DNA from: Streptomyces sp. NBC_00448
GTDB lineage: Bacteria; Actinomycetota; Actinomycetes; Streptomycetales; Streptomycetaceae
Assembly (NCBI RefSeq): GCF_036014115.1
Contig: NZ_CP107913.1
Location: 6,937,501 to 7,001,500 of the forward strand
Direction: 5' to 3'
DNA: 64,000 bases
In this document: positions 1 through 64,000 of the stretch, piece by piece
How positions within the stretch are numbered: position 1 is the stretch's first letter
Layout: every line of letters begins with the position of its first letter
Position numbers and translations under genes: made by a program
Notes under the pieces: model-generated
Seen by the model: the letters and a program-made list of their open reading frames with translations, nothing else
Told to the model about the DNA's origin: nothing
Databases searched by the model: none

Positions 1-1480
1 GCACCGCCGGGTTGCTCGACGGCAGTTCGGTGAAGGAGCCGACGCCGAACGCCCGGTTCTGCTTGCGGATCTCGATCATCCGCCGGGTCCAGTGCAGCAG
101 CGAGCTGGGTGAGCTCATCTGCGCCTCGACGTTGGTGACCTGGTAGCCGTAGACCGGGTCCATGATGGTCGGCAGGTAGAGCCGGCCGGGGTCGGAGGAG
201 GAGAACCCGGCGTTGCGGTCCGGCGTCCACTGCATGGGGGTGCGCACCCCGTCGCGGTCACCGAGCCAGATGTTGTCGCCCATCCCGATCTCGTCGCCGT
301 AGTAGAGGATCGGCGAGCCGGGCAGGGACAGCAGCAGCGCGGTGAACAGCTCGATCTGGTTGCGGTCGTTGTCCAGCAGCGGGGCCAGCCGGCGCCGGAT
401 GCCGATGTTGGCGCGCATCCGCGGGTCCTTGGCGTACTCCGCGTACATGTAGTCGCGCTCTTCGTCGGTGACCATCTCCAGCGTCAACTCGTCGTGGTTG
501 CGCAAGAAGATGCCCCACTGGCAGTTCGCCGGGATGGCCGGGGTCTTGGCGAGCACCTCGGAGACCGGGTAGCGCGACTCGCGGCGCACCGCCATGAAGA
601 TCCGCGGCATCACCGGGAAGTGGAACGCCATGTGGCACTCGTCGCCGCCGGCCGGGAAGTCGCCGAAGTAGTCGACCACGTCCTCCGGCCACTGGTTCGC
701 CTCGGCGAGCAGCACGGTGTCCGGGTAGTGCGCGTCGATCTCGGCGCGCACCTTCTTCAGGAAGCTGTGGGTGCGCGGCAGGTTCTCGCAGTTGCTGCCC
801 TCCTCCTGGTAGAGGTAGGGCACGGCGTCCAGCCGGAAGCCGTCGATGCCCAGGTCCAGCCAGAACTTCAGGGCGGCCAGGATCTCCTCCTGCACCTGCG
901 GGTTCTCGTAGTTGAGATCCGGCTGGTGGGAGAAGAAGCGGTGCCAGTAGTACTGCTTGCGGACCGGGTCGAAGGTCCAGTTCGACGTCTCGGTGTCCAC
1001 GAAGATGACCCGGGCGTCGGAGAACTGCTTGTCGTCGTCCGCCCAGGTGTAGTAGTCGCCGTACGGCCCGTCCGGATCGCTGCGGGACGCCTGGAACCAC
1101 GGGTGCTGGTCGCTGGTGTGGTTCATGACGAAGTCGATGATGACGCGCATGCCGCGCTGGTGGGTGGCGTCCACGAACTCCACGAAGTCGGCGAGGTCGC
1201 CGAACTCCGGCAGTACCGCGGTGTAGTCCGCCACGTCGTATCCGCCGTCCCGCAGGGGGGAGGCGAAGAACGGCGGCAGCCACAGGCAGTCCACGCCGAG
1301 CCATTGCAGGTAGTCGAGTTTGGCGGTGATCCCCTTCAGGTCGCCGACGCCGTCGCCGTTGCTGTCCTGGAACGAGCGGACGAGGACTTCGTAGAACACC
1401 GCCCGTTTGAACCATTCGGGATCACGGTCCTTGGCCGGCGTGTCCTCGAACGTGTCAGGAACGGGTTCGTTGACGATCAA
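1..1480 (-). CDS. treS: Trehalose synthase (maltose/trehalose glucosyl isomerase), 3' end beyond window
   Basis: Minus-strand frame open from 1480 to the window edge, about 493 residues of a protein usually near 570. The N-terminus begins with a short Asn-Glu-Pro-Val-Pro leader and then the GH13 barrel: the [15 protein letters not shown] strand, the nucleophile region [14 protein letters not shown], the acid region [11 protein letters not shown] and the FLRNHDEL motif, all typical of TreS. The enzyme interconverts maltose and trehalose and feeds maltose to the GlgE pathway. I place the start at a TTG at 1480 because GGAGGG lies 8 nt upstream and the TTGA overlaps the glgE stop, which implies translational coupling. 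In many actinomycetes a maltokinase and glgB follow; here they would be outside the window. Family and role are secure; the TTG start is inferred. Confidence 0.93.
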
Positions 1481-3462
1481 CTGAGTGACCCTCCGATCGA
1501 TGGAGACGGTCGCAGCGACAGGACGTGCGCGGGCGCGCGGCCCGGTTCAAGGCGCACATAGTTGTCCCTGCCCCAGTGGTAGGTCTGACCGGATAGCTCG
1601 TCGCGTACCGGGAACGACTCGTGCCAGGAGAGCCCGAGCGCCGCCATGTCCAACGACACGGTGGCCTCCTGGGTGTGGAAGGGGTCCAGGTTGACGACCA
1701 CCAGTACGACGTCGTCGCCGTGCCGCTTGGAGAACGCGAGCAGGGCTTCGTTGTCCACCGGGTGGAACGTGATGTCCCGCAGCTGCCGAAGCGCCGGGTG
1801 ACGGCGGCGCAGCCGGTTGAGCGTGGTGAGCAGCGGGGCCAGCGAGCGCCCCTCGGCCTCGGCCTTGGCCCAGTCACGCGGCCGCAGTTCGTACTTCTCG
1901 GAGTCGGCGTACTCCTCGCTGCCGGGGTGCGCGGGGGTGCCCTCGCACAGCTCGAATCCCGCGTAGACGCCCCAGCTCGGAGAGAGGGTGGCGGCGAGCA
2001 CGGCGCGGGTCTCGAAGGCCGGTCGGCCGCCGTTCTGCAGATAGGCGTGCAGGATGTCGGGGGTGTTCACGAAGAAGTTCGGCCGCATGTGGGCCGCGCC
2101 GTCCCCGCTCAGCTCCCGCAGGTAGTCGGTGAGTTCGGCGCGGCTGTTGCGCCAGGTGAAGTAGGTGTACGACTGCTGGAAGCCGATCTTGCCGAGGGTG
2201 GCCATCATCGCGGGGCGGGTGAACGCCTCGGCGAGGAAGATCACGTCGGGATCGGTCCGGTTGATGTCGGCGATCACCTTCTCCCAGAAGACCACGGGCT
2301 TGGTGTGCGGGTTGTCCACCCGGAAGATCCGGACGCCGTGCGCCATCCAGTGCCGCAGCACCCGCAGCGTCTCCCGCACGATGCCGGCGAAGTCCTGGTC
2401 GAAGGCGATCGGGTAGATGTCCTGGTACTTCTTCGGCGGGTTCTCCGCGTAGGCGATGGTGCCGTCGGCGCGGTGCGCGAACCACTCCGGGTGCTTCTCC
2501 ACCCAGGGGTGGTCCGGCGAGCACTGCAGGGCGAAGTCGAGGGCGACCTCCAGACGCAGGTCGCGGGCGCGGGCCACGAAGTGGTCGAAGTCGGCGAGGG
2601 TGCCCAGGTCCGGGTGGACCGCGTCGTGGCCGCCCTCGGGCGAGCCGATCGCCCACGGCGAGCCGACGTCGTCGGGCCCGGGGGTCAGGCTGTTGTTGCG
2701 GCCCTTGCGGAACGCCGAGCCGATCGGGTGGATCGGCGGCAGGTACACCACGTCGAAGCCCATCGCGGCCACCGCGGGCAGCCGCTCGGCGGCGGTGCGG
2801 AAGGTGCCCGAACGCAGCCGCCCGTCCGGCCCGGCGGTCGCGCCCTCCGAGCGCGGGAAGAGCTCGTACCAGGACCCGAACAGGGCGCGCTCGCGCTCGA
2901 CGTGCAGCGGCATCGGCCGGGAGGCGCTGACCAGTTCGCGCAGCGGGAAGCGGTCCAGCGCCGCCACCACCTCGGGGGCCAGCGCGGCGGCGTGCCGGGC
3001 GGCCGGGGCGAGGGCGGAGTCGCGCAGCACGTCCACCGCGGCGAGCACCGCGGGCCGGCCGTCGCCCTTGGGCACTCCGGCCGCGGCCCTTTCGTGCAGG
3101 TGCGCGCCCTCGGCGAGCACCAGTTCGGTGTCGATGCCGGCCGGGATCTTGATGCCCGCGGTGTGCCGCCAGGTCGCCACCGGGTCCGACCACGCCTCGA
3201 CCGTGTACGTCCAGCGCCCTTCGGCCGTCGGAGTGATGTGCGCCCCCCAACGGTCGGTGCCCGGCGCCAGCTCCCGCATCGGCGTCCACGGTCCGGACCG
3301 GCCGGAGCCGTCGCGCAGCACCACGTTCGCGGCCACCGCGTCATGGCCCTCGCGGAAGACGGTGGCGGTCACCTGGAACCGCTCACCGACCACCGCTTTG
3401 GCGGGCCTTCTGCCGCAGTCCACACTCGGCTGGACATCGACGACGGGGATACGACCGATCAT
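1477..3462 (-). CDS. glgE: Alpha-1,4-glucan:maltose-1-phosphate maltosyltransferase
   Basis: 661 residues, the usual GlgE length. It transfers maltosyl units from maltose 1-phosphate onto alpha-1,4-glucan in the cytoplasm. N-terminal beta-sandwich (about 1-105), helical insert (about 110-200), then a GH13_3 barrel. The predicted nucleophile is Asp383 in [10 protein letters not shown] and the acid is Glu412 in FLAEAFTRP, about 11 residues earlier than in the well-studied S. coelicolor enzyme. ATG at 3462 sits just after a GAGGA ribosome site. The stop overlaps the treS start by 4 bp, so the two form an operon supplying and consuming trehalose-derived maltose. A long intergenic region separates it from divergent glgP. 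Identity is very secure. Confidence 0.97.
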
Positions 3463-4128
3463 TTCCTCACCTGACAGCTCGGGACGGGACGGGCTCGACT
3501 GACGCGCGGGTGACTTCGGTGCACGGGGTATCCGGGACTGCCCGGGGAGGGGAGCCTCGCTACTTTTTAACTGTTCTTGGCCGAACCGGCTCGCCTGCGG
3601 GGTCCCTCCGGGAGGGGTTCACCCGGGTGGCTGCCGGTGCGGTGCGGTGCGGTGCGGTGCGGTGCGGTGCGGTGCGGTGCGGTGCGGTGCTGGTGCTGGT
3701 GCGGGGTCGCACACGTCCGAGCCTGCCCACGCTTCCCGGACTGAACGCACCCTCTGACGCCGTTTCGGTAGCGCGCGGCGAGTGCGCGCGTTCGTGGTGA
3801 CCGATCCGCCGACCGGCCGCACCCCTTACGCACGCTCGGTGTGAGAGCTTCACGCCCCTTTGCGCGCCCCCGCGTACGCCTGCGGGTGGGCGAACGCCGC
3901 CGGTGAGCCGCTCGCACGCCGTCTCGTTCCAGGCACCAGCATCGCACCCCCTCGGTACCCCCGCAGCCCTCCGCGGCCTGCGGTGGACGTGCCCGCCGAC
4001 CGGTCTCGAACGCGCCCGCGCCCAGGCCCGTCAGGCGTTCGCTTCCGTGAGCCTCCGTTCGGGCGTTTGGCCCTGGAGATCGTGGACAACCGGCCCGCCC
4101 CCCGGCCCACCGGGCTACGGTCGAAGGC
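3463..4128. other. Divergent glgE/glgP intergenic region without a convincing gene
   Basis: About 670 bp between the starts of glgE (minus) and glgP (plus). The open frames here have poor codon usage and run through a pentamer repeat, so I reject them as genes. A short inverted repeat, CCCTCC/GGAGGG, lies near 3603-3616 just before the repeat. The region must hold both promoters, but no -35/-10 pair stands out enough to be called. Confidence 0.6.
3636..3690. repeat. Microsatellite of eleven GGTGC pentamers
   Basis: Eleven uninterrupted copies of GGTGC (55 bp), followed by the degenerate continuation TGGTGCTGGTGC. It lies in the glgE-glgP divergent promoter region, about 170 bp upstream of glgE. 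Such tracts can change length by slippage; whether that affects expression here is speculation. Confidence 0.95.
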
Positions 4129-6750
4129 GTGAAGGCAATCCGTCGATTCACCGTGCGCACCGTCCTGCCGGAACCTCTGCGCCCGCTGGGGGAACTGGCC
4201 GCGAACCTACGCTGGTCCTGGCACGAGGAGACCAGGGAGCTGTTCCGCAGCGTCCACCCCGAAGGCTGGCGGGCCGCCCAGGGCGATCCGGTCCGGCTGC
4301 TCGGCTCGGTCTCCAAGGAGCGGCTGGCCGCGCTCGCCGGCGACCGCCGCTTCCTGCGCCGGCTGACCGCCGCCGAGGAGGACCTCGCGGACTACACCGC
4401 CGGGCCCCGCTGGTACCAGGAGCAGAGCGACCTGCCCGCCGCCGTCGGCTACTTCTCACCCGAGTTCGGCATCACCTGGGCACTGCCGCAGTACAGCGGC
4501 GGCCTGGGCATCCTCGCCGGCGACCACCTCAAGGCCGCCAGCGACCTGGGCGTGCCGCTGATCGGCGTCGGCCTGCTCTACCGGCACGGCTACTTCCGGC
4601 AGAGCCTGTCCCGCGAGGGCTGGCAGCAGGAGCACTACCCCGTCCTCGACCCCAACTCGCTGCCGGTCAGCCCGCTGCGCGAGGCCGACGGCACCCCGGC
4701 CCGGGTCACCCTCGCGCTGCCCGGCGGCCGGACGCTGACCGCGCGGATCTGGACCGTCCAGGTCGGCCGGGTGCCGCTGCTGCTGCTCGACTCCGACGTC
4801 GAGCCCAACCAGCCCGCCGAACGCGACGTCACCGACCGGCTCTACGGCGGCGGCAGCGAGCACCGCCTGCTCCAGGAGATGCTGCTGGGCATCGGCGGGG
4901 TCCGCGCCGTCCGCGCCTACTGCCGGATCACCGGCCACCCCGAGCCCGAGGTCTTCCACACCAACGAGGGCCACGCCGGCTTCCTCGGCCTGGAGCGGAT
5001 AAGGGAGCTGTCCCACGAGGGGCTCGACTTCGACGCGGCCCTGGAAGCGGTGCGGGCCGGCACCGTGTTCACCACCCACACCCCGGTCCCGGCCGGCATC
5101 GACCGCTTCACCCGCGACCTGGTCGCCCGCCACCTCGGCGACGGCGGCGAGCTGCCCGGCGTGGACGTCGGCCGGATTCTCGAACTCGGCCGCGAGACCT
5201 ACCCCGGCGGCGACCCCGACCTGTTCAACATGGCCGTGATGGGCCTGCGGCTGGCCCAGCGCGCCAACGGCGTCTCCACGCTGCACGGCGCGGTCAGCCG
5301 GCAGATGTTCGCCGGGCTGTGGCCCGGGTTCGACCCCGAGGACGTGCCCATCACCTCGATCACCAACGGCGTGCACGCGCCCACCTGGGTGGCGCCGGAG
5401 GTGCTGCGGCTCGGCAGCCGCCAGTTCGGCGCCTCGCGCGCCGAGGACGCCCTGATGATCGGCGGCGCCGAACGCTGGGAGGCGGTCGCCGACGTGCCCG
5501 ACGCCGCGGTGTGGGAGCTGCGCCGCACCCTGCGCGAGCAGCTCGTCGAGGACGTGCGCAGCCGGCTGCGCGCCTCCTGGCGGCAGCGCGGCGCGAACGA
5601 CGCCGAACTGGGCTGGACCGACCACGTCCTGGACCCGGACGTGCTCACCATCGGCTTCGCCCGCCGGGTGCCCTCCTACAAGCGGCTCACCTTGATGCTG
5701 CGCGACAAGGAGCGGCTGGCCGCGATGCTGCTGCACCCGGAGCGGCCGATCCAGATCGTGGTGGCCGGCAAGGCCCACCCCGCCGACGAGGGCGGCAAGC
5801 GGCTGGTCCAGGAGCTGGTGCGGTTCACCGACGACCCCCGGGTCAGGCACCGCATCGTCTTCCTGCCCGACTACGACATGCGGATGGCCCGCACCCTCTA
5901 CCCCGGTTGCGACGTCTGGCTCAACAACCCGCTGCGCCCGCTGGAGGCGTGCGGCACCTCCGGGATGAAGGCCGCGCTCAACGGCTGCCTCAACCTGTCC
6001 GTCCTCGACGGCTGGTGGGACGAGTGGTACGACGGCGAGAACGGCTGGGCGATCCCGACCGCCGACGGCGTCACCGACGAGGACCGGCGCGACGAACTGG
6101 AGGCCGCCGGGCTCTACGACCTGCTGGAGCAGCAGGTCGCCCCGCGCTTCTACGACCAGGGCAGGAACGGCCTGCCGCAGCGCTGGGTCCAGATGGTCCG
6201 GCACACCCTGAGCACGCTGGGCCCCAAAGTGCTCGCCGGGCGGATGGTCCGTGACTACGTCCGGCAGCTCTACGCCCCGGCGGCCCGCTCGCACCGGGCC
6301 GTGCGCGGCCCGGCCGCGGCCGAACTCGCGCAGTGGAAGCGGCGGGTGCGCCAGGAGTGGCCGCGGGTCGCGGTCGACCACGTGGAGACCGTCTCCGCCG
6401 AGGGCGCGGTGGACGACGCCGCGGAGCTGGGCTCCACCCTCACGCTGCGGGTGCAGGTCGCGCTCGGCGGCCTCGACCCCTCCGACGTGGACGTCCAGTT
6501 GCTGTCCGGGCCGGTGGACGCCGCGGACCGGCTCACCGCGCCCGCGGTGCAGTCGCTCAAAGCGGTGGCGCGCGCCGACGTGGCGGGCCGCTACACCTTC
6601 GAGGGACCGCTCACCCTGGACCGGACCGGCGCCTTCGGCTACACCGCCCGGGTGCTGCCGGCCCATCCGCTGTTGGCGACCCCGGCCGAGCTGGGCCTGG
6701 TCGCGGTCCCGCCGGAGACCGAGGGCATGACGGCGGGCGTGCTGCGCTAG
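4129..6750 (+). CDS. glgP: Alpha-glucan (glycogen) phosphorylase, actinobacterial type
   Basis: 873 residues. It releases glucose 1-phosphate from glycogen-like alpha-glucan. The N-terminus carries the DUF3417-like segment of this subfamily (LAANLRWSWHEETRELF), followed by the GT35 fold. Diagnostic motifs are EVFHTNEGHAGF, ITNGVHAPTWV and GTSGMKAALNGCLNL, in which Lys614 is the expected PLP-binding lysine. A non-catalytic C-terminal stretch (about 715-873) resembles the beta-rich tail seen in actinobacterial homologues. GTG start at 4129 behind a weak GAAGG. It faces away from glgE-treS, so glucan breakdown and GlgE-mediated synthesis share a divergent promoter region. The gene ends 20 bp before a strong terminator. 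Confidence 0.95.
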   Translation: MKAIRRFTVRTVLPEPLRPLGELAANLRWSWHEETRELFRSVHPEGWRAAQGDPVRLLGSVSKERLAALAGDRRFLRRLTAAEEDLADYTAGPRWYQEQSDLPAAVGYFSPEFGITWALPQYSGGLGILAGDHLKAASDLGVPLIGVGLLYRHGYFRQSLSREGWQQEHYPVLDPNSLPVSPLREADGTPARVTLALPGGRTLTARIWTVQVGRVPLLLLDSDVEPNQPAERDVTDRLYGGGSEHRLLQEMLLGIGGVRAVRAYCRITGHPEPEVFHTNEGHAGFLGLERIRELSHEGLDFDAALEAVRAGTVFTTHTPVPAGIDRFTRDLVARHLGDGGELPGVDVGRILELGRETYPGGDPDLFNMAVMGLRLAQRANGVSTLHGAVSRQMFAGLWPGFDPEDVPITSITNGVHAPTWVAPEVLRLGSRQFGASRAEDALMIGGAERWEAVADVPDAAVWELRRTLREQLVEDVRSRLRASWRQRGANDAELGWTDHVLDPDVLTIGFARRVPSYKRLTLMLRDKERLAAMLLHPERPIQIVVAGKAHPADEGGKRLVQELVRFTDDPRVRHRIVFLPDYDMRMARTLYPGCDVWLNNPLRPLEACGTSGMKAALNGCLNLSVLDGWWDEWYDGENGWAIPTADGVTDEDRRDELEAAGLYDLLEQQVAPRFYDQGRNGLPQRWVQMVRHTLSTLGPKVLAGRMVRDYVRQLYAPAARSHRAVRGPAAAELAQWKRRVRQEWPRVAVDHVETVSAEGAVDDAAELGSTLTLRVQVALGGLDPSDVDVQLLSGPVDAADRLTAPAVQSLKAVARADVAGRYTFEGPLTLDRTGAFGYTARVLPAHPLLATPAELGLVAVPPETEGMTAGVLR

Positions 6751-6770
6751 CGAAGCGCCCCGGGCAGGGG

Positions 6771-6805
6771 GGAGGCCCGCACCGATGTGCGTGGTGCGGG
6801 CCTCC
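6771..6805. terminator. Stem-loop terminator after glgP
   Basis: Perfect 13-bp inverted repeat (GGAGGCCCGCACC and its complement) around a 9-nt loop, placed between the convergent ends of glgP (6750) and the cold-shock gene (6840). It can serve both strands. No long T-tract, as is common in actinomycetes. Confidence 0.85.
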
Positions 6806-6839
6806 GCTCAGCCACTGGGGTGAAGCCGGACGGCGGTCC

Positions 6840-7055
6840 TCAGACCGCGCTGTCGAGCATGCGGATGTTCTCCGCCTGCGGGCCCTTGTTGCCTTGGGTG
6901 ACGTCGAACTCCACCTTCTGACCCTCCAGCAGCTCCCGGTAGCCGGTGGCCATGATGTTGGAGTAGTGGGCGAAGACGTCGGAGCCGCCGCCGTCCTGCT
7001 CGATGAAGCCGAAGCCCTTTTCCGAGTTGAACCACTTCACGGTTCCGGTTGCCAT
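6840..7055 (-). CDS. Cold-shock domain protein (CspA family)
   Basis: 71 residues, a single cold-shock OB fold. The RNP1 motif GFGFIEQ and RNP2 motif DVFAHYS are intact, and the protein starts with [17 protein letters not shown] as nearly all Csp proteins do. It binds single-stranded nucleic acid and acts as an RNA chaperone. The open frame extends 14 codons upstream, but ATG at 7055 has GGAGA 7 nt upstream and matches the family start. An insertion of a few residues (GGGSD) and a slightly long C-terminus are minor. Monocistronic, with a terminator just beyond its stop. Confidence 0.96.
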
Positions 7056-7174
7056 AATCCATCTCCTACGGGGTGGTGCGGGTTTCCAGAACCGCACTGT
7101 ACGGAATCGGGCCCCAGGGGACGATCACCCCACACCGGTGGAAACCGGCAAAAATCACTCCGGCTGACGGCCGA

Positions 7175-8872
7175 TCAGTCGACCCGGCTGCCGACGCCGA
7201 TCGCCGCCCAGGTGTCGGCCACCGTGTTGTACGTGGCGCTGCCCGCGCCCCACAGGTCGGCCGCGGCCTGGAGGGACTGGGTCCGGGCCTTGGCGTAGTT
7301 GGTGGTCGAGGTGAAGTACTCGGTCAGCGAGGTGTACCAGAGCTTGAGCGCGTTGTCCCGGCCGATGCCCGGCACCGACTGGTTGTCGTAGGTCGGGCTG
7401 TTGTACGACACCCCGTTGACCACCTTGGCGCCGCTGCCCTCGGAGAGCAGGTAGAAGAAGTGGTTGGCCGGGCCGGAGGAGTAGTGCACGTCCAGGCCGC
7501 CGAGGCTGGAGGACCAGTAGTCCTTGGAGGCGCCGTCCTTGCTGGGCTTGTCCATGTAGCGCAGCGGTGAGCCGTCGCCGTTGATGTCGATCTTCTCGCC
7601 GATCAGGTAGTCGCCCGGGTCGGCGGCGTTGTCGGCGTAGAACTCCACGCCGGTGCCGAAGATGTCGGAGGTGGCCTCGTTGAGGCCGCCGGACTCACCG
7701 GAGTAGTTCAGGCCCGCGGTGGCCGCGGTGACGCCGTGGCTCATCTCGTGGCCGGCCACGTCGATCGCGGTCAGCGGGTGGGCGTTGCCCGAGCCGTCGC
7801 CGTAGGTCATGCAGAAGCAGGAGTCGTCCCAGAAGGCGTTGACGTAGTTGTTGCCGTAGTGGGTGCTGGAGTACGCGGCCCGGCCGTCGTCGGCGATGCC
7901 GTTGCGGCCGAAGGTGTTCTTGTAGAAGTCCCAGGTCTCCTGGGCGCCGTAGGCCGCGTCCACTCCGGCGGTCTGCGCGGTGGTGCCCTTGCCGTCGCCC
8001 CACACGTCGTCGGTGTCGGTGAAGAGGGTGCCCTTGCCGGAGCTGGCGTGGTTCAGGTTGAACGTGCTGTGGCCGCCGCGGCTGCCGTCGGTCAGCGCGT
8101 ACGACGAGCCGGACTTGGTGGTGGTGATGTTCACCTGGCCGCTGTACTCGCTGTTGCCGACGCTGTTCTCTATGCCCTGGTACTGGTAGAGCTTCGCGCC
8201 GGTGGTGGCGTCGGTGATGACGTGCAGCTCGTTCGGGGTGCCGTCGTCCTGGAGGCCGCCGACCACCGACTCCCAGGCGAGCGTCGGGGTGCCGCTCGCC
8301 GCCCAGACCACCTTGCGGGGCGCTGCCGACGCGGTGGGGGAGGCCGCGCCCGCGGCCTTCGCGGCGCTCAGGGCGTACGACCGGGCGGAGGAGGCGCTCC
8401 TGGCGGCGGTCTCGGTGGGCACCGCGATCGTCGCGTCGGTGGCCCGGTCCACGCCGGTGGTGCGGCCGGCCGCGTCCGTCGCCACGACGAGGTCGCCGCC
8501 GAGCACCGGCAGGCCGTCGTAGGTGCGCTCGTAGCGGGTGTGCAGGCCGCCGTCGGCGGCCTTGACCACGTCCCGGACGACCAGGCGCTCCTTCGCGCCC
8601 AGGTGCAGGGACGTGGCGGTCGCGGCGCTCGCGTCCTGCGCCTGGGCGAGCAGGGTGCCGCGCTGCGCGGGGGACAGCGAGGCGGGCAGGGCGCCGGACC
8701 TCGGCTGCGCGTGGCCGCTCGCGGCGGCCGTGCCCGGGTCCGGGGCGGCGGCCGCGGTGTTCGCCGGGAGGGCCACCGCGAGCATCGCGGCGCCGGCGAG
8801 CAGGGCGCCGGCCGCGGTGCGAGCCGCGTGGGGTGGACGGGGGGTGCGGGACGTGCGGAGGGTGTGTCGCAC
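7175..8872 (-). CDS. Secreted thermolysin-type (M4) neutral metalloprotease
   Basis: 565 residues with a Sec signal peptide (basic start, hydrophobic 20-42, AAAAP cleavage region), an FTP/PepSY-type propeptide (about 60-230) and an M4 catalytic domain. The zinc site is HEMSH at 375-379 with the third ligand Glu399 in GGLNEATSD; the downstream SGPANHFFYLLSEG contains the catalytic His loop. It is expected to be secreted as a zymogen, self-processed, and to act as an extracellular neutral protease. ATG at 8872 is preceded by AGGAGCG. It stands alone, divergent from the ABC exporter genes at 9222. Confidence 0.95.
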   Translation of the reverse strand: MRHTLRTSRTPRPPHAARTAAGALLAGAAMLAVALPANTAAAAPDPGTAAASGHAQPRSGALPASLSPAQRGTLLAQAQDASAATATSLHLGAKERLVVRDVVKAADGGLHTRYERTYDGLPVLGGDLVVATDAAGRTTGVDRATDATIAVPTETAARSASSARSYALSAAKAAGAASPTASAAPRKVVWAASGTPTLAWESVVGGLQDDGTPNELHVITDATTGAKLYQYQGIENSVGNSEYSGQVNITTTKSGSSYALTDGSRGGHSTFNLNHASSGKGTLFTDTDDVWGDGKGTTAQTAGVDAAYGAQETWDFYKNTFGRNGIADDGRAAYSSTHYGNNYVNAFWDDSCFCMTYGDGSGNAHPLTAIDVAGHEMSHGVTAATAGLNYSGESGGLNEATSDIFGTGVEFYADNAADPGDYLIGEKIDINGDGSPLRYMDKPSKDGASKDYWSSSLGGLDVHYSSGPANHFFYLLSEGSGAKVVNGVSYNSPTYDNQSVPGIGRDNALKLWYTSLTEYFTSTTNYAKARTQSLQAAADLWGAGSATYNTVADTWAAIGVGSRVD

Positions 8873-9221
8873 TCGTCGCTCCTTCTGCGTCGGCCGCGGA
8901 GTGGCGGCCGGGACAGTCCGGACAGCAGGGGATGGTGAGCCGCCGGATGGTGGGGGTGGAGAAGAGGACTGCGTGGTGCGGATAGCTCCGTGGTGCTGCT
9001 GTGGAACGGGCCACAGAGTGGCATTCTTTACCTGTCCATGTCATGACTATGGGGCGAACTTGGCCGAAACTCGTTCGTTCACCGGGGAGTTGAGTTCGCA
9101 TAACGGACAGAGGGGACGCGTGTTCGCCGGTCGATCAGCCGGGCGTACCCGGTCGCACCGGCGGGCCGTCCGGCCGGAAAACCGGATGAGGGCTGTCACA
9201 GGGTGGGCCTAGTGTCGACAA
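8873..9221. other. Divergent promoter region, protease / ABC exporter
   Basis: About 350 bp between two divergent starts, more A/T-rich in 9020-9110 than its surroundings. No credible gene. I see no clear operator or consensus promoter. Confidence 0.5.
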
Positions 9222-11042
9222 GTGACCTCTCCCACCAGCGATACGACCGCGCCGGAAAACCGCCACCGATCCACCGTCCGCTCCCTGGTCCGCCTGTGGC
9301 CGTACGTCAGACCGGTGCGGGTGAGACTGGCGGTCTCGGCGGTCGTCGCGGTGGTGGCGTCCTGCATGTCGCTGTTCATCCCGCTGGTGCTGAAGTGGAT
9401 GGTCGACGGGCCGGTCCAGGACCGCGACCCGGGCGGGGTCTGGCTCGGCGGCGGGCTGGTGCTGCTGCTCGGGCTGCTGGAGGCCGGCCTGTTCGGCGTG
9501 CGGCGCTGGCTGGTGGCCCGCCCGCTGGCCGGCGTCGAGGCGGCCATGCGAAAAGACCTCTACGAGCACTTGCAGCGCCTGCCGGTGGATTTCCACGACC
9601 GGTGGGCATCGGGCCAGTTGCTCTCCCGGGCCACCATGGACCTGCAGATCCTGCGGATGTTCCTCGCCTTCCCGCTGGTGTTCCTGGTGGTCAACGGGGC
9701 CACGATCCTGATCGGCTTCGCGATCCTCTTCAGCCAGTCCTGGCTGCTCGGGCTGCTGCTGCTCGCCCCGGCCGTCCCGCTGATGATCCTGTGCTCGTAC
9801 TTCGAGACCAGCTACGCGCTCGCCGCCCGCCGGGCCCAGGACCAGGCCGGCGACCTCGCCACCCTCGTCGAGGAGTCCGTGCTCGGCATCCGCATCATCA
9901 AGGCGTTCGGCCGGCACCGCAGCCAGGCCGACGCCTTCCGCCGGCAGACCCGGGAACTGTGGGACACCGAGATCCACAAGGCGCGGCTGCTCTCCAACCT
10001 CTGGGCGGTCATCATGACGCTCCCGGAGATCGCGCTCGGCGCCGCGCTGGTGGTCGGCTCGCTCCAGGTCGCCGACGACAAGCTGTCGGCCGGCACCCTC
10101 GTGGCGTTCCTGTCCACCGCGCTCGCGCTGCGCTGGCCGGTCGAGTCGATCGGCTTCCTGCTCGCGATGAGCAACGAGTCGGCTACCGCCGCCGACCGCT
10201 ACTTCGAGGTCTGCGACACCCCGACCGCGGCCGACGCCACCGGCACCGGCGACGACGCCCGGCCCGACGGCATCCGGCTGGAGGACGTCCGCTTCCGCTA
10301 CCCCGACGCCCCGCCGCACAGCCCTGAACTGCTGCGCGGCATCGACCTGCACATCCGCCCCGGCGAGACGATGGCGCTGGTCGGCGCCACCGGCTGCGGG
10401 AAGACCAGCCTGACCGCGCTGCTGCCCCGGCTGCACCGCGCCACCGGCGGCCGGATCACCCTGGACGGCGTCGACACCGCGGGGCTGGCCGCCGACCGGC
10501 TGCGCGCGCTGGTCGCCGTCGCCTTCGAGGAGCCGACGCTCTTCTCCGCCACCGTGCGGGAGAACGTGGCGATGGGCGCGGGTCCGGGCGGCGCCGACGA
10601 GGAGGCGGTGCGGCGGGCGCTGGCCGTCGCGCAGTGCGACTTCGTGGACGCGCTGCCCCAGGGCCTGGACACCCAGGTCGGCGAGCAGGGGCTGAGCCTG
10701 TCCGGCGGGCAGCGGCAACGGCTCGCGCTGGCCCGGGCGGTGGTCGGCCGCCCGCAGTTCCTCGTGCTGGACGATCCGCTGTCCGCGCTCGACGTGCACA
10801 CCGAGGCGCTGGTCGAGGCCGCGCTGCGGGACGTGCTGCGGGAGACCACCGCGCTGGTCGTCGCCCACCGGCCCTCGACGGTCATGCTCGCCGACCGCGT
10901 CGCCCTGCTCGCCGACGGCCGGATCACCGCCGTCGGCACCCACGCCGACCTGCTGCGCGACAGCGCCGAGTACCGCTATCTGATGTCGGGCGGCGCGCAG
11001 GAGCACGACGAACTCGCCGCGCTCGAAGGGAGCGACGCCTGA
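9222..11042 (+). CDS. ABC exporter half-transporter, subunit with degenerate catalytic site
   Basis: 606 residues: six-helix ABC membrane domain (about 25-325) fused to a nucleotide-binding domain (about 345-590). Walker A is GATGCGKTS and the signature is LSGGQRQRL. Walker B ends LVLDDPLSALD, so the position of the catalytic glutamate holds Asp. In known heterodimeric type IV exporters that substitution marks the non-hydrolysing site. GTG start at 9222. The stop overlaps the start of the next half-transporter (TGATG), so the two should be co-translated and form a heterodimer. The substrate is unknown; drugs, lipids or peptides are all possible. Confidence 0.92.
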   Translation: MTSPTSDTTAPENRHRSTVRSLVRLWPYVRPVRVRLAVSAVVAVVASCMSLFIPLVLKWMVDGPVQDRDPGGVWLGGGLVLLLGLLEAGLFGVRRWLVARPLAGVEAAMRKDLYEHLQRLPVDFHDRWASGQLLSRATMDLQILRMFLAFPLVFLVVNGATILIGFAILFSQSWLLGLLLLAPAVPLMILCSYFETSYALAARRAQDQAGDLATLVEESVLGIRIIKAFGRHRSQADAFRRQTRELWDTEIHKARLLSNLWAVIMTLPEIALGAALVVGSLQVADDKLSAGTLVAFLSTALALRWPVESIGFLLAMSNESATAADRYFEVCDTPTAADATGTGDDARPDGIRLEDVRFRYPDAPPHSPELLRGIDLHIRPGETMALVGATGCGKTSLTALLPRLHRATGGRITLDGVDTAGLAADRLRALVAVAFEEPTLFSATVRENVAMGAGPGGADEEAVRRALAVAQCDFVDALPQGLDTQVGEQGLSLSGGQRQRLALARAVVGRPQFLVLDDPLSALDVHTEALVEAALRDVLRETTALVVAHRPSTVMLADRVALLADGRITAVGTHADLLRDSAEYRYLMSGGAQEHDELAALEGSDA

Positions 11043-13015
11043 TGACCCCCTCGGCCGCCACCACGACGGGACCCACGCCGGACGCCCCGGACCCCAAGGG
11101 CACCCAGGGTTCCCCGGACCTCACGGGCGCCGCGACCGGCACCGTCCCGAGCCCCGCGGCGAGCACCGCGCCCGCCGCGCCTGCCGCAGCCGCATCCGCC
11201 ACGCCCGCGCCGCCCGGCGACGGCGACCCGTTCGACCGGGACGTCCTCCCCGCGCCGCGCAACGCCCAACTCCGGCTGCTGCGCTCCCTGCTGCGCCCGC
11301 ACTCCAAACGGGTGTGGGCCGCGGCGATCTACCTGCTGATCCAGCAGGCCGCCGTCCAGGTCGGCCCGCTGCTGGTCGCCTACGCCATCGACCACGCCAT
11401 CCCCGCGGTCCGCGACGGCCGGCACGGCCCGCTGATCGCGGTGGCCTGCGGCTACATCGGCTGCGGCATCGCGTCCGGCACGCTGCAACGGGTGTTCATC
11501 AGGGCCGCCGCCCGGGTCAGCCAGGACGTCCTGGTCGACCTGCGCGGGCGGATCTTCCGGCACGCCCAGACGCTCAGCCTCGACTTCCACGAGCGCTACA
11601 CCTCCGGGCGGCTGATCGCCCGCGCCACCTCCGACGTCGAGTCGATCCGCGAACTGCTCAACGACGGCCTCGACGAGCTGATCGAGGTCGTGCTCTCCGC
11701 CGTCTACATCACCGCCCTGCTGCTCTTCCTGGACTGGAAGCTCGGCCTGCTCACGCTGGTGTCGTACGGCCCGCTGTACCTGGCCATCCGCAGCTACCAG
11801 GGCCGCGCCGTCGAGGCGTACCGCAGGCGCTCCACCGCGATCGCCGCGGTCATCGTGAAGTTCACCGAGACGATGAACGGCATCCGCCCGGTCAAGGCGT
11901 TCCGCCGCGAGCAGCCCAACGACGAGGCGTTCGCCGAGTTGAACGGGCGGCACTACCAGGCCAACGGCGACGCGATCCTGGAGATGGCGCGCTACGTCGT
12001 CTGGTCCCGGCTGATCGCCAACATCACCATCGCCGGGATCGTGCTGTGGGGCGCCTACCGGGTGGCCGGCGGCGGCATGGCGCTCGGCGTGCTCGCCGCG
12101 TTCGTGCTCTACCTGCGGCGGCTGTACGACCCGATCGACCGGCTCGGGATGTTCCTCAACTCCTACCAGTCCGCGGCCGCGTCGCTGGAGAAGATCGCCG
12201 GGCTGCTCGCGCAGGCGCCGACCGTGCCGGAGCCGGAGCGGCCGGAAGCGCTGCCGGCCCGCGGCGACGACGCGCTGCCCGGCCGCGAGGTCGTCTTCGA
12301 CGCCGTGCGGTTCGCCTACCGCACCGGCGGCGAGGTGCTGCCCACCTTCGACCTGCGCATCCCCGCCGGGCAGACGGTCGCGGTGGTCGGCGCGACCGGC
12401 GCGGGCAAGTCCACGCTCGCGAAGCTGCTCGCCCGTTTCTACGACCCGACCGACGGCCGCGTGCTGCTCGACGGCGTGCCGCTGCGTGACCTTGCCCGGG
12501 ACGATCTGCGCCGGGGCGTGGTCATGGTCACCCAGGAGGCGTTCCTCTTCTCCGGCACCGTCGCGGAGAACATCACCATCGGGCGGCCCGACGCCACCCG
12601 CGAGGAGATCGAGGCCGCGGCGAAGGCGATCGGCGCGCACGACTTCATCGCCGCCCTGCCCGACGGATACGACACCGACGTCCGCAAGCGCGGTGGCCGG
12701 ATCTCGGCCGGGCAGCGCCAACTCGTCGCGTTCGCCCGGGCGCTGCTCGCCGACCCGGCCGTCCTCATCCTCGACGAGGCGACGTCCTCGCTCGACGTCC
12801 CCGGTGAACAGGCCGTCCAGCACGCCATGGACACCGTGCTGCGCGGCCGTACCGCGGTGATCATCGCGCACCGCCTGTCCACGGTGGAGATCGCCGACCG
12901 GGTCCTGGTGATGCGGGCCGGCCACGTCGTCGAGGACGGCACCCCCGCCGAACTCATCGCCGACGAGGGCCACTTCGCCGGGCTGCACCAGGCGTGGCAG
13001 GACAGCCTGGTGTAG
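11042..13015 (+). CDS. ABC exporter half-transporter, subunit with canonical catalytic site
   Basis: 657 residues. It begins with about 60 residues of low-complexity Ala/Pro/Thr, then a six-helix ABC membrane domain and an ATPase domain with Walker [10 protein letters not shown] and a canonical Walker [12 protein letters not shown] with catalytic Glu. Its signature loop reads ISAGQRQ rather than LSGGQ, the usual partner change when the opposite Walker B is degenerate. I start it at ATG 11042, overlapping the upstream stop; the open frame continues further upstream inside the first gene and that part is not expected to be translated. It probably pairs with the upstream subunit as one asymmetric exporter. 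Confidence 0.92.
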
Positions 13016-13050
13016 CGCCCGCGCGCCGGCTACGGCGCAGGAGCGAGAGC

Positions 13051-13088
13051 CGCGCCCCGCCCGCCGTCATCGGCCGTGGCGGGGCGCG
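13051..13088. terminator. Stem-loop terminator after ABC exporter pair
   Basis: Inverted repeat with 11-bp arms (CGCGCCCCGCC / GGCGGGGCGCG) around a 16-nt loop, 35 bp past the second ABC gene. The following 250 bp up to the reductase stop hold no gene that I can support. Confidence 0.75.
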
Positions 13089-13337
13089 GCGTTGGCGGCA
13101 GCAGGGCGCTGTGGTGGAGGTGGAGCAACTGCTCGTGGGCGGCGGTGAAGAGCCCGCGGCCGGTGCCCGGCGCCACGTCGTCGGCGGCGCGCGGGGACGG
13201 CAGGGGCAGGGCGCCGAGGTGCTGGGGCGGGCCGGGCCGGCCCGCCGCGCCCAGGATGCGCAGGAGAGCCTGTTCCCGGCTGCGGGTGGTGGGGCGGGGG
13301 GTCGGACCGGCGGTCGGTACGGGGAGAGGGGAGCGGG

Positions 13338-14273
13338 TCAGGCGGTCGGAGTGGTGAAGTAGTGGCCCTTGTCGAGGTCTTCGAGGAGGCCGGGGCCGGT
13401 CGGCTGCCAGTCGAGCAGCTCGCGGGTGCGGGCGCTGGAGACGGGGCTGTCGAGGCCGATGAAGGTGGACATCCAGGTGAAGTGGGCCTCCGCGTCGTCG
13501 GGGGCGATCGAGGCCACCGGCAGGTCGAGGTGGCGCCCGATCACCTCGGCGACCTCGCGGATCGGCACGCCCTCGTCCGCGACGGCGTGCAGCGTCGATC
13601 CGGCGGGGGCGCTCTCCAGGGCCAGCCGGAAGAGGGTCGCGGCGTCGGAACGGTGGACGGCCGGCCAGCGGTTGGCGCCGTCGCCGACGTAGCCGGAGAC
13701 GCCCTTGGCGCGGGCGGTGCCGACGATGGTGGCGAGGAAGCCGTGGTCGCCGTCTCCGTGCACCGTCGGGGGGAGGCGGACGACGGAGGAGCGCACTCCG
13801 CGCTCGGCGAGGGCGGCCGTGGCGTGCGCGTTGGCCAGCCGCTTGGCCGGACCGCCGGTCACATGGTCGCCGACCGGGCTGCCGGCGACGCCGTCCTGCT
13901 CGGTGGCGAGCCGGCCCGGGGACAGCCCGAGCACGCCGGACGCGATGACGAACGGCCGGTCGGAGCCGGCGAGCACCTCGCCGAAGGTGTCGATGGCGAG
14001 GCGGTCCGCGTCGGCCGCGGCCTCGAAGCCGCCGCTGAACGCGATGTCGTGCTTGAAGGCCAGGTGGATCACGCCGTCGGACTCGGCGGCCGCGTCGCGC
14101 AGCGTGTCGATGTCGTCGATCGTGCCGCGGCGCACTTCCGCGCCGGCCCGGGCGAGGGCGTCGGCCGAGGCGTCGGAGCGGGCCAGCCCGATCACCTGGT
14201 GGCCGGCGCCGAGGACTTCCGGTACGACCGCGGAGCCGATCCAGCCGGACGCGCCGGTGATGAACACACGCAT
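13338..14273 (-). CDS. NAD(P)-dependent epimerase/reductase of the extended SDR family
   Basis: 311 residues. The Rossmann motif GASGWIG lies at the very N-terminus (MRVFITGASGWIGSAV), followed by LARSDASADAL, a pattern of the NAD-dependent epimerase/dehydratase family. I choose ATG 14273 because GGAGG lies 8 nt upstream; an earlier ATG would add 12 unlikely residues. The canonical Tyr-xxx-Lys catalytic pair is not evident, as in many atypical extended SDRs, so the reaction is unknown. It is divergent from a TetR gene, with duplicated operator-like repeats between the two starts, so it is probably the main target of that repressor. Confidence 0.88.
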   Translation of the reverse strand: MRVFITGASGWIGSAVVPEVLGAGHQVIGLARSDASADALARAGAEVRRGTIDDIDTLRDAAAESDGVIHLAFKHDIAFSGGFEAAADADRLAIDTFGEVLAGSDRPFVIASGVLGLSPGRLATEQDGVAGSPVGDHVTGGPAKRLANAHATAALAERGVRSSVVRLPPTVHGDGDHGFLATIVGTARAKGVSGYVGDGANRWPAVHRSDAATLFRLALESAPAGSTLHAVADEGVPIREVAEVIGRHLDLPVASIAPDDAEAHFTWMSTFIGLDSPVSSARTRELLDWQPTGPGLLEDLDKGHYFTTPTA

Positions 14274-14327
14274 GAGGGGAGCCTCCTGGTAGGCAGGGTA
14301 GGCCGGCATATGCCGGGTCGCGACTGC

Positions 14328-14380
14328 CGATGTCAGTCACTGCTATCAACCGTAGCACTCGATGTCAGTCACTGCTATCA
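14328..14380. promoter_or_regulatory. Two identical TetR-type operators
   Basis: A 21-bp sequence occurs twice exactly, at 14328-14348 and 14360-14380, a 32-bp period (about three helical turns). Each copy holds the imperfect palindrome GATGTCAGTCACTGCTATC. They lie between the SDR gene and the TetR gene, the right copy ending 14 bp from the TetR start. This is the expected layout for autoregulation plus control of the divergent gene. The repeat is seen directly; the binding protein is inferred. Confidence 0.8.
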
Positions 14381-14394
14381 CGTAGGATCGGGAC

Positions 14395-14988
14395 ATGGGT
14401 CGATGGGAGCCGAACGCGCGGGGGCGGCTCGAACAGGCCGCGATGGAGCTCTATCGGGAGCGGGGGTTCGAGCAGACCACCGCCGCGCAGATCGCGAGTC
14501 GTGCGGGGCTCACCGAGCGGACGTTCTTCCGGCACTACGCCGACAAGCGCGAGGTGCTGTTCGCGGGGGCGGCTCAGCTGGAGGAGCTCTTCGTGGACAC
14601 GCTGGCGGGGGTGCCTGCGGCGGCCACGCCGTTGGAGGCGGTGGCGGCGACGCTGGCGGGGGTGGCGGAGGTGTTCGCGGGGCGGTACGAGTTCGCCCGG
14701 CAGCGGCAGTCGATCATCCTCGCGAACGAGGAGTTGCGGGAGCGGGAGTTGATCAAGCTGGCGTCGATATCGGCGCGGCTCGCGGAGGGGTTGCGGCGGC
14801 GGGGGGTCGCGGAGCCGGCGGCGAGTCTGGCGGGGGAAGCGGGGATCGCGGTGTTCAAGGTGGGGTTCGAGCAGTGGGTCGGGGTTGATGCGGGCGGGGG
14901 TGGGGTGCCCGGGGGGAAGGGTGGGCGTTCGCTCGGGGAGTTCGTGGGGGAGGCGCTGGGGGAGTTGAGGGTGGTGGTGGGGGGCTGA
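14395..14988 (+). CDS. TetR/AcrR-family transcriptional regulator
   Basis: 197 residues. N-terminal TetR HTH at about 10-55 (ELYRERGFEQTTAAQIASRA then GLTERTFFRHYADKREVLF). The helical ligand domain follows, and the tail is Gly-rich from about 165. ATG at 14395 has AGGA about 7 nt upstream. Divergent from the SDR gene with two perfect operator-like repeats in between, so it likely represses itself and that gene. The inducer is unknown. Confidence 0.92.
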   Translation: MGRWEPNARGRLEQAAMELYRERGFEQTTAAQIASRAGLTERTFFRHYADKREVLFAGAAQLEELFVDTLAGVPAAATPLEAVAATLAGVAEVFAGRYEFARQRQSIILANEELRERELIKLASISARLAEGLRRRGVAEPAASLAGEAGIAVFKVGFEQWVGVDAGGGGVPGGKGGRSLGEFVGEALGELRVVVGG

Positions 14989-15384
14989 CCCTCCGGGGTG
15001 GTGCGTTCTGTCGGTTCCGGGACCACTTGCCGGTGGGGGGGGCTTGTCGCGCCGTTCTCCCCCAGAGCTTCGCCTGGGAGGTACCCCCACGCGCCCCTGA
15101 GTAAGTGCGGCTGCTTCCTTGGAACGAACCTGACCTGGTTGCGGTGGTGTTGCGGGTTCCGGGTTCCCGCTGGGGGTGGTGGGGGTTCCCAGGCGCGCGG
15201 AAAGCCCGCGCTTTCCCAGGGGCGCGGGGAACTGCGCGCGTAACCGGGTACGGCGTGGGGTCGGGGCTGAGGGCTCGCGGCGGGTTGCCGTAGGGCGCGG
15301 GGAGCGGCGCGGGGGCCCACCACCGGGAGGTGGTCCTGGGGCCGACGGGACGGGGCGGCCTGGGGGGTCCGGCACCGTGGGGAG
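14989..15384. other. Gene-free stretch made of streptomycete-type intergenic repeats
   Basis: About 400 bp between the TetR stop and the MFS stop. It contains a 33-nt element at 15057-15089 and, near 15210-15310, GGGGCGCGGGGAACTGCGCG-type sequence that I recognise as a widespread streptomycete intergenic repeat. No frame here has credible coding character. Bidirectional termination is the likely role. Confidence 0.6.
15057..15089. repeat. 33-nt intergenic repeat, copy 1
   Basis: Begins CTCCCCCAGAGCTTCGCCTG and ends GTACCCCCA, with an internal CCCAG/CTGGG stem. 30 of 33 positions are identical to a copy at 25161-25193 that sits inside the tnpB coding region. Confidence 0.85.
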
Positions 15385-16644
15385 CTATTTGCGGGGGAGG
15401 TTGCGGACGGCGGGGATGGCGAGGAGGGCGGTGGCGACGAGGAGGGGGACGGCGCCGCCGAGGAGGAGGACGTGGCGGGCGCCGAACGTGGTGGAGGCGG
15501 GGCCGGCGATGGCCTGGCCGACGGGGACCATGGCGATGGAGCCGGCGACTTCGTAGGCGTGGATGCGGTTGAGGATGTCCCCGGGCACTTGGGTCTGCAC
15601 GCTGGTCGCCCAGTTGACGCCCCAGTAGGCCGAACTGGCCCCGGCCACGAGCATGCAGCAGGTGATCGCCCAGACGGGGAGCCCGAGCCCGACGGACGTC
15701 GGCATGAGCATCGTGCCGAAGAGCGCGAGGGAGCCGGCCCGCAACGGCCGGCTGGACCGTATCCGCATCGCGCACAGCGCACCGAGCGCGGTGCCGGCGC
15801 CGAGCGCGGAGTTGACCAGGCCGTAGGCGCCCGCGCCGTGGGCCGGGATGATCTCGGCGGCGGCCAGCGGGGTGTACGGGCCGACCGTGCACACCATGTA
15901 GACCATCCACACGAGGATCACCGACCACATCCAGGTGCGGGCGCGGAACTCCCGCCAGCCCTCGGCCAGGTCGGCCCGGAAGGTCGAGACGGCCGCGGTC
16001 AGCCGCGGCGGCAGCGGCGGCAGCCGCAGCGAGATCAGGCACAGCGCGCTGGCGAGGTAGGTGGTGGCGTGGGCGGCGAAGACCACGCCGGTGGAGGTGA
16101 AGCCGACCAGCACGCCCGCGAGCGCGGGTCCGACCAGGCTGGCCACGGACTCGGCGGTGCGGGTCGCCCCGTTGGCGCCCTGCACGTCGGTCGCCACCCG
16201 CACGATGGTGCTGGCCACGCCGGGCTGGAACATCGCCGCGCAGGTGCCGTTGATCACCGCGATCACGGCCATCTCCCACAGCCGCACCTGGTGGGTGGCG
16301 AACAGGACGGCCGCGGTGGACTGCGAGCAGACCCGGACCAGGTCCGCGCCGATCATCAGCGCGCGGGCGTCGAACCGGTCCGCGAACACCCCGCCGAAGA
16401 CCACGAACCCGGCGAAGCAGGCGGTGGACGCGGCCATCACCAGGCCGATGTCGCCGGCCGAGTAGCCGTAGCCGAGCAGGCCCGCCGACAGCGCCACGGG
16501 CAGCATGGTGTCGCCGAGCATCGCGACCGTGCGGGCGGTGAAGAAGTACCGGAAGTTGGCGGACCACAGCGGGCCGGCCGGCGGGCGTACGGAAGGCCCC
16601 GAAACGGCGGTGGCGGCTTCGGGGCCGAAATGCGGAGAGCTCAC
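15385..16644 (-). CDS. Major facilitator superfamily exporter
   Basis: 419 residues with about 12 hydrophobic segments. The N-terminal half reads FRYFFTARTVAMLGDTMLPVALSAG, then VFGGVFADRFDARALM with the loop 2-3 signature of MFS proteins. The closest type is the enterobactin-exporter-like/MFS_3 group common in streptomycetes. A GTG at 16644 is the likely start. Substrate unknown. It stands alone between the repeat-rich gap and glgX, about 110 bp from the latter. Confidence 0.9.
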   Translation of the reverse strand: MSSPHFGPEAATAVSGPSVRPPAGPLWSANFRYFFTARTVAMLGDTMLPVALSAGLLGYGYSAGDIGLVMAASTACFAGFVVFGGVFADRFDARALMIGADLVRVCSQSTAAVLFATHQVRLWEMAVIAVINGTCAAMFQPGVASTIVRVATDVQGANGATRTAESVASLVGPALAGVLVGFTSTGVVFAAHATTYLASALCLISLRLPPLPPRLTAAVSTFRADLAEGWREFRARTWMWSVILVWMVYMVCTVGPYTPLAAAEIIPAHGAGAYGLVNSALGAGTALGALCAMRIRSSRPLRAGSLALFGTMLMPTSVGLGLPVWAITCCMLVAGASSAYWGVNWATSVQTQVPGDILNRIHAYEVAGSIAMVPVGQAIAGPASTTFGARHVLLLGGAVPLLVATALLAIPAVRNLPRK

Positions 16645-16756
16645 CCCGCCAATATGGACTGGACCACTCGGTAACTTCCACAGGGTTCTGACCTGCGAGA
16701 TGCCGGGACGGCCCAGGTCGGGCGGGGGCGGCCGGGAAGGACCGGGACGGCCGGGT

Positions 16757-19177
<2,421 letters not shown>

Positions 19178-19337
19178 GTGTCTGCCCTCCAGCGGCTCCG
19201 GCACGGCTCTCGGCGTCGCCAGGCGTCCCGTGCCCGGCGGCCGACCGTGTCTTTGCAGGCATTGTTCCCGCGCGGGTGGCCCGTCACCCCGAAGCCGCCC
19301 CGCAGTCACCAACCCGGCATCACGTCGTTGACCTTGT

Positions 19338-20294
19338 GTGACAGGTGTGGCGACGCGCGCACAGCGTGCAACGAAGGGTCCGGTCGCGGTGATCGCCGCG
19401 GCGGTGGCGGCACTGGCGGTGCTGACCGCCGGATGCGGTGCGGGCGGCGGCGCGGACGACAAGCCGCGCCCGTCGGCGAGCACCGGGCCGGCGACGAAGC
19501 CGCCGACGTTCGTCGGTGTCTACTCCCCGGAGACGGGGACCACCGTCGGCACCGGAATGATCATCTCCCTGGACTTCACCCGGCACATCACCGACCGGGC
19601 CGCTGTCGAGCGCGGCGTCAGCGTCACCAGCGTGCCGCCGGTCGAGGTGACCGGCCACTGGTTCGGCGACCAGCGGCTTGACCTGCGCCCGGCCCGGTTC
19701 TGGCAGCCGGGCACCCGGGTCACCCTCCATCTGCGGCTGCGCGGGGTGCAGGGCACCCCGGGCGTGCGCGGCGTGCAGTCCAAGGACGTGGCCTTCTCCG
19801 TCGGCCGTGACCAGCACAGCACCGTGGACGTGCTCACCCACACCATGACCGTGGTCCGCGACGGCCACCTGCTGCGCGTGCTGCCGATCTCCGCGGGCAG
19901 CGACCAGCACACCACGTACAACGGCATCATGATGATCTCCGACAAGTACAAGGTGACCCGGATGAACGGCAGCACCGTGGGCTTCGGCGGGGAGTACGAC
20001 ATCCCGGACGTGCCGCACGCGATGCGGCTGACCAGATCGGGCACCTTCGTGCACGGCAACTACTGGTCGCCGCCGTACGTCTTCGGCACGCGGAACGTCA
20101 GCCACGGCTGCGTCGGCCTGCGGGACCGCAAGGGCGGCGGCGCGGACACGCCGGCCGGGTGGTTCTACGGGCAGTCCATCGTGGGCGACACTGTGGAGGT
20201 GGTGAACTCCCCGGACGCCACGGTCGCCCCGGACAACGGGATGAGCGGGTGGAACCTGAGCTGGCCGGAGTGGACCGCCGGGTCCGCGCTCTGA
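19338..20294 (+). CDS. L,D-transpeptidase lipoprotein, short paralogue
   Basis: 318 residues. Lipoprotein signal peptide with lipobox LTAGC near 33. One Ig-like domain (VGVYSPETGTTVGTGMIISLDF) is followed by a YkuD L,D-transpeptidase domain. Catalytic elements are HGNYW and SHGCVGL with Cys258. It should sit on the outer face of the membrane and make 3-3 peptidoglycan crosslinks. GTG at 19338 is the first usable start, but there is no good ribosome site, so a slightly downstream start is possible. The next gene is a paralogue on the same strand. Confidence 0.9.
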   Translation: MTGVATRAQRATKGPVAVIAAAVAALAVLTAGCGAGGGADDKPRPSASTGPATKPPTFVGVYSPETGTTVGTGMIISLDFTRHITDRAAVERGVSVTSVPPVEVTGHWFGDQRLDLRPARFWQPGTRVTLHLRLRGVQGTPGVRGVQSKDVAFSVGRDQHSTVDVLTHTMTVVRDGHLLRVLPISAGSDQHTTYNGIMMISDKYKVTRMNGSTVGFGGEYDIPDVPHAMRLTRSGTFVHGNYWSPPYVFGTRNVSHGCVGLRDRKGGGADTPAGWFYGQSIVGDTVEVVNSPDATVAPDNGMSGWNLSWPEWTAGSAL

Positions 20295-20469
20295 GCCGCG
20301 GCGGGTATCCGCACACGTGCACACCCGGTACTCCTGAGGTGAATCGTGCGTTGACCGGCCGCGTCTTCGGGTAGACACCCGGATGGCAGTTGGGACGGAA
20401 CAGTGACATTCCCGTGGCACGGGTACGCGGTTCATATGGTTTTCTTGCGCTGGCAGGGGGAGTTCGGGT

Positions 20470-21738
20470 GTGTCGCGCGGTAGGGGAGTCAGGACTTTGA
20501 AGCCGATAGGTGGGGCCCGTGGTGCCAGAAGGCACGCGGCTGCGGCTCTGGTGCTCGGAGCGCTGATGCTGGTGGTGACCGCTTGCGGTCCCGACGGCAG
20601 CGGCAGCAAGGCGAGCTCGGGCAGCGACGACGGCAAGGGCGGTGGCGCCAAGACCAGCGCCCCGGACACGACCGTCTCGAAGGCGGTCGTCGACATCACG
20701 CCCAAAGACGGCGCGAGCAACGTCGCGACCACCGGCGTGCTCAAGGTGGCGGCGACGGGCGGCAAGCTGTCCACGGTGACCGTGAAGGACGACAAGGGCA
20801 ACCCGGTGGACGGCAGCATCACGTCCGACGGGCTCGGCTGGGCGCCGAGCGGCCATCTGAACACCTCCACCGAGTACACGGTGGACGCGTCCGCGAAGGA
20901 CTCCTCGGGCCGCGAGTCCGACAAGCACGCGACCTTCACCACGGTGGTGCCCAAGGACTCCTTCGTCGGGTTCTTCACCCCGGAGGACAACTCCACCGTG
21001 GGTGTCGGCATGGAGGTGTACCTCAACTTCAACCGGCCGATCACCAACAAGAAGGCCGTCGAGCAGGGGCTGAGCGTCACCGCGTCGCCGTCCGTGCCGA
21101 TCGCGGGCCACTGGAACGGCAACACCCAGCTCTTCTTCCGCCCGCAGGACTACTGGGCGGCCGGCACCAAGGTCACCCTCAAGCTCAACCTGGACGGGGT
21201 GGAGGGCGCCCCCGGGGTGTACGGCAAGCAGAACAAGTCGGTGCACTTCACGGTGGCCCGCCGCCAGGTCAGCGTGGTGGACGCGGCGAAGCACACCATG
21301 ACCGTCTACCGCGACAACAAGGCGATCAGGACCATCCCGATCTCCTCCGGCGCTCCGGACCACACCACGTACAACGGCAAGATGGTGATCTCGGAGAAGT
21401 ACATCAAGACCCGGATGAACGGCGACACGGTCGGCTTCGGCGGGGAGTACGACATCCCGGACGTGCCGCACGCGATGCGGCTGACCAACTCCGGCACCTT
21501 CATCCACGGCAACTACTGGGCCGCGACCTCCGTCTTCGGCCACAGCAACACCAGCCACGGCTGCGTCGGGCTGCACGACGTGCGCGGCGCGGGTGACGCG
21601 AGCACACCGGCCGCCTGGTTCTACAACAACTCGCTGATCGGGGACGTGGTCCAGGTGACCAACTCCCACGACAAGACGGTGCAGTGGTACAACGGCCTCA
21701 ACGGCTGGAACATGCCGTGGAGCGAGTGGACCGCCTGA
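20470..21738 (+). CDS. L,D-transpeptidase lipoprotein, long paralogue
   Basis: 422 residues. Lipobox VVTAC near 38, a Ser/Gly-rich linker, two tandem Ig-like domains (about 75-155 and 165-265), then a YkuD domain with HGNYWAA and SHGCVGL, catalytic Cys365. This is the domain order of mycobacterial Ldt enzymes. GTG at 20470 has GGGGGAG about 8 nt upstream. The upstream paralogue lacks the first Ig-like domain but shares the rest closely (for example VGFGGEYDIPDVPHAMRLT in both), so a tandem duplication followed by domain loss or gain is likely. A strong terminator follows. Confidence 0.93.
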   Translation: MSRGRGVRTLKPIGGARGARRHAAAALVLGALMLVVTACGPDGSGSKASSGSDDGKGGGAKTSAPDTTVSKAVVDITPKDGASNVATTGVLKVAATGGKLSTVTVKDDKGNPVDGSITSDGLGWAPSGHLNTSTEYTVDASAKDSSGRESDKHATFTTVVPKDSFVGFFTPEDNSTVGVGMEVYLNFNRPITNKKAVEQGLSVTASPSVPIAGHWNGNTQLFFRPQDYWAAGTKVTLKLNLDGVEGAPGVYGKQNKSVHFTVARRQVSVVDAAKHTMTVYRDNKAIRTIPISSGAPDHTTYNGKMVISEKYIKTRMNGDTVGFGGEYDIPDVPHAMRLTNSGTFIHGNYWAATSVFGHSNTSHGCVGLHDVRGAGDASTPAAWFYNNSLIGDVVQVTNSHDKTVQWYNGLNGWNMPWSEWTA

Positions 21739-21752
21739 TCGTGTTCGACCGT

Positions 21753-21781
21753 ACGGCCCGCCCTTCGCCGGGGCGGGCCGT
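21753..21781. terminator. Stem-loop terminator after L,D-transpeptidase pair
   Basis: Perfect 11-bp stem (ACGGCCCGCCC / GGGCGGGCCGT) with a 7-nt loop, 14 bp past the stop and just before the crotonase gene. Confidence 0.85.
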
Positions 21782-21798
21782 CGTCGTACGCTCCGGTC

Positions 21799-22575
21799 AT
21801 GACTGAAACCCCGGTGATTCTTGAGGTCGAGGACGGCGTCGGCACCATCCGGCTGGACCGGCCGCCGATGAACGCGCTGGACGCGGCGATGCAGGACCTG
21901 CTCAAGGAGCTGGCCGAGCAGGCCGCCGCGCGGGCGGACGTACGGGCGGTGGTGGTGTGGGGCGGCCCGAAGGTGTTCGCGGCGGGCGCGGACATCAAGG
22001 AGATGCGGGCGATGTCGTACCAGGACATGGTGGACCGCTCGCGCGGGTTGCAGGACGCCTTCAGCGCGGTGGCCCGCATCCCGAAGCCGGTGGTGGCGGC
22101 GGTCAACGGCTACGCGCTGGGCGGCGGTTGCGAGCTGGCGCTGTGCGCGGACATCCGGATCGCCGCGGAGAACGCCAAGCTGGGCCAGCCGGAGATCCTG
22201 CTCGGGCTGATCCCGGGCGCGGGCGGCACCCAGCGGCTGGCCCGGCTGGTCGGCCCGTCCCGCGCCAAGGACCTGATCTTCACCGGCCGGACCGTCGGCG
22301 CGGCCGAGGCACAGACGCTCGGCCTGGTCGACCGGGTGGTCCCGGCCGAGCAGGTGTACGCGCAGGCGCTGGCGTGGGCGCGGCAGTTGGCCCGCGGCCC
22401 GGCGTACGCGCTGCGGGCCGCGAAGGAGGCCGTGGACGGCGGTCTGGACACCGACCTCGCCAGCGGGCTCACCCTCGAACGCACTCTGTTCGCCGGACTG
22501 TTCGCGACCGAGGACCGCGAGACGGGGATGCGCAGCTTCGTCGAGAACGGCCCCGGCCAGGCGGAGTTCGCCTGA
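21799..22575 (+). CDS. Enoyl-CoA hydratase/isomerase family protein
   Basis: 258 residues, normal crotonase length. Oxyanion-hole segments are FAAGADIKEM and GYALGGGCELALCADIRIA, and a catalytic-type Glu lies in QPEILLGLIPGAGGTQRLAR. That places it near the short-chain enoyl-CoA hydratases, which hydrate trans-2-enoyl-CoA in beta-oxidation. ATG at 21799. It follows a terminator, so it is its own unit. The exact substrate cannot be told from sequence. Confidence 0.92.
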   Translation: MTETPVILEVEDGVGTIRLDRPPMNALDAAMQDLLKELAEQAAARADVRAVVVWGGPKVFAAGADIKEMRAMSYQDMVDRSRGLQDAFSAVARIPKPVVAAVNGYALGGGCELALCADIRIAAENAKLGQPEILLGLIPGAGGTQRLARLVGPSRAKDLIFTGRTVGAAEAQTLGLVDRVVPAEQVYAQALAWARQLARGPAYALRAAKEAVDGGLDTDLASGLTLERTLFAGLFATEDRETGMRSFVENGPGQAEFA

Positions 22576-22732
22576 GCGCGGTTCGCTTCGCGGGCGGTCG
22601 CGGGCGCGGTCACGAGTGTTCGCGGCCGCCCGGCCGGGGGCGCGCCGGCGCCGTGTGACGCGGGTGACGCCGGTTCAGATGAATTAGCGGGGTTACCGGG
22701 CGAACCCGTCCTGTTACGGCCATCATGAAGAC

Positions 22733-23266
22733 ATGGCGGTACGGGGTGGTGCGGAGCAGCCGCGGCAGGCGGCACAAGTGGCCGGTGGGGTACCGCTCAT
22801 GGCCGCGGACGACCCCGGTGAGGCCGATGACCCCGACGACGCAGCCGCCGCCGCGGCCAAGGCACTGGAGCTGATCGGGGACCCCTCGGTCAAGGAGGTG
22901 CACCTCGCCTCGCGGCCCGAGTCGGCCTCCACCGCCCGCCGGCTGTCGCTGTCGGTGGTGCGGATGTGGGGCCTGCCGCACCTCGCCGACACCGTGGAAC
23001 TGCTCGTCTCGGAACTGGTCGGCAACGCGGTACGGCACACCGGCGCGCGGATGTTCGGGCTGCGGATGCAACGGCGGCGCGGCTGGGTGCGGGTGGAGGT
23101 GCGCGACCCGTCGCGGGCGCTGCCCTGCCTGATGCCGGTGCGCGAGATGGACACCAGCGGCCGCGGGCTCTTCCTGGTCGACAAGCTCTCCGACCGCTGG
23201 GGGGTCGACCTCCAGCCGCGCGGCAAGACCACGTGGTTCGAGCTGCGGGTCATGGACCGGATCTGA
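22733..23266 (+). CDS. Stand-alone HATPase (RsbW-like anti-sigma/regulatory kinase)
   Basis: 177 residues. After a disordered acidic N-terminus (about 1-55) there is a single histidine-kinase-type ATPase domain: N-box ELVGNAVRHTGARMF, G1-like VRDPSRALP and G2-like TSGRGLFLVDKLSDRWGV. No DHp or sensor domain. Streptomycetes carry dozens of such proteins, often anti-sigma factors or serine kinases paired with anti-anti-sigma proteins. No STAS or sigma gene is adjacent here, so the partner is unknown. Confidence 0.9.
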   Translation: MAVRGGAEQPRQAAQVAGGVPLMAADDPGEADDPDDAAAAAAKALELIGDPSVKEVHLASRPESASTARRLSLSVVRMWGLPHLADTVELLVSELVGNAVRHTGARMFGLRMQRRRGWVRVEVRDPSRALPCLMPVREMDTSGRGLFLVDKLSDRWGVDLQPRGKTTWFELRVMDRI

Positions 23267-23754
23267 GGGGTGCGGCACACTCGTCAGGAGCGGTGCGGGA
23301 CACTCGTCGGGAACCGTCGGGAACGGGAAGAGGCCCTCCGCGCGTCGGGGGGGATGACAGCGGGGGGCCTCTTCAACATCGCCGCGAAGCAGGGGGGGTG
23401 TTCCGCGGCGCCCTGGGAACGGCCGAGCTCGGGTCCGTGGCGGCCGTTGTACTCGACTCTCGCACGGGTCGGGGTGCGAGAGCAAGTTTGGGAAGCGTGT
23501 CTCTCGCCACAAACCGGGCATATTACTTGTGGATGAAAGGGTGACATGTGCCACCCACCTTGTAAATGATGGTTAAACTCTCTCATGACCTTTTCATATA
23601 GAGAATGCTTATGTGACCGGTGAGACCCTGTAGGGGGTTCACCCTGACTCCATGGTGGGGTAAGCCCCCATAGGAGTTGGGGGATTCGCCGGATGGGCAG
23701 GGCCGCGCCGCCGCGAGAGGCTCGGGTGGTCGGTCGGCAACACGAGGAGAGCCT
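23267..23754. other. Gene-free region with AT-rich patch and hairpin
   Basis: About 490 bp. Positions 23540-23620 are markedly A/T-rich for this genome and include TATAGA and TTTTCATATAG, plausible as a -10 region. An imperfect hairpin lies at 23619-23643 (arms GGTGA and TCACC plus ACCC/GGGG pairing). This is probably the promoter and leader of the GtrA-like gene. Short open frames here lack coding character. Confidence 0.5.
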
Positions 23755-24714
23755 GTGGCAGGCACCATGGCAGCAACGGGGGCGGGCACCGCCCCGGCGG
23801 CGATACGCGCCGTACCGGCCTTCGTCCGGTTCGTGGTCTTCGGCGGCGGTGTCACCCTGCTGGGCAGCGGCGCGCTGCTGCTGGTCGGCGACCGCGCGCC
23901 GGTCGCCGCCGCCAACGCCGTCGTCACCGTCGTGACCACCCTGCTCGCCACCGAACTGCACACCCGCTTCACCTTCCGGCGCGGCCGGGCGAGCTGGAGC
24001 GACCACTGCGCGAGCGGGCTCACGGTCCTGCTGTCGTACCTCTTCACCACCGGCGCGCTGCTCGGCTACGACGCCTTCCACACCGGCGGCGGCGCCCTGG
24101 TGCGGCAGGGCGTCTACCTCGCCGCCTCCGGGGCCGCCGGGATCGCCCGCTTCCTGCTGCTGCGGTACGTCTTCGCGCGTACCCGCCGCGCTCAGTCGCC
24201 GACCGCGCGCGGCGGGCGGATCGCCGGGGTCGCGGGCCAGGTGGCCGGCGTCGCGGGTCCGGTCGTGCGGGCCGCCCGGAGCGCTTGGGGTGCTTGGGGT
24301 GCCTGGGGTGCCTGGGGTGCGGCGCCGCTCGCCCGTGCCGTACGGGCCTTCCGGTTCGCGCCGGTCGTCGTGCCGCCGTCGGTGTCGCTGCCGATGCCGG
24401 TTCCGGTGCCGGTGCGCGTGGCCTTGCGGGCGCGGGGGCCGGTCGCCGCGCCGGGCGGGGGAGCGGTGGCCGCGGTGCCGGGTCCGCGCACCGCACCCGC
24501 CGACCCCGTACCCGGGCGGGCCGTGCCCGACATCCTCGTCGCCGCCGTGATCCCGTCGGGCCGGGCCGCCTCACGGCCCCCCGTCGTGGCAGCGGCCATC
24601 GCCGCCACGGTGCCCTGGGCCACGCCCGCGCTGTGGGCCATGGCCACCGCCTCCCCGCGCGAACCGGCACCCAACTTGCCGAGAATGTTGGCGACATCAA
24701 CTTCTTGGCCCTGA
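23755..24714 (+). CDS. GtrA-like family membrane protein with unusual tail
   Basis: Up to 319 residues from the GTG at 23755, which follows GAGGAG. Residues about 15-145 form a four-helix GtrA-like domain (FVRFVVFGGGVTLLG; AAANAVVTVVTTLLATELHTRFTFRR; GLTVLLSYLFTTGALLGY; YLAASGAAGIARFLLLRYVF), a fold linked to transfer of polyprenyl-linked sugars across the membrane. GtrA proteins normally end near 130-170 residues. Here the frame runs on through a Gly/Trp/Ala and Pro/Val repeat tail, and its last part lies opposite a LuxR-type relic with bad codon usage in this frame. The true C-terminus probably reflects run-on into rearranged DNA. Confidence 0.75.
   Translation: MAGTMAATGAGTAPAAIRAVPAFVRFVVFGGGVTLLGSGALLLVGDRAPVAAANAVVTVVTTLLATELHTRFTFRRGRASWSDHCASGLTVLLSYLFTTGALLGYDAFHTGGGALVRQGVYLAASGAAGIARFLLLRYVFARTRRAQSPTARGGRIAGVAGQVAGVAGPVVRAARSAWGAWGAWGAWGAAPLARAVRAFRFAPVVVPPSVSLPMPVPVPVRVALRARGPVAAPGGGAVAAVPGPRTAPADPVPGRAVPDILVAAVIPSGRAASRPPVVAAAIAATVPWATPALWAMATASPREPAPNLPRMLATSTSWP
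24192..24703 (-). pseudogene. Remnant of a LuxR-type HTH regulator (C-terminus only)
   Basis: Reading leftwards from the element end, the minus strand gives VDVANILGKLGAGSRGEAVAMA, which resembles the last helix of a GerE/LuxR DNA-binding domain, followed by a low-complexity Ala/Thr/Pro tail to a stop at 24192. Codon usage is good in this frame at 24650-24700 and poor on the opposite strand. No upstream HTH or effector domain exists, either before or beyond the TnpB element, so only the 3' end survives. Most of this stretch overlaps the tail of the GtrA-like frame in antisense. Confidence 0.5.
24283..24318. repeat. Four 9-bp tandem repeats
   Basis: Two copies of GCTTGGGGT followed by two of GCCTGGGGT, in frame with the GtrA-like reading frame (Trp-Gly-Ala repeats). 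Likely produced by slippage. Confidence 0.85.
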
Positions 24715-24766
24715 AGGCCGGTCTCGTCGACCTGGTCTCAGGCTTCGTCGCGCTCCCGACTGCCCC

Positions 24767-25993
24767 CTACGAGAGGACGGTCACGGGTCGCATCCACCAC
24801 TTCGGGCTATGTCCGTTGTGGTGCGGGTCCGTTGATGAGAACCCACGCCGAGCGTGCGCGGTTCGCACGTTGACCCCGGCGACGTGGTCGGCGGGGCCAG
24901 CGAGCCCGCACCGACGACAGCAGAAGGTGTCCCGGTCGGGACGATTGTTATTCGCGGTGTGCCCACATCTGGGGCACATCTGCGATGTGTAGGCCGGCTC
25001 CACCCAGATCACCGGGACCCCGGCGCTCTCAGCCTTGTACGCGATGTACCGGTCGAGTTGGTGGAACGGCCAGGAGGACAGCGCGGCCCGCTGATCGCGG
25101 CGGGGCCGTACCCGGTCGCGGATACCCCGAAGCTCCTCCAGGGCGATCCCGCGACCGGTGCTCCCCCAGAGCTCCGCCTGGGCGGGACCCCCAGCGACGG
25201 CCACGCAGTCCTTGGCAATGGTGTGGTTGATGTGCGCGGCGTGCCGCGCCTCCCTCCTCGCCCGCCGTTTCAACCGGCGGTTCGCACTACGAGTCCGCTT
25301 CGCCTGCAACTCCGCCCTCTTGCGGCCCTGCCACCTGCGGTAGCGCGACAGCCTGCGGCCGGAGTAGTTCCTGCCGTCCGAGGTCGTGGCGAGGTTGACG
25401 ATGCCCCGGTCCACCCCGATCCAGTCCACCGGGTGGACGTTCAGTGGGACGGCTGGGACCTCGCACACCGCGAGCAGGAACCACTTCCCCTCCCGGCACA
25501 CCAGATCGCTCCCGCCCTTCCGGAACCCGGCGAGGGTCTTCAAGTGGTCGGGCGCGCCGGTGAACCGCACACCTTTCAAGCGCCCCGCCACCGTCCAGAT
25601 ACTCGCGGTGCCCGCGTCGTGCTGCCAGTACAGCATCCGGTCGTCGAACGGCTGCGCCGCGTCCGGCCGGAACGCAATCCGCTTGCTCGTCGTCCGGGCC
25701 CGGCGCGGGGAGCCTTCCGGACCGAGCCGCCCGGCCCGGACGTTGCCGCGCAAGGCGGCGTACGCGTCCACGACCTTCTTCACCGTGCGCACCGCCGCCT
25801 GCGCACCCAGCCCGAACTCGCCCTTCAGCCGACCGTAGGTCAACTTGTGGAGGTCATTGCGCGAGGTAGCGCCCTTCGCGAACGCGACCGCCGAGACAGC
25901 GTCCGCCGCTTCGTTCACCACCCGCAGGGTCGCCGCCAGCGCAGCCGCCTCCTCCGGCCCCGGCGGCAGCCGCACCCGCACCATGATCTTCAC
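24767..25993 (-). CDS. tnpB: TnpB RNA-guided nuclease (IS605 OrfB family)
   Basis: 408 residues. N-terminal OrfB helical/WED region, then a RuvC-like nuclease. Catalytic candidates are Asp195 (WIGVDRG), Glu286 (GIALEELRG) and Asp369 (ADHVAGVNV), all present. The zinc ribbon is CPRCG (340-344) with CCRRCG (358-363). TnpB proteins are guided by an omega-RNA transcribed across the right end of the element. One oddity: residues about 268-278 (GGPAQAELWGS), between the helical segment and the RuvC-II strand, correspond exactly to a 33-nt intergenic repeat, an in-frame insertion. Catalytic residues suggest the protein could still be active, but the insertion might disturb it. Confidence 0.92.
   Translation of the reverse strand: MKIMVRVRLPPGPEEAAALAATLRVVNEAADAVSAVAFAKGATSRNDLHKLTYGRLKGEFGLGAQAAVRTVKKVVDAYAALRGNVRAGRLGPEGSPRRARTTSKRIAFRPDAAQPFDDRMLYWQHDAGTASIWTVAGRLKGVRFTGAPDHLKTLAGFRKGGSDLVCREGKWFLLAVCEVPAVPLNVHPVDWIGVDRGIVNLATTSDGRNYSGRRLSRYRRWQGRKRAELQAKRTRSANRRLKRRARREARHAAHINHTIAKDCVAVAGGPAQAELWGSTGRGIALEELRGIRDRVRPRRDQRAALSSWPFHQLDRYIAYKAESAGVPVIWVEPAYTSQMCPRCGHTANNNRPDRDTFCCRRCGLAGPADHVAGVNVRTAHARRGFSSTDPHHNGHSPKWWMRPVTVLS
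25161..25193. repeat. 33-nt repeat, copy 2, inserted in tnpB
   Basis: Matches 30 of 33 positions of the intergenic copy at 15057-15089. Here it is inside tnpB and adds exactly eleven codons without shifting the frame. Confidence 0.85.
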
Positions 25994-26249
25994 GATGACA
26001 GGCTAAACGGGGGCACTGACAATGCCTGCTGAGCCGCAACGCCACCGCGAGGGAGCGGCGCACTGCCAATCAGGCGACGGTCGTCCGCCTCGGCGCCGAA
26101 GTAAAGGTCAGGGAGCCAGGCGAGACGTATGGTGGAGCCACCAGGCGGCCGGTGCAAGGGACTCCGCCGAGCTCACCATCGTGTGGCCCATTCCCAGCGG
26201 CGGTCGGCGGAATCATGCCGGTCTCACGAACCAGGGAACGGGACACGCC

Positions 26250-27173
26250 ATGACCAAGGCCATCGCCTTCACCGAGTTCGGCACCCCTGACGTGCTGCAC
26301 ACCCTTGACGTCGACCTGCCCGAGCCGGGCGCCGGGCAGGTGCGGATCGCCGTGCGCGCCGCGGGCGTCAACCCGGTCGACAGCAAGATCCGTTCCGGCG
26401 CCATGCAGCAGGTCTTCCCGACCCCCTTCCCGCACGTGCCCGGCGTCGAGGCGTCGGGCGTGGTCGAGGCGGTCGGCTCCGGCGTCACCGGGTTCGCCGT
26501 CGGCGACGAGGTCTTCGGCCAGACCGTCACCGGTGCGTACGCCGAACAGGCCCTCGCGCCCGCCGACCGCCTGGCACCGAAGCCGGACAGTCTCGACTGG
26601 GCCGCCGCCGCGGCGCTCCCGGTCGCCACCGAGACCACCTACCGCGCGCTGGAGCCCCTCGCCCTGCGGCCCGGCGAGACGCTGCTCGTGCACGGTGCCG
26701 CCGGCGGGGTCGGCACCGTCGCCGTCCAGTTCGCGGTCGCGCGCGGCGTGAAGGTGATCGGCACCGCGAGCGACGCCAACCACGAGCGCCTGCGCGCGCT
26801 CGGCGCCGTACCGGTCCGCTACGGCGACGGCCTCGTCGAGCGGGTACGGGCCCTCGCTCCCGACGGGGTCGACGCCGCGTTCGACCTCTCCGGTCAGCCG
26901 CAGGCCCTCGCGGACTCCGTCGAACTGACCGGCGGCAGCGAACGCGTCATCACCGTCGCCAACGCCGTGGCCGCGAAGGAGGCCGGGATCGCGTTCACCG
27001 GCGGCGGCGAATCCGACCGCAGCCGGCCCGCCTTCGAGGAGGCGCTCGCCCTGCTCGCCGCCGGAAAGCTCCACCTCGCCGTGCACCGCGCCTATCCGCT
27101 CGCCGAGGCGGCCGACGCGCAGCGGGAGAGCGAGACGGGCCACGCGACCGGGAAGATCGTCCTGACCGTGTGA
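26250..27173 (+). CDS. Zinc-type NADP-dependent quinone oxidoreductase (MDR family)
   Basis: 307 residues. GroES-like domain (RAAGVNPVDSKIRSGAMQQVFPT, then PGVEASGVVEAVGSGV) and a Rossmann domain with LLVHGAAGGVGTVAVQFAVARG. It lacks the zinc-binding cysteines of alcohol dehydrogenases, as expected for the quinone oxidoreductase branch. It probably reduces quinones or enones with NADPH. ATG at 26250 gives the normal start MTKAIAFTEFG; the frame is open upstream into the element region but that is not coding. A long perfect stem-loop follows. Confidence 0.93.
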   Translation: MTKAIAFTEFGTPDVLHTLDVDLPEPGAGQVRIAVRAAGVNPVDSKIRSGAMQQVFPTPFPHVPGVEASGVVEAVGSGVTGFAVGDEVFGQTVTGAYAEQALAPADRLAPKPDSLDWAAAAALPVATETTYRALEPLALRPGETLLVHGAAGGVGTVAVQFAVARGVKVIGTASDANHERLRALGAVPVRYGDGLVERVRALAPDGVDAAFDLSGQPQALADSVELTGGSERVITVANAVAAKEAGIAFTGGGESDRSRPAFEEALALLAAGKLHLAVHRAYPLAEAADAQRESETGHATGKIVLTV

Positions 27174-27232
27174 GGACCTGAGCACGACACGGCGGGCCGC
27201 CTCGCCGTACGGCGGTCCGGGGTGCGTGGACG

Positions 27233-27271
27233 CGGCGGGTGGGCCGGACACGGAGTCCGGCCCACCCGCCG
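27233..27271. terminator. Stem-loop terminator after quinone oxidoreductase
   Basis: 17-bp perfect stem (core GGGTGGGCCGGAC) with a 5-nt loop, between convergent genes ending at 27173 and 27322. Confidence 0.9.
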
Positions 27272-27321
27272 TTCATGGGGTGCCGCGGTGCGTGGAGTGG
27301 TGCGGTGCGACGCTCAAGCGG

Positions 27322-28350
27322 CTACGGCGCCTTGTTGTAGACCGCGACGTAGTCGACGTTCATCTGACCGCCGGAGACCGTCGAGGAGTTGGGGCCGCCG
27401 CCGAACGCGTCGGGGAAGCCGCCGCCCATCGCCAGGTCGTAGATGATGAAGAACGGGTGGTCCACGGCGTTCGCCCACGTGGTGGCGTCCACCTGCGTGG
27501 AGTTGACGGTGAAGTAGTTCTGCCCGTCCAGGTACCAGCGGATCTGCTCGGGCGACACCGAGCGGTCGATCTGCACCGCGTACGTGTGGTAGCCGGTCTG
27601 GCAGCCGGAACAGGCGTGCTCGCCGGAGCCGATGCCGGTCGACTCGTTGCACGGGCCGCCCGGGTTGGTGCCGCAGTGCAGCGTGCCGAACACCGAGCTG
27701 CGGGCGTTGATGTCCTCCAGGATGTCCACCTCGCCCGAGGTCGGCCAGGTGGTGCCGGTGCGCAGCGTCGAGCCGAGCATCCAGAACGCGGGCCAGTAGC
27801 CCGCGCCGTTGGCCGTGGTCAGGTCCGGCTGCTGGATCGAGGACTGCATCATCACCACGCCGCCGGCGGGCGCGCCGAAGCTGTCGCTCTGCGTCTCGAT
27901 CCGGCCCGACGTCCAGCCCGAGCCCGGGTCCGATCCGTCGTGCAGCGCCTTCAGCACCAGGTGGCCGTTGCCGTCCTCGTAGACGTTCGAGGTGCTGTTG
28001 GTCATCGTCTCGATCTCACCGGTGCCGAAGCTGCTGCCCGGCCCGGTGTCGTACTTCCAATCCGACGACGGCACACCGGTGTTCGCGGCGCCGTTGAAGT
28101 CGTCGCTCCAGGTGGTGGTGAAGCCGGCAGGCGGCGCGGGCACGTCGTTCGGTGCGACGGTGGCCGCGGTCGGGGCGGCCGCGCTTCCGGTGCCCGTGGC
28201 CGCGGTCATCCCGGCCAGACTCAGCGCGGCCACGGCCAGCGCGGTCAGTGCCAACCGTCCTTTCGGCCTGCGGGTGCGCCGCGCCGCGCGGCCGGCGCGG
28301 CCTGGCCCGCCCTGCGCCTTCTCCTGCTCTGGTACCTGTCCGCTGGACAT
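27322..28350 (-). CDS. Secreted GH16 family beta-glucanase
   Basis: 342 residues. Long basic N-region then a signal peptide (about 31-58) and a GH16 jelly-roll domain. The catalytic motif is GEVDILED with nucleophile Glu207 and acid Glu212. It is expected to cleave beta-1,3 or mixed-linkage glucans outside the cell. ATG at 28350 is preceded by AGGAG with 5-nt spacing; an upstream ATG adds 18 residues without support. About 150 bp upstream lies a GAGAGCGCTCTC palindrome of LacI-family type, so it is probably repressed in the absence of a cello- or laminari-oligosaccharide. No carbohydrate-binding module is attached. Confidence 0.93.
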   Translation of the reverse strand: MSSGQVPEQEKAQGGPGRAGRAARRTRRPKGRLALTALAVAALSLAGMTAATGTGSAAAPTAATVAPNDVPAPPAGFTTTWSDDFNGAANTGVPSSDWKYDTGPGSSFGTGEIETMTNSTSNVYEDGNGHLVLKALHDGSDPGSGWTSGRIETQSDSFGAPAGGVVMMQSSIQQPDLTTANGAGYWPAFWMLGSTLRTGTTWPTSGEVDILEDINARSSVFGTLHCGTNPGGPCNESTGIGSGEHACSGCQTGYHTYAVQIDRSVSPEQIRWYLDGQNYFTVNSTQVDATTWANAVDHPFFIIYDLAMGGGFPDAFGGGPNSSTVSGGQMNVDYVAVYNKAP

Positions 28351-28757
28351 GCGGTCTCCTGTCCCGATCGGAATCTGTGGGGGGTTGCGCCCGTGGGCGC
28401 GCAAGTGCCATGAGGAAGCGCTGAGTTCACGACGCGCATACGGCTGCCGTGCATCTCTCCTGCCCGGGTGGGGTCCGTGTACAGGGTCGCTACGCTCGTG
28501 AGAGCGCTCTCTCGGTCAGACAGTGGTCTAGTGCCCCGCTTCCTGGGAGTCAATCCGCCCCACACAAACCCTGCGCAACTCCTGTCCCACAGTGATCCGT
28601 TCGGCGGGGTGCGGGAGAGCGTGCGGAGGTGCTCGGGGGTGTGGGGGCGTAACGGGGAGCGGTGGGGTGCCCGTTGGGGATGCCGGTCGCCGTACGCAGC
28701 TGGTGCGGTGGCGCGTTGCCGGTGGTGGGTTGCGGCAGTGGGCGGCGGGTGGCGCGC
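28351..28757. other. Promoter region of the GH16 gene
   Basis: About 400 bp without a gene, holding the palindromic operator at 28497-28514. Positions 28600-28757 are G-rich with no recognisable element. Confidence 0.55.
28497..28514. promoter_or_regulatory. LacI-family (CebR/BglR-like) operator
   Basis: Perfect 12-bp core GAGAGCGCTCTC, extending to 18 bp with one mismatched pair. It resembles the TGGGAGCGCTCCCA site bound by CebR, regulator of beta-glucan utilisation in streptomycetes. Position upstream of the GH16 gene supports the role; the actual regulator is not in the window. Confidence 0.7.
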
Positions 28758-29717
28758 TCAGATCCGCCCGGAGGACGGGAGCGCGCGGTAGTGCGCGAGG
28801 CGGTCGTCGGTCCACGCGGTGTGGCGCGTGCGGAGCTCTGCCGGGGTGAGGTCGGTGCGCCCGAGATCCTGGTAGTTCGGGTACCAAGTCTCCACGGAGT
28901 GACGCGAGTTGGTGAGGGCGAACAGGTCCCACAGCACCATGGCGGGCAGGTCCTGGCCGGCCGCCTCCTCGTACGCGGCCAGGAACGTCTCGGCTGCGGC
29001 CGGGCCGTGCAGCAGGACGAGGTCGAGCCGGCACCAGCTCACGTCGAAGCCGCGCGGTGCCAGTGAGGCGCCGGACCAGTCGATGACGCCGGTGAGCCGG
29101 TCCCCCTGCCACAGGACGTTGCCCGACCAGTAGTCGTAGTGCGTCAGGACCGGTGCTTCCTCGGTGAGGCGGTGGCCGTGGGAGGCCAGGATCGCGGAGG
29201 CGGGAGCGGGAGCAGGGCCGGTGCCGGGGTCGGAGGAGGCGGCGGCATGGGCGGAGGCGGCGTCCTTGATGGCTGCCATTCCGTCCCGCAGTCCGGTGAG
29301 CCCGTAAAGCGGGACCTCGTGGAGCCGGGCCAGGGTGCGGCCCAGTTGGACCGCCGCCACCTCGGGGGACGCCGGTGTGATGTCCGAGCGGCCGGGGAGA
29401 CGGGTGATCAAGGTCGCGGGTTCGCCGAACCGCTCTCCTTCGGGGTCGGCGCCGAGCAGCCGAGGCGCCCAGCCGCCCAGTCCGTCGAGCGCCGCCAGGA
29501 CGACGGCCGCCCGAGCGGCGGCGCGGTCGCCGGGCGGGTAGCGGTGCAGGATCATCTCGTGCGCCGGGTCCACGGTCTCCAGCAGGTGCGTGGCGGCGTG
29601 GGTGCCCCCGAGCAGTCGCCGTACGGTGCGCGCGGAGGCTTCGGGGCCGGCGACTTCCGCCGCCCAGGTGAGCGCGGCGGCAGGCGGCTGGGAGTCGATC
29701 ACCGGGTCAGTGTGCAC
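28758..29717 (-). CDS. Aminoglycoside-phosphotransferase-like (APH) family kinase
   Basis: About 319 residues. The C-terminal lobe has the APH catalytic loop LTHYDYWSGNVLW (His-x-Asp...Asn) and the metal-binding GVIDWSGASLAPRGFD. The N-lobe has HEMILHRYPPGD with no sharp glycine-rich loop. Substrate unknown; most chromosomal members are not resistance enzymes. The start is uncertain: GTG 29717 and GTG 29702 are both possible and neither has a good ribosome site. Just upstream is an Ala/Thr-coding tandem repeat. Divergent from the methyltransferase at 29886. Confidence 0.85.
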   Translation of the reverse strand: MHTDPVIDSQPPAAALTWAAEVAGPEASARTVRRLLGGTHAATHLLETVDPAHEMILHRYPPGDRAAARAAVVLAALDGLGGWAPRLLGADPEGERFGEPATLITRLPGRSDITPASPEVAAVQLGRTLARLHEVPLYGLTGLRDGMAAIKDAASAHAAASSDPGTGPAPAPASAILASHGHRLTEEAPVLTHYDYWSGNVLWQGDRLTGVIDWSGASLAPRGFDVSWCRLDLVLLHGPAAAETFLAAYEEAAGQDLPAMVLWDLFALTNSRHSVETWYPNYQDLGRTDLTPAELRTRHTAWTDDRLAHYRALPSSGRI

Positions 29718-29885
29718 GGCCGCGGACTGCGGGGCCACCGGTTTCCGCGCCGTGGCGGCCGTGGCGGCCGTTGCCGCCGTTGCCGCTGCGCCCGCCGCGG
29801 TGCGGGCGCACCGGATTCCGCATTCCCCGTGCACCGATCGCCTGTTGTCCTGCCGTCCCCAGGGCCGTCGTCCTATGGTGGGCCG

Positions 29886-30554
29886 ATGCGTGCACACTCC
29901 GTTGACCGCCCGGCCGACCTCGACAAGGTTCGCGAGTCCTATGACCGGGTGGCGGACAACTACGTTCACATGGTGGCGACGACGGGGCTCGGCGACATCC
30001 GTCTCCAGCCCTGGCTCAAGGCGACCATGGACGCCTTCGCCGACACCGTGAGCGACCTCGGCCCGGTGCTCGACGTCGGCTGCGGACCCGGAACGGTGAC
30101 CGCCTACCTCGTCGAGCGCGGCCTGGACGCGTCCGGCGTCGATCTCTCGCCCCGCATGATCGAGAACGCCCGCCGACTGCACCCGGAGTGCCGCTTCGAC
30201 GTCGCCTCCGCCACCGAACTCGACCTCGCGGAAGGGTCCCTCGGCGGCGTGCTCGGGTGGTGGTCGCTGTTCAACCTCCCGCGCGACGTCCTTCCGCAGG
30301 TGCTCGCCATGTTCGCGCGCGCCCTGAAGCCCGGCGGGCACTTCATCACCGCGACCCACGTCGGAGACGAGGACGCGGTGCGCACCGAGGCGTACGGCGG
30401 CGTGTCCGTTCGCTGGACCACGCACAAGTGGCGGCCGGAAGAACTCGTCCACCTGATCGAACGGGCCGGCCTGAGCCCCGTCGCCGAACTCCGGCTCCCC
30501 GCCGACGAGCAGATCGGCCCCGGGGTGGTCGTCGTCGCCAAACGCCCCGCCTGA
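29886..30554 (+). CDS. Class I SAM-dependent methyltransferase
   Basis: 222 residues. Motif I VLDVGCGPGTVTAYL, the motif II region VDLSPRMIENARRLHP and a post-I segment GVLGWWSLFNLPRD typical of the Methyltransf_11/25 group. Cytoplasmic small-molecule methyltransferase of unknown substrate. ATG at 29886. Divergent from the APH-like kinase. Confidence 0.9.
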   Translation: MRAHSVDRPADLDKVRESYDRVADNYVHMVATTGLGDIRLQPWLKATMDAFADTVSDLGPVLDVGCGPGTVTAYLVERGLDASGVDLSPRMIENARRLHPECRFDVASATELDLAEGSLGGVLGWWSLFNLPRDVLPQVLAMFARALKPGGHFITATHVGDEDAVRTEAYGGVSVRWTTHKWRPEELVHLIERAGLSPVAELRLPADEQIGPGVVVVAKRPA

Positions 30555-30591
30555 GCCCGGGCGGCGGGAGAGGGGCACCACCCGGTGGACG

Positions 30592-31019
30592 TCACGGAGT
30601 TGGTCGTACGGGTGCGGCGGGGGTTCGGTTGAGGGTCGGCGGGCGGCTCGGGGCGGTGAGGGTCTCGTACAGGGGCCGGCCGTCGAGCTGTTCGGCGGCC
30701 GGGGTGGACGGCGGGTCCCAGCCGCGGGCCGTGGCCTCGTCCAGGAAGGCCCGGGCCGTGCCGGGTTCGTGCAGGTTCAGCCAGGGGCCGTTGGAGGTGG
30801 CGATGGCGCCGGAGGGGGCGTAGCCGTCGGGGACCACGCGGCCGGGGCCTGCCTGGAAGACGATCATGAGCCGTCCGGAGGCCCCGAGGCGACGGAGGGA
30901 GAGGACCTCGCGGCAGATCGTCTCCTGGCCCTGCCCGACAGGGTGTTGGTGCCGCACGGACCACAGGAATGTCGTGCCGTCGACCACGAGACGTCGGGCT
31001 TCTTGTCGTTGCGCGCCAT
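30592..31019 (-). pseudogene. Frameshifted hypothetical gene downstream of the deaminase
   Basis: A good ATG at 31019, 20 bp after the deaminase stop, encodes MARNDKKPDV. The credible body is in another frame from about 30995 onward: RLVVDGTTFLWSVRHQHP, CREVLSLRRLGASGRLMIVF, GRVVPDGYAPSGAIATS, NLHEPGTARAFLDEATARGWD. A one-base deletion (or two-base insertion) near 30990 would join them. It is either a real frameshift mutation, a sequencing error, or a gene starting at GTG 30987. I recognise the pattern only as an uncharacterised actinobacterial family. Confidence 0.5.
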
Positions 31020-31038
31020 CGGTGGAGGGGAACCCCCG

Positions 31039-31452
31039 TCAGTCGGTGTCGAGTTGGTGGTCGGCCCAGACATAGCTCTCGGGGAGCAGCGCGGTGATCG
31101 GGACGGCGCGGAGCTGGTCGCCGGCGCCGACGATGACGGTCAGCGCGGGGAAGTAGTCGAGGAGGACCTGGCGGCAACGGCCGCACGGGGGCACGACGCC
31201 GCGCTCGCGGTCGCCCACGGCGACGATGGTGACGAGGTCGTCGATGCCCTGGGTGGCGGCCGTGCCGAGCGCGACCAGTTCCGCGCAGGGGCCGCCGGTG
31301 AAGTGGTAGACGTTCACCGCGGTGATGATGCGGCCGTCCCGGGCGCGGGCCGCGGCCGCCATGGTGTGGTTGTCGCCCCGGCAGGCCGTGGCCGCGACAT
31401 CGGCCGCCGCCCGGATCAGTTCGTGGTCGACGCGATCGGTCGGTGTGGTCAT
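31039..31452 (-). CDS. Cytidine/blasticidin-S deaminase-like zinc enzyme
   Basis: 137 residues. Zinc/catalytic motifs are TGGPCAELVAL (Cys-Ala-Glu) and PPCGRCRQVLLDYFP (PCxxC), the CDA fold. All three ligands being cysteine is the tetrameric-CDA pattern shared by blasticidin-S deaminases. It could act in pyrimidine salvage or in detoxifying a cytosine nucleoside antibiotic. ATG at 31452 has GGAG close upstream. Divergent from the VOC gene, about 170 bp apart, and followed on the same strand by a frameshifted hypothetical gene. Confidence 0.9.
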   Translation of the reverse strand: MTTPTDRVDHELIRAAADVAATACRGDNHTMAAAARARDGRIITAVNVYHFTGGPCAELVALGTAATQGIDDLVTIVAVGDRERGVVPPCGRCRQVLLDYFPALTVIVGAGDQLRAVPITALLPESYVWADHQLDTD

Positions 31453-31621
31453 CTGCTCCGCTTTCGTACGGTGCCGGGCGACGCGCCGGGGGACGCCGGT
31501 GCGGCGACCAGTCTGCCCTGCCGACGTGACCGAGCGGGCCGGTGAACGTGCGGCGGTGGGCGTGCCGTAGTACTCCTGGAGGCACGGAAACACGTCCGTC
31601 CGTCCGCACTTGGAGTCGTCG

Positions 31622-31969
31622 ATGACCGTTCGCCGGGTCGTGCCCAACATCCAGTCCGAAGCCGCGGGGGAGAGCCGGGAGTTCTACGGGCTGCTGGGCT
31701 TCGAGGAGGTCATGAACCACGGCTGGATCATGACGCTCGCCTCCCCGTCCAGCCCGGCCGCGCAGATCAGCATCATGAGCGAGGACAGGACCGCGCCCGT
31801 CACCCCTGACCTGAGCGTCGAGGTGAGCGACGTGGACGCGGCCTACGCGCTCATGCGGGAGAGCGGCGCCGAGATCGTCCACCCGCTGCAGGACGAGGAG
31901 TGGGGTGTGCGGCGCTTCTTCGTCCGCGACCCCAGCGGACGAGTGGTCAACGTGCTGGGCCACCGCTGA
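31622..31969 (+). CDS. VOC (glyoxalase/bleomycin-resistance) superfamily protein
   Basis: 115 residues, two beta-alpha-beta-beta-beta units (RVVPNIQSEAAGESREFYGLLGF and DLSVEVSDVDAAYALMRESG, ending RFFVRDPSGRVVNVLGHR). A small metal-dependent or binding protein; function unknown. ATG at 31622 has GGAG 7 nt upstream. The codons before it belong to the leader. Confidence 0.88.
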   Translation: MTVRRVVPNIQSEAAGESREFYGLLGFEEVMNHGWIMTLASPSSPAAQISIMSEDRTAPVTPDLSVEVSDVDAAYALMRESGAEIVHPLQDEEWGVRRFFVRDPSGRVVNVLGHR

Positions 31970-32125
31970 GGTTCGCCGCGCGGGCGGCGGGCGGCGGGTA
32001 CGGCAGCCGCGCGGTGGGTGCGGCGAACGGGCGGCGGCGGCCACTTCCGTGGCCGCCGTCACCCGTCAACGGGCCTGCCCTTGAAGGGCGTTGCGCGCTG
32101 CGTGCTACGTGCTAGGCGTTACGCG

Positions 32126-34660
32126 TCACGGCTTCAGGCGGATGACCTGCGGGTCGTGGTCACTCGTCTGGTCGGCGAACTCGGAGTTGATGTGGACCAC
32201 GTCGTAGTCCACGTGCTTGCCGAGGTTCGGGCTGACCAGGATGTGGTCGAGCACCTGGGAGTTGCCCTCGTAGACGTAGGAGTAACGCTCCGCGACCGGG
32301 AGGGTGTTGACCAGGTCGGTCAGCGCCTTGCCGTTGCCGGTGAGGGCGTACACCGCGGGCGAGAACTGGTAGTCGTTGAGGTCGCCGAGGACGACGACGT
32401 CGGCCTTCGGGTCGGCGGCCTCCAACTGCTCCACGAAGTCGTGCTCGAGGATCGCCTGGCGCACCCGCTGCACCTCGGAGCTGCGCACCGGCGGCTGGAA
32501 GCGGCTGTCGACGCCCTGGTCGCCACCCTTGCTGTCGAAGTGGTTCGCGATCACGAACAGCTTCTTGCCGCCGAAGGTGAACTCGCCCGCGAGCGGCTTG
32601 CGGCTGCTGTTCCACGCCGGGTCGTTCGGCGCGATCCGGCCGGGGGAGGCGGTGAGTTCGGTCTTGTCGCCCTTGCCGGTGATGCCGACCGCGGTGGTCG
32701 AGTCGCCGCCGGCGTGGTCGATGAAGCCGACCCGGGCCGGGTTGAAGAGGAACACCTGGCGGATGTTGCCGCCGGGCTCGCCGCCGTCCTTGTCGTTGAC
32801 CGGGTCGATCCCGCGCCACTGGTAGTGCGGGCCGCCGGCCGCGGCGATCGCGGCGGTGAGCTTCGTCAGCGTCTGGTCGGCGGCCACCACGCCGTCGTCC
32901 TTCGCGCCGTCGTTGTCCTGGATCTCCTCGAGCGCCACCACGTCGGGCGAACGCAGGTTGGTGACCAGGCCCTTGGCCAGCGCGTCGAACTTCGACTGCG
33001 GGTTGTCGGGCGCCAGGTTCTCCACGTTGTACGTGGCGACGGTGGCCTGGTCCGACGACGCCTTCGCGGTGACCTCGGGCTTGATGCCGCCGCTCTTGAC
33101 GGTGCCGAGGGTGCGCGCCTGGAGCGCGTACGTGCCGCCGAACTGGTTGTAGTCCAGCGGACCGGTGGTGGTGCCCTTCAGCGTGTCGCCGACGTTCGCG
33201 GTCGGGAACGCGGAGGTGGAGGTCGGGATGAGCGACTGCACCATCAGCCGGCCGGAGTTGGAGTCGTCGTAGCCCTTGTAGAGGGTGCCGCCGCGCTTGG
33301 TCGGGTTCTGCTTCGGCTTCACCGTGACCCACAGCTCGGAGTACGGGTCGGTGGCGCCGACCACCCGGCTGTCGCCGATCTGGACGTTCATCCCTTCGAG
33401 GGAAGCGTACAAATCGAGCGCGTATTCGGACGGGCGCAGGGGGAAGCTCTCGATGGAACCGCCGCCCGCGCTGGGCGCGAAGGAGTCGGGAACCTTCTTG
33501 TCGTCGAGGACCACGGGGGCGGGCACCGGGTTGCCGCTGGAGATCTTGGTCACCGTGGGCTTGGTGATCTCCGTGACGGCCTGGCCCCCGGAGGTGGTTC
33601 CGCCCGGGTAGTAGTCCGAGACCGTACCGGCGACAGAGACACTGTCGCCGACCGAGACCGTGGGAGTGGAGCTGGTGTAGACGTAGATTCCCTCGCTGGT
33701 GCGTGGGTCGTTGTCCGGGTTCGGGTCCTGGAACCAGAAGCCCTGCGACGAACCGTAGACGCGCACGCCGGTGACGATGCCGGTCGCGCCGCTGATCGCC
33801 TTGCCCTCGTACGGCGACACCCGGGTGTCGCCCTGGATGTCGTGGATCTTCACCGTGGCCGGCGGTGACGTCGGCGGCGTGGTGGGCGGGGTGGTGGGCG
33901 GCGAGGTCGGGCCGCTGCCGCCGGTGCCCGCGGCGTTCTGCGGGGTCGGGTCGCCCGCGGTGAAGTCGGCCGCGTTGTCGTCGGTGTCGGTCAGCGTGGC
34001 GTTGCGCGCCACCGACGCGGTGTTGCTCGCGCCGGCCGCCGGGCCGCTGCCCTCGTGCACCACGGCCGTGCCGTAGCCGACCAGGTCCTTGACCCGGGAG
34101 TCCGCGGCGCAGTCCGCCGCCGTCACGCAGGTCAGCGGGTCGGCGCCCTGCACCAGGGCGATGGTGCCGGACGTGCCGGACATCGCGATGTTCCCGGTCG
34201 CGTCCGGCGCCGGCAGCGCGGTGCTGCCGCCGGTGCCTGCGGCCTCGCCGACCAGGTAGCGGCCGCCCGCGGCCAGCGACCCGGTCAGCGGGGTGGCCTG
34301 CCACTTGGAGGTCGCGGTCGGCGCGCCCGACAGGTACTGGATGCTGTAGTCGCTCAGGTCCAGCGTGGCGGCACCGGAGTTGGCCAGCTCGACGAAGTCG
34401 TTGGTGTAGGTGGCACCGGCGTTGCCGCCACCGCCGTACACCTCGGCGACCACGGCGTCGGCGGACGGCGTGGCGAAAGCGGAGTGGACGCCGATGCCCG
34501 CCAGGACGACGGCGCCGGCTATGCCGAACGGCAGGACCCGCTTGCGCAGCAGGGCCGAGCGCGGCGGGTGCGGGGCGGACGCGGCCTGCGCGGAAGGCGC
34601 GGCCTGCCCGGGCGTACCGGGTCTCGCGGGGCGCGAGGCGCCCTCAGGGGAGTGCGACAC
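32126..34660 (-). CDS. Secreted multi-domain nuclease (lamin-tail plus EEP nuclease)
   Basis: 844 residues. Signal/anchor segment about 45-65, a lamin-tail domain (about 68-215, AEVYGGGGNAGATYTNDFVELAN), a Pro/Thr linker (about 250-275), an OB-type domain with IHDIQGDTRVSPYEG, then an endonuclease/exonuclease/phosphatase domain from about 545: VATYNVENLAP, VVALEEIQDNDG, FVIANHFDSKGGD, VVVLGDLNDYQ and QTSDHDPQV. This matches the ExeM/NucH-like extracellular DNases, likely used for phosphate or nucleotide scavenging. GTG at 34660 with AGGAGA upstream. No clear PHO box was seen. Confidence 0.93.
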   Translation of the reverse strand: MSHSPEGASRPARPGTPGQAAPSAQAASAPHPPRSALLRKRVLPFGIAGAVVLAGIGVHSAFATPSADAVVAEVYGGGGNAGATYTNDFVELANSGAATLDLSDYSIQYLSGAPTATSKWQATPLTGSLAAGGRYLVGEAAGTGGSTALPAPDATGNIAMSGTSGTIALVQGADPLTCVTAADCAADSRVKDLVGYGTAVVHEGSGPAAGASNTASVARNATLTDTDDNAADFTAGDPTPQNAAGTGGSGPTSPPTTPPTTPPTSPPATVKIHDIQGDTRVSPYEGKAISGATGIVTGVRVYGSSQGFWFQDPNPDNDPRTSEGIYVYTSSTPTVSVGDSVSVAGTVSDYYPGGTTSGGQAVTEITKPTVTKISSGNPVPAPVVLDDKKVPDSFAPSAGGGSIESFPLRPSEYALDLYASLEGMNVQIGDSRVVGATDPYSELWVTVKPKQNPTKRGGTLYKGYDDSNSGRLMVQSLIPTSTSAFPTANVGDTLKGTTTGPLDYNQFGGTYALQARTLGTVKSGGIKPEVTAKASSDQATVATYNVENLAPDNPQSKFDALAKGLVTNLRSPDVVALEEIQDNDGAKDDGVVAADQTLTKLTAAIAAAGGPHYQWRGIDPVNDKDGGEPGGNIRQVFLFNPARVGFIDHAGGDSTTAVGITGKGDKTELTASPGRIAPNDPAWNSSRKPLAGEFTFGGKKLFVIANHFDSKGGDQGVDSRFQPPVRSSEVQRVRQAILEHDFVEQLEAADPKADVVVLGDLNDYQFSPAVYALTGNGKALTDLVNTLPVAERYSYVYEGNSQVLDHILVSPNLGKHVDYDVVHINSEFADQTSDHDPQVIRLKP

Positions 34661-34849
34661 CGGAGGGGATCTCCTTTGTGCGGTGGGCGATTTACGGTGC
34701 CGCGGGCGCTACTGCCCCCGGGGAGGGAGGAGGAGACACGCGCGAACGCGCTCAAGATACGCGCGTAGATCTGGCCGCAGAAGGTACTTGGAGTTAATTC
34801 TCCGTGCCTGTCGCCGTGGGCCCGCTCACGGTGGGCGACGGGCGCGGGG

Positions 34850-35260
34850 TCAGGAGGGGTGCGCGGCGCCGTCCGGGGCGCGGGAGGGGTGCGCGTCGCC
34901 GTCCGGGGTCCAGGGCCTGCCGGAGCCGGCGTCCTTCGCCTCGGCTTCGAGGAGTTCGGCGGCCCACCGCGCCCACTCCGCGGTGGCGGCGGACCGGCGT
35001 ACCCCCAGTTCCACCGCGTACGCGCCGAACCCGGAGCTGCCGGGGGCGGTCGCCAGATCGCGCAACCGGCCGATCTCCTCGGCCCGTTGGCGATGGAACC
35101 GCTCCTGCGCCCGGGCCAGGCCGGCGGCGTTCTCCGGGCGAGGGTGGGCAACAGGAAGGCGCGGAGGGCGACTTCGCTGCGCACCGTACGGCTCGGCTCG
35201 ACCTCGGTCAGCCACGCCCGCGGTTCCTCCCGGCCGGACTCGGTGACGTGGTAGCACTTG
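34850..35260 (-). pseudogene. Relic of a PadR-family regulator
   Basis: The minus strand encodes KCYHVTESGREEPRAWLTEV and RSEVALRAFLLPTLA in one frame (about 35260-35145), then jumps frame to PENAAGLARAQERFHRQRAE and the rest of a PadR C-terminal helical domain to a stop at 34850. The N-terminal winged helix is missing; upstream sequence is unrelated. So the gene is both 5'-truncated and frameshifted near 35140. The last residues (repeated DGDAHPSRAPDG) are low complexity. Confidence 0.7.
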
Positions 35261-35365
35261 CGGCACCACCGGACTCTCGGACCGGACCGCCGGACCGGAC
35301 CTCGCCGGCGCGGACGCGGGGCCGTGGGGGAGTGGGCGCGGACGGGGTCGGGGTCGGGATCGGGG

Positions 35366-36037
35366 CTATCCCGCCACCGGCTGCGACCCGCTCCGCAGGC
35401 CGCGCAGGCCGGTGACGATCAGCTCGATCCCGCGGCGGTAGTACAACTCGGCGCTCGCGCACTCGGCGAGCGGGCCGGCCGCGGCCACCACGTGCGGATA
35501 GCGGCGCGGCGAGAGGGAGTTCAGATGGGCCCGCTTGGCGCGGACGGCGGCCTCGTGCTCCTCCGCGTCGCCCGAGGCGTGCCCGGGCTCTCCGATCACC
35601 AGGGTGATCAGTGACGCCAGGACGTGGCAGGAGCTGTCCGCGCCCTGCTGGACGTCCATGCCGGCGGAGCCGAGCTGGGCGAGCACCCGCTCGGTGATGT
35701 CCAGGCCCGGCTCGCTCCCGGTGACCCGGGTGAGCAGCAGCACGGCGGCGTTCGGATGCGGCACCAGCGCCTTGACCACGGCGGTCAGCACGTCCTCCAG
35801 CTGCTCGTACCAGGGCCGGTCGTCCGGCGCGGGCATCTCGACCGCGGCGAGCAGGCTCTCGGCGACCGCGTCGAGCAGGCCCTCCTTGTCCGGGAAGTGC
35901 CGGTAGAGCGCCATCGGCGTCACGTCGTGCTGCTGGGCGACCCGCCGGATCGTGACGGCGCCCAGGCCCTCCGTGTCGGTCAGGGACAAGGCCGTCGCGA
36001 TCAGCTCGTCGCGGTTGAGTCGCTTCTGCGCGGCCAT
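35366..36037 (-). CDS. TetR-family repressor with TetR_C domain
   Basis: 223 residues. HTH at about 10-55 (RDELIATALSLTDTEGLGAV, TIRRVAQQHDVTPMALYRHF) and a C-terminal domain like that of TetR/TetR_C regulators (CHVLASLITLVIGEPG). I start at ATG 36037, after GAAGGCGAGAG; the frame is open further but holds the operators. Divergent from an MFS drug-exporter gene, with three related palindromic sites in the region, so it most likely represses that exporter and itself. Confidence 0.93.
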   Translation of the reverse strand: MAAQKRLNRDELIATALSLTDTEGLGAVTIRRVAQQHDVTPMALYRHFPDKEGLLDAVAESLLAAVEMPAPDDRPWYEQLEDVLTAVVKALVPHPNAAVLLLTRVTGSEPGLDITERVLAQLGSAGMDVQQGADSSCHVLASLITLVIGEPGHASGDAEEHEAAVRAKRAHLNSLSPRRYPHVVAAAGPLAECASAELYYRRGIELIVTGLRGLRSGSQPVAG

Positions 36038-36062
36038 CTCTCGCCTTCCGATCAGCTCGGTC

Positions 36063-36181
36063 GTGTACATCGTACGCAGGGCGCGTACCCGTCGATCCCG
36101 CGCGCGGTCCGCGGCCGGCCTCCCTAGGTATACGTCGTACACGTCTCATGTATGGTGACCCCGTAAGCATACGCCGTACAC
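36063..36181. promoter_or_regulatory. Three related operator sites, TetR / MFS intergenic
   Basis: GTATACGTCGTACAC at 36128-36142, GCATACGCCGTACAC at 36167-36181, and the reverse-orientation relative GTGTACATCGTACGC at 36063-36077. Each is an imperfect palindrome of the form GTRTACG-N-CGTAYAC. The first two overlap the likely exporter promoter and the third lies just before the repressor start. Confidence 0.72.
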
Positions 36182-36246
36182 ATTCGGCGTACCTGCTCAT
36201 TCCGGCCTGCCCGGATCTGCTCCCACCAGCTACCTGCGGAGACGCC

Positions 36247-37671
36247 ATGCGACGCAGTCCCTGGGCCACGCTCACCGTGCTGGCCCTCGCTCAGTTCATC
36301 GTGGTGCTCGATGTGACGATCGTGAACGTCGCGCTCCCCGACATCCAGTCCGACCTCGGCTTCAGCACCGACGGCCTGCAATGGGTGATCAGCGGCTACA
36401 CCCTCCTGTTCGGCGGATTCCTGCTGCTCGGCGGCCGCGCGGCCGACCTGCTGGGCGCCCGCCGGATCTTCGTCGCCGGGCTCGTCCTGTTCGGCGTGAC
36501 CTCGCTGGCCGGCGGCCTGGCCGGCTCGCCCGGGCTGCTCATCGCGGCCCGCGCGGTCCAGGGGCTGGGTGGCGCGATGCTCTCGCCGGCCGCGCTGTCC
36601 ATCCTCACCGTCACCTTTGAGCACGGCCGCCGCCGCAACATCGCGATGGGCATCTGGGGCGGCCTGGCCGGACTCGGCGGCACCCTCGGAGTCGTCGCGG
36701 GCGGCGTGCTGGTGGACTCGTTCAGCTGGCGCTGGGTCTTCATCGTCAACGTGCCGATCGTGGTCGGCCTGGTGATCGCCGCGCCCCTGTTCGTACGGCA
36801 CTTCCCGCCGCGCGCCGGCGCGCGCTCGTTCGACCTGCCGGGCGCGCTGCTCGGCACCGGCGGGCTGCTCGCGGTCGTCTACGGCGTGGTGCGCGCCGAG
36901 CCGGTCGGCTGGTCCTCGTTCGAGGTGATCGGCTGCCTGGTCGCGGGCGTCGCCATGCTCGCGGGATTCCTGGTGGTCGAGTCCCGCGCGGCGGCGCCGC
37001 TCGTGCCGCTGCGGCTGCTGCGCTCCCGCGCGTTGAGCACGGCCGGCGGCGCGCTGGCGCTCAACGGGGCCGGCTTCCTGTCGATGTTCTTCCTCACCGC
37101 GATCTTCCTCCAGCAGGTCAGGCACGGCAGTGCGCTGCACGCGGGGGTCGAGTTCCTGCCGATGGGCGGCACAGCGATCTTCGGCGCGGTCGCGGCCACC
37201 CCGCTGGTCACCCGGTTCGGCACCCGCCCGGTGCAGATCGGTGGCGCGATGATGAGCACGGTGGGGCTGCTGCTGCTCACCGCGGCGGGCGCCGACGGGT
37301 CGTACGCCGGCCAACTCCTGCCCGGCCTGCTGCTGTTCGGCGCGGGCATCACGTCCGTGGCGGTACCCGCGCAGATCGCCGCGGTCGCCGACGTCTCCGC
37401 GCACGAGGCCGGCGCCGCCTCCGGTGTCGTCACCGCCTTCAACCAGGTGGGCGGCGCGCTCGGGCTCGCCGTCGTCACCACGCTGTCCACCTCGAAGACC
37501 ACCTCCGACCTCGCGCACGGCAGTTCCCAGTCCGACGCGCTGGTGGCCGGGTTCCACCGCGGACTGCTGGTCGCGGCCGCCTTCATGGTGGTGGCGATCG
37601 CGGTCACCGCGCTGTCGCCGCGGCTGGCGCCCAGCGCCGAGCAGATCGCCGAGGCGTCGGTGGCGGCGTAA
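36247..37671 (+). CDS. DHA2-family MFS multidrug exporter
   Basis: 474 residues with about 14 predicted helices. Motifs ALAQFIVVLDVTIVNVALP (helix 1, motif D1), LGGRAADLLGARRIF (motif A) and GGLAGLGGTLGVVAGG (motif C) are typical of the EmrB/QacA drug:proton antiporters. Start at ATG 36247 with GGAG 6 nt upstream. Likely induced by a drug through the divergent TetR repressor. Closed by a strong bidirectional terminator. Confidence 0.95.
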   Translation: MRRSPWATLTVLALAQFIVVLDVTIVNVALPDIQSDLGFSTDGLQWVISGYTLLFGGFLLLGGRAADLLGARRIFVAGLVLFGVTSLAGGLAGSPGLLIAARAVQGLGGAMLSPAALSILTVTFEHGRRRNIAMGIWGGLAGLGGTLGVVAGGVLVDSFSWRWVFIVNVPIVVGLVIAAPLFVRHFPPRAGARSFDLPGALLGTGGLLAVVYGVVRAEPVGWSSFEVIGCLVAGVAMLAGFLVVESRAAAPLVPLRLLRSRALSTAGGALALNGAGFLSMFFLTAIFLQQVRHGSALHAGVEFLPMGGTAIFGAVAATPLVTRFGTRPVQIGGAMMSTVGLLLLTAAGADGSYAGQLLPGLLLFGAGITSVAVPAQIAAVADVSAHEAGAASGVVTAFNQVGGALGLAVVTTLSTSKTTSDLAHGSSQSDALVAGFHRGLLVAAAFMVVAIAVTALSPRLAPSAEQIAEASVAA

Positions 37672-37705
37672 CGCCCGTAGGGACGCCCGCCCGTGCGCCC
37701 GTCCG

Positions 37706-37756
37706 CCGGCCCGCCCGTACGCTCCCGCGATCGATCGGGAGGTACGGGCGGGCCGG
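37706..37756. terminator. Long bidirectional stem-loop terminator
   Basis: Arms CCGGCCCGCCCGTAC / GTACGGGCGGGCCGG (15 bp), one bulged G, then CTCCCG/CGGGAG and an 8-nt loop. Lies between convergent MFS and cutA genes. Confidence 0.9.
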
Positions 37757-37779
37757 AGGGTGGTGGCGGTGGTGGCCGG

Positions 37780-38103
37780 TCAGCCCGCGGCCGTCTCCGC
37801 GTCGAGCCAGGCCAGGTACGGCGCGCTGCCGCGCTCGATCGGCACCGCGATGATCTCCGGAGTGTCGTACGTGTGGGCGGACTTGAGCAGCGCTTGGAGC
37901 GTGTCGTACCGCTCGGCCGGGGTCTTGAAGAGCACCCGCCACTCCTGCTCGGCCCGGACCTCGCCCTCCCACCAGTAGACGGAGCGGATCGGCCCGTCGA
38001 TCTGCGCGCAGGCCGCGGCGCGGGCCTCGACCGCCACCCGTGCCAGCTGCTCGGCGCGTTCGGCGCTGTCGGTCGTGGTCTGCACGGTGACGTACCCGGA
38101 CAC
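37780..38103 (-). CDS. cutA: CutA1 divalent-ion tolerance protein
   Basis: 107 residues, the CutA1 ferredoxin-like fold. Characteristic segments are VTVQTTTDSAERAEQLAR, ARAAACAQIDGPIRSVYWWEGEV and EWRVLFKTPAERYDTL. Forms stable trimers; proposed role in metal homeostasis, not firmly established. GTG at 38103 has GGAGG 4 nt upstream; the longer frame is not needed. Confidence 0.93.
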   Translation of the reverse strand: MSGYVTVQTTTDSAERAEQLARVAVEARAAACAQIDGPIRSVYWWEGEVRAEQEWRVLFKTPAERYDTLQALLKSAHTYDTPEIIAVPIERGSAPYLAWLDAETAAG

Positions 38104-38178
38104 GGGGCCTCCACAGGTCGGTTGGGCCGAGCGTAACGGCCCTCTCAACCGGTCGGCCCCGGTCAGCCGGTCAGCCGG

Positions 38179-40302
38179 TCACGTCGTGAGCGTCGCCACC
38201 GCGACCGCGTATCCGCCCAGCGGGTAGGAGTCGGCGCTGCTCCACTCGCCGCGGATGTCGCCGCCGGCCGACTTCTGGTCCACCACCCTGACGTGGGCTC
38301 CGCGCAGCCCGTCGATCGTGACGGTGACCGGCGCGTTGGTCTTGTTGACCAGCAGCACCTTGCGGCGGCCCCTGTCGTCGAGCGCGAGGGCGTACACGTC
38401 GCCGGACGGCTGGTCGGGGAGTTCGATCAGCCGGCTGCCGGGCCGGATCTCGTCGAGAATCAACTCCAGCACGCGATAACGCGCGTTGGGCGCGCCGGTC
38501 GTCCAGTCCAGCATCGACACCGACGGGTACTGGCTCGGGTAGCCCATCAACTGGCTCTCGCCCACGATGTCGATGCCCATCAGCGCGAGCCGGGCGAAGA
38601 CGTAGGCGTAGAGCCCGCCGGAGAAGTTCCAGTACGCGTCGGGGATCGGCGCCGGGTCGGACTGGGTGGCCGAGTCGGGCAGGATCGTGCCCAACTCGTC
38701 GACGGTGGTGCGGACATCGGGTGCCAGCGAGGTGCGGATCTGCTCGACCTGGGCGACGGTCGCGAGGAACCCGTCCGCCTGCGCGAAGCCGTCCGGCCCG
38801 TAGTCGTCCGCGGTGTCGGCGGAGTTGGGCACGGCGTAGAAGTGGTAGCTGATCAGGTCGAGCGGGACGCCGGGCCGGTGGTTGGCCCGGTCCAGGAAGT
38901 AGCGGTAGAAGTCGAAGCCGGCGGGGTTGCCGAGCGCCAGCGCGACGAACTTGGTGCGCGGTGACACCTCGTGGATCGCGGTGACGATCGCGTCGTACAG
39001 CTCCGTGTACTCCTGCGGGGTCATGGCGTGCTCGAAGTCGACCTCGTTGAGCACTTCCCAGTACGGCAGTTGGTAGTGGTACGGCGACCGGTGGAAGGCG
39101 CCGTACTCGTCGGTGAAGCCGCCGGCGGTGTACCAGGAGACCAGCCGCCGGTAGTAGTCGGCGACGACCGAGACCGGCACGGCCAGGCGCTGCCCCTGCG
39201 AGTAGCCGAAGTCCGGCGCGTCCGGGTCGTCCGGGTAGGCGACGGGGGCCGTCCAGCGGGACAGGTCGGCGGAGAAGTCGTCGGAGAGCAGCGTCGTCCC
39301 GTCGGCCGACGTCACGACGACGTTGTCGAAGTCGGCCGACTCCGAACCGTGTTCGCGGAATCCGACCGTTCCGGCGGCGAAGGTGTCGTCCTGCACGGTC
39401 AGCACGTCCGCGCCGTCCACGCTGACGGTCAGGGTGGAGCCGGCGGCGGTGGTGCGCACCTGGTAGGTCCGGCCGTCCTCGACCGCGAACGGCAGCGCGG
39501 TGGCCCGGACGGGGCCCGACTGGCCGTCCTTGAACGGGACGAAGACGATGTAGCCGCTTTGCGCCGGGGCGCTGTACGGGTAGTTCGACAGCAGGAACCC
39601 GTAGCCGTTGCCGGGGTCCCGCATCCGGACCGTCCAGCCCGCCTGCGCGTAGTCGGCCCCGTCCTGCACGCCGGTCGCCCGCGGGGTGACGTCGACGGCG
39701 AAGGTGTAGTCGGTCCAGTCCGTGCCGCTCGCGGCGATGCCGATGTCGCCGCCGACCACGTGCAGCGCGCCGTCCTTCAGCGTCCATGGCGTGGGCTGCC
39801 ACATCCACTCCGGGATGGTGCTGAAGTTGAGGATCGTCGATCTGCCGCGGGTGGCCTTCTCGAAGTCCTCGACGAGCGGGTCGATGAGCGAGAAGTCCCA
39901 GCTGGTACGGCCGTCGGCCGGCGGTTCCAGCTCGGCCACCCCGAGCTTCGGGTAGGGGAACCACGGCACGAAGCGCACGTAGTCGGTGTCGAGGTTGCGC
40001 AGCGCGCGGTAGACGCTGTCGTGGATCGGCGACTCCCGGCGGATCTTGGGGTTCACCACGACCTGGAGCGTCGGCGTGGTCTTCGACACATGGCCGGCGG
40101 CGTGCCAGTCGATCGGCAGCGGTGCGTCGGCGCGCGCGGCGCCCTCGGCGTGTGCGGTGGTCGCGGGCAGCAGCGGGGCGGCCGCGGCGGCGGCACCGGC
40201 GGCGCCCAGGGACTTGAGCACGGTGCGGCGGGCGGGCGCCGCCGGGTTGCCCGCCGGGCGGGTCGAGCGGGTCGGATCGGTCGGATCGGTCGGACGGTCC
40301 AT
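38179..40302 (-). CDS. Tat-exported GH39-like glycoside hydrolase with inserted beta-sandwich
   Basis: 707 residues. Twin-arginine signal (RRTVLKSLGAAGAAAAAAP). The TIM barrel starts at about 65 and is interrupted at about 170-340 by a concanavalin-like (DUF1080/LamG-type) domain (SGTDWTDYTFAVDVTPRA to FDNVVVTSADG). The barrel resumes with YWEVLNEVDFEH, predicted acid/base Glu420, and TTVDELGTIL, predicted nucleophile Glu536; the spacing matches GH39 xylosidases. Clan A exo-glycosidase; beta-xylosidase, idurono- or similar activity cannot be separated. Two LacI-type sites lie upstream. Confidence 0.82.
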   Translation of the reverse strand: MDRPTDPTDPTRSTRPAGNPAAPARRTVLKSLGAAGAAAAAAPLLPATTAHAEGAARADAPLPIDWHAAGHVSKTTPTLQVVVNPKIRRESPIHDSVYRALRNLDTDYVRFVPWFPYPKLGVAELEPPADGRTSWDFSLIDPLVEDFEKATRGRSTILNFSTIPEWMWQPTPWTLKDGALHVVGGDIGIAASGTDWTDYTFAVDVTPRATGVQDGADYAQAGWTVRMRDPGNGYGFLLSNYPYSAPAQSGYIVFVPFKDGQSGPVRATALPFAVEDGRTYQVRTTAAGSTLTVSVDGADVLTVQDDTFAAGTVGFREHGSESADFDNVVVTSADGTTLLSDDFSADLSRWTAPVAYPDDPDAPDFGYSQGQRLAVPVSVVADYYRRLVSWYTAGGFTDEYGAFHRSPYHYQLPYWEVLNEVDFEHAMTPQEYTELYDAIVTAIHEVSPRTKFVALALGNPAGFDFYRYFLDRANHRPGVPLDLISYHFYAVPNSADTADDYGPDGFAQADGFLATVAQVEQIRTSLAPDVRTTVDELGTILPDSATQSDPAPIPDAYWNFSGGLYAYVFARLALMGIDIVGESQLMGYPSQYPSVSMLDWTTGAPNARYRVLELILDEIRPGSRLIELPDQPSGDVYALALDDRGRRKVLLVNKTNAPVTVTIDGLRGAHVRVVDQKSAGGDIRGEWSSADSYPLGGYAVAVATLTT

Positions 40303-40417
40303 GTCGGCTCCTGTCGCATCAGGTCATGAACATGACAGTTCCGCCCGGAAGGGCGCCGGGCGCCTCGCGTCTCGAACGGTCGCGCACGGGAGGCGTGCGC
40401 GGCTCCCACGATAGAGG

Positions 40418-40429
40418 TGAAACGATTCA
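40418..40429. promoter_or_regulatory. LacI-type operator 1
   Basis: TGAAACGATTCA, 10 of 12 positions palindromic, 116 bp upstream of the GH39-like start. Followed by a TAATGGCGG tract also found, slightly changed, after operator 2. Confidence 0.6.
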
Positions 40430-40599
40430 TAATGGCGGAACGACGCGAGACTATGTGCTGTGCCGCGCGAGCGTCCAGGGTCCGGCGCCCCATATCTGTG
40501 CCAACGGTGGTGGGGGAGGCGGCGGTTGGAGGCGCGCTGGGCGGGCGGGTCGGGCCGGCCGGTCCAAGCGTGGCGGCCCGCGAGTGGGTGGACCTGGGG

Positions 40600-40611
40600 T
40601 GAAACGTTTGT
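40600..40611. promoter_or_regulatory. LacI-type operator 2
   Basis: TGAAACGTTTGT, 10 of 12 positions of the TGAAACGTTTCA consensus, followed by ATGGCGG. Same orientation as operator 1, about 180 bp away. Confidence 0.5.
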
Positions 40612-40729
40612 ATGGCGGCCGGGTGCGCGGGCCGGCTCGGGTTCGTCGCGGTGGTGAGGCGTCGCAGGGGCTGCGTCGGACGGGTTCCCGGGCGCCGGGT
40701 GCTGGAGGCCGGGTGCCAGGCGCCGGGCG

Positions 40730-40996
40730 TTAGGCGGTCAGGGCTTCGGGCTCCGGTGGGCTGCACTCGGCGGCCAGGCGGTCGGCGGACAGGCCGAGGG
40801 CGTTGGCGAGGGCGGTGATCGTGAAGAAGGCCGGGGTGGGAGCGCGGCCGGTCTCGATCTTGCGCAGCGTCTCCGCGGAGATGCCGGCCGCGGCCGCGAC
40901 GGCGGTCATGCTCCGGTCGCCGCGGGCTGCGCGGAGCAGGGCGCCGAGGCGTTCGCCACGGGCCCGCTCCTCGGGGGTCAGGGGATTGCGCACCAT
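40730..40996 (-). CDS. Small XRE-family transcriptional regulator
   Basis: 88 residues, a single HTH_3 domain: MTAVAAAAGISAETLRKIET then GRAPTPAFFTITALANALG. No sensor domain. ATG at 40996 is the natural start. Divergent from a methionine aminopeptidase gene with a 23-bp palindrome in the 57-bp gap, so it probably controls itself and that gene. The open frame extending left-to-right beyond the start is not coding. Confidence 0.9.
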   Translation of the reverse strand: MVRNPLTPEERARGERLGALLRAARGDRSMTAVAAAAGISAETLRKIETGRAPTPAFFTITALANALGLSADRLAAECSPPEPEALTA

Positions 40997-41009
40997 GGAC
41001 GTGATACTA

Positions 41010-41032
41010 ATACCGGGATAGTTATCCGGTAT
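41010..41032. promoter_or_regulatory. Palindromic operator between XRE and map
   Basis: Arms ATACCGG / CCGGTAT around GATAGTTAT, overlapping A/T-rich -10-like sequence for both genes. Candidate binding site for the XRE regulator. Confidence 0.65.
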
Positions 41033-41053
41033 GAGAATGGGGAGGCGCGTTCC

Positions 41054-41821
41054 ATGGTCGAGATCAAGACGGACGCGGCATTGGACGCGATGCGCGAGGC
41101 CGGGCGGGTGGTGGCCGACGCGCTCGGCGCCACGCGGACGGCCGCGGCGGTCGGCGTAACGCTCACCGAGCTGGACGAGGTGGCCCGCGTGGTGCTGGCC
41201 GAAGCGGGCGCGGGCTCGCCGTTCCTCGGGTACCGGCCGTCGTTCGCGTCCGTGCCGTTCCCCGCGGTGATCTGCGCCTCGGTCAACGACGCGGTGGCGC
41301 ACGGCATCCCGGACGGCTACCGGCTGCGCGACGGCGACCTGGTCAGCATCGACTGCGGCGCCGAACTGGACGGCTGGACCGGCGACGCCGCGATCAGCTT
41401 CATCGTCGGCACGCCCCGCCCCGAGGACGTCGCGCTGATCGACGCCACCCAGCGCGCGCTCGACGCGGGGATCGCCGCCGCAGTGGCCGGCAACCGGATC
41501 GGCGACATCTCGTACGCGGTGGGCGAGGTGGCCGACGCGGCCGGCTGCGGCATGCCCCCGGACTTCGGCGGCCACGGCATCGGGCGGCGGATGCACGAGG
41601 ACCCGCACGTGCCCGGGCGCGGCCGCCCCGGCCGCGGCTTCCCGCTGCGGCACGGCCTCACGCTGGCGATCGAGCCGATGCTGATGTCCGGCGGGCGCAA
41701 CGCGTACTTCACCGCCGACGACGGCTGGACCCTGCGCACCACCGACGGCAGCCGTGCCGCGCACATCGAACACACCGTCGCCGTCACCGCGTCCGGCCCG
41801 CGGGTGCTGACGCTGCCGTGA
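41054..41821 (+). CDS. map: Methionine aminopeptidase, type I
   Basis: 255 residues. Metal ligands are visible: two Asp in SIDCGAELDGWTGDAA, His in GGHGIGRRMHEDP, Glu in LAIEPML and Glu in HIEHTVAV. Removes N-terminal Met from nascent proteins. ATG at 41054 has GGGGAGG with 6-nt spacing. Streptomycetes have several map genes; this one is regulated by a dedicated XRE protein and is away from ribosomal-protein genes, so it is probably an accessory copy. Confidence 0.94.
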   Translation: MVEIKTDAALDAMREAGRVVADALGATRTAAAVGVTLTELDEVARVVLAEAGAGSPFLGYRPSFASVPFPAVICASVNDAVAHGIPDGYRLRDGDLVSIDCGAELDGWTGDAAISFIVGTPRPEDVALIDATQRALDAGIAAAVAGNRIGDISYAVGEVADAAGCGMPPDFGGHGIGRRMHEDPHVPGRGRPGRGFPLRHGLTLAIEPMLMSGGRNAYFTADDGWTLRTTDGSRAAHIEHTVAVTASGPRVLTLP

Positions 41822-41974
41822 CCGCCCTGCCGCCCGCGCGGCTTCGTCACGTGATCCGCCACGGGGAGCGCGTGCGTTCGGCTCAGGCGCCGACCCGAAC
41901 CCGGCGCGAGCGAGGGCGAGTTCGAACCCGGCCCGGATGAAGGGGAGTTCGGACCCTGTGCGAGGCTGGGCGGC

Positions 41975-42580
41975 GTGATCCGGATTCCTCGTCGGGAAGC
42001 GCCGCGCCGGCCGGGCCGGGTGCGGTGGAGCCGTACCCGGCGAACGCTGCTCGCCGCGTTGGCCGTTGCCCCGTTGCTCGCCGCGTGCGGGGGCGGCGGT
42101 TCCACGTCGACCGGCACCGACGACCTCGCCCCGATCGCCGCCACCCGGCGCGTGGCGGCGCCCGACCTGGCGGGCACCACGCTGAGCGGCGGCCGCGACA
42201 GCCTCGCCGCGTACAAGGGCCACGTGGTGGTGATCAACATCTGGTCCAGCAACTGCGGTCCCTGCCGGGCGGAAGCGCCCGGGCTGGCCGCGGTCGCGGC
42301 GTCCACCCGCGCGCAGGGTGTGCGGTTCCTCGGTATCGACACCCGCGACTACTCGCGGACGAACGGCGCGGCCTTCGCGAAGCGGTTCGCCCTGCCCTAC
42401 CCGAGCCTGTTCGACCCGTCCGGGCGGCAGGTGCTGAAGTTCCCCAGGAACAGCGTCAATCCGCAGAGCGTGCCGGCTTCCGTCGTGATCGACGCGCAAG
42501 GCAGGATCGCGGCCCGCGCGTTGCACATCCTCGACGAGGCGGACCTGCGGCGGATGCTCCGGCCGTTCCTCCCCGCGTAG
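41975..42580 (+). CDS. TlpA/ResA-like thioredoxin lipoprotein
   Basis: 201 residues. Lipoprotein signal with lipobox LAAC near 38. AhpC/TSA-Redoxin fold with active site NCGPC in WSSNCGPCRAE and cis-Pro region SVPASVVIDAQGRI. Extracytoplasmic thiol-disulfide reductant, as used in cytochrome c maturation or repair. GTG at 41975. Nothing nearby shows its target. Confidence 0.92.
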   Translation: MIRIPRREAPRRPGRVRWSRTRRTLLAALAVAPLLAACGGGGSTSTGTDDLAPIAATRRVAAPDLAGTTLSGGRDSLAAYKGHVVVINIWSSNCGPCRAEAPGLAAVAASTRAQGVRFLGIDTRDYSRTNGAAFAKRFALPYPSLFDPSGRQVLKFPRNSVNPQSVPASVVIDAQGRIAARALHILDEADLRRMLRPFLPA

Positions 42581-42855
42581 CCCTCCCTCCCCGCGCAGCC
42601 GTCGTCGTCCGCCGTGCCCACGGTGTCCGCGCTGCGGCTGCCGCCGCCGCTGCCGCTGCCGCTGCCGCCGTCGCCGTGGTCCGCGTCCCCATCCACCCCC
42701 TCGCGGGCGTCCGCTTCGCACACCCGCGCGCAACTGCGCCTGGATTGGGCTGTACGGGCGAATCTCGCACCCTATGTGAGTGAAGCGCGTAGACGTCCAC
42801 GGAACGGCGTTGCCATCCTCCGAGCAGCAGGACGCTGTATCGAGGGGGACCACGC
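42581..42855. other. Intergenic region ahead of the decarboxylase operon
   Basis: About 275 bp. Positions 42640-42680 hold a GCCGCTGCC-type simple repeat. No gene. The promoter of the 42856-48398 set should lie in 42720-42850, where I see no clean consensus. Confidence 0.5.
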
Positions 42856-44442
42856 ATGGCAGAGCCCCATGCGGCCGCGGTAGGGGCCGCGGGTCGCATT
42901 CCGTCGCAGCAGTCGGAGCCGTACGCCGAGCCGTACACCGAGTCGCGCGACGCGGACGCGCCTGCCCAAGACCCACCGGAGGCAGCCGCGTTCGGCCCCG
43001 CGCACTTCCGTACGGCCGCCGAGCGCACCCTCGGACAGCTGGCCCGGCACATCGGCGACCACTCCGTGCGCGGTCTCGAACTGTCCGACCCGCGGGTGCT
43101 GGCCACGACCGCGCGCTCGCTGATGACGCGGGAGCGCGAGCGGGTCGCCGACTTCGACGGGGACCGGCTGGCCGCGATCGTCGACCTCTACCTGGGGACC
43201 GGCATCCAGGTGCACTCGCCGGGTGCGATGGGCCGGCAGTTCACCGGCTCGGTGCCGCTCGCGGCCGTCGTGGAGTTCGCCGGATCGGTGGCCAACCAGC
43301 CCTCGTCGTTCTACGAGGCCGCCCAACTGCCCAAAGTGGCCGAGCAGATCATGGCCGCCGAGCTCAACGCGTACATCGGCTGGGACCCCGGGCGGTTCTG
43401 CATGACCACCACGTCGGGCGGTTCGCTGGCCAACCTGACCGCGCTGCTGGCCGCCCGCAACCGCGCCTTCCCGGGCTTCTGGGCCGACGGCGCCGCCACG
43501 TTCGGCGGGCGCGGGGCCCGGCCGGCGATCGCGATCGGCGCCGACGCCCACTACAGCGTGGCCCGGGCGGCCGGCGTGATCGGCGTCGGCGAGTCCCAGA
43601 TCGTCCGGCTGCCGCTCAACGCCGCCAAGCAGATCGACCCCGACGCGGCCCGTACCACGCTCGACGCCGCCAAGGCCCGCGGCCTGGACGTCTTCTGCCT
43701 GGTCGCCTCGGCCGGCACCACCGCGCTCGGTGCGTTCGACCCGCTGGACGAACTCGGCGACCTGGCAGGGGAGATGGGCTTGTGGCTGCACGTCGACGGT
43801 GCCCACGGCGCGAGCCTGCTCCTCTCCGGCCGGCTGCGGCACCGGCTGCGCGGCATCGAGAAGGCCGACTCGCTCACCTGGGACGCGCACAAGATGATGT
43901 TCGTGCCCGCGCCGTGCACCCTGCTCTTCCACCGGGACAAGAACGCCGGCGCCGGCGCCTTCCGGCAGCAGGCCAGCTACGTCTTCGATGACGAGCCCGA
44001 CCTCTACACCGCGCTCGACAGCGGCGACCGGAACCTGGAGTGCACCAAGCGCCCCATGATCATGCCGCTGTGGGTGCTGTGGGCGGTCTACGGGCCGGCG
44101 CTGTTCGCCGAGCGGATCGAGCAGCTGTGCCGGCTCACCGAGCGGGCGTACCAACTGGTCCGCGCCGCAACGGACTTCGAGGCGCCGCACCACCCGGAGG
44201 CGAACATCCTGTGCTTCCGGCACCGCCCGCCCGGGCTGCCCGAGCACCACGTGCACCGCCACCAGATCGCGATCAGGGACCGGATCAAGGCCCGCGGCGA
44301 CTTCTTCATCTCGAAGGTCGACGTCGACGGGACCGCCGCGCTGCGCGTCGTGCTGATGAACCACCGGACCACCGCCGACCACTTCCGGACCCTGCTCGCG
44401 GAGATCCGGACGGCCGGCCAGGGAGTTGAGCGAGCATGCTGA
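42856..44442 (+). CDS. PLP-dependent group II amino-acid decarboxylase
   Basis: 528 residues. A disordered N-terminus (about 1-55) precedes a fold-type I decarboxylase domain: TTTSGGSLANLTALLAARN, VASAGTTALGAFDPLDELG, LWLHVDGAHGAS and the Schiff-base lysine Lys346 in SLTWDAHKMMFVPAP. Similar to glutamate/aromatic-amino-acid/diaminobutyrate decarboxylases; the substrate cannot be read off. First gene of a six-gene co-directional run. The next gene overlaps its end by 7 bp, so the product amine may be passed to the adenylating enzyme. That link is inference. Confidence 0.93.
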   Translation: MAEPHAAAVGAAGRIPSQQSEPYAEPYTESRDADAPAQDPPEAAAFGPAHFRTAAERTLGQLARHIGDHSVRGLELSDPRVLATTARSLMTRERERVADFDGDRLAAIVDLYLGTGIQVHSPGAMGRQFTGSVPLAAVVEFAGSVANQPSSFYEAAQLPKVAEQIMAAELNAYIGWDPGRFCMTTTSGGSLANLTALLAARNRAFPGFWADGAATFGGRGARPAIAIGADAHYSVARAAGVIGVGESQIVRLPLNAAKQIDPDAARTTLDAAKARGLDVFCLVASAGTTALGAFDPLDELGDLAGEMGLWLHVDGAHGASLLLSGRLRHRLRGIEKADSLTWDAHKMMFVPAPCTLLFHRDKNAGAGAFRQQASYVFDDEPDLYTALDSGDRNLECTKRPMIMPLWVLWAVYGPALFAERIEQLCRLTERAYQLVRAATDFEAPHHPEANILCFRHRPPGLPEHHVHRHQIAIRDRIKARGDFFISKVDVDGTAALRVVLMNHRTTADHFRTLLAEIRTAGQGVERAC

Positions 44443-45995
44443 CCGAGAACACCGCCGCGGCCGGCCGCACCGAGCTGGTGAGGCGTCTGATCCCCGACCT
44501 CGACCACCGCCCGGCGACCATCGAGCAGGTCTCCCAACTTCCCTCCTTCCTGGGCGTGTTGCGGGCCTGCGAGCAGACGCTCGGCACCCCGTACAGCGCG
44601 GTGGACCACGAGGTGCAGGACGCGCTGGTGCTCCGCCGGCTGCAGCAGATGGTGCACACCGTGCGGCTCAACCCGCTGTGGCGCGAGCGGCTGGCCGGGG
44701 CCGGAGTGCCCGACACCCCGGCGACGTACGACGAGTGGCAGCGCGTTCCGCTCGCCGACAAGGACACCCAGCGCGAGCTGTTCATGGGCGAACGGCCCGG
44801 ACTGGTCGTGCCGCTGGCCCGCGGCGGCTTCGAGATCGTCGCCAGCGGCGGCACCAGCGGCGGCCTGCCGGTAGAAACGGTGTACTCGCTGCGGGAGTTG
44901 CAGGACACCTACCGGCTGGCCGGCGACTTCATCGGCCGGCACATGCTCGCCCCCCACCTCACCGGCGACGACCCGAAGTGGCTGTTCACCACGCTCGCCG
45001 ACTACCAGATGTGGAGCAGCGGCACCATGGTCGGCGGTGTCCTGCAGAGCGTGCCGGGCGTCAACTACATCGGCGCCGGCCCGGTCGGCACCGCCGTCAT
45101 CGAGCAGATGTTCTCCTACCCCGGCCCCAAGGCGCTGATGGGCATCACCGCCGGCATCGCGATCCTCACCGAACTCGGCGCCGGCATGAGCCGCCCGGCC
45201 AAGGAGAGCTTCCGGGTGGCGATGTACGGCAGCGGGGTGCTCGCCAGGCGCAAGCGCGCCGAACTCAAGGCGATGTACCCGAACCTGTCCATCCTCAGCT
45301 ACTTCGCCGCCACCCAGGCCGAGACCATCGGCCTGCAACTGAGCGAGTCCTCACCGTGGTTGGCGGCCGTGCCCGGACTGCACCTGGTGGAGCTCGTGGA
45401 CGACAGCGGCCGCTGGGTGCCGGAGGGGGCGGAGGGCGAACTCGTCGTCACCCGCCTGCACGCCCACGAGGCGCCGCTGCTGCGGCTCAAGCTCGGCGAC
45501 CGGATGATCCGCCGGCCCAGGACCGACGAACCAGGCCTGCGCACCCAGAGGTTCGAGTTCGCCGGCCGCAGCGGCGACGTCCTGCACCTGGGCGACACGC
45601 AGTACGCCGCCGCCCGCGCCTACGCCGCACTGCGCGACCGGCTGCGGGCCGGGAGGGTGCTGGACCTCGACGAGGCCGCGTACGACGTGCAGTTCGTCAA
45701 CCACCGCGAGTCGAAGCTGCTCACCCTGCTCGCCGCCGTCGACGACGTGCCCGGCGCCGCCTACCGGCTGGACGAGGCGCTGGGCGCGCACGGCGTGCAG
45801 CGCGCGTTCGCCGAGAGCCTGCCGCTGGCCCTGTCCGTGTACAACCAGTGGGAGGCCGACCCGGTGTCGATCGCGAAGAGCGGATACCGCTTCGACCTGC
45901 GGTTCGTGCACCGCGACTCGCCGGAGATCGAGCGCACCGCCGTCGGCAAGGTGCCGCTGGTGCGCGACCGTACGGCCGACTGGACCGCCCGGTGA
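44436..45995 (+). CDS. PaaK-like AMP-forming ligase
   Basis: 519 residues. Phosphate-binding loop ASGGTSGGLPVE, YSYPGPKALMGITAG-like core, aromatic-rich SILSYFAATQAETIG and LKLGDRMIRRP fit the phenylacetate-CoA-ligase/coenzyme F390 synthetase group of adenylate-forming enzymes. It should activate a carboxylate as an AMP ester and pass it to CoA or an amine. No carrier-protein gene is nearby, so amide formation or CoA transfer are both possible. It overlaps the decarboxylase upstream and the first small paralogue downstream (GTGA), so the three are translationally coupled. Confidence 0.85.
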   Translation: MLTENTAAAGRTELVRRLIPDLDHRPATIEQVSQLPSFLGVLRACEQTLGTPYSAVDHEVQDALVLRRLQQMVHTVRLNPLWRERLAGAGVPDTPATYDEWQRVPLADKDTQRELFMGERPGLVVPLARGGFEIVASGGTSGGLPVETVYSLRELQDTYRLAGDFIGRHMLAPHLTGDDPKWLFTTLADYQMWSSGTMVGGVLQSVPGVNYIGAGPVGTAVIEQMFSYPGPKALMGITAGIAILTELGAGMSRPAKESFRVAMYGSGVLARRKRAELKAMYPNLSILSYFAATQAETIGLQLSESSPWLAAVPGLHLVELVDDSGRWVPEGAEGELVVTRLHAHEAPLLRLKLGDRMIRRPRTDEPGLRTQRFEFAGRSGDVLHLGDTQYAAARAYAALRDRLRAGRVLDLDEAAYDVQFVNHRESKLLTLLAAVDDVPGAAYRLDEALGAHGVQRAFAESLPLALSVYNQWEADPVSIAKSGYRFDLRFVHRDSPEIERTAVGKVPLVRDRTADWTAR

Positions 45996-46426
45996 GGCCC
46001 CGCGTGCAGCCGCAGGTGAACATCGCGGTCGCCGTGGACGTGGTCGGGGCGCTCTCCGCGGGCACCCTGCGCGGCGGCCACCTCTGCCTGATGGACGACA
46101 GCGGGTGCGACAGCCGGGGGCAGGGCACCCCCGACCTGTGCACGGTGGTGCGCCCCGGCCAGGTCGTCCAGTGGTCGGCGGTGCCGCTGGACGTGCAGAC
46201 GCCGGTGGCGATCCAACGCATCGTGTTCCTGGGCCCGGAGCAGGGGGATTCGGGGGAGTTGGGGGAGGCCCCGGCGAGCGCCCAACCGGACCTGGCGGTG
46301 TGGTCCGGCGTGGTCCCCACCGACATGCCGCGCGGTGTGCCGCAGCGCTACCGGCTGGAACTCCGCATGTCCGGGGGCGAGTCCAGCCTCGCGTACGTCG
46401 ACACCCCGTCGCTGCTGTGCCCGTAG
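45992..46426 (+). CDS. AidA/PixA-like small protein, paralogue A
   Basis: 144 residues from GTG 45992, overlapping the ligase stop. Pattern: hydrophobic strand with VDVVGALSAGTL, LMDDSG, GQGTPDLCTVVRPGQVVQW, then an Ile/Val-rich strand and VWSGVVP. Paralogues B, C and D share it: start strand with a DV..A motif, a G.GT/S.DL.T turn, GQ...W, and a W.G.V strand. It recalls the AidA/PixA inclusion-body proteins, but similarity is by pattern only. No signal peptide. Confidence 0.7.
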   Translation: MRPRVQPQVNIAVAVDVVGALSAGTLRGGHLCLMDDSGCDSRGQGTPDLCTVVRPGQVVQWSAVPLDVQTPVAIQRIVFLGPEQGDSGELGEAPASAQPDLAVWSGVVPTDMPRGVPQRYRLELRMSGGESSLAYVDTPSLLCP

Positions 46427-46523
46427 GAACGCTGCGCACCGCACGCCGTGCACCGCAACGCCGTTCACCGCGGGCCACGCACCGCACACCGCGCCCGTAC
46501 AAGGAAGAAGGAAGGTGGGCCGT

Positions 46524-47321
46524 ATGAACCAGCAAGTGGCGGTCGTCGTGCTGGTGGACGTCGCCGCCGCCCTGGAGAGCCGGACCCTGGAGGGCAGCAT
46601 CCACCTCCTCGACAACGCGCGGCTCCAGGGCTCGGTCGGCCTGGGCAGCGCGGACCTGATCACCGCGATCAACGGCAGCTACTGGAGCGACGGTTCGCAG
46701 GCCGACGAGCAGGTGATCAACTGGGCGCTGTACAGCCTCGGTTCGATCCCGCCGACCGTCCCGCGCGGCTACCTCGCGGCCGAACGCGGCCGCGGCACCG
46801 CCAGGACGCCGGCCCGCGCGGGCGGCACGTCGGGCGGCAAGCCGGTGGGCAAGCCGTTGGGCAAACCGGGCGGCAAGCCGGTCGGCAGGGTCGCCGACAT
46901 CACCGGTGGGCTCCACACCCCGAGGTCCGGCTGGTTCCCCGCGGGCCACGCCCACCCCGAGCCGGTGCTCGGTGCCGTCGTCGGCGAGGCGGTCGACAAG
47001 GGCGTGCTCCACCCGGCGGTCTACGGCTCGCCGGACCAGGTCACCGACGGCTGGTACTGGTCCGCGTCCGTCGACACCACCCGGCCGGGCACGTACGGGT
47101 ACACGATGCGGATCGAGTTGCACGAACCGGTGTTAAGCGACGGGCAGTGGAGATGGGAGCCGGTGCGGCTGGCGTACGACTCGGCGGTCAGGATCAGGAC
47201 CGCCCCGAAGCGCAACGGGTTCACCAAGGCCGGACTGGGGCCGCTGCCGATCCGCGCAGCCGCCGCCGGGTTCGGCACAGGCGCGGCGGACTGCCGCAAG
47301 CCGGAAGGGGATGGGCGATGA
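46524..47321 (+). CDS. AidA/PixA-like small protein, paralogue B, with TTA codon
   Basis: 265 residues, the longest and most divergent of the four. The N-terminal half has VVVLVDVAAALESRTLEGSI and GLGSADLITAINGSYW. A Gly/Lys/Pro-rich linker (about 92-130) separates it from a C-terminal part with DGWYWSASVDTTRPGTYGY. ATG 46524 follows GGAAGG. Codon 204 (47133-47135) is TTA, which in streptomycetes needs the bldA tRNA, so this gene may be developmentally restricted. The gene overlaps paralogue C by an ATGA. Confidence 0.7.
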   Translation: MNQQVAVVVLVDVAAALESRTLEGSIHLLDNARLQGSVGLGSADLITAINGSYWSDGSQADEQVINWALYSLGSIPPTVPRGYLAAERGRGTARTPARAGGTSGGKPVGKPLGKPGGKPVGRVADITGGLHTPRSGWFPAGHAHPEPVLGAVVGEAVDKGVLHPAVYGSPDQVTDGWYWSASVDTTRPGTYGYTMRIELHEPVLSDGQWRWEPVRLAYDSAVRIRTAPKRNGFTKAGLGPLPIRAAAAGFGTGAADCRKPEGDGR

Positions 47322-47788
47322 CCGCGGCGAAGCACCAGACGAGCGGGGCGGGTTCGGCCGGCGGAGGCCGGGGCCGGGACGACGAACGGCGGCCGATCTC
47401 GATCGCCGCGGTGATCGACGTGGTGGGCGCGCTCGCCACGGGCGCCCTGCACCGCAACCTGTACCTCTACGACACCGGGAAGGCGGCCGGCTCGACCGGT
47501 CACGGTACCGAGCAGCTGCGTACCGTGGTCCGGGCCGGCGACCAACTCCTCTGGTCCGCGATCCCGTTGGAGTGCGAGGCGTATCTGGCCATCGACACCG
47601 TCGAGATCGACCCGTCGGTGTGCGAGCCGATCCGGAAGATCTACCCGGGCACCGACATCACGTACTGGACCGGCACCGTGAAGAAGGACGCCATCCCGGC
47701 CACGCCGTACCGCATCGCGTTCCTGCTGGGCAGCAGGACCGAGCCGATGGTCACCGAACTGTCGCCGCTGCTGACCGGGGAGAGGTGA
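47318..47788 (+). CDS. AidA/PixA-like small protein, paralogue C
   Basis: 156 residues. After a basic Gly-rich head it has ISIAAVIDVVGALATGALHR, LYDTG, GTEQLRTVVRAGDQLLWSAIPL and ITYWTGTVKKDAIP. It shares the strand-turn-strand pattern of paralogues A and D. ATGA overlap with B implies coupling. No known enzyme motif. Confidence 0.7.
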   Translation: MTAAKHQTSGAGSAGGGRGRDDERRPISIAAVIDVVGALATGALHRNLYLYDTGKAAGSTGHGTEQLRTVVRAGDQLLWSAIPLECEAYLAIDTVEIDPSVCEPIRKIYPGTDITYWTGTVKKDAIPATPYRIAFLLGSRTEPMVTELSPLLTGER

Positions 47789-47798
47789 CCGCACCGCC

Positions 47799-48398
47799 AT
47801 GAGACCCGCCACGACGTCGGCCGGGCAGCGGCGCGACCCCGACGGCCCCGGCCCCGACCGGCCCGATCCCGACCGTCCTTACCCCGGTCAGCTCAACTCC
47901 GTCCAGCTCAACGTCGTCACCTTCGTGGACGTGGCCAAGGCCACCGCCGCCCGCTCGCTGGACGGCGCCGTCTTCATGATGGACAACAGCGTCGGCGGCG
48001 CCGGCCAGGGCACCGCCGACCTGAGGACGGTCTGCAAGCAGGGCCAGGTGCTCAACTGGATCGTCCGGCCGATCGCCATGTCGCCCCGCTCGGGCGGAAG
48101 TTGGCCACCGCTGCCCAGGATCGGCGGCGTCGTCTTCCTCGACGGCGAGGAGGGCGACGAGGACGACGTCGCCGAGGTGAAGGTCTGCACCGACCTGAAG
48201 AGGTACGGCGTGCCCGACCGGATGCGCGACCCGTACACCCCGGTCTACTGCTACTGGGCCGGCGCGGTGGTCGCCACTCTCGCCCCCGGCTGTTACCCCT
48301 ACCGGCTCACGGTGGAGCTCGAACAGGACGGCAGGAAGGAGCGGTTGTACCTGGACTCGCCCGGGCGGCCGTCGATCGAGGTCATGCCGGTCGGCTGA
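47799..48398 (+). CDS. AidA/PixA-like small protein, paralogue D
   Basis: 199 residues. Pro/Asp-rich head, then VQLNVVTFVDVAKATAARSL, FMMDNS, GQGTADLRTVCKQGQVLNW, a variable acidic loop and VYCYWAGAVVATLAPGCYPY. It is the closest of the set to paralogue A in the central GQGT-DL-TV segment. Last gene of the co-directional run; a short hairpin follows. Confidence 0.7.
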   Translation: MRPATTSAGQRRDPDGPGPDRPDPDRPYPGQLNSVQLNVVTFVDVAKATAARSLDGAVFMMDNSVGGAGQGTADLRTVCKQGQVLNWIVRPIAMSPRSGGSWPPLPRIGGVVFLDGEEGDEDDVAEVKVCTDLKRYGVPDRMRDPYTPVYCYWAGAVVATLAPGCYPYRLTVELEQDGRKERLYLDSPGRPSIEVMPVG

Positions 48399-48419
48399 TC
48401 CGTCATGTGGCCGTCCGAT

Positions 48420-48438
48420 CGGCCGAGCTGATCGGCCG
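48420..48438. terminator. Weak stem-loop at end of operon
   Basis: 7-bp stem CGGCCGA/TCGGCCG with 5-nt loop, between convergent ends of paralogue D and the GNAT gene. Short, so called with reserve. Confidence 0.45.
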
Positions 48439-48443
48439 TACCG

Positions 48444-49298
48444 TCAGCCGAGTTCGAGGGACGTGGTGCCGTAGACCGCCTCGACGCGGCTCACCGGCAC
48501 CGTGCCGCTGTACATCCGCAGGCACTCCGAACTGGCGGTCAGGCCGCGGTCGGCGGCGAGCTTCGCCGCTGCCGGGTACAGGTCGGGGATGTCGATGGCC
48601 ACCTCTGCCTCGGGCGGCAGCGTGGCGACGAGGGCGTCGAAGAGGACGCCGGCCTCCTCGGCGGTGTCCGCGAACAGCGGTCCGACGCGGTGGCCTTGGT
48701 GTGCCGGGCGGATGACGCCGTACCCGCGGACGCCGCCGTCGGCGCCGAGCAGCACCCGGGCGGTGTGGCCGTCGTCGGTGAGCCAGCGGGACACGAAGTC
48801 GGCGCGGGCGGCGGGGAAGCAGCCGCGGTCGTACGCCGCGATCGCCCGGTGGTGGTGCGGCCGCACCGCGAGGACGGCGGGGTCCGTCGCCGCACCGGCC
48901 GTGCGCGGACGGCCGGTGTGGCGGACGTTGCGGTAGGCCGGGGCGAACCCGGCACGCGCGTAGGTGGCCTGCTGCGCCGGAACCCCGTCGAGGCCGATCA
49001 CCCGGCCCTCGGCGTGAGGCAGCGCGGCGTTCCAGGTGGCGAGGCCGAGGCCGGTACCGCGGTGGCCGGGATGGACCAGGTAGTAGCCGAGGAAGGCGTA
49101 CTCGGGGGAGTACACCACGACCGAGACGGCCGACACGACGCGGCCGTCCAGCCGGCCGACGAAGAAGCCGGCCGGATCGCTGGGGAGGAAGTGGGCCGCG
49201 TCGCCGTGGCCGGGGTTCCAGCCCTCGCCGGCGGTCCACGCCACGATCTCGTCCCACTCGGCAGCCGTCGCCTGGGTGACGGTGAGGTCGTCCCGCAC
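48444..49298 (-). CDS. GNAT-family N-acetyltransferase with C-terminal YitH-type domain
   Basis: 284 residues. N-terminal GNAT core with the acetyl-CoA loop PGHRGTGLGLATW and VIGLDGVPAQQATYARAGF, then a second domain (about 150-284) of the Acetyltransf_18/DUF1248 kind. I prefer GTG 49298 (AGGAGAGG 8 nt upstream) over an ATG at 49322. Substrate unknown. Convergent to the decarboxylase/PaaK set; any functional link is only positional. Confidence 0.9.
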   Translation of the reverse strand: MRDDLTVTQATAAEWDEIVAWTAGEGWNPGHGDAAHFLPSDPAGFFVGRLDGRVVSAVSVVVYSPEYAFLGYYLVHPGHRGTGLGLATWNAALPHAEGRVIGLDGVPAQQATYARAGFAPAYRNVRHTGRPRTAGAATDPAVLAVRPHHHRAIAAYDRGCFPAARADFVSRWLTDDGHTARVLLGADGGVRGYGVIRPAHQGHRVGPLFADTAEEAGVLFDALVATLPPEAEVAIDIPDLYPAAAKLAADRGLTASSECLRMYSGTVPVSRVEAVYGTTSLELG

Positions 49299-49452
49299 GC
49301 GTTCCTCTCCTTCCGCCGGCATGGTGCCGGTCCGCCGGCGCGCTGCCGGTCTCCTGCTGGGCCGCTCCGCATGGTCGTCCTGCTGGATCGCCCCGCTGGA
49401 ACTCCCCGCTTGGCTACTGCCTGGTCCGGTGCGCCGGCGCGATGACCGCCGC

Positions 49453-50991
49453 TCAGACCAGGTCCATCGCCGCGACCTCGTCGGGACCGCCGTAACTGAC
49501 CGGTCCGTGGAAGGACTTGCGGGCCGTGGCGAACCACCACAGCGTCGCGATCACCAGGACCGCGGCGAGGGCGATCGGTGCGTAGTTGAACGTGCTCGCG
49601 GTGATCGGGGTGGCCTGCGGCAGCATGAACAGCACGTTGCTGGTGATGATCCACAGTACCGCCACGATGCCGACCGGCTTGCTCCAGCGGCCGAGGTGCC
49701 ACGGGCCGGCGGCGAACTCGTCCTTCAGGCGCAGCCGCAGGAAGATCGGGATGCCGTAGGAGAGGAACAGGCCCACCACGTTGACGCTGACCACGGCGCT
49801 GAACGCGGTGTGCGACCACCAGCCCGGCAGCACCAGTACCAGCGAGGAGGCCGCGGCCAGCCAGACCGCCTTGACGGGCGTGCGGGTGCGCGGGGAGACG
49901 GAGTGCCACAGCCGCGAGCCGGGCATGGCGCCGTCCCGCGAGAACGCGAAGATCATGCGGGTGTTGGAGGTCATGTTGGCCAGGCCGCAGAAGAGCATGG
50001 CGCCGATGATGATGACCAGGATCGCCTTGGACAGGCCCTGGCCGAGCGCGTCGATCAGGATCTGGACCGGCGGCGCGGACGACGTGACCTCGCTGCCGTA
50101 GTCACGGATCGAGTACACCAGGGCGACCATGAGGATCAGGCCGGTGATCGCCGAGTAGCCGATGGCGCGCACGATGCCCTTGGGGGCGTTGACGGTGGCC
50201 TGGACGGTCTCCTCGGACATGTGGAAGCTGCCGTCGAAGCCGGTGAAGGTCCAGCTCGTGACCAGCAGACCGAGCAGCCCCGCGTAGATCGCGCTGTGGA
50301 AGCCGGTGGTGTTGACGTAGTGGAAGGCGTAGCTCGCGTGCTGGTGGTGCGAGGGCACCGAGATCAGCGAGATCACGATCACCAGCAGGCCGATGATCAG
50401 CCACCACACGGAGATCCGGTTGATGAGGGCGACCAACCGCACGGTGTACGTGTTGAGCAGCGCGTGGACCAGCAGGATGGCCGCGGTGATCAGCACGGTC
50501 TTCTTGAGCGTGGGCGTGTAGTCCCACTGCATGGCTATGTACGACTGGATGAACGTCGCGGCGGCGTAGTCGGTGGCGGCGGTGCCGGCCACCTGGCCGA
50601 TGAAGTTGAGCCAGCCGGTGTACCAGGACCAGGCGCCGTTGTGCCGCTTGGCGAGCTTGCCCGCGGAGAAGTACAGCGCACCGCTGGTCGGGTAGGCCGA
50701 GGCGATCTCGCCCATGGCGGCCCCGACGAAGAGCACCATCACCGACACCCCGATCCAGCCGAAGATCAGGATGCGCGGGCCGCCGCCGGCCATTCCCATC
50801 CCGAACGCCGAGAAGATGCCGGAAATGATGTTGATGATGGTGAAAGAGATTGCGAAATTGTCGAATGCCCGGAATCGCCGGGTCAATTTCCGCGGGTAGC
50901 CCATCGCATGCAGCGTGGCGTCGTCGTCCAGGGCGATCGGTGCCGCCTGGTCCGTTCTCCTGTCGCGGCTGGTCACTGCTGGGTCAGACAT
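49453..50991 (-). CDS. APC-superfamily amino-acid/amine permease
   Basis: 512 residues with 12 predicted helices. N-terminal FDNFAISFTIINIISGIFSAF and the helix 6 region SWTFTGFDGSFHMSEET match the GABA/choline/amino-acid permease branch (APC, ACT family). Imports amino acids or polyamines with a cation. ATG 50991. Preceded on the same strand by an unrecognised gene 49 bp away, so the two may be co-transcribed. Confidence 0.92.
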   Translation of the reverse strand: MSDPAVTSRDRRTDQAAPIALDDDATLHAMGYPRKLTRRFRAFDNFAISFTIINIISGIFSAFGMGMAGGGPRILIFGWIGVSVMVLFVGAAMGEIASAYPTSGALYFSAGKLAKRHNGAWSWYTGWLNFIGQVAGTAATDYAAATFIQSYIAMQWDYTPTLKKTVLITAAILLVHALLNTYTVRLVALINRISVWWLIIGLLVIVISLISVPSHHQHASYAFHYVNTTGFHSAIYAGLLGLLVTSWTFTGFDGSFHMSEETVQATVNAPKGIVRAIGYSAITGLILMVALVYSIRDYGSEVTSSAPPVQILIDALGQGLSKAILVIIIGAMLFCGLANMTSNTRMIFAFSRDGAMPGSRLWHSVSPRTRTPVKAVWLAAASSLVLVLPGWWSHTAFSAVVSVNVVGLFLSYGIPIFLRLRLKDEFAAGPWHLGRWSKPVGIVAVLWIITSNVLFMLPQATPITASTFNYAPIALAAVLVIATLWWFATARKSFHGPVSYGGPDEVAAMDLV

Positions 50992-51040
50992 GCGAACCGT
51001 CCATTCTGGTGGGATCTGGTCGACCGGTACCGGTATGGGC

Positions 51041-52033
51041 TCACGGACCGCCGGGCACGGTGAGGCCGCATGCCTCTCGGGCCTTCGTGAGCTGTTCCTC
51101 CGGGGCGCCGAACGCGCTCCAGGGCATGCGTGAGGCATACGGGCCCATCAACATGAAGGCCGCCCGCGCCTCGAACTCCTTGCGCGCCATGACCAGCGCG
51201 TGCGCCAGGTACGACAGATCCACCACCGGCGTGAACCGGTAACCGGCCACGTTCGGGAGCCACTTGTGGTAAATGCTCAACGCCGCGGTGCTCCACGGCG
51301 GTTGCTCCCACATCTTGTAGGCGAGTGGTGCCGACGGGTTGTAGTTCTCGACCAGGGCCACCAGGGGGAGCAGCGACAGCGGTGATCCGCTGGGGGCCCG
51401 TTGACTCAGAAAGGCGGCCACGTCCCAGACTTCGGATGCGCGGCCGCCGTTGCGGGGGAAGTAGATGGACAGGAAGCGGTGGTGCGCTTCGCGGTTCCAG
51501 GGGTCGAGCCGCAGGATGTGGGACAGCAGCCGCCAGGGTCCGGGCGGCGCGGTCAGCAGGCCCTGCGGGGCCGGGTCGAACGACCGATGGAAGCGGGCCA
51601 GGGCGAGTTGGGCCACCCATGGGGTTGGGTCCTTCGGTGCGTGGCCGGCCGCCTGCTGGCAGGCGGCCAGGGCTATCCGGGACAGCGCGGTGGCGCGGTC
51701 GTCCTTGCTGTCCGCGGCGCGCAGGGCGCGCAGGACGGCGACCCGGGCCCACAGCAGCGCCGACTCGGCGCAGGGCTCCTCGGCGACCCAACGCTCCGTC
51801 AGATCCGAGTCCCATGCCTCGGAGGCGAGCACCAGCGAGCGGTGGGCGCGTAAACCGAAGTCGTCCTGCGTCTCCCGCAGGGTTTCGGAGGCGCTCAGGT
51901 AGCGGCCCGCCTGCACATCCACGCAGGCGTCGGCCAACTGCCGGTCGTCGGCGGCGGAGTGCCAGATGTACCGTCCTTCGAAGGACGGGTGCCGCGGCTT
52001 TTTTCGTGGCTCGCGCTGGTGCCGGCTACTCAC
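51041..52033 (-). CDS. Hypothetical helical-repeat protein
   Basis: 330 residues, no signal peptide or membrane helix. Composition is rich in Ala, Leu, Arg and Trp with alternating amphipathic helices (DRQLADACVDVQAGRYLSAS, RVAVLRALRAADSKDDRAT, WVAQLALARFHRSFD), suggesting TPR-like or similar helical repeats. I do not recognise a named family. GTG 52033. Same strand and close spacing with the permease suggests co-transcription. Confidence 0.75.
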   Translation of the reverse strand: MSSRHQREPRKKPRHPSFEGRYIWHSAADDRQLADACVDVQAGRYLSASETLRETQDDFGLRAHRSLVLASEAWDSDLTERWVAEEPCAESALLWARVAVLRALRAADSKDDRATALSRIALAACQQAAGHAPKDPTPWVAQLALARFHRSFDPAPQGLLTAPPGPWRLLSHILRLDPWNREAHHRFLSIYFPRNGGRASEVWDVAAFLSQRAPSGSPLSLLPLVALVENYNPSAPLAYKMWEQPPWSTAALSIYHKWLPNVAGYRFTPVVDLSYLAHALVMARKEFEARAAFMLMGPYASRMPWSAFGAPEEQLTKAREACGLTVPGGP

Positions 52034-52392
52034 CGTGCATCCCCGTCCTCAGTCTCCATCGTCGGCGCGTGTGTCGGTCGCCAGTAGAAGCCGTCTCCCC
52101 GGTGGGGCGGGGGTGGTCACGGCTGTCAGAACGCGCCAAAACGGAAATTCCGCCCTGAGCCGCGCTTGGCCCGGGAATTACTCGGAGTTGACGGGGGCTG
52201 ACTCTACGAGTGGGTTTCCCGGCGTGTCAAATACCTGCTAACGCCGTCTCGCCCGCCACTCGCCTTTGTGCCTTTGATACTGCATGGATACCAAAACGTC
52301 CCTCCGAAACAGCGGAGGGACGGCGATCGTAACGACGATCCGCCGCCCCTCCTGGTTGCCCGTTCCGCCCTGCTCGGCGGTTGGTCGAGGCG
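52034..52392. other. Gene-free region with a terminator for the lamin-tail gene
   Basis: About 360 bp. It holds the stem-loop at 52297-52322 and A/T-richer leader sequence upstream of 52033. Short frames here are not credible. Confidence 0.55.
52297..52322 (-). terminator. Rho-independent-like terminator for the lamin-tail gene
   Basis: 10-bp stem CGTCCCTCCG/CGGAGGGACG with a 6-nt loop, followed on the minus strand by TTTTGG. About 70 bp beyond the stop at 52393. Confidence 0.8.
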
Positions 52393-52851
52393 TCAGCACA
52401 TTTTGTACGCGACCCGCGTCGAGTTGTACGAGCAGGTGTCGATCTTGGTGCCCCTGGAAGACCTGAGCGTGGCCGTGTCCTTGTCGTTGTTCCAGACGTA
52501 CGCGGAACGACCCTGATACCGGTTGGCGGCCGTGTTGCTCCCCTTGCCGGTGTGTATGGTCACGGTTTTGTGAGCACCAAGTGTGTAAGTGGTGAAGGTA
52601 TACTTGTGCTTCGACGCATCCGTTAGGGTCCAACCTTTCAGGCTCGCCGACTTGCCGGTGGTGTTGGATATCTGCACGTACTCCGCGTTGAGGCTCGCGT
52701 TCGTCCGCCGGTCCACCCCCGGGCTGTTGTAGTAGATCTTGTGCAAGTGCACGGACCCGGCCGACGCGCTCGCCGGAGTCGGCACGAGCAGCGCCCCGGC
52801 GACGGCCGCACCGGCCACGGACCCGGCGGCGAGCATGCGAAAGCGATTCAT
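52393..52851 (-). CDS. Small secreted lamin-tail domain protein
   Basis: 152 residues. Signal peptide MNRFRMLAAGSVAGAAVAGA with cleavage near SASA, then one LTD Ig-like domain (VHLHKIYYNSPG, NAEYVQISNTTGKSASLKGW, HTGKGSNTAANRY). Two Cys near the end could form a disulfide. Role unknown; such domains bind nucleic acid or mediate surface contacts. A second lamin-tail protein is the nuclease at 32126-34660. Confidence 0.9.
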   Translation of the reverse strand: MNRFRMLAAGSVAGAAVAGALLVPTPASASAGSVHLHKIYYNSPGVDRRTNASLNAEYVQISNTTGKSASLKGWTLTDASKHKYTFTTYTLGAHKTVTIHTGKGSNTAANRYQGRSAYVWNNDKDTATLRSSRGTKIDTCSYNSTRVAYKMC

Positions 52852-53076
52852 GATGTCCCTGACGTCCCCTGATCGATCCCGGGTACCCCCCTGGCGAACC
52901 CGGTAGGACAGTCAGAGTAAGGACGAACCCCCCGCACCGCCCGCCCGTTATCCAACCGGGACACAACGGCACCCTTGTGCGGCCGTCAACCAGGCGCGCA
53001 TTCAGCCTCGTTCATCCGTTCGTACGGTTTCGCCGTTCCCGTTCGGGCGGCGGCCCCAGCGCGGCACACTGGTCGC

Positions 53077-53934
53077 ATGGCTGAGGGGGACGCGGTACGC
53101 GTACGGGGTCTTCGCAAGCGGTACGGCGACGTCATGGCGGTGGACGGGCTCGACCTGGACATCAGGGCGGGCGAGGTGTTCGGCATCCTCGGGCCCAACG
53201 GTGCCGGAAAGAGCACCACCGTGGAGATCCTCCAGGGTCACCGCTCCCGCGACGAGGGCGAGGTGACCGTCCTGGGCGCCGACCCCGCCACCGCCGACCG
53301 GGCCTGGAAGGCGCAGGTCGGCATCGTATGGCAGGACGAGTCGGCGGTGAGCGAGCTGACCGTCGGTGAGACGGTCCGGCACTTCGCCCGCTACTACCCC
53401 TACCCGCGCGACCCGGCGGAGGTGATCGCGCTGGTCGGGCTCGAAGCGAAGACCGGCAGCCGTGTCAAAGCGCTCTCCGGCGGCCAGCGCCGCCGGCTCG
53501 ACGTGGCCCTCGGCGTGATCAGCGACCCGAGGCTGCTGCTCCTCGACGAGCCCACCACCGGCTTCGCCCCGGTGGCCCGGCGGCAGTTCTGGGAACTGAT
53601 CCGCTCCCTCGCCGACGAGGGCACCACCATCATCCTCACCACGCACTACCTGGAGGAGGCCGAAGCCCTCGCCGACCGGCTCGCCGTGATCACCGCGGGC
53701 AAGGTCGTCGCCGAGGGCGCCCCCGGCACGCTGGCCGGCCGCGCCGACGCCCGCACGACCGTCCACTGGACCGGCCCCGACGGCACCTCGCACGCCGAGG
53801 AGACCGACACCCCGACCCGCGTCGTCACCGAACTCGCCCGCCGCTTCGACGGGGAGATACCCGGACTGCGGGTGACCCAGCCGACCCTTGAGGACGTCTA
53901 CCTGCGACTCATCGGACAGGAGACCCCGCGATGA
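53077..53934 (+). CDS. ABC-2 type exporter ATP-binding subunit
   Basis: 285 residues. Walker A GPNGAGKST, signature ALSGGQRRRL, Walker B LLLLDEPTTGF, H-loop TTHYLEEAE, followed by the C-terminal extension typical of DrrA-like ATPases. ATG 53077. ATGA overlap with the permease gene: together a drug or lipid exporter. No regulator is adjacent. Confidence 0.95.
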   Translation: MAEGDAVRVRGLRKRYGDVMAVDGLDLDIRAGEVFGILGPNGAGKSTTVEILQGHRSRDEGEVTVLGADPATADRAWKAQVGIVWQDESAVSELTVGETVRHFARYYPYPRDPAEVIALVGLEAKTGSRVKALSGGQRRRLDVALGVISDPRLLLLDEPTTGFAPVARRQFWELIRSLADEGTTIILTTHYLEEAEALADRLAVITAGKVVAEGAPGTLAGRADARTTVHWTGPDGTSHAEETDTPTRVVTELARRFDGEIPGLRVTQPTLEDVYLRLIGQETPR

Positions 53935-54935
53935 CCGCGGCGAATGCCCCGACTCCCGCGGGCCACCCCGATCCCGATCCCGATCCCGCGTCCGGTGCCG
54001 GCCCGGGCGCCGGCCTCGGCGCCGACCCAGGCGCCAGTCTCGGCACCGACCCCGGTCCCGCCGAGGGGCGAGGCGCGGGCGGCACCAGCCGGCTGGCCGG
54101 CCGTCGCGGCGGCCACGACGGCACCGCCACCGCACGGCTGCCCGGTGCCTGGCAACTCGGTCTGCACCGGGGCGCGATGGAGATCAAGCTCTTCTTCCGT
54201 CAGCGTGAGCAGGTCGTCTTCACCTTCGCCTTCCCGATCATCTTCCTCTTTCTCTTCGCCTCGATCTTCAGCGACAACATGAAGAACACGGGCACCAGCG
54301 CCTCCCAGTACTACGTCACCTCGATGATCGCCTCCGGCATCATGTCGACCAGCTTCCAGTCACTGGGCATCTCGATCGCGATCGAGCGGGACGAGAAGGT
54401 GTTGCGGCGGCTGCGCGGCACCCCGATGCCCCCGGCCGCGTACTTCCTCGGCAAGATCTGGCTGGTCTTGACCACTGGCATCTTCGAAACTGCGATCCTC
54501 CTCGTCTTCGGCACCACCGTGTACGGCGTGGACCTGCCCTCCACGCCCGTCAAGTGGCTGACCTTCGGTTGGGTGTTCGTCCTGGGCATCACCGGATGCG
54601 CGCTGCTCGGCATCGCGATCAGCAGCGTGCCGAAGTCCGGACGCAGCGCCACCTCCGTGGTGGTCCTGCCCTTCCTGGTGCTCCAGTTCATCTCCGGTGT
54701 CTACATCCTCATTGACACGATTCCGAACTGGATGCTCACTGTCGGCTCCTTCTTCCCGCTCAAGTGGCTCTGCCAGGGGCTGCGCGGGGTCTTCCTACCG
54801 CAGGCCGCCGCCGCCCTCGAACCGGCGGGCGCCTGGGAGTTCGGCCGTACCGCCCTGGTCCTCGCCGCGTGGTGCGTCGGCGGCCTCCTGCTGTGCCTGT
54901 TCACCTTCCGCTGGAAGAACCGCAACGACGCGTGA
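53931..54935 (+). CDS. ABC-2 type exporter permease subunit
   Basis: 334 residues. A Pro/Asp/Gly-rich head with DPDPDPASG repeats (about 1-70) precedes six helices of the ABC2_membrane type (VVFTFAFPIIFLFLFASIF to LLLCLFTFRW). Internal motif RRLRGTPMPPAAYFLGK is characteristic. ATG in the ATGA overlap at 53931. The repetitive head is unusual for the family and probably cytoplasmic. Confidence 0.93.
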   Translation: MTAANAPTPAGHPDPDPDPASGAGPGAGLGADPGASLGTDPGPAEGRGAGGTSRLAGRRGGHDGTATARLPGAWQLGLHRGAMEIKLFFRQREQVVFTFAFPIIFLFLFASIFSDNMKNTGTSASQYYVTSMIASGIMSTSFQSLGISIAIERDEKVLRRLRGTPMPPAAYFLGKIWLVLTTGIFETAILLVFGTTVYGVDLPSTPVKWLTFGWVFVLGITGCALLGIAISSVPKSGRSATSVVVLPFLVLQFISGVYILIDTIPNWMLTVGSFFPLKWLCQGLRGVFLPQAAAALEPAGAWEFGRTALVLAAWCVGGLLLCLFTFRWKNRNDA

Positions 54936-55491
54936 GACGGCGTCTGACCCGAGGAGAACAGGGCGACCTGTGGGTGAAGGAGCCCTCGGCGAAGTCGAGT
55001 TCGGCCGGCCCGCGCGGGATTGCGGTGAGCGGGTGTCGGTGGCGGCGCCGGTGCCGGCGGGATGGAGGGGCCGTGAGGAGGCGCATGGTCGTGTCCGTCC
55101 ATGGACCCGGCGCGTGGCCGTATTCGATCGCGCCTGCGGGAGAGATGCGGAACGCCTGCGGATCGGTGGACGCGGTCCGTTTGCAGTACTGACGGTGATT
55201 CGATTCCATAGCCAGAGACATGGCATCCTCGAATTTCCTTGCTCGCGCGGTGAAAGGGGCCGACGCCGGTCCAGTCCCGAATGGGCGTGCTCCGACCTCG
55301 TTTTCGTCAACGCTACGACCTGCGGCGGGAGTCGTCATCCCCCCACGGGTGGAGTCCGGGTGGAGAAATTTCTCCACCCGGGAATCAACCCGGGGGTGGA
55401 GGACGCGGCGCCGTCATCACCGTACATTTTCGAGCAGCGGGAAATCCCCGCCGGGTCGTCAATTCGCATATAAGCGGAAGGGACAGTCGCC
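54936..55491. other. Long gene-free leader with palindrome
   Basis: About 560 bp between the permease stop and the next start. Contains a 26-bp perfect palindrome at 55356-55381 and three copies of GGGTGGAG. A minus-strand frame in 54901-55377 is open but lacks coding character. Confidence 0.6.
55356..55381. promoter_or_regulatory. 26-bp perfect palindrome in a possible attenuator
   Basis: Half-site CCGGGTGGAGAAA, centred on AAATTT. GGGTGGAG also occurs at 55347-55354 and 55394-55401, so the single CTCCACCC (55372-55379) could pair with any of three partners. Lies 110 bp upstream of the membrane-protein start. It may be a protein-binding site or an RNA switch. Confidence 0.7.
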
Positions 55492-56115
55492 GTGAGCCAG
55501 CTGCGAGGCTTTCTCCCCTGGATCGTGTTCGCCGTCGTGTCGAGTCTCGCCTGGCAGTGGGCGGCGCTTCTGGCGCTGGCCCTGGGCGTGCTCTTTCTGG
55601 TGAAGGACCGCAGGGCGGGAGTGACCGCGGACGCGCAGATATTGGAGTTCGGCACGGTTGCCTACTTCGGTGCGCTGACCGCGGTGGCCTTCGCCGACCC
55701 TCACTCGCCGCTGCGTGATGTCGCCGGCGGACTGTCCTCGGCGTGGCTGGCGCTGATTGCAGCGGTGACGCTGTTGGTGCGGCGGCCGTTCGTCCTGGGC
55801 ATCGCCAAGCGGCATACCGCACCGGAGGTATGGACCACTCCGCTCTTCCGGCGTACCTGCACGGTGCTCACCGGCGCCTGGACGATCGGTTTTACGCTCA
55901 GTGCGGTTGCCACCCTTGCCTGCGAGGCCGCCGGCTCCGGGACTCTGCCCCGGGTCATCGTCCAGGTCCTCGGCTTCGGCCTGCCGGCCGCGTTCACGCG
56001 CTCCTACGTCAAGAAGGTCCGCGATCGCGCCCGCGGCTCTCACGGCTCCCACGTCCCGGCGATAGCCGTCGGCGGCGAGACGACGTTCAGTACTGCCCCG
56101 ACGGCCGGCCGGTGA
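55492..56115 (+). CDS. Hypothetical integral membrane protein
   Basis: 207 residues with five or six helices (FLPWIVFAVVSSLAWQW, AALLALALGVLFLV, GTVAYFGALTAVAFADP, LSSAWLALIAAVTLLV, GAWTIGFTLSAVATLA, VIVQVLGFGLPAAF). A conserved-looking loop RRPFVLGIAKRHTAPEVW lies between helices. GTG 55492 with GGAAGGG upstream. No named family recognised. Confidence 0.85.
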   Translation: MSQLRGFLPWIVFAVVSSLAWQWAALLALALGVLFLVKDRRAGVTADAQILEFGTVAYFGALTAVAFADPHSPLRDVAGGLSSAWLALIAAVTLLVRRPFVLGIAKRHTAPEVWTTPLFRRTCTVLTGAWTIGFTLSAVATLACEAAGSGTLPRVIVQVLGFGLPAAFTRSYVKKVRDRARGSHGSHVPAIAVGGETTFSTAPTAGR

Positions 56116-56154
56116 CGGCCCGGGGGCGGTGTGCTCGCGGTGGTCGTCGTCCCG

Positions 56155-56197
56155 GCACGCTGACGCGCCCCGCCGAGGGCGGGGCGCGTCAGCGTGC
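56155..56197. terminator. Long perfect stem-loop terminator
   Basis: 20-bp perfect stem with a 3-nt loop (core GACGCGCCCCGCC-GAG). Lies between the convergent membrane-protein and chitinase genes, so it serves both. Confidence 0.92.
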
Positions 56198-56223
56198 GGG
56201 GCGCGGGTGGAGCAGGGGCCGGG

Positions 56224-57303
56224 TCAGCAGGAGAGGTTGTTGCCCGCGGGGACGCCGAGGATGGAGGTGAAGTTCTCGTAGGCGTTGACGCGGTCCTGGA
56301 CCTCGGCGGGGTTGCCGCCGTTGCACTCGATGCTGCCGTTGATGCTACGGATGGTCTCGCCGAAGCCGGCGCCGTTGACCATGGCGTCGTGCGGGGTCAT
56401 GGTGCCCGGTCCGGTCTGGGTGTCCCAGTACCAAAGTCCGGTTTTCCAGGAGATGGCGGGATCGGTCTCGACGAGGCTGGGGTTGTCCAGGAGGTCGACG
56501 CCGAGCGCGTCGCCCGCGGCCTTGTAGTTGAAGTTCCAGCTGAGCTGGATAGGGCCGCGCCCGTAGTACGAGTAGGTACCGGCCGGGCAGCCGTAGGGCT
56601 CAGAGGCGCAGTAGTTACCGGACTTGTCGATCTCGGTGACGTAGACGAGGCCGCCGGTCTCGTGGCTGACGTTGGCGAGGAAGGCCGCGGCCTCCTGCTT
56701 CTGGACGGTGTCGCTGCCGGTGGTGGCGAAGCCCGGGTAGGCGCTGAGGGCGGCGGTGAGGCCGGCGTAGGTGTAGAAGGAGTTCCGGTTCGGGAACATC
56801 TGGTTGAACTGCGCCTCGCTGACCACGAATGCGCCGTTGGTCGGGGGCGTGGTGCCGCCACCGCCGGAGCAGCTGTACGGGCTCCAGTACCAGGTGCTGA
56901 TGGTCGGGTCGTAGCCCGGGTTGTCGTGGGTGGCGATGTAGTCGCTGCCGTTGGTGTACTGCACGATGTCGCCGGTGACGTAGTTCTGGCCCGCGACCCA
57001 GGCGGGGTAGCTGCAACTGTCGTTGCCGCCGGTCGAGCCGCCGGTGCCGCCGCCTGAGTTGCCGCAGGCGCCCTGGTCGGCCCAGACGTCTGCGGAACCG
57101 GGGGTCTCGCCCTGGGTCCACCACTTCGCCGACCAGTTGTGCGCGTTGTAAGAGGCGGTTTGGCCGCCCGTATAGACAGAGGAGGAACTCCAGGCGGCGG
57201 CGCAGTCCGTGGCTGAAGCGGAGGATGCGAAGGGGACCATGACCGCCAGGCCGACCGCGACCGCGAGCGCGGTGAGGAAGGCGATGAACCGTTGTCTCGA
57301 CAC
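56224..57303 (-). CDS. Secreted GH19 chitinase with two CBM5/12 modules
   Basis: 359 residues. Signal peptide (FLTALAVAVGLAVMVPFASSASA), two chitin-binding type 5/12 modules (about 33-80 and 95-145, CSYPAWVAGQNYVTGDIVQY), a Gly/Thr linker, then a GH19 domain. Catalytic Glu in AFLANVSHETGGL, substrate region YYGRGPIQLSWNFNY. Start GTG 57303 has AGGAG 7 nt upstream. A DasR-like site overlaps the -35 region, the common control of streptomycete chitinases. Confidence 0.95.
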   Translation of the reverse strand: MSRQRFIAFLTALAVAVGLAVMVPFASSASATDCAAAWSSSSVYTGGQTASYNAHNWSAKWWTQGETPGSADVWADQGACGNSGGGTGGSTGGNDSCSYPAWVAGQNYVTGDIVQYTNGSDYIATHDNPGYDPTISTWYWSPYSCSGGGGTTPPTNGAFVVSEAQFNQMFPNRNSFYTYAGLTAALSAYPGFATTGSDTVQKQEAAAFLANVSHETGGLVYVTEIDKSGNYCASEPYGCPAGTYSYYGRGPIQLSWNFNYKAAGDALGVDLLDNPSLVETDPAISWKTGLWYWDTQTGPGTMTPHDAMVNGAGFGETIRSINGSIECNGGNPAEVQDRVNAYENFTSILGVPAGNNLSC

Positions 57304-57358
57304 GTGCCACTCCTTGTGGGGGTGCGAAGTGGGACCGGAGTCAGCACTCAAACGGAAA

Positions 57359-57390
57359 TGGTCTGAACCTGTCAATAGTCCAGACCAATT
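57359..57390 (-). promoter_or_regulatory. DasR-like sites flanking the chitinase -35
   Basis: On the minus strand TTGGTCTGGAC and GGTTCAGACCA flank TTGACA (57370-57375), with a spaced TTGAGT-like -10 about 18 nt on. This is the direct-repeat/dre layout known from streptomycete chitinase promoters. Confidence 0.75.
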
Positions 57391-57473
57391 CTGAGGGGTC
57401 GATGGGAGGTCCAACGGAGAGGAATCGGCCCGGTGTTCACCCATGGGTGCCCGGTGCTGCCCGTGGGAGAGTC

Positions 57474-57977
57474 CTACTCGGCGGGTGAGGGGAGTGGAAG
57501 GGGGCGTGGCGGGACCGGGGTCGCCACGACGAGGGATGTGGTGGTCTGGCCGTAGAGGAGGAACTCGTCGAGGTCGGCTTCGAGGCCGTCGATGGTCGCC
57601 GTGTGGATCTTCAGCAGCAGGCAGTCCTCGCCGGTGAGCCGGTGGCTTTCGCTGACCTGTTCGTGGTCGGTCGCGAGGGCCATCAGGTTGGGCAGTTGTC
57701 CGGGGCCGGGCCGTACCCGTACCAGGGCGGTGACGGGCAGGCCGAGTGCCGATGGGTCGACGGCCATGCGGAAGCCGGTGATGACGCCGTCCTCCTCCAA
57801 CCGGCGCACCCGGTCGGTGACGGCGGGCGCCGACATGCCGACGATGCGGGCGAGGGCGGACATGGGCAGGCGTGGGTTGCGGTGGAGTTCGGCGAGGAGT
57901 CTGACGTTCATCTCGTCCAGGGCCGGGTGTGGCTCGCCAAAGGAAATCCGCCTCTTCTTCTTGGATTTTCCAGGCAC
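57474..57977 (-). CDS. Lrp/AsnC-family transcriptional regulator
   Basis: 167 residues. HTH LLAELHRNPRLPMSALARIV with GMSAPAVTDRVRRLEEDGVI, then an ACT-like AsnC ligand domain (TALVRVRPGPGQLPNLMALA). GTG 57977 has AGGAG nearby. Divergent from an aldo-keto-reductase/EamA locus; such regulators often control nearby exporters, here broken. Confidence 0.93.
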   Translation of the reverse strand: MPGKSKKKRRISFGEPHPALDEMNVRLLAELHRNPRLPMSALARIVGMSAPAVTDRVRRLEEDGVITGFRMAVDPSALGLPVTALVRVRPGPGQLPNLMALATDHEQVSESHRLTGEDCLLLKIHTATIDGLEADLDEFLLYGQTTTSLVVATPVPPRPLPLPSPAE

Positions 57978-58095
57978 ATTCGCTCCTAGGGCTTCAATAT
58001 CGGCTTCAACGGAAGCCCGGTGCAGAGGAGAATAGCCGGGCGGTCAAGGTCGTAAACAGCGAATACGACGCCATTTCGGCGGGACAAGGGGAAGC

Positions 58096-59070
58096 ATGCG
58101 GTATTCGCGCGTCGGGTTGTCCGGCCTGGTGGTGTCGCGGGTCGGGCTGGGGATGATGAGTTACGGCGACACCTCGCGCCGCGCCTGGCACCTGGACGCC
58201 GACGCGGCGCTGCCCCTGGTGCGGGCGGCGGCGGAGGCGGGCGGGACGTTCTTCGACACCGCGGACATGTACGACCAGGGCGCGAGTGAGGAGGTCACCG
58301 GCACTCTGCTGCGCGAGGTCTTCGGCTCCCGCGACGACTATGTGCTCGCCACGAAGGTGTACTTCCCGATGGGCGACGCGCCGACCTCGCGGGGCCTGCC
58401 CCGCAAGCACCTGCACGCCGCGGTGGACGCGTCGTTGCGCCGGCGGGGCACCGACCACATCGACCTGTACCAAATTCACCGATGGGACGACGCGACCCCG
58501 ATCGAGGAGACGATGTGCGCCCTCGACGAACTCGTGCGGGCGGGAAAGGTCCGATATCCGGGGGCATCCAGCGTGTACGCGTGGCAGTTCGCCAAGGCGC
58601 AGTACACCGCCCGGGCCCACGGGTGGAGCGGATTCGTGTCGATGCAGAACCTCTACAACCTCGCCTACCGCGAGGAGGAGCGGGAGATGATCCCGCTCTG
58701 CCGCGACCTCGGCGTGCTGCCCTACAGCCCGCTCGCCCGCGGGTTCCTGACCGGCAGCCGCACCCGTGGCGGTGGACGTAGCACGGTCCGGTGCCGCAGC
58801 GACCCGCTGGCCGTCGACCGGCTGCCGTTGTCGACGGTGGGGGCGATCGAGTTCCTCGGGGTGGTCGTCCTGGCCCTCGTCGGGAGCCACAGCGGCCGCA
58901 ACCTCGCCGCGCTCGCCCTGGCCGTCGGTGGGGTGGCGGTTCTCACCGATGTACGCCTGGCCGGTGAGCGCCTCGGGTTCGGATACGCCTTCGCCAACTG
59001 CGTCGGTTTCATGCTCTACATGGTCCTCGGCCACCGGATCGCGACGACCGGGCCCGGTTGGCGAACGTGA
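58096..59070 (+). pseudogene. Chimera of aldo/keto reductase N-part and EamA permease part
   Basis: 324-residue open frame. Residues 1 to about 228 are an aldo/keto reductase (FFDTADMYDQGASEEV, LATKVYF, HIDLYQIHRWDDATPIEET) that stops being one after ARGFLTGSRTRGGG. From about 236 it reads LAVDRLPLSTVGAIEFLGVV, RNLAALALAVGGVAVLTDVR and AYAFANCVGFMLYMVLGHRI-like helices of the middle of an EamA/DMT permease, ending out of frame at 59070. A deletion has joined the two. The reductase lacks about 90 C-terminal residues. Confidence 0.7.
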
Positions 59071-59095
59071 CCCGGGCGAGCGGCGGAGCAGTGCG

Positions 59096-59449
59096 ATGGC
59101 GGGGATCGACCAGCTCGGCGCGTGCATGGTCGTCGCCGCGGTGGTGGCCACCCCGTTCGGGATCGGCGACGCCGGCACCGCCTTCGTCCACCCGCTGTGG
59201 CTGCTGTGGCTGCTGTGGGGGATCGGGGTGGGAGTCTGCTCCTCCGTCATTCCCTACGCCAGCGATCAGTTGGCCATGGCCCGGCTGCCGCGGTCCGTCT
59301 TGGCCTTCCTGCTGGCGCTGCTGCCCGCGTCGTCCACTGTGATCGGGCTGGTCGTGCTTGGCCAGATACCCACCTGGCGCGACATCATCGGTGTGGCCAC
59401 GGTGATCGCCGGTGTTGCGATACGCCAGGAGCAGCCGGACACGTCATGA
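59096..59449 (+). pseudogene. C-terminal fragment of the same EamA permease
   Basis: 117 residues in another frame continue the permease: IDQLGACMVVAAVVATPFGI, GVCSSVIPYASDQLAMARLP, LLALLPASSTVIGLVVLGQI. ATG 59096 has GGAG 7 nt upstream, so it could be translated alone, but as half a transporter it is probably nonfunctional. Confidence 0.7.
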
Positions 59450-59537
59450 CCGGGGTCGGGGTCGGGGCCGGTTCAGGTCTCGCCGGGGCGTGGGCTCCCG
59501 CGGTTCCGGCCCGGTAGGTCGCGCAGACAGGAGCAGT

Positions 59538-60095
59538 ATGCAGACCACGCAGCGCGCGCAGGAGGAGGACGGGTGGCCGGACGTCCCCGGCGACACCGCA
59601 CTCACCATCAAGGTTCCCGAGGCGGACCCGCTGGTCCGGGCCGGGTTCCCCGCGCATGTGACCGTGCTCTACCCGTTCCTGCACGAGAGCCGCATCGACG
59701 CGCGAGTCCACCGTGAACTGGCCGAACTGTTCGCCGGGCACGACGCGTTCACCCTGACGTTCGGCGAGTTCGGACGCTATCCCGGCGTGCTCTACCTCGA
59801 CCCGTGGCCGCACGACCCGGTGGTCGCGCTGACCAAGGACCTCACGCGGCGCTGGCCCGAAGCGCTGCCGTACCGGGGGATCTTCGGTCCGGGGCCCGGC
59901 CCGCACCTGACGGTCGCGGTCAGCGACGACCCCGCGGACTCCGGCGCCGCGCACGACGCGTGCGAGGCCGAACTCGCCGCGTCCCTGCCGCTGACCAGCC
60001 ACGTCCGCGCGGTCCACCTGATCGTCTGGGACGGAGCACGCTGGCGGGACCGTACCGCGTACGACCTTACGAGGCCGGTCAGCTGTCGCGCTTGA
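59538..60095 (+). CDS. 2H phosphoesterase / 2'-5' RNA ligase-like protein
   Basis: 185 residues. The two HxT motifs are HVTVLYPF and HLTVAVSD in the usual bilobal arrangement. Function in bacteria uncertain (cyclic phosphodiesterase or ligase). ATG 59538 with AGGAG 4 nt upstream. Its end overlaps the convergent XRE gene by 17 bp. Confidence 0.88.
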   Translation: MQTTQRAQEEDGWPDVPGDTALTIKVPEADPLVRAGFPAHVTVLYPFLHESRIDARVHRELAELFAGHDAFTLTFGEFGRYPGVLYLDPWPHDPVVALTKDLTRRWPEALPYRGIFGPGPGPHLTVAVSDDPADSGAAHDACEAELAASLPLTSHVRAVHLIVWDGARWRDRTAYDLTRPVSCRA

Positions 60096-61632
60096 TCCAG
60101 TCGCTGCCGCCGTTGGGGTAGTCGTAGCCGGGGCGGTCGACGTCTGCGCTGGTGTGGAAGGGGGTGCCCTTGTCGTTGATGCTGATCGTGCCGCTGCGGG
60201 TGCCGCTGGACCAGTCCAGGCTCAGGTCCCAGCGGACGTCGTGCGCCTTGGTGTGCGCAGTGACGTAGAAGACCTCCGGGTCGGACTCGCTGACCTTGTA
60301 GGGGAAGTTGCGCTGACCGTTCAGGACCGTGGCCGTGGGGCTGCCGTTGTCGAGGTCGATGTCGAAGGTCTTGACGTCCACGCCGCCACCGCAGCCGACC
60401 CCCATCGAGTAGTCGTTCCAGGCGAGCGGGGCGCCGCTGCTGATGGCGCGTACGTGCAGCGCCTGCAGGACGACGGTGTCCGAGCCGGTGCCCTGGATGG
60501 TGAGGGCGATCCGCTGCTCGCCCGAGGAGACCCCGCCGTACGCGGCGGCCCATCGCGGCGCGTCCTGCTCGTTCCCGGGCGGGCCGACCTGCGCGGGCGC
60601 GCTGTCGACGAGGAAGTGCTGGCGGCACGGATCGTCGAAGGCGTAGGGGCGGACGCCGACGGTGAGCGGGGTGCCCTTGCTGCTGCTCCCGGTGGGCGTC
60701 GACTTCGCGCCCTGGGTGGTCACGCCCTGCGGGGCACCGGACGTGCCGCTGCTCGCGGGGGTCGACGGCGACGCGGACCGGGTGTGCCGAGACCCGGTCG
60801 GCGACGGGGTGGTGGACGGCGCCTTCGCGTCGGCCGTGTCGCTGCTCGCGGTGGCGCCGACGGCCTGCTGGTCACGGGCGTTGTCGCCGGCCCGGTCCCA
60901 TGGGTGTGCGACGAGCGCCGTGGTCGCGAGCACGGCGGCCGCCGCGGCGGAGGCGATCAGCGCGTTGCGGCGCCGCCGCGGCGACGAGGGGCCACGCGGC
61001 AGCCGCACGACGACCTGGCCGTCCGGCTCGTCCGGCCCGCCGTCCCCGTCCTGCGCGGGTCCCGCTGTCAGTCCTGGTGCGGGCGACGGTCCGGGGGAGG
61101 AGGCGGGAAGTGCCGCGGTACGGTCCGACTCCGCCGCTGATCCGGTGCCCGCCGTCTGCGGCGCCCCTGCCCCGGCCGCGGGATCGGCCCAGCCGGCGCC
61201 CTGAGCTGTGTCCGGGGCCGGTGCCGGGGCGGGGGCCCACGCCGAGTCCGCGGCCGGACCGGCTGCCGCGCCCGCCGCCGCGCCCGCGACCGTACCCGCG
61301 CCGGCGTCACCCGAAGCCGCCGCCTCCGCCCGCGTCGCCGCCGCCTGATCCCCCCTGAGCCTGCGCGCCTCGTCCGCCAGCACCCAGCGCCGATGCAGCT
61401 CCACGAGTTCCTGCGGGGTCGCCCGGCACGCGCGTGCGAGGCGTTCCACCGGCGCGTACTCGTTCGGGACCGCGGTCCCGTTGCAGTAGCGGTGCAGCGT
61501 CGACGTGCTCATGTGCAGCCGCTTGGCCAGCCCCCCGTAGCTCAGTCCCGAGCGGTCCTTGAGCTCGCGCAGAAGCGTCGCGAACTGGTCCGTCTCCCTG
61601 GCTCCTGCCGCACCCGACACCCGTGCCTCCAT
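60079..61632 (-). CDS. Membrane-anchored XRE-type regulator
   Basis: 517 residues. HTH at about 15-75 (ELKDRSGLSYGGLAKRLHMS), a long Ala/Pro linker, one transmembrane helix (about 224-243, NALIASAAAAAVLATTALVA), a Ser/Thr-rich linker and an extracytoplasmic domain (about 320-517) with a Cys pair. This one-component design with outside sensor is common in streptomycetes. ATG 61632. Divergent from the DUF4232-like lipoprotein. Confidence 0.88.
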   Translation of the reverse strand: MEARVSGAAGARETDQFATLLRELKDRSGLSYGGLAKRLHMSTSTLHRYCNGTAVPNEYAPVERLARACRATPQELVELHRRWVLADEARRLRGDQAAATRAEAAASGDAGAGTVAGAAAGAAAGPAADSAWAPAPAPAPDTAQGAGWADPAAGAGAPQTAGTGSAAESDRTAALPASSPGPSPAPGLTAGPAQDGDGGPDEPDGQVVVRLPRGPSSPRRRRNALIASAAAAAVLATTALVAHPWDRAGDNARDQQAVGATASSDTADAKAPSTTPSPTGSRHTRSASPSTPASSGTSGAPQGVTTQGAKSTPTGSSSKGTPLTVGVRPYAFDDPCRQHFLVDSAPAQVGPPGNEQDAPRWAAAYGGVSSGEQRIALTIQGTGSDTVVLQALHVRAISSGAPLAWNDYSMGVGCGGGVDVKTFDIDLDNGSPTATVLNGQRNFPYKVSESDPEVFYVTAHTKAHDVRWDLSLDWSSGTRSGTISINDKGTPFHTSADVDRPGYDYPNGGSDWIKRDS

Positions 61633-61808
61633 TTCGCAGTGTCCCGTTCCAGCGTTCCAGGGGCACCGTGTTCCCCCTGCTCAGAGCGGTGTTCTGCGTT
61701 CCAGTGTCCCCAACTGTCCGCCGCGCGTGGCGGTTGGGACGGATCTCCCCACAAGCTCCCCTCATCCAAGCACTCCGACCACCAGAACCGCGAAAGAGGC
61801 ACGACCTC

Positions 61809-62555
61809 ATGTCCATCATCCGAAACACCCGTAGCCGTCTCCTCGGTGCCGCCGCGACCGTCGTGCTCGCTGCGCTCTCCCTGACCGCCTGCAGTGACGA
61901 TGGATCGGGCAGCAGGAACGAGGGTGCTTCGACGGCTGACGTCTCGGCGACCTTGGCGCCCTCGGCGGGCGCCCCCATGGCCGCGGATTCCACGGCCGCG
62001 GGTTCCGCTGACGGCGGGTCCGCGCCGGCCACCACGGCGCCGTCCGGGGTCAAGCCGTCCGCGGGGTCGGGTGCTACCCGGCCGGCGGCGAAGGGTGTTC
62101 CCACCAAGGTCCCGGCCGCCTCGGGGGCGCCGGTCACCTGCCAGGGCTCCGACACGAAGGTGGTGGCGGCTCCGTTGAACCGTCCGGTGAACCACATGCT
62201 GCTCACGGTCACCAACACCGGCAGCAAGACGTGCTACCTCTACAACTACCCGGAGTTGAGGTTCACCGACGCGCAGGCGGTGCCGCCGGTCATCAAGGAC
62301 TCCGTGCCGCAGGCCGTGGTCACCCTGGAGCCCGGCCAGTCCGGCTACGCCTCGGTCGCCCTGTCCGCGAGCGACGGCAGCGGCAAGAACGGCCGCACCG
62401 TGAAGAGCCTGGAGGTCTACTTCTCCGGCCGCTCCGGCGTCGGGAGCGTCGGCAGCGCCGCCCACCCCTCGCTGCCCGCCAAGGGCGTCTACATCGACGA
62501 CTCCCTCGCCACCACCTACTGGCAGCAGACGATGGACCTCGCCCTGGCCTGGTGA
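61809..62555 (+). CDS. DUF4232-like lipoprotein
   Basis: 248 residues. Lipobox SLTAC near 28, Ser/Ala/Pro-rich linker (about 33-110), then a DUF4232 beta-sandwich (HMLLTVTNTGSKTCYLYNYP, LEPGQSGYASVALSAS). Function unknown. ATG 61809. Divergent from the membrane-anchored XRE protein, which might regulate it. Confidence 0.9.
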   Translation: MSIIRNTRSRLLGAAATVVLAALSLTACSDDGSGSRNEGASTADVSATLAPSAGAPMAADSTAAGSADGGSAPATTAPSGVKPSAGSGATRPAAKGVPTKVPAASGAPVTCQGSDTKVVAAPLNRPVNHMLLTVTNTGSKTCYLYNYPELRFTDAQAVPPVIKDSVPQAVVTLEPGQSGYASVALSASDGSGKNGRTVKSLEVYFSGRSGVGSVGSAAHPSLPAKGVYIDDSLATTYWQQTMDLALAW

Positions 62556-62744
62556 CCCCGGCGAACAACCGGCAGTGAAAGCCGAAAGCCGAAAGCCGAG
62601 AGCCGACATCCGCCCGGGCCCGTCGCGGGCCCACGGACCGATCCCTTCCGCCCGTACAACTGTTCCCCGGGCCGGCGAGTCCTACGTCGCGGGAGTTCAC
62701 CGGAACATCATCCGGTCGTCGCATCATCGTTGAACGGAGCCCGA

Positions 62745-64000
62745 ATGTCTCAACGTATCCCCCGTCGCGCCCACCGGCTGGCGCTGGCGGCTGCCGTGGC
62801 CGTGGTCAGCGCGGTGGTCGCACCGGCGGCGGTGGCCCAGGCCGCCCCCGGCGGCACCGCGCACGCGGCCACCGCGGGGGCCAAAGCCACCCAGAAGGCG
62901 CAGGTCGTCGACTTCAACGGGGACGGCCACGCCGACATGGCGGTCGGTTCGCCGTACGGGACCGCCAGCGGCAAGTCCGAGGCCGGCTACGTGTCGGTGG
63001 TGTACGGCGCGGCCGGCGGCGTCGACCAGGCGAAGCACTACCTGTTCGCGCAGGACAGCCCCGGAATCCCCGGCGGCTCCGAGGCACTTGACCGGTTCGG
63101 GTCCACGGTGGTGCCGGTGGACCTCAACGGTGACGGCTACACCGACCTCGTGGTCGGCGCCTCCGGGGAGGACATCGGCACCGACGCGTCCGGTGTCGAC
63201 GCGGGCATGCTGACCGTGTTGTGGGGCAGCGCGTCCGGTCTGGGCAACGCCACCGCCATCGACACCGGAGCCACCGCGCACGCGGGGGTCGGCGGCTTCC
63301 TCCAGGCCGGCGACTTCAACGGCGACGGAAAGCAGGAACTGGTCACCTCCTACGGCAGCCAGACCCTGCGGACGCTGTCCGGGATCGGCGCGGACGGCAA
63401 GGTCGCCTCGGTCTCCGACCTCAACCTGTGGGATGTGGAGCGCGGCGACACGGTGACCCTGCACAGCATCGCGGCGGGCGACATCAACGGCGACGGCACC
63501 ACCGACCTCGTGGCCCTGGTCACCGACACGGACGAGCCCGACTCCTACCGCGGCTACCTGCTGCTGGGCGGCGCGAACGGGTTCACCTACGCCGGATACG
63601 CCAAGCAGACCAGCGGGATGCGGGTGCCCGGCCAGAGCGTGGCGATCGGCGACGTGAACGGCGACGGCTACGGGGACATCGTCTTCGGCCACAGCACCGA
63701 CTACTACGACAGCGACGAGGACCTGCCGGTCAAGGGCGGCGCCGTCACGATCGTCTACGGCGGCCCCCACGGTCAGAGCACCACCCTCCCGCCGGTGTGG
63801 ATCAACCAGGACACCCCGGGCGTCCCGGGCGTCGGCGAGACCGGCGACGCGATGGGCGCATCCGTGGCGGTCGGTGACGTCAACGGCGACGGGTACGCCG
63901 ACGTCGTCGCGGGCGTGCCCGGTGAGGACTACGACGGGCTGACCAACGCGGGCTCGTTCCTTCTCCTGCTCGGCTCCTCGAAGGGTGTCACCGGGACCGG
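62745..64000 (+). CDS. Secreted FG-GAP/VCBS repeat protein, 3' end beyond window
   Basis: 418 residues visible of a longer protein. Signal peptide (LALAAAVAVVSAVVAPAAVAQA), then calcium-binding FG-GAP repeats with at least six D-x-N-x-D-G-x-x-D motifs (DFNGDGHAD, DLNGDGYTD, DFNGDGKQE, DINGDGTTD, DVNGDGYGD, DVNGDGYAD), an integrin-like beta-propeller. ATG 62745. Likely a surface or secreted binding protein. Confidence 0.92.
   Translation, partial: MSQRIPRRAHRLALAAAVAVVSAVVAPAAVAQAAPGGTAHAATAGAKATQKAQVVDFNGDGHADMAVGSPYGTASGKSEAGYVSVVYGAAGGVDQAKHYLFAQDSPGIPGGSEALDRFGSTVVPVDLNGDGYTDLVVGASGEDIGTDASGVDAGMLTVLWGSASGLGNATAIDTGATAHAGVGGFLQAGDFNGDGKQELVTSYGSQTLRTLSGIGADGKVASVSDLNLWDVERGDTVTLHSIAAGDINGDGTTDLVALVTDTDEPDSYRGYLLLGGANGFTYAGYAKQTSGMRVPGQSVAIGDVNGDGYGDIVFGHSTDYYDSDEDLPVKGGAVTIVYGGPHGQSTTLPPVWINQDTPGVPGVGETGDAMGASVAVGDVNGDGYADVVAGVPGEDYDGLTNAGSFLLLLGSSKGVTGT

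Follow-up and report, generated by a model that had tools for sequence, protein, structure and literature searches.

A conserved six-gene bacterial cassette joins a predicted acidic amino-acid decarboxylase and an adenylating ligase to four relatives of MakC and MakD

Six adjacent genes of Streptomyces sp. NBC_00448, encoding a decarboxylase (D), an adenylating ligase (L) and four small proteins (P1–P4), almost certainly act as one functional unit. A species-wide scan with L as the query yielded 63 loci, and in 61 of these D-L-P1-P2-P3-P4 was complete, in this order and on one strand, the remaining two being interrupted by contig ends. Such recurrence of six ordered genes is far beyond chance, and because the same gene order is found in distant bacterial groups, the six genes very probably make or handle one compound together. 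The first-pass annotation had suggested that they form a single system and had called for a survey of their genome neighborhoods; the synteny across phyla, together with the agreeing distance matrices and the reciprocal searches described below, supports that suggestion. Every part of the cassette belongs to a known superfamily, and the novelty is that of the system as a whole: as anticipated, no known pathway in the profile libraries or the literature matched the complete set. Literature searches on combinations of the part names found no description of the cassette, although a description under other names would escape such searches, and those under the PixA and AidA family names gave nothing related by title or abstract (one paper, PMC10455584, names an 'inclusion body family protein').

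The cassette occupies positions 42856–48398 of the window (the whole 64,000-nucleotide stretch that we analyzed) as six open frames, all on the plus strand. D (42856–44442, 528 amino acids) is a group II PLP-dependent amino-acid decarboxylase (PF00282) predicted to be of the Asp/cysteine-sulfinate type, and L (44436–45995, 519 amino acids) is a PaaK-like, ANL-type adenylating ligase. P1 (45992–46426, 144 amino acids, with a GTG start) and P3 (47318–47788, 156 amino acids) are MakCD-related small proteins, whereas P2 (46524–47321, 265 amino acids) and P4 (47799–48398, 199 amino acids) could be assigned to the MakCD/PixA fold; P2 also bears an insert rich in Gly, Lys and Pro that is modelled with low confidence, and its C-terminal motif is conserved. 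The open frames and their coordinates agree with the co-directional arrangement first described, with overlaps of 7 bp (D/L), 4 bp (L/P1) and 4 bp (P2/P3); gaps of 97 bp and 10 bp separate P1 from P2 and P3 from P4, respectively. GC content was 71–74% over the operon and 66–74% over 38–53 kb, an interval in which base composition revealed no island edge, and a scan for promoters and terminators across the operon found none.

The L scan placed the cassette in Actinomycetota, Pseudomonadota, Bacteroidota and Acidobacteriota, and single MAG contigs carried it in Chloroflexota and Aminicenantes. Streptomyces, Tenacibaculum and rhizobial plasmids are among the carriers in this patchy distribution, and the L of the window is 47–73% identical to the L proteins of the 63 loci. 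One conjugative plasmid carries the cassette beside IS elements, and in Tenacibaculum a single P set is common to two D-L pairs. Searches that started from the P proteins led back to the same cassette: all seven P3-bearing Streptomyces had it complete, and, out of 72,556 plasmid records, L and P3 matched the identical 7. (Of the five Streptomyces regions found from P, three probably derive from the same genomes as L019, L010 and L011, and L146 probably from that of L021.) Moreover, the MakCD-family matches, 3–5 per genome, were grouped on one contig in 24 of 24 cassette genomes, one weak extra match excepted. The distance matrices of the six genes, calculated for the window and 59 loci (with L021, L056, L059 and L062 left out), correlated with r values of 0.86–0.97, a level that permutations, never above 0.28, did not approach. 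The genes are linked as an operon and the cassette is inherited as a unit; the correlated distances speak of shared inheritance only and are no proof that P1–P4 contact D, L or each other. Five of the six genes carry the annotation 'hypothetical protein' in the three plasmid regions that we read. Among 54 Nonomuraea genomes, one had only a remnant of the cassette.

The majority of the 40 largest clusters of flanking genes came from closely related Streptomyces, and the flank genes that stood out across genera were a cysteine hydrolase and a DHA2-type MFS exporter. The hydrolase lies within 600 bp of the cassette in 12 of the 63 loci, with its Asp, Lys and Cys invariant in all 12, and is the next downstream gene in the three plasmids whose annotation we read. 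The exporter lies directly upstream of D in three loci (L052, L053 and L062, of which the L052 copy was scanned), and an aminotransferase is found between L and P1 in 3 of the 63; the two aminotransferases that were scanned came nearest to aspartate aminotransferase, below its cut-off. Neither the hydrolase nor the aminotransferase was seen beside the window cassette or most others. Inspection of flanks by eye was a limited look, covering the 40 largest clusters and a printed list for 26 of the 63 loci (for L025, L036 and L056 the coding filter printed no flank gene). Within it we recognized neither an acid-making gene nor a conserved regulator, effector or immunity gene, and no tripartite alpha-pore-forming toxin was recognized in the flanks of those 26 loci or annotated in the three plasmid regions.

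The initial assignment of D as an amino-acid decarboxylase held up well, both in its PF00282 score (181.4 bits, E = 2.8e-53, above the gathering cut-off of 27) and in the presence of a candidate PLP lysine. Its PDB profile matches included GAD1 (3.8e-77), GADL1 (7.9e-70) and CSAD (2.1e-69), and its top solved relatives were GAD, a bacterial decarboxylase, GADL1 and CSAD. K346, which from the GAD alignment we take to be the PLP lysine, is invariant together with D314, R127 and F129 in 65 of 66 rows, which are all the rows covering these positions, and R497, which aligns with the corresponding Arg of GAD, GADL1, CSAD and PanP, is invariant in 66 of 66. (The D of L061 is short, at 426 amino acids, with a 75-amino-acid frame just upstream, perhaps reflecting a frameshift.) F129 lies opposite Ser in GAD and Tyr in GADL1 in three MAFFT modes, and opposite Phe in CSAD in an alignment that we judged by eye. 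The family-profile alignments to GAD1 and GAD2, which are gapped, disagree on the register at D 127–131, with a one-residue shift that sets S130 opposite the GAD Ser; we re-aligned this segment and preferred the ungapped register because the three MAFFT modes and single-sequence alignments give it. A change from Ser to Tyr (in GADL1) or Phe (in CSAD) shrinks the pocket against Glu, according to an excerpt of PMC7367687, and in an excerpt of an earlier paper from the same group (PMC5947694) the selectivity features were described as hard to pinpoint. D differs from GAD, GADL1 and CSAD in having Arg rather than Gln at 127, and from PanP aspartate 1-decarboxylase (TIGR03799) in scoring 159.4 bits (1.1e-46), well under the equivalog cut-off of 606.1, with diaminobutyrate decarboxylase close behind (9.1e-44). 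On the strength of the aligned pocket residue we lean slightly towards an Asp/cysteine-sulfinate-type decarboxylation as the reaction of D; the gapped register, R127 and the closeness of diaminobutyrate decarboxylase count against it.

L resembles the PaaK-type phenylacetate-CoA ligases through distant homology and core adenylation-site residues. Its profile matched PaaK (4r1l, 2.3e-13), and its nearest named relatives are the aryl/acyl-CoA ligases FlxY (6.7e-8) and PaaK (1.2e-6), but its 27.3 bits against PaaK phenylacetate-CoA ligase (TIGR02155) compare with an equivalog cut-off of 646.3, and L forms a separate conserved family. The window L gave no match to PF00501 (AMP-binding), falling short of the Pfam gathering score; 13 of 28 L orthologues reached this family at E ≤ 0.01, the best at 3.8e-5. 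The SGGT motif, E296, D355, R378 and K505 are invariant in 65 of 65 rows, as are residues 137–140, 143, 289–290, 294–296, 350, 354–355, 377–378 and 504–505 as a set; we take these residues to be the ANL adenylation-site motifs and the C-terminal lysine. The match to 4r1l and the invariant adenylation residues sustain the earlier reading of L as a PaaK-like adenylating enzyme, and L, being only distantly PaaK-like, could make a CoA thioester. As far as their alignments tell, both cassette enzymes retain their core catalytic residues.

P1–P4 are, by sequence, distinct relatives of MakC and MakD. P2–P4 are 33–35% identical to P1, and alignment of all four reproduced the common strand/turn pattern by which they were first recognized as divergent copies, with D16-V17..A20, G43.G45..L49.T51 and W61 invariant (P1 numbering). 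In a tree with 27 members per P family, P1 was not recovered as a single group. E85 and E87 of P3 were kept in 63 of 63 rows, and Cys79 of P4 in 62 of 63. All four matched the MakCD family NF049870 (P1, 45.6 bits, 6.6e-12; P2, 27.0 bits, 3.7e-6; P3, 66.8 bits, 1.7e-18; P4, 46.8 bits, 2.8e-12), each below its 110-bit cut-off; 28 of 28 aligned P4 orthologues matched it too, and cassette P proteins scored 20–85 bits, with a maximum of 85.1 among the 24 cassette genomes. MakC and MakD were the sole significant PDB matches of the four P profiles, with MakC matched by P1 (8rqy, 1.4e-11), P2 (1.5e-8) and P3 (5.9e-21). No Pfam domain was found in P1–P4: PF12306 (the PixA/AidA inclusion-body family) had no match at E ≤ 1 in these proteins and none in 28 P3 orthologues. 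A search of the window's own genome for PF12306 was also empty, and because the control genomes likewise gave no match, that null is no proof that PixA is absent. Across the orthologue sets of L (RPN13_C), P3 (Big_3_5 and PKD) and P4 (GOGAT_sm_gam), matches in 1 of 28 members each were chance-like and were dropped.

At the level of fold, the models of P2 and P4 brought together the MakC/MakD beta-sandwich and the solved PixA structure. The P2 model (pLDDT 78) matched MakC at 1.0e-6 in Foldseek and also matched PixA/AidA structures. The P4 model (pLDDT 84.8) matched MakC with Z 15.1 (rmsd 2.1 over 126 residues), MakD with Z 14.9, PixA (4lzk) with Z 14.4 (rmsd 4.1 over 143 residues), 4q52 with Z 11.5 and 4pib with Z 11.4. 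The original description of the small proteins as AidA/PixA-like is therefore correct for the modelled folds of P2 and P4, but by sequence P1–P4 are nearer to MakC and MakD and have no PF12306 match. P4 also resembled SO1698 (3njh and others; Z 10.3, rmsd 3.1 over 119 residues), which we take to be DUF1888 and whose PDB entries are titled aspartic peptidase. SO1698 is self-cleaving; unlike MakC and MakD, it was absent from the sequence matches of the P profiles, and a literature search under its name gave nothing related.

Among the closest characterized counterparts are makD and makC of the Vibrio mak operon (MakC 8rqy, MakD 6tct), which have a sequence signature in common with P1–P4 and a fold in common with P4 and P2, but from which the cassette differs in having four distinct proteins, all below the MakCD cut-off, in the company of a decarboxylase and a ligase. 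Excerpts of PMC11484084 describe MakC and MakD as cytosolic proteins that form dimers in crystals, with MakC present in large complexes and crosslinked MakD mostly monomeric; there and in an excerpt of PMC9060813, the function of MakCD or PixA is termed unknown or poorly understood. MakCD-pair proteins found elsewhere scored 166–179 bits against NF049870, above its cut-off. Two of 195 Bradyrhizobium genomes had such pairs with neither D nor L in the 15 kb read (the one protein scored per pair was true MakCD), and one of 398 Pseudomonadota genomes (G440) had a MakCD pair and no L beyond a 24-bit match. In three phylum samples, whose centre genomes are all cassette carriers, only 1 of 987 genomes had a MakCD-family match once those centres were excluded, too few for an estimate of how commonly the family is found there without D and L. 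The worry that homologues of the small proteins might lie mostly apart from the enzymes is dispelled for P1–P4 orthologues in the genomes tested, and borne out for the sister family, MakCD proper, which forms pairs without L in three sampled genomes.

We propose that the cassette is one mobile, self-contained metabolic unit, the chemistry of which we infer from its parts. The substrate of D would be a short acidic amino acid (aspartate or cysteine sulfinate in preference to glutamate), which D would decarboxylate to beta-alanine, hypotaurine or another small omega-amino acid. Because the D pocket suggests an acidic amino acid, the product may itself carry the carboxylate activated by L, which would adenylate a carboxylate, most simply that of beta-alanine from D, and then form an amide with a partner molecule. 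P1–P4 would come together in the cytosol as a hetero-oligomer for binding, carrying or storing the product. In the loci that have them, the aspartate-aminotransferase-like gene would provide D with substrate, and cleavage of the amide would fall to the isochorismatase-like cysteine hydrolase. The chance that P1–P4 form a hetero-oligomer seems to us nearly even. We regard the full proposal, from acidic decarboxylation through amide formation by L to a P1–P4 hetero-oligomer holding the product, as plausible but tentative, and are more hesitant still about L making its amide from the product of D. The parts would be compatible with the earlier idea, in which an amine is made and coupled to an acid and the small proteins bind or store the result. 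In its logic the proposal resembles the insect beta-alanyl amide cycle of aspartate decarboxylase (black), ebony and tan, as analogy and not membership. The insect cycle likewise comprises an acidic decarboxylase, an adenylating amide ligase and a cysteine hydrolase, but the cassette has its hydrolase in some loci only, the ebony ligase and tan hydrolase belong to families other than those of the cassette enzymes, and the cycle has no counterpart of the four P proteins.

Several other readings deserve weighing against this proposal. As first suggested, D might supply an amine only, to which L joins an unrelated acid, aryl or acyl, drawn from general metabolism, and P1–P4 would bind the finished N-acyl amine. 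Such a scheme would suit the kinship of L with FlxY and PaaK and the presence of diaminobutyrate decarboxylase among the relatives of D, but the CSAD-like look of the pocket residue and the flanks, in which our limited look recognized no acid-making gene, count against it, and we consider it unlikely. It is decidedly less probable that L modifies protein, attaching a small acid to a P1–P4 residue to produce a decorated assembly or inclusion. The four P genes do follow L in fixed order in 61 of 63 loci, P4 Cys79 is near-invariant and P3 E85 and E87 are invariant, and Tenacibaculum serves one P set with two D-L pairs; nevertheless, alignments inspected by eye revealed no attachment motif common to P1–P4, and the usual acceptors of ANL-type enzymes are carriers, CoA or small amines.

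P1–P4 might instead have a regulatory or chaperone role, in the manner of Vibrio MakC and MakD, and serve either the metabolic operon or a step in export or involving a toxin that is encoded at another place in the genome. Beyond the sequence homology to MakCD, this reading draws on the report, in an excerpt of PMC11484084, that MakB disappears and MakE declines when makD and makC are both lost, an effect in which polarity may have a part; however, MakCD proper, at more than 110 bits, occurs in pairs without L (in G440 and Bradyrhizobium), and it is the lower-scoring P1–P4 that accompany D and L instead, which makes this role improbable. Least likely of all, and by our estimate very unlikely, is a defense or competition system that travels on mobile DNA and uses the small molecule as a signal or a poison. 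The patchy phylum spread and the conjugative plasmid location beside IS elements would accord with one, but none of the six proteins or of two accessory ones was matched by a PADLOC model at E ≤ 0.01, the limited look at the flanks recognized no conserved regulator, effector or immunity gene, P4 had no relative in phage records, and of 48 pattern matches to the P4 profile in viral contigs, none was confirmed.

The six genes are under strong selection to stay together in several phyla, and in the cassette MakCD and PixA relatives stand next to two enzymes of readable type. Direct assays of D and L are feasible, so that the cassette offers a handle on what MakC, MakD and AidA- and PixA-like proteins bind or do. 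A bolder reading, possible but rather doubtful, is that the cassette represents a bacterial pathway of a new class: the PLP decarboxylase, together with the stand-alone adenylating ligase, would make a small omega-amino-acid amide, and four dedicated MakCD/PixA-type proteins would form an obligate heteromeric carrier or cage for it. If true, it would give a biochemical role to the MakCD/PixA-type group of proteins.

The six genes lie on the plus strand: D (42856–44442), for a group II PLP decarboxylase matching PF00282 (Pfam, 2.8e-53); L (44436–45995), for a PaaK-like adenylating ligase with weak PaaK-type NCBIfam matches; and P1 (45992–46426), P2 (46524–47321), P3 (47318–47788) and P4 (47799–48398), for small proteins that each match NF049870, the MakC/MakD (MakCD) family of the Vibrio mak operon, below its 110-bit cut-off. 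All six frames were open, and the overlaps of 7, 4 and 4 bp described in the first-pass annotation were confirmed. The Pfam search found no family in L or in P1–P4. Throughout the source genome, a single contig of 9.65 Mb in which the window occupies 6937501–7001500, exactly four MakCD-family matches were found at E≤1, and these were P1–P4. Convergent to the operon on the minus strand (48444–51138) are genes for a GNAT acetyltransferase and an amino-acid permease, which we did not notice as recurring neighbors in the flank lists of cassette loci.

The first-pass annotation had also treated the six genes as one candidate system, and a survey of their neighborhood bears this out. Short peptide patterns taken from L in the window were scanned against a set holding a single genome for each species (84,980 in all, according to the tool), and L proteins that have diverged may have escaped detection. 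Of the 63 loci recovered, 61 had the complete set, co-directional and arranged as D-L-P1-P2-P3-P4, and the other two were cut by contig ends (L041 starts within D and L062 stops within L). All genes not cut in this way could be assigned to open frames, with two blemishes. D of the Ensifer locus L061 (6494–7998) is short, at 426 aa, and a 75-aa frame runs up to its start, which may point to a frameshift; P1 of L021 is split between two frames (a frameshift, a sequencing error or a real feature), as is P1 of the later fetched region L146, probably from the same genome. Long inserts within P1 were seen in some Actinomycetota (L015, L022 and L029). Junctions are tight, with D and L overlapping in 27 of 64 pairs and P3 and P4 in 26 of 62, according to our start calls.

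Carriers found in the L scan include Streptomyces, Kitasatospora, Yinghuangia, Nonomuraea, Actinomadura and Streptosporangium, as well as Rhodopseudomonas, Bradyrhizobium, Ensifer, Azospirillum, Sphingomonas, Cereibacter, Filimonas, Saccharicrinis and Tenacibaculum; Acidobacteriota are represented by one Granulicella, and Chloroflexota and Aminicenantes each by single MAG contigs. Pairwise distances among the six genes (window plus 59 loci) were correlated at 0.863–0.969, compared with at most 0.28 in 999 permutations per gene pair, which shows common inheritance of the six genes rather than contact. The L tree mostly follows phyla, the exceptions being Pseudomonadota, which appear in several places, and one Actinobacteria MAG among Chloroflexota; by tree path, the nearest relatives of the window's L are from Streptomycetaceae. 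Eight genomes of the source organism's family appear in a phylum sample, all from a single different genus. Two Tenacibaculum loci (L056, 3241–11771; L059, 3232–11981) have two divergent D-L pairs ahead of one P1–P4 set, with the two L copies far apart in the tree.

The one-system claim had come with a test of its own, namely whether homologues of the small proteins are found mostly apart from D and L. Independent searches of 72,556 plasmid records with L and with P3 matched the same seven (one, NZ_LT559118.1 from Nonomuraea, is chromosome-sized at 11.85 Mb). P3 was present in seven of the 392 genomes sampled from the Streptomyces dioscori genus, and all seven hold all six genes (two called from scan loci L016 and L002, genomes G298 and G296, and five from fetched regions). 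The P1 profile matched 4 of 195 genomes in the genus of Bradyrhizobium stylosanthis: two had full cassettes (L055 and L145), and two had pairs with neither D nor L within the 15 kb read (L142 and L143), of which one protein each scored 174 and 170 bits on NF049870, making them true MakCD. These tandem MakCD pairs outside Vibrio sit beside open frames that look, on visual inspection, like mak-operon partners. In the genus of Nonomuraea typhae, P1 matched 5 of 54 genomes; two were complete (L014, and L146 with P1 in two pieces), and two showed L-P1-P2-P3-P4 with D beyond the flank covered. The fifth (L144, 7452–8768, genome G1628) is a decayed cassette in which part of D is fused in-frame to P4; L and P1–P3 were not found there, and a cysteine hydrolase gene still adjoins the remnant. 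In all 24 cassette genomes, MakCD-family matches (3–5 each) clustered on one contig, apart from one weak extra match in G306 (E 0.0048). From these tests together, P1–P4 proper go with D and L in what was tested, and their sister family MakCD lives elsewhere.

Profiles built from 28 orthologues of each P protein all matched MakC (8rqy) and MakD (6tct), with every other match non-significant; E-values to MakC were 5.9e-21 for P3, 1.4e-11 for P1, 4.7e-9 for P4 and 1.5e-8 for P2. The PixA/AidA likeness suggested earlier found no significant match by sequence but did appear in the modeled folds: the P4 model (pLDDT 84.8) aligned with MakC at Z 15.1, MakD at 14.9, PixA (4lzk) at 14.4 and SO1698 at 10.3, and the P2 model (pLDDT 78) matched the same families. 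P2, P3 and P4 each formed one tree group (27 members each; FastTree support 1.0, 0.996 and 0.995), and because each spans all sampled phyla, their divergence predates the spread; in this tree P1 was not recovered as one group. MakC and MakD are described as cytosolic, of unknown role and dimeric in crystals, with crosslinking placing MakC in large complexes and MakD mainly as a monomer (PMC11484084).

The solved relatives of D are, in order, GAD1, GAD2, the bacterial decarboxylase 4rit, GADL1 and CSAD (profile search). D314, H232 and K346, the last being the PLP lysine by alignment, show no variation in the D rows covering them (65 of 66), and R497 is constant in 66 of 66. F129, invariant in 65 of 65 rows, falls opposite Ser in GAD1 and GAD2 and Tyr in GADL1 (three MAFFT runs), and opposite Phe of CSAD in a single-sequence alignment; in family-profile alignments to GAD1 and GAD2 the register shifts by one, placing S130 opposite the Ser instead. 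According to PMC7367687, the pockets differ in carrying Ser (GAD), Tyr (GADL1) or Phe (CSAD), the bulkier residue giving a smaller cavity; on our reading, its Ser would be the one aligned with F129. R127 (65 of 65 rows) replaces a Gln. On this pocket reading, Asp or cysteine sulfinate is the predicted substrate of D. L is a distant homologue of PaaK (4r1l, 2.3e-13; profile search), and 65 of 65 rows keep its core adenylation residues and C-terminal lysine, K505, which we take to be adenylation motifs.

Some loci carry additional genes. A class I/II aminotransferase-like frame lies between L and P1 in L025, L026 and L042; in the two scanned (L025 and L042) the nearest model was aspartate aminotransferase, below its cut-off. 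A profile built from 12 isochorismatase-like cysteine hydrolases placed such a gene in 14 of 63 loci and within 600 bp in 12 of 63; it occurs to both sides of the cassette, and its orientation varies. Asp, Lys and Cys, presumably the catalytic residues, are invariant in those 12, and the four hydrolases scanned belong to PF00857 and score low against biuret hydrolase, RutB and nicotinamidase. In L052, L053 and L062, the gene immediately upstream of D encodes an MFS exporter.

Taken together, the parts suggest a pathway in which the optional transaminase would supply an acidic amino acid, D would convert it to an omega-amino acid, L would form an acyl-adenylate and then an amide, the optional hydrolase would reverse the amide step, and P1–P4 would be the protein holding the product. 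Each chemical step is conjectural; the six-gene unit, the conservation of active-site residues and P1–P4 homology are established. Insect black/ebony/tan offers a parallel, as a likeness of logic only. Each part of the cassette is a member of a known superfamily. Pfam, NCBIfam and PADLOC do not name the set, the open-licence PubMed Central literature yielded no description of combinations of its parts, and its titles and abstracts under PixA/AidA names held nothing seemingly related; the six-gene system appears undescribed.

All three plasmid regions that we read carry the cassette, with the hydrolase as the next gene downstream: one from a conjugative Bradyrhizobium plasmid, one from a mobilizable Bradyrhizobium plasmid and one from a Sinorhizobium plasmid typed as non-mobilizable. 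IS elements also lie within these stretches, and the cassette is therefore probably mobile. The regions (L077–L079), which hold IS110/IS3 or recombinase genes, come from root-nodule Bradyrhizobium elkanii (the conjugative plasmid) and Sinorhizobium alkalisoli, and from B. barranii. The cassette may have a role in symbiosis.
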